From positions 1 through 31,723 of the IMG/VR virus record IMGVR_UViG_3300025585_000119: DNA of 31,723 nt; one strand, 5' to 3'. The position numbers and the translations under genes are program-made. Shown in pieces: positions 1 to 31,723 of the stretch. This DNA is from a virus. Under the pieces are notes generated by a model that was given only the letters and a program-made list of their open reading frames with translations, had not been told where the DNA came from and searched no databases. The first letter of the stretch is position 1. Each line of letters opens with the position of its first letter.

Positions 1-16
1 AAAATTGCGTTTTTTT
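1..16. repeat. Left-end copy of a terminal direct repeat
   Basis: The first 14 bases, AAAATTGCGTTTTT, match the last 14 bases of the window (31710-31723, AAAATTGCGATTTT) at 13 of 14 positions. If the ends are joined, the two copies become a perfect tandem in the roughly 64-bp gap between the HNH endonuclease stop and the small terminase start. Sites recognised by terminase commonly lie just upstream of the small terminase gene, so a packaging signal is possible. It could also be an AT-rich coincidence at an assembly breakpoint. Confidence 0.45.
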
Positions 17-307
17 TCATTTTTTGAAGTTTCCCCTGCTTTCATGCCAAGTTTTGCTGTTATGGCAGCTTGCACACAAAGGCTGCAGATTCCACCTGCT
101 GTGGTCTCCACCTTGCTTCAGTGGCTGAATGTGATCCACACATGTTGCTGGTGCCTGACATGCTCTGCACAGTGGTTCTTCACGCAATACAGCCAGTCTT
201 ATTTTTTTCCAGAAATTGTCATAGCCTCTTTTGCTGGGTGACAACCTGTCATGCCATTTCCCCTTGGCACTTTGCTGCAAATTGTGTTTCTTAGGTTCCC
301 ATGGCAT
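17..307 (-). CDS. HNH endonuclease (terminase-associated type)
   Basis: This 96-residue protein (from the internal ATG) carries a compact HNH nuclease fold. A CxxC pair (CRAC) is followed by the first HNH strand VDHIQPL, then GGDHSRWNLQPLC and CASCH, with a final lysine-rich tail. HNH proteins of this kind sit beside the terminase genes in many cos-type phages, and in HK97 the neighbouring HNH protein is needed with the terminase for specific DNA cutting. If the window is circular, the next gene downstream is the small terminase, which fits that role. I chose the ATG at 307 because AGGGG lies about nine bases upstream and it leaves only two bases after the RusA stop. An upstream ATG at 337 would add ten residues and overlap RusA by 28 bases. 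The C terminus ends right beside the terminal repeat. The family is clear; the packaging role is inferred from position. Confidence 0.88.
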   Translation of the reverse strand: MPWEPKKHNLQQSAKGKWHDRLSPSKRGYDNFWKKIRLAVLREEPLCRACQAPATCVDHIQPLKQGGDHSRWNLQPLCASCHNSKTWHESRGNFKK

Positions 308-309
308 GG

Positions 310-672
310 TCAAAGTCCCCTGATGTGTACATGGCATTCAGCAGGTCCACCTGTGCCTGGCTGGTATGTCACAGTCAGGCTGGTGATATGCTGGCAGTTG
401 TCTTCTGCTATCAGGTGCAGATGTTGCAGTAGATCTAGAACTGGTTTCCATGTGTTGTCCAAGTCCCGGTCTTTTCTCCATCCGTGACCACCTATGATGT
501 TCATGGTTACTGCATAGGGTGGTGCAGGTTTTTTCCCTTTTCGGGTGGTGGATGCCATCAGTTCAGCTTCCTTGTGCCAATCCGTATATTTTTTGGATCT
601 GTAAACAGTGCCCCTTCTGGTGGCTCTGAATATGTGATTGACGGAAGGTGGTATGGGTAGCTGAACTTTCAT
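310..672 (-). CDS. rusA: RusA-like Holliday junction resolvase
   Basis: This 120-residue protein matches the small RusA family of endodeoxyribonucleases, which act as dimers and cut Holliday junctions and branched recombination intermediates. The signature DLDNTWKPVLD lies at residues 70-80, followed by an acidic residue at 91 (AEDN). Asp70, Asp72, Asp91 and Lys76 fall at the same numbers as the catalytic and binding residues reported for E. coli RusA, which has almost the same length. The N terminus (QLPIPPSVNHIFR) is also typical: a strand then the SxN motif. It closes the early nucleic-acid module, so it probably resolves replication or recombination joints before packaging, together with the annealing protein encoded further upstream. 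Its ribosome binding site is weak, and a 58-base gap separates it from the previous gene. The assignment is firm. Confidence 0.92.
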   Translation of the reverse strand: MKVQLPIPPSVNHIFRATRRGTVYRSKKYTDWHKEAELMASTTRKGKKPAPPYAVTMNIIGGHGWRKDRDLDNTWKPVLDLLQHLHLIAEDNCQHITSLTVTYQPGTGGPAECHVHIRGL

Positions 673-730
673 GCATTCAGCATGACTAAGAAAGCTGGAA
701 TATCCAAATTGTAGTGTTTGATTTGCTAGG

Positions 731-952
731 TTATTCTCGCTTTGCCCTAGCTAATTTTGCCTTTACAGTCCTTAGCTGGAATTCCAACAGCCTTTTGAGA
801 TGCCTTTCCTTTTCCAGTTTTGCCTTTAAGGTTTCCATCTTGATAAGCATGTCTTCCAGTTCCAGACAATTGCTGTTGCACTTTAGACATATGCCCCTGG
901 ATAAGATTTCATATCGTTCGCAATGCCTGCAATTTCCCCTGATGTTTTTCAT
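731..952 (-). CDS. Small zinc-finger/coiled-coil protein, unknown function
   Basis: This 73-residue protein starts with two CxxC pairs (CRHC near residue 8 and CLKC near residue 22), which would bind one zinc ion. A basic helix rich in Leu, Lys, Arg and Glu follows (residues 30-73) with heptad-like spacing, suggesting a coiled coil or a nucleic-acid-contacting helix. The start codon overlaps the stop of the PD-(D/E)XK-like nuclease gene by four bases (ATGA), so the two are translationally coupled and may act together. I do not recognise the family. A DNA-binding or nuclease-accessory role is a guess from the zinc ribbon and the neighbours. Confidence 0.65.
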   Translation of the reverse strand: MKNIRGNCRHCERYEILSRGICLKCNSNCLELEDMLIKMETLKAKLEKERHLKRLLEFQLRTVKAKLARAKRE

Positions 953-1548
953 CCATTACCCTTTCTTTTGTTGATAACATGTTCGTTCCACTTCAAAGTT
1001 TGAACTGGTGTTAAAAATTCCTGGCTGATCACAGTTCTTTTTAATTTTTCATCAAACCATTCGTGCATGTGTGCTTGGACTGTCCGTCCAGAAATTGCCC
1101 CAGAAATGACCACATCCAGTTCCAGTGGCATTACAGGCTGTGAAATTAGGACCACACAAAGGACATAGTAAATTTCAGGATTAATCCCTGTTGGTGTTAA
1201 AAATAGATCAGGCTGGGAATGATGGTCATGATATATCAGATCCCTGGTTTTGACATCCAGACCTGGCATATCCTGCCCACCATCTGACAAGGCCTTGGTT
1301 TCATGAAGAAATGCTTGCTGTTCCCAGAATTCTCCCAGGTCACCCCACAACCACTGCCAAACAGCGGCTTCCCCACACAGGCCCAAAAACTGCTGCCATT
1401 GTTCTGCCTGATCCATAGACAGACCAAATTTAAGGAACCTGTCTAATTTGGATTTCCAACCATTTTCCCTGAACCAGTCAGCCTTGGCCTTGGCAATCTT
1501 CCACAGAAGATCCTTGGTCCAGTCATCAAACCTTATTTGAATTTCCAC
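949..1548 (-). CDS. Putative PD-(D/E)XK-superfamily nuclease
   Basis: This 199-residue protein has the arrangement of a small PD-(D/E)XK nuclease. Residues 56-68 contain GLCGEAAVWQWL, with Glu60 on the first core helix. Residues 91-102 contain GQDMPGLDVKTR, where Asp98 and Lys100 form the D-x-K half of the active site, and a hydrophobic strand (DLIYH) follows directly. Phage proteins of this type occur in replication/recombination modules and are usually annotated as nucleases without a tested substrate. The start is GTG with AGGA six bases upstream. It is the first gene after the origin-like region and is coupled to the zinc/coiled-coil gene downstream. No restriction partner is visible. The fold call is fairly good, the biological role open: Holliday junction cleavage, replication-intermediate processing and host DNA degradation are all possible. 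Confidence 0.65.
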   Translation of the reverse strand: MEIQIRFDDWTKDLLWKIAKAKADWFRENGWKSKLDRFLKFGLSMDQAEQWQQFLGLCGEAAVWQWLWGDLGEFWEQQAFLHETKALSDGGQDMPGLDVKTRDLIYHDHHSQPDLFLTPTGINPEIYYVLCVVLISQPVMPLELDVVISGAISGRTVQAHMHEWFDEKLKRTVISQEFLTPVQTLKWNEHVINKRKGNG

Positions 1549-1644
1549 CAGTCATCCTGACCATCTGCAGGATCCATCCTTAAGTGACTCAAACTGACCC
1601 AAAATGACCCAAAATTTTTCTTGACCTGACCAATTATGGATTTA

Positions 1645-2030
1645 CCTAGATTTGGTTAAAAGTGGACTTAGTGGACTTCAAGTGGACTTGGACCTTACTT
1701 TTTATTTTTCTCTTATATATACCTATATATCTATTATTTTTCTTATTTTATATTTTAATTAAAGAGAAAGAATGAAGTCCACTAAGTCCACTGAACCACA
1801 CTTAAACACCTAATAAATAAACACTTAACCTCAGTGGACTTCATGAAACCAACCCCACTGAAACAAACACCAAGTCCACCAAGTCCACTGACTACCCAAA
1901 TTAACCAAAATTCCTAATAGCATTTTGATTCCTATTCTAACTTTTGGAAAAAACATGAAGTCCACTAAGTCCACTGAATTTTTAGTCATGTCCACTTGAT
2001 ACCTAAGTTATCTAAGTTATCTAATATGAT
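1645..2030. repeat. AT-rich noncoding region with AAGTCCACT iterons; candidate replication origin
   Basis: This is the longest gene-free stretch, 482 bases between the nuclease start and the helicase stop. The 9-mer AAGTCCACT occurs in plus orientation at 1775, 1784, 1881, 1958 and 1967. It occurs inverted (AGTGGACTT) at 1661, 1670, 1681 and 1833. A one-mismatch copy (AAGTCCACC) lies at 1872 and a partial copy at 1989-1996. Several copies are exact tandems with no gap. Between the left cluster and the rest lies a strongly AT-rich tract (1690-1772) that could serve as an unwinding element. CTAAGTTAT is tandemly repeated at 2003-2020. The position directly behind a primase-helicase gene matches origins of phages and plasmids that use D5-type initiators. 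The repeats are directly visible; the origin function is inferred. Confidence 0.75.
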
Positions 2031-4487
2031 TTAAGTTTTAGATGATTTTTTCTTGAATACTCTGCACCCATCAAGGGTTCTGTAGACCAGCCCCCTGTGT
2101 TCCTTTGTGAGTGCAATTGAAAAGTTTTTGATTCCCAGGTGTCTGATTCCATTATGTAGGCACCAGTCCCAATAGAACTGATGCAGGGTGGATGACCTGA
2201 GTTCATCACCTTCATCATCTTCATTCTTTCTGGGCCAGCTAAACTGGTTCAACCAGACTGTAATGGATTGTTCTGGGTCATTATCTTCCCTGTATTCTTG
2301 GACCTGCCTAATGATTTCATCAGGCTTGGTCAGCCCTTCCTGCTGATACAGAAGTGAACCCTGAACCAACCAGTTTAGAATGCCCTCAGATTCTTCCATG
2401 ATCTTCACTGGCAGTGATGTGTCAAGATTCCCATTCTCCAGGCTAAAACTGGCCTTAAATGGCACTAGGCTAATCCTTGACCAAATGGCTGTGTTGCTTT
2501 CAGGGATGTTGGGTTTTTCATTGGTGCAAAGAATCAGGGTGTGGGTTGGTGCAAACTGCCATTCATTTTCATGCATTCTTCTGCAGGTGATCATGTCCCC
2601 ACCTGTAAGCAATTTGACCAGGCTGACATTAAGTTCAGCACCCCTGGCTGTTTCCTGTGCCACCATAAGTCTTTTCCCATGAAAGCTGGCAAGCCAGGTT
2701 GGGTGACTATCATTGCCTTTGCATAGGTGGTTTGAATTTACCTGGGCAGCCAGCCCTGAGCCTAGAACCTGTTGAATGGTTCCAAGGATGGTTGACTTTC
2801 CATTCCTGCCATCACCACAAAACACTGGGAACAGGTGGTCATTGGGCTGGCCTGTGATAGCCATGCCGAAAAGTTTTTGGACATACCTGATAAGGTCCTT
2901 TGACCCTAAAAAGACATCATCAAGCAACTGCAGCCATCTGTCACACTTTGCCTGGGGATTGTAATTGGTGGGACACATGGCCTGCTGCCAGTCAGACCTT
3001 TTATGCTTCCTTAATTCCCCATTGGTTAGGTCTATGGTTCCATTTGGACAGGCTAAAACATTTCTAATGACCGGGATTTCATGAACAAATTTCCTCAGGT
3101 CTGATTCACTTTTGATGTGGGAAATGATGCTGTTTAGTTTTCCCAATTTCTGGCAACTTTTCAACCATTTCACCCTGCTGCATTCCAGTGCTTCATTGGT
3201 GTCAGGATTCCCAAGTTTGTTTAGTTGGAATTCCAGTCTTTCCCTAAGGAATGTCTTATAAAGGATGTGTGGCCCGTATTTGTCCCTTTTCCAAATGCCA
3301 CCTGACCAGATCAGGAAATCATCCCATTCATTGATAAAACTGATGTTTTTCCCAAACCTGTTTTTTAGCAGCAGACATTCAGACCATTCAGACCGCATGT
3401 CCTCAGCATTGGATTGCTCAAGATATTGGTTTTTGTTCAGTTCCTTGATGGTGGCAAACTGTTCCAGATACTGGATGGATTTCTGCCTGTCCAAGATTTC
3501 ATATTCACCCTTGGCAGCCAACAGGTCATCCAGCCCCTTGCCCTTGGATCCATCCCACACTGCCAACCTGATGTCATGTTCAGGAAACTTGATGAAGGTT
3601 TTCAACAGGTTCAAGGATGTGGTTTTTCTGGCTGTTTCATTGGCATCCTGGTCATATGCCAAAATGAATGTTTCCAAGGGGTTGGATGATATGAACCAGT
3701 TTGCGGGTTCCACATTGTTTGCTGGTGTTCCCAGAACTGGTAGACCATGAACCATGCACAAGACATCAGCTTTAAGATAGCCTTCAGTGATGAAAATAGG
3801 TTTGCCAGTCCTGTGATTGGTTTTGAATTGAATGGAAAAGTGCAGGGATGGTGTGGCACTTGCTCCACCATGTTTGCTGCTGCTCATGAAAAGATACTTT
3901 GGGCCTTCTCCCCTGATTCTTGGCCTCAGCATGATGGCAGTGATGTTTCCAGCATAATCCCTGGCTGGTATCATCAGCCCTTCCTGGCCTTCAATCCAAG
4001 GCTTTACACCCTTTCCTGATGGGCAGTTTTTGCTGATCCCAGGAACCCTATAGATATCATCACCAAATTTTTCCAACAGTTTTTGGGCAACTTCACCCCT
4101 GTCTGCACTGTTATGAAATGGCATGCTGCCAAAAGACAAGGCAAATAAAATCCGCCCATTGACATTCATGATGCCCCTGTCTCTTAACTGTTTTAAATCT
4201 TCATTGCACACTGGTAATTTACGCAAAATAAATTCATAAACAGCAGCTATTTTCAAATCTGTCACTGGTGCCTTGTAATTGGTGGTCTGATAGGATGACA
4301 TGGTGTTTTGGGTGTAAAGTGTGTAATCCCTGCCATCTTTCCCAGTCTCAGTTTTCTTGATGGCCCATCCTTCCACTGGTCCAGTGACCCGCCAACAGCA
4401 GACCAACCCATCATCATTCTTGCTGCACTGGTCAGGCTTCCCACAGATCGGGCATGGGCTGGATTTTGTGACTGTCTTTAATGTCAT
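2031..4487 (-). CDS. Primase-helicase: zinc finger, TOPRIM and D5/SF3-type helicase
   Basis: This 818-residue replication protein has three parts. Cysteines 12, 15, 21 and 30/31 form an N-terminal zinc finger of the primase kind. Residues 228-285 look like a TOPRIM domain (DUF3854-like), with Glu235 in ITEGYLKAD and the acidic YDQDAN at 278-283. The C-terminal half is a D5/P4-type SF3 helicase, with Walker A GDGRNGKST at 558-566, a sensor-like LCTNEKPNIP near 653-662 and a likely arginine finger at WSRISLVPF near 669-677. Such proteins open the origin, unwind DNA and prime synthesis, replacing separate DnaB and DnaG proteins. The ATG overlaps the upstream stop by four bases (ATGA). The iteron region begins right after its stop codon, the classic arrangement of an initiator with its origin. 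No DNA polymerase gene is seen, so host polymerase is presumably used. Confidence 0.9.
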   Translation of the reverse strand: MTLKTVTKSSPCPICGKPDQCSKNDDGLVCCWRVTGPVEGWAIKKTETGKDGRDYTLYTQNTMSSYQTTNYKAPVTDLKIAAVYEFILRKLPVCNEDLKQLRDRGIMNVNGRILFALSFGSMPFHNSADRGEVAQKLLEKFGDDIYRVPGISKNCPSGKGVKPWIEGQEGLMIPARDYAGNITAIMLRPRIRGEGPKYLFMSSSKHGGASATPSLHFSIQFKTNHRTGKPIFITEGYLKADVLCMVHGLPVLGTPANNVEPANWFISSNPLETFILAYDQDANETARKTTSLNLLKTFIKFPEHDIRLAVWDGSKGKGLDDLLAAKGEYEILDRQKSIQYLEQFATIKELNKNQYLEQSNAEDMRSEWSECLLLKNRFGKNISFINEWDDFLIWSGGIWKRDKYGPHILYKTFLRERLEFQLNKLGNPDTNEALECSRVKWLKSCQKLGKLNSIISHIKSESDLRKFVHEIPVIRNVLACPNGTIDLTNGELRKHKRSDWQQAMCPTNYNPQAKCDRWLQLLDDVFLGSKDLIRYVQKLFGMAITGQPNDHLFPVFCGDGRNGKSTILGTIQQVLGSGLAAQVNSNHLCKGNDSHPTWLASFHGKRLMVAQETARGAELNVSLVKLLTGGDMITCRRMHENEWQFAPTHTLILCTNEKPNIPESNTAIWSRISLVPFKASFSLENGNLDTSLPVKIMEESEGILNWLVQGSLLYQQEGLTKPDEIIRQVQEYREDNDPEQSITVWLNQFSWPRKNEDDEGDELRSSTLHQFYWDWCLHNGIRHLGIKNFSIALTKEHRGLVYRTLDGCRVFKKKSSKT

Positions 4488-4786
4488 ACTTCATCCTTCA
4501 GTAAATTTGCCAAAGAAAGATAAGCTGCTGCATCTTCCAGACTGTCCTGATGATGTCCTTTGCTGAGCCTGGCAATCTTTAAAAGACACATCATGACTGC
4601 CACATCATAGGACCTGACATCTGAGCCAAGATATTCAGACCAAAGTGCTGCTATTTTCCCCAGGCTGATTTCTGGTGGCTCATAATCAGATGCCCTTTCC
4701 CTGATAAGATCCAAGCACCTTTGCATGAATGCCTGAATCTTTTCATGCTGTGCTTCTGGTAATGGTGAAATGATTTTTTTAGACAT
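4484..4786 (-). CDS. Small DUF6378-like phage protein
   Basis: This 100-residue protein starts at the ATG preceded by AAGGAA; an upstream in-frame start at 4891 would run back through the operator-like palindromes and lacks support. The core YEPPEISLGKIAALWSEYLG followed by DVAVMMCLLKIARL and a DS..DAAAYL ending matches small phage proteins I recall as DUF6378. Their function is not established; they are usually found next to replication or nucleotide-metabolism genes. The sequence is mostly helical with a long conserved hydrophobic helix. It is coupled to the primase-helicase by an ATGA overlap, so the two are made together. The 77-base gap upstream holds two palindromic motifs, which may set a separate promoter for this pair. 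The family call is moderate and the function unknown. Confidence 0.65.
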   Translation of the reverse strand: MSKKIISPLPEAQHEKIQAFMQRCLDLIRERASDYEPPEISLGKIAALWSEYLGSDVRSYDVAVMMCLLKIARLSKGHHQDSLEDAAAYLSLANLLKDEV

Positions 4787-4812
4787 GGGTTTCCTTAATA
4801 AAGAGGGATACA

Positions 4813-4847
4813 CCCTGACAGGTAGAATTTCGAAACCCTGACAGGGT
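4813..4847. promoter_or_regulatory. Two palindromic operator-like sites upstream of the replication genes
   Basis: CCCTGACAGG occurs at 4813-4822 and again at 4836-4845, 23 bp apart. The second copy sits in a 13-bp near-perfect palindrome, ACCCTG-A-CAGGGT (4835-4847). The spacing of about two helical turns and the location in the gap before the replication genes suit a pair of repressor sites. The core CTGACA recurs in the early promoter region near 7662-7706. No strong promoter hexamers are clear here. Confidence 0.4.
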
Positions 4848-4863
4848 GCTGACCCTTGGTGGC

Positions 4864-5457
4864 TTAAAACTTGATGATCTTTTTGACGCATTTTCTACAG
4901 TAGTGCAAAACCTGCTGACCAGACGGGAATGCTATCCATTCATGAATGTCCAGCCACTTTTCCAGTTCCTTGGCAGTCCAACAGTCCGGGCTGTGCCTGG
5001 TGCATTCACTGCAGATGGCTGTGTAAAGCACATTCTCAGCAGAGAACAAAACAAAGCCATCAGGTATCTGGAAGGCGACCAAAGTTGAATCAACCAAGAC
5101 ACCTGATGCCACATCCCACCCCTCAAGAAAGTTCAGTGGTTTCCCATGTCCCCATTCCCAGACCTTGCATCCCAGGCATGACATCTGCTGCAACCATCCC
5201 CTGAGGTCTGTTTGATCCCTGATGATGAATGGTTCTATGATGATCAGGCCATCAGTTGGACCGCCTAAGGCCTCTAAATGAAAGTCGAATGAGACATGGC
5301 CATCCCGCAATGTGACGGACATTTGCCTGCACTTCACCTTGGTCTTGATGATTGGTTCTGAAATCAGATGATCCAGAAGGGCTATGCACTTTTCATGGTC
5401 CAGATTAGCCATGAAATCTGCTGGGAATTCTGTGTTTTTCAGTGTGACCACATCCAT
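4864..5457 (-). CDS. Hypothetical early protein with cysteine-rich C terminus
   Basis: This 197-residue protein is not one I recognise. It starts at an ATG with a strong AAAGGGG six bases upstream. The N-terminal two thirds look like a mixed alpha/beta globular domain with tryptophan-rich and aromatic patches (LRGWLQQM, KVWEWGHG). The C-terminal third has paired cysteines, with CSEC near residue 151 and HYCRKCVKK near 186-194, which could form one zinc site around an intervening helical segment. No signal peptide or membrane segment is seen. It lies between the SSB-like gene and the DUF6378-like gene in the replication block, so a DNA-related accessory role is plausible but only from context. 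The 71-base gap upstream shows nothing beyond the ribosome binding site. Confidence 0.6.
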   Translation of the reverse strand: MDVVTLKNTEFPADFMANLDHEKCIALLDHLISEPIIKTKVKCRQMSVTLRDGHVSFDFHLEALGGPTDGLIIIEPFIIRDQTDLRGWLQQMSCLGCKVWEWGHGKPLNFLEGWDVASGVLVDSTLVAFQIPDGFVLFSAENVLYTAICSECTRHSPDCWTAKELEKWLDIHEWIAFPSGQQVLHYCRKCVKKIIKF

Positions 5458-5528
5458 GTTTCACCCCTTTAAAATATGGGTGGCAGAAACAATCCACCAC
5501 CCTTCTGCCTTCCCTGTGCGACTTAGAG

Positions 5529-6005
5529 TTAGAAAGGCAGAACCGCATCAGATACTGGTTCCTGACCCTTGGTTGATTCATCCAAGGATTCAAGGCCTAT
5601 GGTTGCATATCCATTGCTGCTGGTTCCCCTTTTGAATTGAAGGGTGCATCCTGCCAGCTTTTCTGCTGCTGCCTCCAATTCAACTGTGTAAGGTCTCCCA
5701 TGGGCTGGTCCCCACTGGTCACATTCAAAACCAAGTCTTTTAAGTCCTGTCAGGCACCTTCTCAAATTTGGTTCTGATGTAAGCCAGTATGTGATGGTAT
5801 AAATGACTCTCATTCCTTTCATTGTGGAATCATTTATTGCAAGGCTGATTTCAAACAAGGTGGCAGGGCCATTTTTGGTTTCAATATTCTTGATCCCAGC
5901 CTTGGTTATCTGCCCTGAATAAGATCCTTCAGGAAGTTCTTCAACCCTGGTAGGTAAACTGGTTTTCAAATCGACCTGAGTGTCTAAACTAAATGCACTG
6001 CTCAT
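5529..6005 (-). CDS. Putative single-stranded DNA-binding protein (SSB-like/DUF669-like)
   Basis: This 158-residue protein has a beta-rich core (residues 25-75: LPEGSYSGQI, ATLFEISLAI, MRVIYTITYWL) resembling the OB-fold DUF669-like proteins that phages use as alternative ssDNA-binding proteins. A helical insertion with a GLKRLGF segment follows, then another beta stretch (GCTLQFK). The C terminus ends DAVLPF, resembling the acidic DxxPF tip that bacterial SSB uses to dock partner proteins. It sits beside Gp157 and a putative annealing protein, and SSB, annealing protein and Gp157 are common neighbours in phage recombination modules. The start ATG has AAAGGA six bases upstream. The fold is inferred from pattern only; another OB-fold or unknown protein remains possible. 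Confidence 0.6.
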   Translation of the reverse strand: MSSAFSLDTQVDLKTSLPTRVEELPEGSYSGQITKAGIKNIETKNGPATLFEISLAINDSTMKGMRVIYTITYWLTSEPNLRRCLTGLKRLGFECDQWGPAHGRPYTVELEAAAEKLAGCTLQFKRGTSSNGYATIGLESLDESTKGQEPVSDAVLPF

Positions 6006-6018
6006 ATAAAATCCTTTC

Positions 6019-6525
6019 TTATTTAATCCTTAGATGTTCACCCCTGGGCAACAGTTCGCAACCAGGCAGGGAAGTGCCCATGGTAAGTGCTTCCCTGATG
6101 GCATCAGTATTGGGACTTAATGTCACCTTCTGGAATTCAACTGGTAACTGCTCTGGTGGCACATCCACCCTGATTGGCTGGTGTCCACCATTCGCACAGA
6201 TCGAAACCCTAAAGGTCTTGGTTTCCAACTTCTTCACATTCTGCAATCCAAAGAAATACTGCAGCCTATTTTTCATTTGCTTGGCAGTGTTCCCATCCCG
6301 GTCTGATAAGGCTTTGATCCTTGCAGCCTCATCAGCCCTGGCTTTGCTAGTCAATTCCAGTTCCCGGATGATTTTGCAGTATGATTCCACCTTATCTTCA
6401 ATCTTGCCTTCCAGTTCCTGAAGCAATTCATCAAGCACAGGATCCAGTTCCCCAGCCTCTGCTGATTCCTTCTCAATCCAGAATTCCAAAATCTTGGCCC
6501 CTGAGGCCAAATCAAGAATGCTCAT
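6019..6525 (-). CDS. Siphovirus Gp157-like protein
   Basis: This 168-residue protein matches the Siphovirus Gp157 family. A long, charged N-terminal helical region (residues 1-85) holds the family's LDELLQELEGKIEDKVESY pattern and the K...KNRLQYFF segment. A short beta-rich C-terminal domain (KKLETKTFRVSIC, then PIRVDVPPEQLPVEF) follows. In related phages the family is encoded in early recombination/replication clusters. In a streptococcal phage it has been linked to phage resistance when present in the host, but its biochemical role is unsettled. Its ATG shares one base with the stop of the annealing-protein gene (TAATG), so the two are coupled. Length and architecture are normal for the family. 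Confidence 0.88.
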   Translation of the reverse strand: MSILDLASGAKILEFWIEKESAEAGELDPVLDELLQELEGKIEDKVESYCKIIRELELTSKARADEAARIKALSDRDGNTAKQMKNRLQYFFGLQNVKKLETKTFRVSICANGGHQPIRVDVPPEQLPVEFQKVTLSPNTDAIREALTMGTSLPGCELLPRGEHLRIK

Positions 6526-7244
6526 TATTTGACCTCCAGTTTCTTCTTGAGGTTTTTCTTAGCCTCAGTCATTTGCTGTTCATGCATGGCTTCCACACTG
6601 TCCACCTTGTAGTGTTTAAGCATCTTGGAAAGTGTGCCAGGGAAATTGTTTTCAACAGCCAGGCATAATTCCCGAAATTCACTTAGGTCACTTTGCTTTT
6701 CAGGTTCCTTCACTGGGGCTGGGAGTGCTGCAATCTTGACTGGTGCAGGTGCAGCTTTAACAGCCTGCACTGATTCCACCTCTGTTTCATCCAGCCAACC
6801 AAGTCCACAGATAGACAATGTCACCCGCCTTTTTGCCTTGGTTTCAGCCTTCATCAAGGCATTTGCCCTGGCTTCACCTGACAGCCCTTTGACAGTGACA
6901 ACCCCTGATGATTCATCAGTCCTGCCTGATGCATCCTCAGCCCTTGCAACCACTGTGTAGATGTCTTCCACCAGTTCCCTTGAATGAATGGTGATGGATA
7001 CTCCATGGATCTTTCGCAACTGGTCAGAACAGGCCCTTGTTGCATACAACTTTAACTGTCCGTTAAGCTTGATGAATTCGAATGGCTGGGTGTGTGGATT
7101 CAGTCCTAGACTTTCACATACCCTCAAATAATAGGCAGCCCTTTGGTTTTCATCCATGCTGCCTAGGTCCCCTTGAACCAGCACAGAATCAGCCTTTATG
7201 ACTGATGACCCATTCGTGTTATTTTGCACCCGCAATGCGTTCAT
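6525..7244 (-). CDS. Putative phage single-strand annealing protein (recombinase)
   Basis: This 239-residue protein belongs to a phage family whose hallmarks I recognise. Residues 33-75 include QRAAYYLRVCESLGLNP, PFEFIKLNGQLKLYATRACSDQLRK and GVSI. A segment GRTDESSGVVTVKGLSGEARANALMKAETKAKRRVTLSICGLGWLDETEV spans roughly residues 107-157. Members sit in recombination modules next to SSB and Gp157 and are often annotated as recombinases or Rad52-like (Sak3-type) annealing proteins. The predicted role is to pair complementary single strands during replication-linked recombination. The C-terminal quarter is a proline/alanine linker then a charged tail. AGAGG lies six bases before the ATG, and the gene overlaps the csrA-like gene by 26 bases. 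The family is recognised; the annealing function is inferred from family and context. Confidence 0.6.
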   Translation of the reverse strand: MNALRVQNNTNGSSVIKADSVLVQGDLGSMDENQRAAYYLRVCESLGLNPHTQPFEFIKLNGQLKLYATRACSDQLRKIHGVSITIHSRELVEDIYTVVARAEDASGRTDESSGVVTVKGLSGEARANALMKAETKAKRRVTLSICGLGWLDETEVESVQAVKAAPAPVKIAALPAPVKEPEKQSDLSEFRELCLAVENNFPGTLSKMLKHYKVDSVEAMHEQQMTEAKKNLKKKLEVK

Positions 7245-7407
7245 TTAATACCTCTTCTCTAAAGATCTTGAATGATTTTGGCCCATCAAAACACATTTGA
7301 TAGGTTCCATCCGTCAACTTTCTGAAGCTCACTTTCAACTGGTGGTCCGGGTTGGTTTCACTCCAGATCACCACTTTTTCATCTATGTCCCGCTTAAGAA
7401 TTAACAT
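7219..7407 (-). CDS. csrA: CsrA-like RNA-binding regulator
   Basis: This 62-residue protein has the layout of CsrA/RsmA, a homodimeric protein that binds GGA motifs in mRNA leaders and blocks or stabilises translation. The N terminus MLILKRDIDEKVVIW corresponds to the MLILTRRVGETLMIG strand pair, and the end FREEVLNERI matches the conserved HREEIYxRI with the key Arg retained. The middle (LKVSFRKLTDGTYQMCFDGP) is divergent. An upstream in-frame ATG at 7425 would make 68 residues, but the ATG at 7407 is preceded by GAGGAGG with nine bases of spacing, so I prefer it. It overlaps the previous gene by 14 bases and the annealing-protein gene by 26. Phage-carried CsrA copies are uncommon. It could regulate phage leaders or host mRNAs. 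Confidence 0.8.
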   Translation of the reverse strand: MLILKRDIDEKVVIWSETNPDHQLKVSFRKLTDGTYQMCFDGPKSFKIFREEVLNERIAGAK

Positions 7408-7618
7408 CCCTGTTTTCCTCCTCATCTATGTCGTTTAGGCCTTCTTCATGAATGACCGCCAGGTATTCCACTATGGTTTCCAGATGCTTAGAAATCCTCC
7501 TTTCAAGGGTTCTTTGTTCCCGGAAAGTATTTTCCGGGTGCAATTGTGATGAATACTCAAAAACCTTAGTCATTAGGTCTGCAAGTAGATTTGCCATAGG
7601 CCTACTAATCCTTGCCAT
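7394..7618 (-). CDS. Small helical protein, first gene of the early operon
   Basis: This 74-residue protein is not recognised. It looks all-helical and rather charged: a first helix (MANLLADLMTKVFEYSSQL), a basic middle (EQRTLERRISKHLETIVEYL) and an acidic tail (DIDEEENRDVNS). There is no membrane segment or cysteine motif. A strong GGAGG at 7626-7630 precedes its ATG, and a promoter-like pair lies just upstream, so it is probably the first gene of the leftward early transcript. Its end overlaps the csrA-like gene by 14 bases, coupling the two. The size and position are those of small early regulators or anti-host proteins, but no specific activity can be assigned. Confidence 0.6.
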   Translation of the reverse strand: MARISRPMANLLADLMTKVFEYSSQLHPENTFREQRTLERRISKHLETIVEYLAVIHEEGLNDIDEEENRDVNS

Positions 7619-7638
7619 TGGTGTTCCTCCATAAACTT

Positions 7639-7720
7639 AATTTATCTTTATTGTCTGCTTTTGTCAGTTTGGATTGTGGCTGACAAATGTTTTTGGTTGT
7701 CTGACATCAGGCTGATGTCA
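7639..7720 (-). promoter_or_regulatory. Candidate early promoter with nested operator-like repeats
   Basis: On the minus strand a -35-like CTGACA (7667-7662) and a -10-like TAAATT (7644-7639) are separated by exactly 17 bases. They would start transcription about 20 bases before the early operon's first start codon. The same stretch holds an 8-bp inverted repeat, TTTGTCAG (7660-7667) with CTGACAAA (7680-7687). A stronger 9-bp inverted repeat, TGACATCAG-G-CTGATGTCA, lies at 7702-7720 and overlaps the stop of the winged-helix-like gene. This looks like a repressor-controlled promoter. The hexamers assume a sigma-70-type consensus. Confidence 0.5.
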
Positions 7721-8011
7721 TCTATTGAGTTGGTAGCCGTTCCTGGTCTTGATAAGGATCAATCTTTCCACCAAGTCAGCCAGCTTGGATCTGAATGTGC
7801 TGCTGTTTTCCAGATCCAAGGCATTGGATATCCCCTTGGATGTAAGGCAACCAGTCTTCACAGTCTGGATTATTAGACTTTCCAATTCTGTGAATTTCTT
7901 CCAATGCTTTGGCCATTTGCGTTTAGGCTTGGGATGTTGTTTTTTAATAAGGCCATCCATGGCCTGGGCATCATCCTTGTGTATCCTGATCTGATCTTCC
8001 TGATGTGACAT
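7718..8011 (-). CDS. Small winged-helix-like DNA-binding protein, candidate repressor or excisionase
   Basis: This 97-residue protein has a charged, lysine-rich N-terminal half (KKQHPKPKRKWPKHWKK). It is followed by a compact domain (residues 42-97: TELESLIIQTVKTGCLTSKGISNALDLENSSTFRSKLADLVERLILIKTRNGYQLNR) that reads as a winged helix: two helices, a recognition-like helix and a beta hairpin. The family is not recognised. It lies between the integrase and the early promoter, with a 9-bp inverted repeat at its own 3' end, so it is the best candidate for a lysogeny regulator, excisionase or autorepressor here. No CI- or Cro-like gene is visible elsewhere. Its ATG has AAAGGA seven to eight bases upstream. 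The fold call is moderate and the role is context only. Confidence 0.55.
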   Translation of the reverse strand: MSHQEDQIRIHKDDAQAMDGLIKKQHPKPKRKWPKHWKKFTELESLIIQTVKTGCLTSKGISNALDLENSSTFRSKLADLVERLILIKTRNGYQLNR

Positions 8012-8043
8012 GTTGAGAATCCTTTCATTTCATTAAGGGTGGG

Positions 8044-8943
8044 TTAATTAATATTTAAAGCCTTGATCAGTTCAGCAGTAGCTGCTGACTGACCTACATA
8101 ATGAGAGGTCATGGATTGGTTCGTGTGACCGAGCAGGACTCTGGCAGCCTCCAGCCCGTGTTGCTGTTGGATCTGCCTTGCCCTTCCGTTCCTGATACCT
8201 CTCAGGCTCCATCCTGAATGTTTGAGGATTCCCTTCTTGGTTAAATGTACTGTACATTTTTTCACTATCCGCTGGTAGGTTAGCCGTGAAATAAATCCCT
8301 TTTTATTTTTTTTGGAAGGAAAATAATATCCAGATGATCCAGGGACCATGGCATCCAAAATAGACATTGCTGCCTGTCCTAGAAAAAGGATTCTTTGGTC
8401 ACCTCTCCAGCTTCCCTTGTGATTGCTAAGGTGCCACAAAGTAAGGTCAGGGTTTACCCTTTCCAATTCATTGGCATTTATCTGCACAATTTCATTTGGC
8501 CTGGCAGCCGTGTGCCAATGCAGCTGAATCAACTGCTGGATGGGAATGGGCAGATGTGGAATGATTTCCTGAAGGTCAGTCCACTGAACAGCCTTGGTCC
8601 TGACAGGTGGCCTTCCCTGCCTGGGATTAGGCTGCCAGATGGATTTGCAGGCTAAGAATGTGGACTGGCTGACCTGACCCCTCTCCCAGGCAAAGCCCAC
8701 CCACCTGATGATTTTGTTCAGGTATTCCCTGATAGTCTTCCTGCTAAGTCCCAGCCCAATCATGTGATCCCTGAATTTCCTAATGTGTTGGACTGTCAGT
8801 CTTTTCAGGCTTAGGTCACCAGGGACAATCTGCAAAAACTTTTTGTGACAACACCTGTGGGTTGTCAGTTCTGTGGAATTCTGCAGATAGGTCTGCAGGT
8901 AGTTAAGAAATTCATCAAACGAAACTGAGACAGTGGACAACAT
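8044..8943 (-). CDS. int: Tyrosine-type phage integrase
   Basis: This 299-residue tyrosine recombinase catalyses integration at the attP next door. An N-terminal SAM-like core-binding domain (residues 5-95) precedes the catalytic domain (about 120-299). The first catalytic Arg is Arg148 in TAARPNEIVQI, the second Arg248 in WSLRGIRNG, followed by His273 in LLGHTNQSM and the nucleophile Tyr282 in SHYVG. The usual HxxR box reads WSLR, so its first histidine is replaced by tryptophan. I chose the ATG at 8943 because GGAGG lies eight bases upstream; a TTG at 8958 would add five residues but lacks a site. The ribosome binding site lies within one of the repeated arm-like motifs, so integrase binding could block its own translation or transcription region. 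The stop is 32 bases before the winged-helix-like gene. Confidence 0.93.
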   Translation of the reverse strand: MLSTVSVSFDEFLNYLQTYLQNSTELTTHRCCHKKFLQIVPGDLSLKRLTVQHIRKFRDHMIGLGLSRKTIREYLNKIIRWVGFAWERGQVSQSTFLACKSIWQPNPRQGRPPVRTKAVQWTDLQEIIPHLPIPIQQLIQLHWHTAARPNEIVQINANELERVNPDLTLWHLSNHKGSWRGDQRILFLGQAAMSILDAMVPGSSGYYFPSKKNKKGFISRLTYQRIVKKCTVHLTKKGILKHSGWSLRGIRNGRARQIQQQHGLEAARVLLGHTNQSMTSHYVGQSAATAELIKALNIN

Positions 8944-8946
8944 GGT

Positions 8947-9081
8947 TCCATCCTCCAAACAAGTTACTGGGCAAACCTAGAGGATGGACTAGGTATCTTG
9001 GTTCGGGACCAAGAGGTCGCAGGTTCAAATCCCGTTACCCCGACTGGAACCAAATAGATATGACTTAGGCTCCATCCTCTA
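8947..9081. other. attP: attP region: tRNA-Pro 3' half as core plus arm-type motifs
   Basis: Bases 8996-9043 match the 3' half of a tRNA-Pro. There is a perfect anticodon stem TCTTGG/CCAAGA with loop TTCGGGA (anticodon CGG at 9004-9006), a variable loop, a T-arm GCAGG-TTCAAAT-CCCGT with an A-C mismatch, and the acceptor end TACCCCG plus A. Many integrases use such tRNA ends as att cores. An 11-bp motif TCCATCCTCYA flanks it: at 8947-8957, inverted at 8978-8988, and direct at 9071-9081. These resemble integrase arm-binding sites. Because phage genes lie on both sides, this should be attP rather than attL or attR. The host gene targeted is inferred to be tRNA-Pro(CGG). Confidence 0.75.
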
Positions 9082-9134
9082 ACTAAGTGGATGGTATTGG
9101 AATAGTTAACCAAGTGTCAAGATTATTTTAAAAT

Positions 9135-9440
9135 TTACTTCATCTCAGGTGGAACCAACCCCACATCATCCGGGTGATGGATGTGTGTGTTATTGATCCA
9201 TCTTAATCGCATCACCTCAATTTTTTCAGGAGATCCGGGTGGATGATTGGTTGGCTTTTCAGGAAGCTTGGTTGGGGTTTTTAAGGCTTCATTCTTGTCT
9301 TCCCGGTCTACCCTAAACTTGGTCTTAATCTTGAATTTTTGGGCCTTTGGATGCTGATAACATGCAAGGCAAAGATAGCGTGATTTGTGTGGTTTAATCT
9401 TAAGACATGATAGACACTGAATCATCCTGACTGTTGCCAT
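9135..9440 (-). CDS. Small zinc-ribbon protein, last gene of the late region
   Basis: This protein of about 101 residues begins with two CxxC pairs (CLSC and CLAC, about 17 residues apart) forming a zinc ribbon. A basic, proline-rich linker follows, then a C-terminal segment (PGSPEKIEVMRLRWINN, then HHPDDVGL) that I associate with small planctomycete proteins. No enzymatic motif is seen. The zinc ribbon suggests nucleic-acid or protein contact. The start is uncertain: GTG at 9446, ATG at 9440 and ATG at 9425 are all in frame and none has a strong ribosome binding site; I use 9440. It is separated by 31 bases from the HNH gene and ends about 50 bases from attP. I see no convincing terminator behind it. 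Confidence 0.6.
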   Translation of the reverse strand: MATVRMIQCLSCLKIKPHKSRYLCLACYQHPKAQKFKIKTKFRVDREDKNEALKTPTKLPEKPTNHPPGSPEKIEVMRLRWINNTHIHHPDDVGLVPPEMK

Positions 9441-9471
9441 GGTCACTCATGGTTGCCACTTCCGTGTGTAG

Positions 9472-9789
9472 TTATTTAGATGGTCTGGTCTCTATTTTCC
9501 GATAGAACCTCTTAACATCCATTATCACATTTGGATTGTAGGAAGACCAGCTTAGCAGGTGTCCCCAGACAAAGTGACATTTCCCTGGACCATTGCAAAG
9601 GGTGACCAGGTTATCCCATTCCAGTTCCCTTTTGTCCCCATCAGGAAATGAATAGGGATAGATGTGATGCACCTCCATCTGGGTTGGCTTGGTGTTCCCA
9701 CATGCTGCACAAAATGGATTTTGTGTCAGGAATTTTTTCCTGAGACTTGGCCATTTGGTGGACCTTGGTTTCCCGCCAAAAACTTTCAT
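9472..9789 (-). CDS. HNH endonuclease of the late accessory cassette
   Basis: This 105-residue protein is a compact HNH nuclease. A first zinc pair CAAC (about residues 28-31) is followed by the catalytic EVHHIYPYSFPDGD, then NLVTLC and the final CHFVWGHLLSWSSYNPNV, which supplies the last histidine and a conserved GHL..W.SYNP tail. That tail is a feature I associate with small HNH proteins in Planctomycetota. It differs from the terminase-linked HNH protein at the window edge, so the phage has two unrelated copies. The ATG at 9789 lies one base after the upstream stop; a TTG at 9822 is in frame but would overlap. The function may be nicking of phage or host DNA, or a homing-like remnant. The fold is secure, the role open. 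Confidence 0.8.
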   Translation of the reverse strand: MKVFGGKPRSTKWPSLRKKFLTQNPFCAACGNTKPTQMEVHHIYPYSFPDGDKRELEWDNLVTLCNGPGKCHFVWGHLLSWSSYNPNVIMDVKRFYRKIETRPSK

Positions 9790-9790
9790 G

Positions 9791-10090
9791 TTAGAAAGCT
9801 GCCATGAGAATCTTAAGAGCAATTCTCAGGACAATCACCCAGGGCACCATCATCACCCTGCCATCCTTTGATGCCAGAAGGTTTTCCAGCATTTCAGCAG
9901 CTTCATCACTGGTGCAGTCTATGTCACCAATGACCTTGGGTTCCTCTGGTGTCACCTGGGCTGCAGCATAGCCCGCCAAATTCCATGCTGCATTTACCAC
10001 TGATTTCAAAGGGACATCCTTGCCCCTAAGTTTATCTATGATCAGTGCTATCCCTTCATAGGGCAGATCTTGTGGGAATGGGTAAAGCAT
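9791..10090 (-). CDS. Small protein with C-terminal membrane segment
   Basis: This 99-residue protein has a soluble N-terminal part (residues 1-75) with short helices and an acidic stretch (IDCTSDEAAEMLENLLA), and ends in a hydrophobic segment (VMMVPWVIVLRIALKILMAAF) long enough to cross a membrane once. It is coupled to the holin-like gene upstream by TAATG. Position and topology suggest a role in lysis, such as a spanin-like, antiholin or pinholin partner, but no lipobox or spanin pattern is seen. I do not recognise a named family. The AAGGGGG ribosome binding site lies inside the end of the upstream gene. Confidence 0.6.
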   Translation of the reverse strand: MLYPFPQDLPYEGIALIIDKLRGKDVPLKSVVNAAWNLAGYAAAQVTPEEPKVIGDIDCTSDEAAEMLENLLASKDGRVMMVPWVIVLRIALKILMAAF

Positions 10091-10341
10091 TATGCCCCCT
10101 TGTTTTGGCTGATCTTATTAGCCAGATTGATGATTTGTGAATTCTGGTCTGCTTGAGTGCTGCAGATTTTATCTATGCTGTTTTCAAGACGATCCAAAAA
10201 CAGCAGGTGTCTTTGGTGCAGTGGCATTACTATGTTATGACCAAACCATTTAAGGGTTTGAAACACACCATAGGACAGGCCCACCAATGCTGCCACTGGC
10301 AGCCCTAGTTTTTCAATGATAGTTATCCAATCAGCCCCCAC
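10090..10341 (-). CDS. Holin-like single-span membrane protein
   Basis: Starting at GTG 10341, this 83-residue protein has one clear membrane segment near the N terminus (IIEKLGLPVAALVGLSYGVFQTLKWFG). A basic turn follows, then an amphipathic C-terminal helix (residues 45-80) with heptad-like spacing. That layout, a short N terminus, one membrane helix and a charged helical tail, fits a class of small phage holins. The GTG is preceded by AAGGGGG at six-base spacing and overlaps the upstream stop by 11 bases. The longest frame begins at an ATG at 10437, which would add 32 residues inside the upstream gene. It sits two genes after the papain-like peptidase, suggesting it releases that enzyme or disrupts the membrane. 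The holin call is inference. Confidence 0.6.
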   Translation of the reverse strand: MGADWITIIEKLGLPVAALVGLSYGVFQTLKWFGHNIVMPLHQRHLLFLDRLENSIDKICSTQADQNSQIINLANKISQNKGA

Positions 10342-10561
10342 AGCATCCCCCTTTGGATCTGATCCTAAATGACCGAAATCTGGAAAGTCTTTCCATGGAT
10401 GGCTTGGTGCTGACCTGTCCACAGGATTTGCACCCATCCACAGATTTTGTCACCTGCTGGTGAAACTTCCTGCACTCAGCACAAGATGAATCTTTCACTG
10501 CTTCTGCCACTGCTCGATCAGCTTCTATGGATGCCAAAACTGCTGCCAAAACTAAGTCCAT
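10331..10561 (-). CDS. Small cysteine-rich protein
   Basis: This 76-residue protein starts at an ATG with AAGGGGA six bases upstream. It has an alanine-rich helical N terminus (MDLVLAAVLASIEADRAVAEAV), two CxxC pairs (CAEC near residue 28, CKSC near residue 43), a basic arginine-rich stretch (ERLSRFRSFRIRSKGG) and a final CCGG. The cysteine pairs probably hold zinc. The N-terminal helix is amphipathic rather than clearly membrane-spanning. It lies directly between the papain-like peptidase gene and the holin-like gene, with an 11-base overlap into the latter, so it belongs to the late cassette. I do not recognise the family; a longer frame upstream runs antisense-free through the peptidase gene and is unlikely to be used. 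Confidence 0.55.
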   Translation of the reverse strand: MDLVLAAVLASIEADRAVAEAVKDSSCAECRKFHQQVTKSVDGCKSCGQVSTKPSMERLSRFRSFRIRSKGGCCGG

Positions 10562-10571
10562 ATAAATCCCC

Positions 10572-11483
10572 TTAGATAAACCAATCCAACTTCTGTGCGG
10601 GAAATCCCGCAAAATTAGACAGGGAAAACACCTCCCCTGTCCTGCACATCCAATCGATTTCAATCGCCTTGATCCAGAATCCACCAGCAGGCTCGCCATA
10701 ATTGCCTGGGCTGGTGCCGTGACTGTGTCCCCAACTGTTTTGAATCCAGAATATTTCCCCAAATTCTGGATGGTTCACCCACCCAAGGCATGACATCTGA
10801 TGACCCCAAGTAGTTACCTTCCTGTTTAGCAGGATGGCTGGATTTCCCTTGATGGGTGGGGACATTTCCCCACCCCAGTTGGAAGCACAGGTGATGGGAT
10901 AACCATTAATCAGGGATATTCTGCAATCATCTGCTGAATGCAGCCTGGCTGAAGATTTGACCAGGTGTTTTCTGGCTGGTGTCAGGAATTTTTCTGGGAT
11001 GTGTTCCCCATCTGACCATTCCAGTTCCACCTTTTCACCCCAGATAAGTGACCCATCAGCCACCTTGTATTTTGGCACATCTGGATGATTGGCTGGAAGC
11101 ACACCATATTTTTGAATGGCTTCAATGGCAGCACTTCCAAACGATCCTTCACCCCTTCCATGGAGACCACCTATTTCCCTGCTTTTTCCATAGGGCAATA
11201 GCCAGAATGGGCAGGTTGGATCTTCAAGTTGGCCTAGCTGGTGGACTTCCACAGATTCAAGGCACCAAAGTGCCATGCCCAAACCACAGCCCACACAGGA
11301 CCCGGTTTGCTGGTAGAAAGGCTTGTGGTTTTTAATAAATTTATAAAGCAGTGCTTCCTTGGGTGTGTCATATTTGCCCTTGATTGCAAAGGCTGGCATT
11401 CGTGATTGGATTCTGGCATCCACATCAGTCTGGTATGGTGTCCTGTCCTCAGGCTGGATCCATCCCAGATTAGTAGGTGGCAT
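10572..11483 (-). CDS. Papain-like (C1 family) cysteine peptidase
   Basis: This 303-residue protein carries the papain triad in order. The oxyanion/nucleophile region QQTGSCVGCG puts the catalytic Cys at 63 with Gln58/59 before it. His228 lies in TTWGHQMSCLGW, and Asn249 in FWIQNSWGHSHG with the following Gly-rich turn. Papain-like enzymes cleave peptide bonds in proteins. Phages seldom carry them, although C1-like proteins occur in planctomycete genomes. There is no signal peptide or propeptide, so it would act in the cytoplasm or need a holin to exit. It sits two genes upstream of the holin-like gene, in the place where an endolysin would be expected. The ATG at 11483 has no visible Shine-Dalgarno sequence; translation may depend on coupling to the upstream gene, three bases away. 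Confidence 0.85.
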   Translation of the reverse strand: MPPTNLGWIQPEDRTPYQTDVDARIQSRMPAFAIKGKYDTPKEALLYKFIKNHKPFYQQTGSCVGCGLGMALWCLESVEVHQLGQLEDPTCPFWLLPYGKSREIGGLHGRGEGSFGSAAIEAIQKYGVLPANHPDVPKYKVADGSLIWGEKVELEWSDGEHIPEKFLTPARKHLVKSSARLHSADDCRISLINGYPITCASNWGGEMSPPIKGNPAILLNRKVTTWGHQMSCLGWVNHPEFGEIFWIQNSWGHSHGTSPGNYGEPAGGFWIKAIEIDWMCRTGEVFSLSNFAGFPAQKLDWFI

Positions 11484-11485
11484 GA

Positions 11486-12148
11486 TTATTTAGTTATTCG
11501 TTCAAAGACTGTTGAAATTTCCATTAATTTTTTGGACATGGATTTTCTTAAGTTGTCATCCAGTTCCTTGGATGGATCCTCAGGAAATCCTGACCCTTGT
11601 AATTCCAATTGTAATCTGGATCTTATTTCCCGCAAATCTGAAGGATTTAACACCCTTGCAACTGCTTCCTTGGCCAGAATCAACACCTCCCCTGCAGTTT
11701 TTACTTCATCCCCTAGAACTGCCTTGCCAAGGCTGTTATAGATGGCAGCCAGCTTGATTGCCTTTTCCTGTTTTCCTGCTTCATTCAAGGCTTTATAGAC
11801 TGCTTTCAGGTCCCTTTCCAATTTCCCAAGATTCTCTGGATCTGGGGTTGGATCAGAATCCCCAATGATCACAGTGGTGATGGCTGGTTTGGATGCTGCA
11901 TCCCCTTTGGCAGCATAGGCCAAGACCCTGAATTTCCCAGGGCTGTTTGCGCTGACCACTGCTGTGGTGGTGTCTCGCAATAACTCCACTGGAAACAGGT
12001 TCAGCCCTTGATCCAGCACCACCCACTGCACACTTTTGCAATCGGTTGATGAAGGAATGGAAATAAAAGCCCCTGGCTGACCATGGATCTCAGGTGGCAG
12101 GGTGACCTGCTGACCAAAGGATAATAAGAGGAATGGTATTAGGTTCAT
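11486..12148 (-). CDS. Secreted-looking protein with beta domain and helical tail
   Basis: This 220-residue protein opens with a short hydrophobic stretch (MNLIPFLLLSFG) that could be a weak signal peptide. Residues 15-95 form a beta-rich, immunoglobulin-like domain: LPPEIHGQPGAFISIP, KSVQWVVLDQGLNLFPVELL, TTAVVSANSPGKFRVLAYAA. A proline linker (GDSDPTPDPEN) joins it to a helical C-terminal half (about 105-220). This combination resembles proteins I associate with Planctomycetota and their prophages, where it often neighbours papain-like peptidases and small HNH proteins. No catalytic motif is visible. It lies directly upstream of the peptidase gene, so it may help export or target the lytic complex, or be a structural or surface protein. 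The ribosome binding site is weak. Family resemblance is from memory. Confidence 0.6.
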   Translation of the reverse strand: MNLIPFLLLSFGQQVTLPPEIHGQPGAFISIPSSTDCKSVQWVVLDQGLNLFPVELLRDTTTAVVSANSPGKFRVLAYAAKGDAASKPAITTVIIGDSDPTPDPENLGKLERDLKAVYKALNEAGKQEKAIKLAAIYNSLGKAVLGDEVKTAGEVLILAKEAVARVLNPSDLREIRSRLQLELQGSGFPEDPSKELDDNLRKSMSKKLMEISTVFERITK

Positions 12149-12150
12149 GA

Positions 12151-12342
12151 TTATACCTGTGCATCAAAGTAGATTTTAAGTAGTCGTTTTAACTGAACAA
12201 CCTTTTGCGCTATGTCACTGCCATCCTCAAAGAAGTCGGCATCATTAATGGTTTTCTTTTTGGTGCGATTGATGAATGTGACATTAAAGCCTGCTGCTGG
12301 GCTTTGATCGTTCTGGACTATTTCGCTAATTAGTATTTCCAT
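12151..12342 (-). CDS. Small protein downstream of the tail fibre, unknown function
   Basis: From the ATG at 12342, chosen because AGGA lies six bases upstream, this is a 63-residue protein. A longer frame to 12384 would run into the tail fibre gene. It is a small beta-rich sequence (MEILISEIV, AGFNVTFINRT) followed by an acidic turn (DADFFEDGSD) and a helix (IAQKVVQLKRLLKIYF). It does not resemble a chaperone or enzyme that I can name. The position immediately after the collar-domain fibre would suit a tail-fibre assembly factor, or it may be the first gene of the late accessory cassette. Two bases separate it from the next gene. Confidence 0.55.
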   Translation of the reverse strand: MEILISEIVQNDQSPAAGFNVTFINRTKKKTINDADFFEDGSDIAQKVVQLKRLLKIYFDAQV

Positions 12343-12350
12343 GATGGTTC

Positions 12351-13916
12351 CTAGGTTTTGATGATGTAATTTAGGACAACGCAAGGTGGAACTGTGGCGT
12401 GTCTGTTATCACTACCAGCAGAGGCATTTGAGATTGATGGAGTGAAAGTATGGCTGTGATTAATGTTCGTGGATGCTGTGGTAGCTGTGCTAGCGTCAGC
12501 AGACATTTTAAAAACTTGTGGTGCTGAGTTTGGAACTGATGCTACACCAGCAGAATTGTAAACCCAGAAATATTGACCACTGCCAGGGCCGTGTGTGTGG
12601 CTACCACCATTAGTAGAGGTGCTACCACCACTAACTGTGTTAGGGTGTGTATGTGATGCTAATTCAGCAGTTGTTAACTGGTGTGTTTCTTCCCCTAACC
12701 ATTGTCCCCTAGTTCTTGCCGTTTGTGCTGTTCCTGAAGGCAGGCCAGTGCCAGATGAATTTAACCCTGTACCTGTACCAGCACCCATGGGAAGTCTTCC
12801 CCTTAAGTCTGGTAGATTAAAAGTTGTGCTACCATCCCCTGCACCATAGGTGGTTCCGATAACACCAAAAAGGGTTGCATAGGTGGTTCTACTGACTGCT
12901 GAAGCATCACACAGCAGATATCCAGTTGGGGCAGAAGATCCTGCATATGGCATCAACGATCCTGTCGGCACCCCTGGAGATGCCACCCATGAAGGTGCAG
13001 AAGTTCCATTGGATTGCAGTAGTTGACCTGAAGTACCAGCAGCTAAAAAACTAGTTGCACCTGATCCAGTGTTGTATGGAATTTGGCCTGCACCACCACC
13101 AGCCAAACTTGTTGCTGTTGCTGAATTACCTGTACAACTTGCAGAACTACCAGTTGTATTTTGGTTTAAGGTTGGAACATCTGCTGCTTGAATGCTTGCT
13201 AGAATTGCATTAGTTCCATCTGATCTAAGATATTTCCCGCTAGACTGGGTTCCTGTCAAAGCATTGATGGCTGCCTGTTGGGTGGTTTGACCTGTTCCAC
13301 CCTTGGCAATAGATACTGTGGCCAATGTGGTCGTTATTGCTGTAGTACCTGTGCCTGTCACATCACCAGAAAGCGTGATTGACTGATTAGCTGTCAGATA
13401 AGTGGATGTGTCCAGGCTGAATGTTCCTGATGCTGTCATTTTTACAAATGAACTAGAAACATAGGAAAGCCCTGACAAGGATGTCAGATTAGTAGAGGAT
13501 GCCTGACCACCCAATCCTGCTAGGGTGTAGGTCGGAATATTCAAAGTATTACTAACCAGTGTTGCCGATCCTGATGAACCAGTGGTGGTTAATGAGGTTA
13601 TTCTGTTGGTGTAGGCTGTTCCCCAATTTGTCTGATCACTTGTAGTGGGAATTGAATAACCTGCAGTCAGGGTGATAGCCAATGTTCCACTGGTGGTGAT
13701 CGGGCTGCCACTGATGGAAAGTCCTGTGGGCACAGTAGCTGCCACTGATGTGACAGTGCCAGAATTTGTGCTAAAAATAGCTATGGAATTATCAGACTTT
13801 TTTAAGAACAACACCCCATCTGCAATGTTGCACCCTAATTCCCCTACCAACAAATCACTGGATGTTGCCACCTTGCTGACTGTTGATGTAGATTTGGGTT
13901 TGATAGGATTGGCCAT
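12351..13916 (-). CDS. Tail fibre with phage tail-collar domain
   Basis: This 521-residue protein is a receptor-binding type fibre. Residues 1-310 are Ser/Thr/Gly/Ala-rich with repeating beta segments (for example LSGDVTGTGTTAITTTLATV and AKGGTGQTTQQAAINALTG) typical of fibre shafts. About residues 315-385 carry a tail-collar domain: GSLMPYAGSSAPTGYLLCDA, TYATLFGVIGTTYGAGDGSTTFNLPDLRGRLPMGAG. The remaining tip has histidine-rich turns (HQLTTAELASHTHPN, GSHTHGPG, HSHTFTPS), a pattern of metal-holding fibre tips, and ends PPCVVLNYIIKT. It should form trimers that contact the host surface. It lies two bases after the other fibre gene, so the two are made together. Firm call for the class; the receptor is unknown. 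Confidence 0.88.
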   Translation of the reverse strand: MANPIKPKSTSTVSKVATSSDLLVGELGCNIADGVLFLKKSDNSIAIFSTNSGTVTSVAATVPTGLSISGSPITTSGTLAITLTAGYSIPTTSDQTNWGTAYTNRITSLTTTGSSGSATLVSNTLNIPTYTLAGLGGQASSTNLTSLSGLSYVSSSFVKMTASGTFSLDTSTYLTANQSITLSGDVTGTGTTAITTTLATVSIAKGGTGQTTQQAAINALTGTQSSGKYLRSDGTNAILASIQAADVPTLNQNTTGSSASCTGNSATATSLAGGGAGQIPYNTGSGATSFLAAGTSGQLLQSNGTSAPSWVASPGVPTGSLMPYAGSSAPTGYLLCDASAVSRTTYATLFGVIGTTYGAGDGSTTFNLPDLRGRLPMGAGTGTGLNSSGTGLPSGTAQTARTRGQWLGEETHQLTTAELASHTHPNTVSGGSTSTNGGSHTHGPGSGQYFWVYNSAGVASVPNSAPQVFKMSADASTATTASTNINHSHTFTPSISNASAGSDNRHATVPPCVVLNYIIKT

Positions 13917-13918
13917 GC

Positions 13919-15142
13919 TTAGAAGGTCCCGCCATCTATGATGCTAGAGGGTGTTAAATAATCAGTATCAGCCACAGCACTGGTCAAAGCTGTTCCAGCA
14001 CCCTTTTTGATCAATGTGCCACTGGATAGGGCTGACAAATCAGCCCCTGTGCCACCCTTGCTTAATGCTATGGTGGATGCACTCCATGTGCCTGTTGCAA
14101 TTGTCCCCAATGTCGTGATGCTGGACTGACCAACATAATTGCTGGAAATGTCTATCCCTGCACCACTCACTGTGATCCTGTTTGTTGTGCCAACTGCTGA
14201 CAGGGTGGCACCCGCCCTTGACAGACCATCACCAGCCACTATTTCAGCAGTCTTTGAAAACTGACTAAATTCAAGGTTTGTAGACCCAAGGGTGATGACA
14301 GATGAATCTGAAATCAAAACCCATCCAGTGTCAGCATTGGTGGTGCCAGCTTCCACAAAACAAAACATGCCAGGTGAAACTTCATCTGATGAATCAGCAT
14401 CTGTTGACCTGCTCCAAGATGATGATGCCACAACATAAATCCCATTCTGGGTCAGTGTGGTTTGATCCTTCACCAGCACCCTGTCACCAACAGACAGGCT
14501 AACACCATCTATGGTCTGTGCCCCTGACAGGGTGATGTTTGCAGTGGTGGCTGCCCTTACTGATTGCTTGATGTCCAGGCTTGATGTGAGTGCATCCGCA
14601 TAACTTTTATTGACGGCATCACCTGCATTTACTGGTGCTGCCAGGTTGGTGATTTTCTGGTTGTTTAGTGACACTGAACCAGTAGGTGCAGCCATCTGGT
14701 CTAATCTGCTGGACCTCACAGCCGTGTCAAAGTCTGATATTTTGGCACTGGTCAGGCTGGGAATGTCCGCTGAAACCAAGGACCGGAATGATGGTGCCCC
14801 ATTGGACCCGTTAGGTCCTGCAAACATGGTGTTTTGGGTTGCTGTCGCAACACCAGTCCCACCATTGGCCACAGCATTAACAAAAGTTCCAGCCAGGGAA
14901 CCATTGAAAGTAGTGGTGTCAGAAAAAGTCTTGGCACCTGTGATGGTCTGGGTTGTTCCCAAAGTGCAGAAGGCACCAACACCACCAACAGCCACCACTG
15001 AGGTGGCAACACCAGAAGAATCACCAAGTCCATAGTATAAGATCTGGTTAACCTCATTCATGGCCAGTTCACTTGCTGAAAGTGAATTAGGTGCCAAGGA
15101 AGATCCTGAAGCCCTTCTTTTTATTCTCAATGTGTTTGCCAT
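13919..15142 (-). CDS. Tail fibre/structural protein
   Basis: This 407-residue protein has a typical fibre composition: many short Ser/Thr/Ala/Gly beta repeats, no long hydrophobic core and no cleavage motif. A recognisable fibre segment lies about residues 155-275 (NQKITNLAAPVNAGDAVNKSYAD, then DGVSLSVGDRVLVKDQTTLTQNGIYVV and DTGWVLIS), a module widely shared among phage fibres. Its N terminus (MANTLRIKRRASGSSLAPNSLSASELAMNE) resembles the adaptor start of such fibres, and the next gene begins with a similar pattern. The start ATG shares a base with the upstream stop (TAATG). The gene pair may form one composite fibre, with this protein nearer to the tail and the collar-domain protein at the tip. 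Confidence 0.8.
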   Translation of the reverse strand: MANTLRIKRRASGSSLAPNSLSASELAMNEVNQILYYGLGDSSGVATSVVAVGGVGAFCTLGTTQTITGAKTFSDTTTFNGSLAGTFVNAVANGGTGVATATQNTMFAGPNGSNGAPSFRSLVSADIPSLTSAKISDFDTAVRSSRLDQMAAPTGSVSLNNQKITNLAAPVNAGDAVNKSYADALTSSLDIKQSVRAATTANITLSGAQTIDGVSLSVGDRVLVKDQTTLTQNGIYVVASSSWSRSTDADSSDEVSPGMFCFVEAGTTNADTGWVLISDSSVITLGSTNLEFSQFSKTAEIVAGDGLSRAGATLSAVGTTNRITVSGAGIDISSNYVGQSSITTLGTIATGTWSASTIALSKGGTGADLSALSSGTLIKKGAGTALTSAVADTDYLTPSSIIDGGTF

Positions 15143-15468
15143 TACATGTTCCCCCCATCTAGAGTGCTTGAATTAATCCATTTAGCCGGGCCTGTTCGAT
15201 ATTGCAGTACTTCCCTGTCTGCTAGTGGCAGTGTAAAAAGCACATCTTCAAGAATTGCCACAGATCCTGCTGGCCCTTGGTCACCTGGGTCACCCTTGGG
15301 ACCTGGTGGTCCATGCAAATAAATTTCAATTTTGGGTTGATTGTTTTGGACCACCACCATGGGTGCTGGATCCAAAGTGACTTGTGCGGGTGGTGCATCT
15401 ATAAGGATTGATGAATGATCCTGGATGGTGATATCAGATCCTGAATCAATCAAAATTGTGTCTGTCAT
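15142..15468 (-). CDS. Short tail protein with collagen-like repeat
   Basis: This 108-residue protein has a beta-rich N-terminal domain (residues 1-50) with an aspartate-rich start. A run of collagen-like Gly-X-Y triplets follows (GPPGPKGDPGDQGPAG, about residues 53-68), then a C-terminal domain ending STLDGGNM. Collagen-like stretches in phage tail proteins form trimeric stalks and often link fibres to the baseplate. Its start overlaps the upstream stop by four bases (ATGA) and its stop overlaps the fibre start by one, so it is strongly coupled with the fibre genes. I infer a trimeric adaptor or neck passage between tail tip and fibres. Confidence 0.7.
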   Translation of the reverse strand: MTDTILIDSGSDITIQDHSSILIDAPPAQVTLDPAPMVVVQNNQPKIEIYLHGPPGPKGDPGDQGPAGSVAILEDVLFTLPLADREVLQYRTGPAKWINSSTLDGGNM

Positions 15469-15809
15469 CTGGTGACCTCAGCACTCACATAAATCTGCCC
15501 TTGGATCAATCTGATGACAGTGGCCCCTGTGACCAGTTCCAGGTCATAATAATAGGTTTTTCCAGGCGTGTAATTGGCTGTGGTGGTGGCAGGTATCGTA
15601 AGCGTTATTTCACCAGTGGCACCACCTAGTGTGATGTTGGTTGGTGACACAAGATTCCACAGTGTCGTGCTGGCCTCTATGGTTTCCCTGGCCTGAGATC
15701 TTGCCGAATATCCGGTCAGATTAACAGGGTTTCCATTGCTGTCTTTGTATGTGCAGGAAAGACTGAAAGTGCTGCCTTGGTCCAGCGTGAAATTGACTTC
15801 ACTTGCCAT
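15465..15809 (-). CDS. BppU-like baseplate/adaptor domain protein
   Basis: From the ATG at 15809, chosen because AGGGGAA lies eight bases upstream, this is a 114-residue protein. It reads FTLDQGSTFSLSCTYKDSNGNPVNLTGYSARSQARE, then ITLTIPATTTANYTPGKTYYYDLELVTGATVIRLIQGQIYVSAEVTR. That is the beta-sandwich pattern of the BppU N-terminal-type domain that attaches receptor-binding parts to the baseplate in some siphoviruses. A longer frame to 15899 would overlap the upstream gene by 101 bases. It overlaps the upstream stop by 11 bases and the collagen-like gene by four. A structural role in the tail tip is likely; the exact position is inferred. Confidence 0.7.
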   Translation of the reverse strand: MASEVNFTLDQGSTFSLSCTYKDSNGNPVNLTGYSARSQARETIEASTTLWNLVSPTNITLGGATGEITLTIPATTTANYTPGKTYYYDLELVTGATVIRLIQGQIYVSAEVTR

Positions 15810-16059
15810 GCTTTTTTCCCCTGTCCTGAAGCAATCTTGCCTGAATTTGTCTAAGGGTTTTTGTGACCATTTCCCTGGTATATTCCCCAGGTTTTTCAAT
15901 TATCTCAATGACCAAGCATTCATCCTGAAACACATAAAGGCCTGTGATTCCCTGATAATGCCAGTGCTGATCCTTCCCAAATGATACCCCAGCCCTCCTT
16001 GCATCTGCCAACAGTACAGACTGAGACCAGCTAGAATGCAGGGAAAAATGAACTACCAT
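15799..16059 (-). CDS. Hypothetical small tail-region protein
   Basis: This 86-residue protein is not recognised. It has an N-terminal aromatic and histidine-rich segment (FSLHSSWSQSVLLADARRAGVSF), a beta hairpin (WHYQGITGLYVFQDECLVIEII) and a basic C-terminal helix (MVTKTLRQIQARLLQDRGKKHGK). There is no signal peptide or membrane segment. It sits two bases after the 508-residue structural gene and overlaps the BppU-like gene by 11 bases, so it belongs to the tail operon. It could be a small virion part or an assembly factor. Confidence 0.55.
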   Translation of the reverse strand: MVVHFSLHSSWSQSVLLADARRAGVSFGKDQHWHYQGITGLYVFQDECLVIEIIEKPGEYTREMVTKTLRQIQARLLQDRGKKHGK

Positions 16060-16061
16060 GG

Positions 16062-17588
16062 CTAAACCCCCAGACTGGTAATGTATGCGTCCGGGTGGAC
16101 GGACTTTACCCTATAGAAATTCTGTTTGTAATGATCAAAATAAAATGTGGCACCCTGCTGTTCTGTGAGTGGTTCATTTGTCAGCCTGTATTTAGCACTG
16201 CCCCATCTGGAAAAAGCTAAAGCTATTTTTGCTGCTTTGCGTTTACTGAAATCTTCTGGCCACTGTTCAGTTGCAGCAATGTTCCAGATGACTCTGGAAT
16301 CAATCCAGATGGTTCCAAGTGGCAACCCTGTGGGATAACATCCGTACTCATCAGACGCTGCAAAAATCCTGATGAAAGTGTCTACTGTCTGATTAGGGTG
16401 TGCAGGATCAAAAATATTGGCAAAATCCAAGGTTTGATAGCCGTTAAATTCTGAATTGGTGTATCCACTGAACCCAGATAATTCACCAGTGCTATTGTCA
16501 CTGCTGATGTAATTCACACCACTTGAAACCAATGGGTAAAAGTTTGGAAGTGATAAGTGAATTCTTCCCGGTATCCCAGCATAGATTTTAAGATCACTCC
16601 AGTAAGTTAAAGTGTCTTCATCCCATGTCAGGATTTCATCAATAAATCCAAGATTAATGTGTTTTAAAGTGTATTCATTTGCTAAATCATAAGTGTAATT
16701 TTCAAAGTGTGCATCAGGTAGCACCACCCTGATCTGTGGTGGTGGGTTTGTCTGACCGCTGTAAGTGATAGACAAAGTCTCAGGAATCAAACCAGATTCT
16801 GTCATAGCTGTTTGATTTGCAAGGATGCTAGAATCAAGAATGTCCATCAATGTATATGTGGTGGTTGGAAGTGTGAGTTCATCAGCTTCATAGTACAATC
16901 TTCCAAAACCCATATTAGGACCGGAAAAATAAATGATGATTCCTGGTTTATTCATTGGATAATAAGGGCCATACCAAGAATTAAAATAATGATTTATATG
17001 CACACTGTGTGACTGAACTTGATTAGCGTAAGCATTAAAAAATGATGTCTGAAATGGCAATGAATTTAATGAGCCATAGGCAGCATCAAGATTGTTGAAT
17101 ACTCCATACCTGATTAAATTTCTGTTCTGCCCACCATAATTAATCACACCCAGACTTGGGCAATCTTTGAATACTGCTGGAACATCAGGACAGCATGGAA
17201 TTTCTGGAAGTGTTGCTGCTGCTGGTGCCCATGCGTTTAAATAAGCATAATTAGTAATTGGAAAAAGAATGTGAAACAGATATCCACTTTGACTGGTTGC
17301 AAAGTCAATTGCATTAGTCTGATTCTGAGCATCTGTTTTTGTAGCGTAAACCTTGCCAATTGTTGAAACACTTTGTCTCAGATAATAAATTTTACCTTCT
17401 TCTAATTCTGCTGGTGGATACACATAGGAACCACTGATGTAGACCCTTGAAAAGAAAACTGTGTATATGTTGTCATTCACCAAAGTTACAGATAAAGAAT
17501 AAGTGATTTCATTGGTGCTGGCATTTACTTCTGTGCATTGAACGACAGGAACAGCCCCTCCAGATATAAATGTTGTTGCAAACTGCAT
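16062..17588 (-). CDS. Large tail-tip structural protein, unknown family
   Basis: This 508-residue protein lies among tail-tip genes and reads as beta-rich and aromatic, with a high share of Tyr, Asn and Pro (for example HHYFNSWYGPYYPMNKPG-like stretches near residues 195-215). No enzymatic motif or transmembrane helix is visible. The DNA is somewhat more AT-rich than its neighbours, with many Asn/Tyr codons, which may indicate recent exchange of a host-contact gene. It is translated by TGATG coupling to the coiled-coil protein upstream. A carbohydrate-binding, baseplate or fibre-like role is plausible. I do not recognise a family, so only the structural location is supported. Confidence 0.6.
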   Translation of the reverse strand: MQFATTFISGGAVPVVQCTEVNASTNEITYSLSVTLVNDNIYTVFFSRVYISGSYVYPPAELEEGKIYYLRQSVSTIGKVYATKTDAQNQTNAIDFATSQSGYLFHILFPITNYAYLNAWAPAAATLPEIPCCPDVPAVFKDCPSLGVINYGGQNRNLIRYGVFNNLDAAYGSLNSLPFQTSFFNAYANQVQSHSVHINHYFNSWYGPYYPMNKPGIIIYFSGPNMGFGRLYYEADELTLPTTTYTLMDILDSSILANQTAMTESGLIPETLSITYSGQTNPPPQIRVVLPDAHFENYTYDLANEYTLKHINLGFIDEILTWDEDTLTYWSDLKIYAGIPGRIHLSLPNFYPLVSSGVNYISSDNSTGELSGFSGYTNSEFNGYQTLDFANIFDPAHPNQTVDTFIRIFAASDEYGCYPTGLPLGTIWIDSRVIWNIAATEQWPEDFSKRKAAKIALAFSRWGSAKYRLTNEPLTEQQGATFYFDHYKQNFYRVKSVHPDAYITSLGV

Positions 17589-19012
17589 CAGCCCCCCAGT
17601 GCCGTAATTCTGGCATCAAGGGAATTGTAATTGTTGGTGATGTCTGCCTGGGCTGTGGCTAAATCAGTCTGCAGGCTTATTATGTTTGCCTCTGCTGTGG
17701 CCAGTCTCCCAAGAATGTCTGTGATGTCACTGGAATTCCCAGCCACATCTGAAAGCAGATTGGTCACATCAGTCTGGATGGTTGAAAGTTGGCTTGTTAT
17801 GGTGCCAAGATCCGTGTTTATGGTGCTGATTGAAGACTGGATGGAACTGATGTCTGATGTGTGTGTGCTGACATCACCCTGCAAAGTGACAATATCAGCC
17901 TGAGCTATTCCCAAGTCAGTTTGCAAATTAGTCACATCTGTCTGAAGGGTTGCCAAATCAACATCAGCAAATTCAATCCCAGTGGCACCTGTGTTGATTT
18001 TTAAAAACTTCCCACCCTCACCTGTGTAGCTGTTTGGAGTGTCGTTCAAATTTTTAAAACTGATCGTGTGAAATCCCTTTTCAGATGCACCATCAGCACC
18101 ATAAAAACTATAAGCGACTGGTGTTTCCTCATCATTAACCAGTTCAAGCTTGGCATAAGTGCTTGGATTATTTGGGTTTCCTCCACCTGTGATGCTGTTT
18201 TTGGTGGTGATGTTGTTGTCACTAAAACTGATTCCAGCATTTGAACTGCTGACTGTCAGAACCTTATAGGTGTTGGTGGATCCATAGGATGGTGGGGTGT
18301 CCGTCAAGCTGATGAAGGAATCTGAAACACCCGTGACAATGTCACCAAATTCTAGGCCATCTGCTGTGGCATTTACCTGCACCACCCTGCCAGCATTTCC
18401 CACATAAGATTTTGCGTCCACATCAGACAAAGCCAAAAAGTTTCTGATCACTGCGTTATCATAGTCGGCACCTGACAAAGTTACTGTGGACACCACCAGA
18501 CCATTGACTGGATCACAGGTGACATCCGTGACCACATCTATGACTGCATTCCCAGCACCACCACCAGTTCCAGCAGCAGGTGGCTTGGCTATCAGCACCA
18601 TTGGGTCATTGGTGGTGGCATCAGCACTGAACACTTTCCCCAGGTAGAATCCTGCACCAACTGTGGGTGCTGTGGTGGTCCCAGTCTGGGATGGGACCCA
18701 GATGGTGCAGGTGATCCCGCCATTAATGATTCCGTATTCGTCAATTTTTCCCCACTGCCATTTCCCTGTCGACTCCTTCCCTATGTTCATGGGAAACATG
18801 GTAGTAGCACCCACCAGTTTCCATGCCTTAACAGTGTTGTCATAGGTTCCCGTGATGGATGATGGGACATAGGCCCAAACAAATCTGGCTGACTGGTCCT
18901 GTGGTGAAAGGGTGCTAAGTTCTGGAGAAAATTCCCCATTCTTGGACTTTTTTAAAAGTCTCACCAGATCCCTGGCAGTCTCAAAGGTAAAGGCAAATGG
19001 TTCACCAGCCAT
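17588..19012 (-). CDS. Tail structural protein with long C-terminal coiled coil
   Basis: This 474-residue protein has two parts. The N-terminal two thirds (about 1-350) are beta-rich and fibre-like, with segments such as GDIVTGVSDSFISLTDTPPSYG and HTISFKNLNDTPNSYTGEGG repeating a DTP-S-Y motif seen in fibre knobs. Residues about 355-474 are a striking run of heptad-like repeats built on LQTDVTNLQTDL, ISSIQSSISTINTDL and LATAQADITN, which predicts a long trimeric coiled coil. It probably forms a stalk or central spike at the tail tip. It is coupled by TAATG and TGATG to its neighbours. The class is likely; the exact placement is unknown. Confidence 0.7.
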   Translation of the reverse strand: MAGEPFAFTFETARDLVRLLKKSKNGEFSPELSTLSPQDQSARFVWAYVPSSITGTYDNTVKAWKLVGATTMFPMNIGKESTGKWQWGKIDEYGIINGGITCTIWVPSQTGTTTAPTVGAGFYLGKVFSADATTNDPMVLIAKPPAAGTGGGAGNAVIDVVTDVTCDPVNGLVVSTVTLSGADYDNAVIRNFLALSDVDAKSYVGNAGRVVQVNATADGLEFGDIVTGVSDSFISLTDTPPSYGSTNTYKVLTVSSSNAGISFSDNNITTKNSITGGGNPNNPSTYAKLELVNDEETPVAYSFYGADGASEKGFHTISFKNLNDTPNSYTGEGGKFLKINTGATGIEFADVDLATLQTDVTNLQTDLGIAQADIVTLQGDVSTHTSDISSIQSSISTINTDLGTITSQLSTIQTDVTNLLSDVAGNSSDITDILGRLATAEANIISLQTDLATAQADITNNYNSLDARITALGG

Positions 19013-19980
19013 TAAAAGAACCCCAGTCCAGGAAGGGTGGCAAAATCTATGGTCTTATACACATCATCAGACGCAAACTGCCGATACACAGCAGCAGCAT
19101 TGGCAGCATTTTTCCCACCATTACCATTTAGATCCACTGGGACAGTGACCGGGTTTCCATTCCCATCCAATGCCTGGACCATGTCCCCATTGGCCTTTCT
19201 GATCCTGAATCCCTGGTCCCTGATCCTGAGATCCCAGCCAACAAAAGTGTTGCCGTTCATCTCAGTGGAAATTTCCAGTTCATAGGTTAAACGCCAATAT
19301 TTCACAGCCCCTTCCAGAATGGGTTCAGTGGCTATGCCTTTTATCCTGGCTGAATTGGCTGCAAAGTTTAGGGTCATCCCTGTGGATGTCACAAAATTGA
19401 CTGTGGCTGAATTTACCCGCCCAATGTAAGTGGCCAATGTGTAGGCATTGATTGCACTTGCATTGCAACCAATGGAAACCACAGGCCTGTATTTTTCCAC
19501 TGTGATGGGGGGGTAAAAAGGATCCCCTGCACTGTTGGTTAGGTCTACTATTTTGGGATACTGTACAAAGCTGATTTTTACATCAGGCTGCCTGAGCAGT
19601 GGATCTGCCTGCCTGTCTGCAGGTTCCTGCCCCTGTTGCTGGGTGCTGACCTGGGGTGGTGCAGCAGCCCCACTGTCTGTGCTGGATGATGTCCCGCTGT
19701 CTGGGTTGCTGGTGTATTCACAGACCACTTTCCAAGTCTGTGGGTCATTCTGTTCTGGATTTATGCTCACATTGGAACAGTAGGTGTCATCATCCCCTGG
19801 GTAATTGTCACCAATCTTGGGACAGGATGCATGGCTGTAGATGGCATCATAGATTGCAACATCCGTCTGTTCCAATGTGTCCGTGTGAGCAATGAAAGAA
19901 CGAGTGTAAGTGTTCTGATAAGAACTATTAATAGTCCCTTTTCGTTCGTTCCAAAGCTCTTCAAAAATATCAATAGCCAT
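19012..19980 (-). CDS. Tail-tip protein downstream of tape measure
   Basis: This 322-residue protein is directly downstream of the tape measure gene, where distal-tail or baseplate-hub proteins usually lie. It has an N-terminal beta/alpha part (1-95), a low-complexity Ser/Gln/Ala/Pro linker (about 95-130) and a larger beta-rich C-terminal domain (130-322). The C-terminal domain contains VEKYRPVVSIGCNASAINAYTL, TVNFVTSTGMTLNFA and YWRLTYELEISTEMNGNTFVGWDLRIRDQGF. AAGGAAG precedes the ATG, and there is a nine-base gap from the tape measure stop. The sequence does not match a family I can name, so the tail-tip role rests on gene order. Confidence 0.65.
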   Translation of the reverse strand: MAIDIFEELWNERKGTINSSYQNTYTRSFIAHTDTLEQTDVAIYDAIYSHASCPKIGDNYPGDDDTYCSNVSINPEQNDPQTWKVVCEYTSNPDSGTSSSTDSGAAAPPQVSTQQQGQEPADRQADPLLRQPDVKISFVQYPKIVDLTNSAGDPFYPPITVEKYRPVVSIGCNASAINAYTLATYIGRVNSATVNFVTSTGMTLNFAANSARIKGIATEPILEGAVKYWRLTYELEISTEMNGNTFVGWDLRIRDQGFRIRKANGDMVQALDGNGNPVTVPVDLNGNGGKNAANAAAVYRQFASDDVYKTIDFATLPGLGFF

Positions 19981-19989
19981 GATTCTTCC

Positions 19990-22080
19990 TTAGTTAGCCA
20001 TCACATTGACTGGCTTGGGTGGTCTTAAATTTTGAATTCCTTGAGCTATTTGAATTTGGGCATTTAATTGAGCCTGTTGAATAACTGCAGCTTGTGCCAT
20101 GATTTCCCTGATTTGCTGCTGCACATCCACATTTTGGTTCTGTGCGTCCAGGGTGGCCTTGAAATCCTCAGCAGATCCAGCAGTGATGGCTGCAGCAAAC
20201 TTGACTTCACCAAGTCCTGTGGCTTCTTTTAATTTTTTGAGTGCATTGGCTGAACCAATGGCAAATGCTTGGAAACCCTGTTCAGTGCCATCCAGCATCA
20301 AGTTCAGCCGTTCCAGTTCATTTTCATAAATCTGCAATGGTGTCAGATTATCATCCAGAAATTTTTTCCATTTAGGTGTTTCTGGCAGAATATTTATGTT
20401 GTTTATGGCTTCTTCAAATTTCCTTGCATTTTCAGCAAATGGGTCAAACTGATTATTTAAATTCTCAATGTCATCTATCAATGGTTTTAAATTTGGCAAT
20501 GGGCCTAAATTTTCCAAAGGCTTCACATTTGGTTTTGGCCTTAATGCTGCCAATTGATCTTTACTTGGGCCTATTATGGGTGGTGTGATTATGTTTGAAT
20601 TATCAATGTTTATTTTTTCTGTTGTTAAATCATCAATTAATTTTTTTATGTTTTCAAGTTCTTTGACACCATCAATCAGGATGATGACAAAAGGTCTTAA
20701 TTCATTGACAAAGTTTTTTGCTGATGTGACAAGGTCATTTGCTATTGTTTCAATCTTTCCCAGCATTTCTTCAACAGTCATCTGTTCAGTGGTGATTTCC
20801 CAATTTGCCAGAAAATCTTCCAAACCTTTCAAAACCATGTCTGAAATTTTTGCTATAGCTGCACCAACTTTTTCCAAGAATGGTGCAAACTGCTCAACTT
20901 TCTCAAACATTTTTTCAAAAAATCCATTCACTGAATCTTTTAAATTTACCAAGCCAAAACCATTTAAGATTTTTAAACCTATATTTTGAAACAAAACTTC
21001 AATGTTATTGCTTGCCTGTGACCAGATTCCATTAAAACTATTTGCTGATTCTTCTGCTGCTGCCAGCATGTTGGGCATGTTAGCACTGTCTGCAATGGCC
21101 TGTGTAGCTTGGGAAACACTTACCAGCCCCTGTTGGACTCTTCTTTTTGCTTCCTCAACACTGACACCCATTCTGGATGCCAAGGCTTCAAAGACTGGGA
21201 TGCCTTCCTCAGCAAGTTTTCCAAGTGCCCCCATGGTGGCACTGCCTTCACTGGCCATGTCGCCAATTTTGTCCACTATAAGATTTAGGATCTTTTCAGG
21301 ATTCCCAAGGGCAACACCCAGGGAATTAAATTTACTGATCAAACCTTGCAAGGCTTCAGGATTAAATTTTAAGGCAGATAACCTTGTAGCAGCTTCACCA
21401 AGTGCAGTGAATGATGCAGATGGGCCCGCCCTCATGATTCCTTGCAGTCCCTTGGCCAATCCTGAAAATCCAGTCATGGCCTTAAGTCTGTTGTCCAGTT
21501 CCTGAAATTTGCTTCCGGCCTCAATGACCTTGGATCCAAAATCCACAATTGAACCAACCAAGGATTTAACAAATGAAATAGCACCATCAAACAGCTTGGT
21601 AAAACCAGCAGTGAAAAAACCTATGCCAAGCATGTCTGTTATTTTTAATCCACCTTTTGCATCTTTCTTTTGCTGCTCTCCACCTGATCTTCCCGCTGCC
21701 CTATTTATCTTTTCTTCCTGGGCAGCTAATTTTGCTTCAGCTTTTTCCAATGCTGTCAATTCCTTGGCCAGCTTTGCAGCAGCTCCTGAATCAATCAACA
21801 TTTGCCTGGCTTGGAGATCAAGTTTCCTGTTGGTTATGTCTGTCTGGGTTGTAAGTGCCTTCTGGCTGGCTGCACTTATCACAGCAGTTTTTTCCAGTTG
21901 GGTCATTGCTGCCCATTGTTTGGCTGCAGATGTGGTCACCCTGTTGGATGATGCGGAAGTGGCTGTGAATGCGTTACCAAGACTAGCTGATTTTGCTGCT
22001 GCTGCATCAAGGCTTGAAACAAATCCAGACAGATCTGCCGTGACACTTAGACTGGCCCGTCCCAATGATGTGTCAGCCAT
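19990..22080 (-). CDS. Tape measure protein
   Basis: This 696-residue protein is the longest virion gene after the chaperone pair, as expected for the tape measure that sets tail length. It has an N-terminal helical part with charged, alanine-rich repeats (about 40-140) and a tape-measure type domain (roughly 150-400: GFTKLFDGAISFVKSLVGSIVDFGSKVIEAG, FNSLGVALGNPEKILNLIVDKIGDMASEG, EEGIPVFEALASRMGVSVEEAKRRVQQG). A helical C-terminal half rich in Leu/Ile/Asn follows. At the usual 1.5 Angstrom per residue it predicts a tail of roughly 100 nm. The second ATG (22080) lies nine bases after AGGG and is preferred to the first (22086), which overlaps the upstream stop. Confidence 0.93.
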   Translation of the reverse strand: MADTSLGRASLSVTADLSGFVSSLDAAAAKSASLGNAFTATSASSNRVTTSAAKQWAAMTQLEKTAVISAASQKALTTQTDITNRKLDLQARQMLIDSGAAAKLAKELTALEKAEAKLAAQEEKINRAAGRSGGEQQKKDAKGGLKITDMLGIGFFTAGFTKLFDGAISFVKSLVGSIVDFGSKVIEAGSKFQELDNRLKAMTGFSGLAKGLQGIMRAGPSASFTALGEAATRLSALKFNPEALQGLISKFNSLGVALGNPEKILNLIVDKIGDMASEGSATMGALGKLAEEGIPVFEALASRMGVSVEEAKRRVQQGLVSVSQATQAIADSANMPNMLAAAEESANSFNGIWSQASNNIEVLFQNIGLKILNGFGLVNLKDSVNGFFEKMFEKVEQFAPFLEKVGAAIAKISDMVLKGLEDFLANWEITTEQMTVEEMLGKIETIANDLVTSAKNFVNELRPFVIILIDGVKELENIKKLIDDLTTEKINIDNSNIITPPIIGPSKDQLAALRPKPNVKPLENLGPLPNLKPLIDDIENLNNQFDPFAENARKFEEAINNINILPETPKWKKFLDDNLTPLQIYENELERLNLMLDGTEQGFQAFAIGSANALKKLKEATGLGEVKFAAAITAGSAEDFKATLDAQNQNVDVQQQIREIMAQAAVIQQAQLNAQIQIAQGIQNLRPPKPVNVMAN

Positions 22081-22082
22081 GA

Positions 22083-22373
22083 TCATTCACCCTTTTTGGC
22101 CATGCCCTTTAGGGCATCAAAAACTTTAAGTGGGTCCATCCCCTTGGATCTTTCACCCAGCCAGTCAGGGATGAAATCCTGAAGTGTGTGCTTGTTTGTT
22201 GACACACAGGAAACCACTGTCATCATCATCAAACCAAAAAGGTAATCCATCCTGGCATCACCCAAAGGTTCAATCCTTGACAGTGCAACCCATTCCATGA
22301 ATTCTGAATGGGGCATTTCCTCAAGTTCTTCCACTGTCCGTCCCAGATGACCTGCCAGCCTGAACAAAAACAA
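22083..22373 (-). CDS. Tail assembly chaperone C-terminal (GT-type) extension
   Basis: This frame encodes about 96 residues (LFLFRLAGHLGRTVEELEEMPHSEFMEWVALSRIEPLGDARMDYLFGLMMM), the pattern of the lambda gpT/DUF4035-like part of the frameshifted tail chaperone. Its only start is a TTG at 22373 with no ribosome binding site. The frame is open backwards without a stop to the slippery site 22400-22394 in the upstream gene. It is therefore expected to be made as a -1 fusion of about 220 residues, as in lambda G-GT, which loads tube subunits onto the tape measure. The end overlaps the tape measure gene region by a few bases. Confidence 0.82.
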   Translation of the reverse strand: MFLFRLAGHLGRTVEELEEMPHSEFMEWVALSRIEPLGDARMDYLFGLMMMTVVSCVSTNKHTLQDFIPDWLGERSKGMDPLKVFDALKGMAKKGE

Positions 22374-22390
22374 CCTGGGTGGACAGTCCC

Positions 22391-22744
22391 TTAGTTTTTT
22401 TCCAGTTCCTCTACAGCACCAGGACCAATCTTGTTAACCTTCAGGATGCCATCAAATATTTTTTCAAGGATGGTTGCTGGTAGTTTGTTGATTTCAGGCA
22501 GGTCAGCTTCCGTGAAAATCGGTTGCCCCAATTCATCACAGCAACCCTTAACCAACATTCTGGCCCTTAAATTATCTGGGGTTTTTCCTTTTGACTTGGC
22601 AGCATTAAATTCACTATCAATCTGGTCCCGTTCCCCAACTGTCAGGGACCTGACCCACACAGACCCTTCCCATTCCTCTATCTGGATTTCCTGCCTGGGC
22701 AGGTTGTTTTTCTTGGAAAGGATCTGTGCCCTGTCTAAAGCCAT
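22391..22744 (-). CDS. Tail assembly chaperone (G-type)
   Basis: This 117-residue protein matches phage tail assembly chaperones in the lambda G position. The core reads VWVRSLTVGERDQIDSEFNAAK, RARMLVKGCCDELGQPIFTEADLPEINKLPATILEKIFDGILKVN, the helical fold of that family, and it ends VEELEKN. It lies between the tube protein and the tape measure gene. The last codons GAA AAA AAC precede the TAA stop and form the slippery site that gives the extended form. The chaperone is needed in far more copies than the fusion, which fits a low-frequency shift. The ribosome binding site is typical and the gap to the tube gene is nine bases. Confidence 0.88.
   Translation of the reverse strand: MALDRAQILSKKNNLPRQEIQIEEWEGSVWVRSLTVGERDQIDSEFNAAKSKGKTPDNLRARMLVKGCCDELGQPIFTEADLPEINKLPATILEKIFDGILKVNKIGPGAVEELEKN
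22394..22400 (-). promoter_or_regulatory. Programmed -1 ribosomal frameshift slippery site
   Basis: On the minus strand the heptamer A AAA AAC is read in frame as GAA AAA AAC, directly before the TAA stop. The -1 frame continues CTA AGG GAC TGT CCA CCC AGG without a stop into the GT-type extension. The heptamer fits the canonical X XXY YYZ pattern exactly. Bacterial ribosomes slip on such sequences, and the stop immediately downstream leaves time to shift. Confidence 0.85.
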
Positions 22745-22753
22745 AAAAACTCC

Positions 22754-23146
22754 TTAATCTGGATAACAAATTCCACTGACCTTGACTGTGAAAGTTGCCT
22801 TTATAATTTCATCACCAACAATGTTGTCAATTTGCCTGGAAGTGATGAAACCACTGATGGTGATTGACCTGGTGTTTGGTGATGGCAGAGCTATGACAAA
22901 GTTGCTCGCTGTCCGAGCCACTGCCAATGCGTTCAATGCATCCCATCCTGCTGTCGTAAAGTGGCACTGAAATGTCATTTCACCAGGATCTTCCCATCCA
23001 GCAATGAAAGTATGGGTTTGATCAGCAGTGCTTAGATTGCTGGTTTGAATGCTGGTGATTTTGCTGCTGGGTGGGGTGATGCTCAACACCTCTGCTACCT
23101 CAGTCCCAGCAGTTAAAGTGACACCATATCCTGTTTGAATCGCCAT
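22754..23146 (-). CDS. Major tail tube protein
   Basis: This 130-residue protein is beta-rich and fits the compact tube-forming fold of siphovirus tail proteins. It has VLSITPPSSKITSIQTSNLSTADQTHTF, then IAGWEDPGEMTFQCHF, a helix (GWDALNALAVARTASNFVIALPS) and a beta end with EIIKATFTVKVSG. In that family these residues stack in hexameric rings that form the tail tube around the tape measure. It sits directly before the chaperone genes and directly after the tail-completion gene, as expected. It is short compared with lambda gpV (about 246 residues) but normal for other siphoviruses that lack an Ig-like domain. Confidence 0.85.
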   Translation of the reverse strand: MAIQTGYGVTLTAGTEVAEVLSITPPSSKITSIQTSNLSTADQTHTFIAGWEDPGEMTFQCHFTTAGWDALNALAVARTASNFVIALPSPNTRSITISGFITSRQIDNIVGDEIIKATFTVKVSGICYPD

Positions 23147-23149
23147 GGC

Positions 23150-23572
23150 TTAGCCTCCAAAAAAGTCTGTGACAGATTCCGAAAAAGTTACAACCAGATC
23201 CACTGTGGCCCTGTGAATTCCAGTATCCTTGGCATTTTCCAGATCCCATCCAACAGATTCAGAATCGAATTTGCAGATGTGGATGTAAGTGGTGCCCCAG
23301 TTGCCTTGGAATCCATCAGTCCTTAGTCTAATTTGTTCCATGATGTTTTCGCAAACTGTACGGCTTGCACCATAGACATCCAGTTGCATTCTGGCAGTGC
23401 AAATTCCCACAGCCCTTTTAAGGGTGACTTCCCGATCAGTTGAAGTCTTAGTGTAAATGATCATTGGAAGTGTCGCACTTTGTGGTGCTGCATCAGGATA
23501 AATCCTGGTATTAACCAATGTGGTAATGGCTGTTTCATTGGTAAGGTAGTCATAAAGTTCTGCTTCAATCAT
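23150..23572 (-). CDS. Tail completion/terminator protein (DUF3168-like)
   Basis: This 140-residue protein resembles the DUF3168/gp17-like family of tail terminators that cap the head-proximal end of the tail tube. It begins with a helix and a loop (IEAELYDYLTNETAITTLVNTRIYPDAAPQSATLPMIIYTKTS), then a strand-rich core (TARMQLDVYGASRTVCENIMEQIRLRTDG), and ends with ATVDLVVTFSESV. These are the usual family landmarks. The ATG overlaps the gp10-like stop by four bases (ATGA), the common arrangement in head-tail joining genes. The call is good; I have no direct test of terminator function. Confidence 0.83.
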   Translation of the reverse strand: MIEAELYDYLTNETAITTLVNTRIYPDAAPQSATLPMIIYTKTSTDREVTLKRAVGICTARMQLDVYGASRTVCENIMEQIRLRTDGFQGNWGTTYIHICKFDSESVGWDLENAKDTGIHRATVDLVVTFSESVTDFFGG

Positions 23573-24174
23573 TTTTTGCCCCCTTTTGGTTTTCCAAAAC
23601 TGGCAATGATTTCCTTAAGCTTTTCAGCAAACCTTGAATAAATTTCTGAACCAGAAATTTTTAAGGCAGGCATCATGAATGGCTTGGCCCTTGCACCAGG
23701 GTGAATCCAAGATTTAAATCTTCCGGGCATTACAGGGCCAACAAATGATTTTAATTTTTCCTTGGCCCTTGGGCTGACTGTGTGGGATGCTGTGCCACTT
23801 TCAACCAAATGAGTGTAAAAAGCAGGGATGATGGTTTTTCCCTGAGTGCTGGTGTATTTTTTCAACCTTGGACCAACCAATCCCAACACTTTTTTATTTT
23901 TACCCCTGCCAAATTTTTTGGATTTTATACTGATGGACCTTTTTAAAATGCCTGTGGTGGCCTTTAAATGTTTCTTATTGCCCTTCATTTTTTTTGGTGC
24001 CAAAGACTTTACTTTTTCTTGAAGTGGCTTTAATGCGTATTTCATGGCCATTGCCAGCTTAGCATCTGCCTTAGGTCCTGACATGTCCCTGAAAGTCTGG
24101 ATCAATTCATCCAATCCCTGAATGTTGACCTTTCCCCTTTTGATCAAAATTGATTTGTCTAATTTTCCCATCAT
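23569..24174 (-). CDS. HK97 gp10-like head-tail joining protein
   Basis: This 201-residue protein is basic and resembles the HK97 gp10 family. It has a helical N-terminal half (LIQTFRDMSGPKADAKLAMAMKYALKPLQEKVKSLAPKK), a glycine/lysine-rich loop region (KKHLKATTGILKRSISIKSKKFGRGKNKK) and strands with YTHLVESGTASHTV and HPGARAKPFMMPAL, which match the family's typical VExGT..h and P.PF.rPA patterns. It acts in tail-head joining or as a tail completion factor. The ATG overlaps the head-closure stop by four bases; an ATG one codon further is also possible. Family call is good. Confidence 0.83.
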   Translation of the reverse strand: MMGKLDKSILIKRGKVNIQGLDELIQTFRDMSGPKADAKLAMAMKYALKPLQEKVKSLAPKKMKGNKKHLKATTGILKRSISIKSKKFGRGKNKKVLGLVGPRLKKYTSTQGKTIIPAFYTHLVESGTASHTVSPRAKEKLKSFVGPVMPGRFKSWIHPGARAKPFMMPALKISGSEIYSRFAEKLKEIIASFGKPKGGKK

Positions 24175-24491
24175 GCAACCCTTTCCACCACATCCACCTG
24201 AAGCATTTCATTGGATTCATTGGGGTTTAGGATGCTTAAAATGTCGAATATTCGATTATCTCTTTTCAACCTGTGCCTGTGGGTCAATGTGTCAAAGTAC
24301 CTGAATATGACCCTGTGGGTGGTCTCAGGCCTGACTTGGCTGGCATAGAACTGTTCCCGGTCTGATAGTGGATTGATGGCAGCCCATCTGACATGGGTGG
24401 TTTGCCATGTGGTGACAGTCTGACCCATGCTGTCCCGTGTTTCAGTAGGGGACTGGATTTCAATTCTGTGCTGTAACTGGCCAGATTTCAT
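24171..24491 (-). CDS. Head closure protein (SPP1 gp16/HK97 gp7-like)
   Basis: Starting at the ATG 24491, this 106-residue protein reads MKSGQLQHRIEIQSPTETRDSMGQTVTTWQTTHVRWAAINPLSDREQFYASQVRPETTHRVIFRYFDTL, the standard head closure pattern: L.HRI.I, then D..G..T.TW and R.T H.I.IRY. A longer frame to 24674 adds 61 residues with no domain match and lies inside the connector gene. It forms a ring that closes the portal after DNA is packed. The start shares bases with the connector stop (TGATG), so the two are coupled. The start choice is well supported. Confidence 0.88.
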   Translation of the reverse strand: MKSGQLQHRIEIQSPTETRDSMGQTVTTWQTTHVRWAAINPLSDREQFYASQVRPETTHRVIFRYFDTLTHRHRLKRDNRIFDILSILNPNESNEMLQVDVVERVA

Positions 24492-25063
24492 CAGTGATAA
24501 ACCCCAGATGCAAACTGCTGGATGATGGACTGCACTGCCAAGGGTGCTTCTGTCAGTGACCCTGTGGTCACAGCTTCCCTGTTTTCGTACAAATGGCCCA
24601 CATAAAACAGGATCCCACTTTTTAAAAGTTTTGGAACTGCTGATGGTGCCCACCCTGTGGTGTAAGTGATCCACACAGCATTAATTTTGGATGCCGTTTG
24701 TGGCCACTCTTCATCAAGGGCTGGGGTGATTCTGGCCATGGTGCTTGCCAAATCCTCATTCCAGTCTGCCAATGATTGATCATCCCCATTGGTGTCTGTG
24801 TATTCCACATCTATGACAGAAGTAGTGGGACCCATGGGAAGATAGATGACTTCTGGGAAAGTATCCAGATTCAATTGCAGTGTGGTTTGGGCTATGGAAA
24901 TTTCACAGGCTTTTTCAAAAAAGATCCGGGCTGAACTGATGCACATCTGGATCAATGCATCATCCTGTGATCCATCAACCCTTAGATGGTTTTTTGCCTC
25001 TTGCAGGCTGACTGGTTCCTGGGTGGGTGGTGTCACCACCTGGACTGATCCTTGAAGGTTCAT
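24491..25063 (-). CDS. Head-tail connector (gp6-like)
   Basis: This 190-residue protein matches the gp6-like connector family. Residues 18-30 read VSLQEAKNHLRVD, then DDALIQMCISSARIFFEKACEISIAQTTLQLNLDTFP, a beta part (VIYLPMGPTTSVIDVEYTDTNGD) and a final helix (VPKLLKSGILFYVGHLYENREAV). In HK97 such proteins form a ring below the portal. It has a clear ribosome binding site (GAGGTGA, four to six bases upstream). Its first 89 bases overlap the end of the 88-residue gene in another frame, an unusually long overlap for this genome. The call is strong. Confidence 0.9.
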   Translation of the reverse strand: MNLQGSVQVVTPPTQEPVSLQEAKNHLRVDGSQDDALIQMCISSARIFFEKACEISIAQTTLQLNLDTFPEVIYLPMGPTTSVIDVEYTDTNGDDQSLADWNEDLASTMARITPALDEEWPQTASKINAVWITYTTGWAPSAVPKLLKSGILFYVGHLYENREAVTTGSLTEAPLAVQSIIQQFASGVYH

Positions 25064-25241
25064 TTCTCACCTCAGGCTGAATTTTAGAAATGGATTTTTC
25101 TGACTGTGCTGGTGGTGATGCAGGTTTGGCATAGCCGATCCTGCACCACTCAGCAGCAACATCTTCTGGAAGATCAACAGTCTGGTTGGCTCGAAAAGAT
25201 CTTCCGATACCAACCAGGGATTTTAAAATGATGACTTTCAT
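24975..25241 (-). CDS. Small protein between capsid and connector, unknown
   Basis: This 88-residue protein begins MKVIILKSLVGIGRSFRANQTVDLPEDVAAEWCRIGYAKP, a short beta/alpha pattern seen in small head-region proteins that interact with the connector or capsid. Its tail is disordered and rich in Ser, Pro, Gly and Lys (SEKSISKIQPEVRNEPS to RGKKPSKG). It is coupled to the capsid stop by TAATG. The last 89 bases overlap the connector gene in another frame, so its disordered tail may have arisen by extension past an old stop. Its role may be head-tail joining or capsid decoration. The N-terminal domain seems real; the function is not known. Confidence 0.65.
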   Translation of the reverse strand: MKVIILKSLVGIGRSFRANQTVDLPEDVAAEWCRIGYAKPASPPAQSEKSISKIQPEVRNEPSRISPGGDTTHPGTSQPARGKKPSKG

Positions 25242-26563
25242 TAGGATGCAGCCATCACCAAATGTTTGACAGGATTGTAGGTGGTTGCATTTGCGGTAAG
25301 CAACAAGCCACTGGACCTGTGAATGGCAACCCAGCCAATCTGTCCTGAGGTTGCATAGGTTTCAGATTGGCGAACTATGGTAAGTCCACCATCACCAGCA
25401 ACATCACGAACAAAATATTTGCTGAAATCACCAAACAGCAGAACCTTGGCACTAGCTGCAAGGCTGGATGCCATGTTGCTGTTGAGGGTGACAGGATAAC
25501 CAAGGATGGAAGGCACCCTGGCATCTGCACCTGCATAAGTCTGGCTGAATATTGGTGATCCATTGTCATCCTTCAATTTGGCTATAGCTGCCAAGATTGA
25601 TGGGTGACACATGAAGCCAACATTGCCATTCTGTTTGTATGCCTGATCAACTGAGAAGACCAAATCAATGATCTCATCCACAGTGAAAGCATTGGTAGCG
25701 GCAGCAGTTTTACCTGCAGCACTTCCTACTACCAAGCCCTGGGGCTGGGAACTTCCAGTCCCGGTTGTGAAGTAAGATTCCTGAATCCGGCCAATTCTAA
25801 TCCCGGCCTGCTCTGCCACCAGGGATTCAACATTGATCAAGGAATCCTGCAAAAGTTCATAGCTGGTGAGAACCTGGCCAGAACTGAATTTATAGGCTCC
25901 CATGGTTTTGTTGCTGAAGGTCAAGGCAACTTCACTGATGGAACCATTTTCAGCTATCAAACTTCCAGAATTGCTGGTGTCATCAAGACATGGCATCTGA
26001 ATGTTTGACCCATTACTGGTGCTGATAACAGTTGCGACCTGCCTTACACCATTGTAATCCTTTAGGGCTTGGGTCAGTGTGCCATAGAATTCATCATTGA
26101 CCAAAGCACCACCAATGCTGGTGGATCCAATTCCCTGGGCACGAGCTTCTAAACTCAATTCATTGCTGTTGAGGTCCAAGCCGATTTCATGGGCAGCATT
26201 GGCAAATTCAGATCTGAATCCCCTGGTGCCCTTGAGGAACCAGCCCCTGATGGCATTGGCCTTGTTTGCTGTGGCTTTTTTGTCATTCAGGTCAGTGACC
26301 ACATTGGGTGCAGCTATCGGGAATGCTTTCTTGGAAGACCGCTTAAGGGTTTCCAATTTGTTGGTGTTGGCTTCCCTCTGGCTGTTCATTGCCAGGTCAG
26401 ATTCAAGGTTGGAAACCCTTTCATCTATGGCAGCAACATTTGCAGCCAAGTCATCAAATGCTTGTTGCTCTTCTGGTGTCAATTGGCGTTTGGCCAATTC
26501 TTCCATTTTGGCAACCTTTTCCACTCTCTCAGCCTGAAGGCTTTTCAGTTCAGCAATAGCCAT
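25241..26563 (-). CDS. Major capsid protein, HK97 fold, with N-terminal delta/scaffold domain
   Basis: This 440-residue protein is the major capsid protein. Residues 1-80 are charged and helical (LKSLQAERVEKVAKMEELAKRQL, NVAAIDERVSNLESDLAMNS), the delta domain that acts as internal scaffold and is cut by the prohead protease. The HK97 fold follows (about 110-440) with EFYGTLTQALKDYNGVRQVATVIST, NKTMGAYKFSSGQVLTSYELLQD, SYFTTGTGSSQPQGLV, GFMCHPSILAAIAKL, ILGYPVTLNSNM and LLFGDFSKYFV. All are standard landmarks of the phage major capsid family. AAGGGG precedes the ATG by eight bases. The 143-base leader holds a strong stem (see the RNA entry), so its translation may be regulated. Confidence 0.94.
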   Translation of the reverse strand: MAIAELKSLQAERVEKVAKMEELAKRQLTPEEQQAFDDLAANVAAIDERVSNLESDLAMNSQREANTNKLETLKRSSKKAFPIAAPNVVTDLNDKKATANKANAIRGWFLKGTRGFRSEFANAAHEIGLDLNSNELSLEARAQGIGSTSIGGALVNDEFYGTLTQALKDYNGVRQVATVISTSNGSNIQMPCLDDTSNSGSLIAENGSISEVALTFSNKTMGAYKFSSGQVLTSYELLQDSLINVESLVAEQAGIRIGRIQESYFTTGTGSSQPQGLVVGSAAGKTAAATNAFTVDEIIDLVFSVDQAYKQNGNVGFMCHPSILAAIAKLKDDNGSPIFSQTYAGADARVPSILGYPVTLNSNMASSLAASAKVLLFGDFSKYFVRDVAGDGGLTIVRQSETYATSGQIGWVAIHRSSGLLLTANATTYNPVKHLVMAAS

Positions 26564-26590
26564 AATTTAATCCCCTTAAAATTGGTGCCA

Positions 26591-26640
26591 TTACGCACAG
26601 GCACCTGCCAGGGATGCCCCTGGTGGCAGCCAATGCGTAA
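26591..26640 (-). ncRNA. Structured RNA element in the capsid gene leader
   Basis: In the leader of the capsid gene the outer arms TTACGCA (26591-26597) and TGCGTAA (26634-26640) pair perfectly. GGC (26600-26602) pairs with GCC (26629-26631), and the inner arms CCAGGG (26608-26613) and CCCTGG (26618-26623) pair perfectly around a four-base loop. Together these form one long interrupted hairpin that ends about 28 bases before the capsid start codon. No U-run follows, so it is unlikely to be a simple terminator. It could protect, process or control the capsid mRNA. Confidence 0.6.
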
Positions 26641-26706
26641 ACACTGCATGGATAACCCGATTTTGATTAAGGATTAAATTTTGGCAAACTGTATGGAATG
26701 AAAAAG

Positions 26707-27126
26707 TTATTTTAAATTTTGAAGTTGTTTCTTTTCACCTGCTGTTAATTCAGATTTTGTCTTAATGACAACTTTGCTTTCATACTGGACTAATTGTGGA
26801 AATATTTTGTAAACCTCTCTATAGCAGTCATTTTTATCCCGTTCAAATATGACCCCAAGAACTTGATTTTTTTTATCAGGCATCTGGACTAATGCAATAA
26901 ATTCTTTTTTAGGCTTGGCCAAATGTCTTTTTTCCTGCACTAATTCTTCCATATCAGGTGGTAGGCTGTTTAAAAACAAAGTCCAATCTGTCTGATAAGG
27001 TGGTCTATTTTGCATTTTATCTATTATTTCTGCTACTTCATAACCATTTGAACCAGGTGACCAACCAGTCCCTAACTTTTGAACAATCCACCTTCTCATT
27101 TCATGCACATCTTTAAATACAATCAT
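26707..27126 (-). CDS. Orphan protein between protease and capsid, AT-rich
   Basis: This 139-residue protein is not recognised. It has a helical N-terminal part (MIVFKDVHEMRRWIVQKLGTGW, then GYEVAEIIDKMQ), a proline and tryptophan turn (NRPPYQTDWTLFLNSLPPD), a strand-rich middle (FIALVQMPDKKNQVLGVIFERDK, CYREVYKIFPQL) and a lysine-rich end. The base composition is visibly more AT-rich than the neighbouring head genes, and it is bounded by gaps on both sides (35 and 143 bases) in an otherwise overlapping operon. That suggests an insertion by horizontal transfer. It may be a non-essential cargo gene, an anti-host factor or a head component. Nothing in the sequence decides between these. Confidence 0.6.
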   Translation of the reverse strand: MIVFKDVHEMRRWIVQKLGTGWSPGSNGYEVAEIIDKMQNRPPYQTDWTLFLNSLPPDMEELVQEKRHLAKPKKEFIALVQMPDKKNQVLGVIFERDKNDCYREVYKIFPQLVQYESKVVIKTKSELTAGEKKQLQNLK

Positions 27127-27161
27127 GGTTCCATCCTTATAAAAGTGATGAAATAATTGTA

Positions 27162-28085
27162 TCAGGATACTTTGGATATACCTAAATCTTTGTAAATTTT
27201 TCTGACTTTGGGATTATCATCAAAGACTTGAATGACACTGGATGCAAACTTGCTGACTGTTTTCTGTTTAAATTCAAGCTGCTGTTCTGGTGTGGATCCA
27301 ATGTCATTCATGAAAAGCTTATCAAACAAAACACCAGCAGCTTTAAGGCTATTGGTGGTATTTTGTCTTTGGCTTTCCATCCTGCCTGTGACCACATAAA
27401 TCAAATGCAGCTTGGAAAGCTCATTCACCTGGTCTACTTTTTTTTTTATGGGTGTGGTGCCATTGGCCAGCAAAGTGTTGTCCACATCCACCACCACTAT
27501 TCCAGATTTGGCCCTGTGGGAAAGCTGCAAAAATTTCACAAGATTCTGCCTCTGCTGATGCATGGCAGCATCCTGCTGATTCATGGATTCAAACTGATTC
27601 ATGGATCTAAGACCTACTTCCGTGTCTAAGTAAGCTGGATAAGTGACTGCTGAAACATCATGGAGGTCCACATCCAGAAGGGTTCTAATGTTGCTGGTCC
27701 CTTCCTTGGCCCATGTATCCTGCTTGGTGACAAAAGCAAATGACATCTGGGTGACATCACCCCTTTCCAGTGACACCATTAAATCCCTGGCATAGCTAGT
27801 GTCAGGTGGTGTGATTTCCACCAGAAGACCTGTTGAGTCTGTGGAAAGTCTCAGGGTTCCACTCACAGTCCTGCCTAAGATCAAGGATGGATTATGATCA
27901 ATCAGTGCCCTGACATCTGCATTTTCAGCCAGTGTTCTGGTGAATGCCTGTGGGTCTATCTGTTCAATAAAGCCACCAAGGTCCTGGGACCGATTGGGTG
28001 CAAACTTGGCAGCATAGCCAACTATTTTTTTACCCTCAGGCTGGAATTGAATTTCAGTGCTAAATCTTTTTTCTAGCTTAACCAT
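27162..28085 (-). CDS. HK97-type prohead protease fused to a HAD-type phosphatase domain
   Basis: From ATG 28085 (GGGAGGA six bases upstream) this protein has 307 residues. Residues 1-160 are an HK97-type (S78/U35) prohead protease: His64 in LIDHNPSLILGR, Ser115 in VTQMSFAF and the acidic HDVSAVTYPAYLDTEV near 142-157. After a Met/Gln-rich linker (161-190), residues 194-305 carry the four HAD motifs. These are DVDNTLL with Asp200 and Asp202, VVTGR with Thr233, a lysine near 273-275 (FKQKT), and FDDNP with Asp289/290. HAD enzymes hydrolyse phosphates; the layout resembles polynucleotide kinase 3'-phosphatase and similar small forms. The fusion is unusual. An upstream start at 28100 is less well supported. 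Both domains look intact. The protease role in head maturation is firm, the HAD role unknown. Confidence 0.88.
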   Translation of the reverse strand: MVKLEKRFSTEIQFQPEGKKIVGYAAKFAPNRSQDLGGFIEQIDPQAFTRTLAENADVRALIDHNPSLILGRTVSGTLRLSTDSTGLLVEITPPDTSYARDLMVSLERGDVTQMSFAFVTKQDTWAKEGTSNIRTLLDVDLHDVSAVTYPAYLDTEVGLRSMNQFESMNQQDAAMHQQRQNLVKFLQLSHRAKSGIVVVDVDNTLLANGTTPIKKKVDQVNELSKLHLIYVVTGRMESQRQNTTNSLKAAGVLFDKLFMNDIGSTPEQQLEFKQKTVSKFASSVIQVFDDNPKVRKIYKDLGISKVS

Positions 28086-29671
28086 GTGACATCCTCCCAT
28101 GTTGCTGGCAGTTCCAGCCAGTCCTTTAATCGTGCTTCCGTGTTTTCCTTCAAATTTGCAGGAGTGCTTTCACCCGCAATGTCCAGCCATTCCCGTTTCA
28201 GGTCTGCACAGTGTGCTGCTGCAGCCCTGGATGCTCCACCCACATCAGGTTTGATGAATTCCAAAACTGGGTCCAGTATTATCTGCACCCTTTCCTGATG
28301 ACCTTCCAAAAACTTTTCAAGGGCTGGCAGGAAATCCCCAGGCTTGTTGGAAATTCTTTTTAAGTGGGTAGATTCAATCTTCCTGATCTGTTTCCTGGCA
28401 GCTTCCAATAATCTTGAATATCCTATGGAATTCTGTTGGGGCATCTGATTTAGGGTGGATTGCTGGTCCACTGCTGCTGTAGTCTGGTTTGGCCCAAAAG
28501 CTGGATCCATGTTCTTAGGTGTCATGTAACTTTGACCACCTTCAAAAGCTGGCAGGTTTTCCAATGCTCTCACCTCATTCCGATTAAGCCAGCCCCATGA
28601 AATTGCACTGGCATAAAATGCTGATCGGGCTGCACTGTCACCCCTTAGCAAAGCATCCTGATTATGTTCAGCATAAATGTCAGGATCCTTGATAAGTTTC
28701 ATCCTGATTTCCTGTTCCCACCTAATTAGCCAAGGTCTTAGGGTTTCCTGCAGGAAGTTCAGGTTATCTTGTTCTAAGCTAGAATAGGATGACCCAGAAG
28801 TGTCACCAAGTTTTGATGCTGGAATCCTAAACCATCTAGCAATTTCTTGAAGTTGGAATGATCTGGAACCTACCCACTGGGCATCATCCGGGCTAATTCC
28901 TATGGATTGATAAGTGACACCATTTTGCAGAATGGCAACCCTATGGGAATTTTTGCTGCTACTGTGCATTTCTTCCCAAGATTTTCGCATGTTCTGAATA
29001 GCTTCAGAATTCAATTTACCTGGGACACTGATAACCCCAGATGGTTTGGCACCATTGGCAAAGAAACTGGCACCATAATTTTCCAAGGCCATGCCAAGCC
29101 CTATGGCTTCCTTGGCATTGGCAATCACTGAATAGCCTTTGATCCCATCAAACCCAAGACCTTTAATGTGCAGGATCTCATCTGGCATGAAGATGATGCT
29201 TCCATACTGGTAATACAGATCCCCATTTTCATCCCGCACAGGCTGACAGACATCTGGCCTGAGTGGCCACAATCCGATCACATTTCCCCTGCCATCCCTT
29301 TCAATTTCCGCATAGCCATTTCCCCAGGTCAACACATGACCCATGATGGTTTCCCGGAAGATAAGTGAACCCATTTCAGGATTGGGGCTGTCATGAAGCA
29401 AATTATAAAGTGGGTTTTGCAGATCCTTGGTTCTGCCACCATTTGGGTCTTTTCGGTAGACCTGCAATGGCAGTGATGCAACACCCTCTGAAATGGATCT
29501 GACTGCAGCCCAAACAGCACTGTAAGTTAGACTGGATGCCTGATTGACTGACTGGCCTGATGATGATGTTCCTGTGTAAGTCCAAGCACCTGAATCACTG
29601 ACCACTGAATAACCACCAGCAAGCTTGAAGAAATTAGAAAGGATTGATCTGAATGAAGGCATGGTGGTCAC
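28073..29671 (-). CDS. Portal protein (HK97 family)
   Basis: This 532-residue protein is an HK97-type portal, a dodecameric channel at one capsid vertex through which DNA passes. It shows SAVWAAVRSISEGVASLPLQVYRKD near 52-76, then ILHIKGLGFDGIKGYSVIANAKEAIGLGMALENYGASFFANGAKPSGVI. It continues with WVGSRSFQLQEIARWFRIPASKLGD, EQDNLNFLQETLRPWLIRWEQEI and GWLNRNEVRALENLP, the usual family landmarks. Residues about 400-532 are a longer helical C-terminal extension than in the simplest portals. The GTG at 29671 overlaps the large terminase stop by three bases (GTGA); an ATG at 29662 is also in frame. It overlaps the protease start by 13 bases. Confidence 0.92.
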   Translation of the reverse strand: MTTMPSFRSILSNFFKLAGGYSVVSDSGAWTYTGTSSSGQSVNQASSLTYSAVWAAVRSISEGVASLPLQVYRKDPNGGRTKDLQNPLYNLLHDSPNPEMGSLIFRETIMGHVLTWGNGYAEIERDGRGNVIGLWPLRPDVCQPVRDENGDLYYQYGSIIFMPDEILHIKGLGFDGIKGYSVIANAKEAIGLGMALENYGASFFANGAKPSGVISVPGKLNSEAIQNMRKSWEEMHSSSKNSHRVAILQNGVTYQSIGISPDDAQWVGSRSFQLQEIARWFRIPASKLGDTSGSSYSSLEQDNLNFLQETLRPWLIRWEQEIRMKLIKDPDIYAEHNQDALLRGDSAARSAFYASAISWGWLNRNEVRALENLPAFEGGQSYMTPKNMDPAFGPNQTTAAVDQQSTLNQMPQQNSIGYSRLLEAARKQIRKIESTHLKRISNKPGDFLPALEKFLEGHQERVQIILDPVLEFIKPDVGGASRAAAAHCADLKREWLDIAGESTPANLKENTEARLKDWLELPATWEDVTWLS

Positions 29672-31197
29672 AGGAATTCTATCCCTGCCCCTGTTGGTTG
29701 TTCGGTTTCCATGCCACCATTAGCCATCCACCTGCCAACGGCCATCACAGTGGCTATAATGCCGTCTATCTTGTCACGACTTTTCTTTTTACTCAACTTG
29801 TAGTTATTGTTGTCATCCAACTGGACATTAACATTTCCCAAATTCCACCTTAAAACAGGGTTTCCTGAATGGCTTATCTGCTTTGTCAGAATGAATTCTT
29901 CCAGCTTTTTTGTGGGTGGTGACATGTTGATTGGTGTCTGGCCAAACTTGATCATCTGGAAATCTTCACCCAGTTCATGGATGATCTGGTCAGCATGCCA
30001 TGGGTCGTAAGCAATTTCCAAGATTTTGTATTGCTCACCCAGTTGGTAAATGTCTTTTTTGATTGTGCGATAATCCACCCTGTTTCCCTCAGTGCTATTA
30101 ATCCAGCCAGCTTTGATCCATGGATCTATTCTGAATTTATTCAACCTTTCCCTGAGCTTTCCAGCTTCTTGAGGGGACCAATAAACAGGCATGATGAAGT
30201 GTGGTTCATCTTCATGAGTGCTGGGAAAGAACAGTGACATGCAGGTCATGTCCATGGTTGCTGACAGGTCTAGTCCTGCATAACATTCCCTTCCGATCAG
30301 GTCAGGATGTTCCACCATGCATTCATCCCACTTCAGTGGGCTAATCCACCTGACTTCAGTTTCAATCCATTGGTTCAAGTGATCCCTTCTGAATGCTGCT
30401 TCAAGGGCTGGATTGTCCTTGCACTCTTGAACCCTTTGCTTGAAATACTCTGGCTTGACTGTGACACCATAACCTGGGTTTGCCTTTTTCCAAGTCTCTT
30501 CCAAGGTCCAGTCATCATCAACCTCTGCCCCATAAATTCGTGTGTAGAATGTTGGATCCTTGATGGTGCCATCCAAAATCTTTTGGGCATAAGAATGCAT
30601 TTCAAAACAGAAGGATGACCTGTCACTTCCTGCTGTGGTGATCATCACACAGAGGGGTTGTCTTCTGGCCAATGTTCCTGTCATCAAGGTGTCATACAGT
30701 TCCCTTGATTTTTGGGTGTGGACTTCATCAATGATGATTCCATGCGGGTTGCCACCATGGGCTGTGTGGGCATCAGCACTGATGGACTTGTAAACAGATT
30801 TGGTCTGTGGGTAGATGATGGTGTTCTTATAGATCTGTAATTTGTTGGCCAATGGTGGACAGCTTGCCAGCAGGTTTTTGGCACTATCAAAACAGAAGTG
30901 TGCCTGTTCCCGTGATGCTGCTGCTGAATAGATTTCAGCCCCTGGTTCACCTTCAATCAAAAGCCACAGTGCAATGGCACTGGCTAAAGTTGTCTTGCCA
31001 GCTTTCCTTGGGATTTCAAGATATACCTGACGGGTGATTCTGTTGCCGTTCCTGTCAACATTTCCAAAGACATCACGCAAGATTTCCTTTTGCCAACCCT
31101 GAAGTGAAAACTTTTTTCCTGACCATTCACCCTTGTGATGCCTTAATGCATTTTCAATGAATGGAATAATCAGTGGTTGTTTCTTTTTACTCTTCAT
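29668..31197 (-). CDS. terL: Large terminase subunit
   Basis: From ATG 31197 (GGAAGAG upstream; an in-frame start at 31269 adds 24 residues inside the small terminase gene) this is a 509-residue packaging motor. The ATPase half has Walker A IPRKAGKTT (62-70) and Walker B IIIDE (154-158), then a motif III-like MITTAGS (184-190). The nuclease half has an RNase H-like active site: Asp309 in GLDLSATMD, Asp397 in YDPWHADQ and Asp477 in KIDGII. It cuts concatemers and pumps DNA into the prohead with the portal and small subunit. It overlaps the small terminase gene by 11 bases. The domain order, length and motifs are all standard for the Terminase_1 family. Confidence 0.95.
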   Translation of the reverse strand: MKSKKKQPLIIPFIENALRHHKGEWSGKKFSLQGWQKEILRDVFGNVDRNGNRITRQVYLEIPRKAGKTTLASAIALWLLIEGEPGAEIYSAAASREQAHFCFDSAKNLLASCPPLANKLQIYKNTIIYPQTKSVYKSISADAHTAHGGNPHGIIIDEVHTQKSRELYDTLMTGTLARRQPLCVMITTAGSDRSSFCFEMHSYAQKILDGTIKDPTFYTRIYGAEVDDDWTLEETWKKANPGYGVTVKPEYFKQRVQECKDNPALEAAFRRDHLNQWIETEVRWISPLKWDECMVEHPDLIGRECYAGLDLSATMDMTCMSLFFPSTHEDEPHFIMPVYWSPQEAGKLRERLNKFRIDPWIKAGWINSTEGNRVDYRTIKKDIYQLGEQYKILEIAYDPWHADQIIHELGEDFQMIKFGQTPINMSPPTKKLEEFILTKQISHSGNPVLRWNLGNVNVQLDDNNNYKLSKKKSRDKIDGIIATVMAVGRWMANGGMETEQPTGAGIEFL

Positions 31198-31675
31198 CAA
31201 GCTCTTCCACAGCCTTGACACCACACAATTCCTCCAGCCAGTTTTGTTCTTTTCGGACTGGATCAGCAACCAACTTTGACCTGGCTAATGGTGACAAGCC
31301 AAGGGATTTCCCCAGGGTGGAAAGTCTTGCTGAAAGTGCTGTGAGTTGATCAACAGCAGGGTGGCTTTTTAAAGGTCTGCCTTCCTGTTCAATAAATCCA
31401 CCAGACCTGTCTATCATCTGCTGGCATCTGACCACCTGGGAATAAAGGCTGCAATAGACTGCCACTGCATCAGCATCCACTGGTGAAAGGATGGACATGG
31501 GCTTTAATCCTGACAGAAGTTCATGCCACTTCTTTTTTCCAATTTCATCAAGCCAGTCAGGCATCAATGGATCATCCACTGAATATTCCACTGGTGATGG
31601 GTTGGTGGTGGATGGTCTTGGGTTTGGATTTAAAGACAATAGCTGTCTCTTAATTGGTTTTCTGCCTCTTTTCAT
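31187..31675 (-). CDS. terS: Small terminase subunit (P27 family)
   Basis: This 162-residue protein resembles the P27 family of small terminases. It has a basic N terminus (MKRGRKPIKRQLLSLNPNPRPSTTNPSP), DPLMPDWLDEIGKKKWHELLSGL, a helical middle (SPVDADAVAVYCSLYSQVVRCQQMID, GGFIEQEGRPLKSHPAVDQLTALSARLSTLGKSLGLSPLARSKL) and an acidic C terminus. Small terminases bind the packaging start site and regulate the large subunit. AAGGCGATAAA precedes the ATG. Only 48 bases follow to the window edge, and they hold the terminal repeat. If the window is circular, the HNH gene lies just upstream. Firm family call. Confidence 0.9.
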   Translation of the reverse strand: MKRGRKPIKRQLLSLNPNPRPSTTNPSPVEYSVDDPLMPDWLDEIGKKKWHELLSGLKPMSILSPVDADAVAVYCSLYSQVVRCQQMIDRSGGFIEQEGRPLKSHPAVDQLTALSARLSTLGKSLGLSPLARSKLVADPVRKEQNWLEELCGVKAVEELDEE

Positions 31676-31723
31676 TTTATCGCCTTAAAAATGCCCTAAA
31701 AACTGTGCAAAAATTGCGATTTT
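31676..31723. repeat. Right-end gap with terminal direct repeat
   Basis: This 48-base gap upstream of the small terminase gene is AT-rich and ends with AAAATTGCGATTTT (31710-31723), which matches the window start at 13 of 14 positions. The unit also contains a short inverted repeat, GCAA-AAA-TTGC, at 31707-31717. A packaging recognition site or a circular junction is plausible. There is no clear promoter. Confidence 0.45.

Follow-up and report, generated by a model that had tools for sequence, protein, structure and literature searches.

A phage gene lying between the portal and major capsid protein genes probably gives rise to two products, a short prohead protease of the S78 type and a fusion of this protease to a HAD-type phosphatase domain that would be made by slippage on a run of adenines. 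The gene was found on the minus strand of a 31,723-nucleotide stretch of virus DNA, which is referred to below as the window. In most of its relatives the main product would be the protease, ending at a UAG directly after a tract of nine or ten adenines (...NGTTPIKKK-stop). The second product would arise when the RNA polymerase or the ribosome slips on the tract and enters the frame that carries HAD motifs II-IV. Motif I is encoded upstream of the tract and motifs II-IV downstream, so that a complete phosphatase active site would exist in the slipped product only. The idea that a working C-terminal HAD is expressed on its own was rejected on the same ground, as motif I precedes the tract and is in the other frame. 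The window contig carries the reverse of the usual situation: its tract is one base longer, the fusion would be read directly, and slippage would yield the short protease.

The gene encodes 307 amino acids in a single frame, in which the S78 prohead protease is followed by a complete minimal HAD core (Table 1), and an alternative reading of 312 amino acids from position 28100 is possible. An earlier, sequence-only reading of the window had described one uninterrupted frame here, and there is indeed no stop between the ATG and position 27162 on the minus strand. The protease part matches PF04586 (Peptidase_S78) with an E-value of 6.3e-43 and 147 bits (curated cut-off 21) and TIGR01543 with an E-value of 3.3e-32 and 112 bits (cut-off 59). 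The catalytic His64 and Ser115 are invariant across the aligned sequences, and these two residue numbers, as well as that of the acidic position at 142-143 (His142-Asp143), had been given correctly. The gene shares with the HK97-family prohead proteases the domain match above cut-off, the catalytic His and Ser, and the order portal-protease-capsid, but it adds a C-terminal HAD that is reached via the A tract. Prohead proteases are usually regarded as disposable assembly tools. The gene for a 139-residue protein that follows the HAD has no match in Pfam or PHROG.

Table 1. Positions of the protease-HAD gene, its parts and its neighbours in the window
Feature	Position	Strand	Remarks
Portal protein gene	28073..29671	-	Phage_portal 6e-115; overlaps protease start
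GGGAGG Shine-Dalgarno-like sequence	28093..28098	-	7 nt upstream of ATG; read directly from the sequence
Prohead protease-HAD gene	27162..28085	-	307 aa; ATG start at 28085
Peptidase_S78 (HK97-type prohead protease) domain	27582..28034	-	His64, Ser115, His142-Asp143
HAD-type phosphatase domain	27165..27548	-	Stretch modelled by AlphaFold2, pLDDT 94.9
HAD motif I, DVDNT (200-204: Asp200, Asp202, Thr204)	27474..27488	-	Upstream of A tract
A10 tract (T10 on the + strand)	27438..27447	-	Family-wide reading-frame break point
TAG triplet after A10G	27434..27436	-	In frame in ten -1-phase relatives but not in the window
HAD motif II, TGR (233-235; Thr233, Arg235)	27381..27389	-	Sequence and alignment
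HAD motif III, Lys273	27267..27269	-	Alignment
HAD motif IV, Asp289-Asp290	27216..27221	-	Sequence and alignment
139-aa gene, downstream of HAD	26707..27126	-	Flanked by the HAD and the capsid gene
HK97-fold major capsid protein gene	25241..26563	-	Phage_capsid 6e-52

The C-terminal domain contains the four HAD motifs (DxD, T, K and an acidic pair) in order, all at the positions named in the sequence-only reading, the lysine that had been placed at 273-275 being Lys273. The C-terminal part matches the HAD family Acid_phosphat_B of Pfam with an E-value of 1.3e-5, which is slightly below the curated cut-off, and residues 192-309 of the 312-residue ORF match the PHROG family phrog_415, 'polynucleotide kinase', with an E-value of 8.4e-13. 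An AlphaFold2 model of the whole protein, for which the alignment contained split rows, had a pLDDT of 52 and was set aside; the HAD part alone, with a deeper alignment of 42 relatives, gave a pLDDT of 94.9 and a pTM of 0.87. The structure prediction and fold comparison that had been proposed thus returned a HAD core, and among the PDB entries matched by the model in Foldseek is the 3'-phosphatase of T4 Pnkp (5uj0, 1rrc; TM 0.74-0.77 over the query), along with other significant matches that include HADs of the lipin/Nir2 type. Searches of PDB sequences with the HAD part gave very weak or unrelated matches only. A protein of phage RB49 is 36% identical to the window HAD over 94 residues. Sequence and model together indicate that the match is not due to chance, and they support a HAD-type phosphatase core which is complete and conserved and is similar to the polynucleotide 3'-phosphatases.

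The more specific assignment to nucleic-acid 3'-phosphatases, which had been suggested earlier, is matched by the fold of T4 Pnkp but not by the details of the sequence. The window family lacks an insertion of about 30 residues that follows motif I in the stand-alone phage HADs (RB49, Lidtsur, G3B1, OzMSK and others). It also lacks the Asp of the RKDxxxK element, four residues before the motif-III Lys, while the Lys itself is kept. Residues in the insertion region and in the RKDxxxK region are needed for the phosphatase activity of T4 Pnkp. Because both the insertion and the Asp are absent, the assignment is weakened. The Pfam family HAD_PNKP (PF25109) did not match the window protein at E<=1, and its sequence does not place the domain among the PNKP 3'-phosphatases. 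What it has in common with T4 Pnkp and the phage polynucleotide 3'-phosphatases (HAD_PNKP; RB49, Lidtsur) is the HAD core and the order of the motifs; T4 Pnkp differs further in having a kinase domain, which the window protein does not.

Relatives were sought in IMG/VR with the protein, with its HAD part and with a HAD alignment, and in GTDB genomes. Twelve other contigs carry the same C-terminal HAD (L003, L004, L073-L081 and L084); a scan of IMG/VR for the DNA pattern of the tract added no members to those known. The gene is out of frame in all 12 and in one frame in the window alone, so that the uninterrupted frame described earlier stands for the window, but the gene is not simply an uninterrupted one. 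The break is always at the Lys-Lys-Lys of the sequence P-[I/V]-KKK-[V/I]-[D/E]-Q, within the HAD and between motif I (DxDNT in the family, DIDKT in L079) and motif II. The tract is A9G in L003, L084, L076 and L078 and A10 in L004, L073, L074, L075, L077 and L079. In these ten of the 12 contigs the protease frame runs into UAG directly behind the tract, and motifs II-IV are in the -1 frame. The other two, L080 and L081, come from two assemblies but show no difference along 6455 nt; their tract is A8G, which corresponds to phase +1/-2. With A10G, the window exceeds its near relatives L003 and L084 by a single base, and its frame therefore reads through. Its uninterrupted frame hangs on one base in this A10 tract, the longest homopolymer of the 31.7 kb (the next longest is 8). 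One of the near relatives, L084, is RFQY01000007.1, a contig from a Rhodobacteraceae bin; across nearly 10 kb of head genes it has about 80% identity with the window. It is probably a phage contig that ended up in a bacterial bin, which may be a case of misbinning.

It is very unlikely that the protein is a plain, continuous protease-HAD polyprotein in which the tract is incidental. The window does read as one frame, and constitutive fusions exist, with a HAD and then S78 in one ORF in at least 29 loci, most of which have no slippery run in between; all 12 relatives with a C-terminal HAD, however, would need an error at the same place, and the error would have to include the two assemblies with the identical A8 tract. 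Sequencing error in all relatives was not accepted as an explanation. An error confined to the window is a real possibility, though short of an even chance: its extra base would have come from assembly or amplification, and the true sequence would be out of frame like that of the relatives. Homopolymers of ten are prone to error, and A10G occurs in the window alone. Set against this is the true variation of tract length in the family (A8G, A9G, A10), and slippage tolerates any phase. If the extra base is an error, the single frame of the window is an artefact, which is compatible with two products made by slippage.

The sequence after the tract is constrained as a coding sequence also where it is out of frame. 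The HAD frame is open for 91 codons after the tract in all 11 sequences compared, and the other two frames contain 5-12 stops each. Upstream and downstream of the tract alike, the ratio pN/pS is low. For the post-tract HAD of pairs in which both members are out of frame it is 0.11 in L073/L079 (Fisher p 6.5e-6), 0.19 in L074/L078 (Fisher p 2.4e-3), 0.20 in L076/L077 (Fisher p 2.8e-3) and 0.29 in L004/L003 (p 1.5e-11), these pairs being not fully independent; L003/L084, with 0.42 and p 0.07, falls short of significance alone. The relatives are few and related to each other, and the counts among them are likewise not independent. The catalytic motif positions are retained across the family, the first Asp of motif IV being sometimes Glu. 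Judged from these comparisons, both halves of the gene are under purifying selection, and because of this the full HAD is probably produced via transcriptional slippage or ribosomal frameshifting.

Codon use at the tract is equally uniform. The Val/Ile codons on both sides of it are xTA in all 11 sequences, while in the genes of the window GTA makes up 10% of the Val codons and ATA 19% of the Ile codons. Because xTA adjoins an Asp or Glu codon, the UAG is kept at the tract. Other Lys-Lys-Lys stretches in the window genes that were checked mix AAA and AAG. These observations bear on the quite unlikely explanation that the tract is a mutable DNA switch and that the window and its relatives represent phase-ON and phase-OFF phages. 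Three tract phases do occur among the contigs, and homopolymer switches are known from bacteria (PMC3711429). Phase variation is at odds, however, with the finding that ten of the 13 contigs are in the same phase, that the out-of-frame part is constrained more than expected if the OFF state were silent, and that the UAG stays adjacent to the tract by means of rare Val/Ile codons.

Slippage on the tract, the preferred explanation, has precedents. In E. coli reporters, frameshifting reached 40% at nine As, 63% at 11 and 10% at seven, and the Thermus dnaX gene uses transcriptional slippage at nine As (PMC3711429). RNA folding of the region around the tract revealed no consistent downstream structure or element, and no Shine-Dalgarno-like stimulator was found upstream of it, which argues against a classical ribosomal signal; long A tracts may need no stimulatory element. 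The three tract phases are more in keeping with transcriptional slippage than with -1 ribosomal frameshifting, since a mixture arises from slippage whatever length is encoded, whereas -1 frameshifting would serve the ten -1 members only. By judgement, transcriptional slippage is given a little better than an even chance, ribosomal frameshifting a clearly smaller one, and any other mechanism a small one. Thermus dnaX, the IS elements and the tail-chaperone pairs of phages likewise have a tract of 8-10 As that joins two frames, with a stop at the tract. The window family differs from these genes in that the slip would complete a second enzyme on a prohead protease. Searches of the open-access literature turned up no case of recoding in a prohead or maturation protease.

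The pairing of a HAD with a prohead protease is not confined to the window family. The best viral structural matches of the HAD model are 'prohead protease' entries of uncultured Caudovirales (A0A6J5NAI8, A0A6J5MQJ8, A0A6J5S5M9, A0A6J7WPK9 and A0A6J5R419), of which A0A6J5NAI8 has an E-value of 1.5e-11 and 32% identity. A scan of IMG/VR with the HAD alignment returned at least 54 loci, some of them near duplicates (L304 was left out, being the contig of L073). HAD and S78 occur in one ORF, HAD first, in at least 29 of the loci (29 of 53 among the matches listed), and Pfam confirms the pairing in the examples tested. The HAD_PNKP cut-off is exceeded by three of these ORFs (L307, L313 and L326) and equalled by one (L312). 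The positions of D200, D202, T204, T233, R235 and K273 are invariant in the 29 listed ORFs; at D289 either Asp or Glu occurs. Most of the listed ORFs have no long homopolymer between HAD and S78.

These ORFs (L307, L312 and L313, for example) and the uncultured Caudovirales entries share with the window family the short HAD without the insertion, the motif residues and the pairing with S78. In the IMG/VR ORFs a single frame encodes the HAD, about 150 further residues and S78, in this order and in most cases behind an N-terminal MPYFITD...GCH segment, whereas in the window family S78 comes first and the frame breaks inside the HAD. Most of the HAD-S78 ORFs (L307, L313, L314, L320 and others) start with a conserved MPYFITD...GWATVKEDGEVMGCH..KQ.AIDQM segment, and the same segment precedes the HAD in L331 and L342. 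In the latter two loci the order is portal, S78, a separate HAD gene that overlaps it (TAATG), and capsid; in L306 a HAD gene precedes the S78 gene. On the sequence evidence there are at least three arrangements of the HAD-protease pair, and in that of the window family the HAD is C-terminal and probably reached by recoding. The recurrence of the pair and the conservation of the motifs, which had been proposed as a check, are borne out, and no HAD was found outside the known family in a screen of 80 further S78 loci. The sequence-only reading knew of no characterised case of the fusion; searches of the open-access literature likewise turned up no description of a prohead protease-HAD pairing, but in sequence data the pairing is common. 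Phage proteins named XkdF (A0A6J5N6Z6, A0A6J7WEB6 and A0A6J7WLI9 in BFVD) also match the HAD structurally, and the pairing may extend through them to another type of head protein.

The presence of the HAD varies among close relatives, and L002 and L005-L007 lack it altogether. Where protease relatives at 70-77% identity have no HAD, a short tail ends just where the HAD would start. L002 shows 97.9% nucleotide identity along the first 575 nt and 100% along the final 145 nt ahead of the capsid gene, and between these parts a different stretch of 526 nt replaces the HAD and the 139-residue gene. The HAD and this gene have therefore been exchanged as a block. That such close relatives lack the HAD altogether, that the first Asp of motif IV varies to Glu and that L079 has DIDKT could be taken to mean that the domain is a dying remnant in the relatives. 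Decay is nevertheless highly improbable, with pN/pS well below 1, an open frame in every member and the catalytic positions kept.

Several steps may be proposed for what a fusion made by slippage would do. The protease part would bring the phosphatase into the prohead in limited amounts, following the Gag-Pol principle, and autocleavage may free the enzyme there. Once freed, it could act while the DNA is packaged or once it has been ejected, its substrate being nucleic-acid ends, a nucleotide or a phosphoprotein. In its full form, in which a few phosphatase domains enter the prohead, are cleaved free and act on DNA ends at packaging or are delivered with the DNA, and in which the HAD-protease pairings elsewhere are constitutive versions of the same device, this proposal is tentative and on balance unlikely. 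Somewhat unlikely as well, though a little less so, is a phosphatase of the cytoplasm that serves nucleic-acid end repair or nucleotide metabolism and is linked to the protease by late co-expression only. Such a role would suit the loci in which the HAD is a separate gene, after the protease (L331, L342) or before it (L306), and the stand-alone relatives carry a 3'-phosphatase annotation; the HAD is, on the other hand, repeatedly found beside protease and portal or capsid genes, and has repeatedly been fused physically.

A catalytically conserved phosphatase that is repeatedly tied to prohead proteases points to a chemical reaction, so far unrecognised, in the maturation of the head or the delivery of the genome, and the window family would add a dosage device, recoding placing the enzyme on a part of the protease only. 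There is also a warning for annotation: gene callers can be expected to list a shortened protease plus a HAD fragment without its head, so that in most members the enzyme will be overlooked.

Two other genes on the minus strand of the window deserve mention. A tail-assembly chaperone pair lies at 22083-22744, where the first frame ends in GAA AAA AAC TAA and the -1 frame enters the second ORF; the layout A_AAA_AAC_TAA is of the classical A-rich -1 type, in the same phage. At 10572-11483 a protein of 303 residues is encoded which has a weak PHROG peptidase match (E 0.014) and is papain-like by eye.
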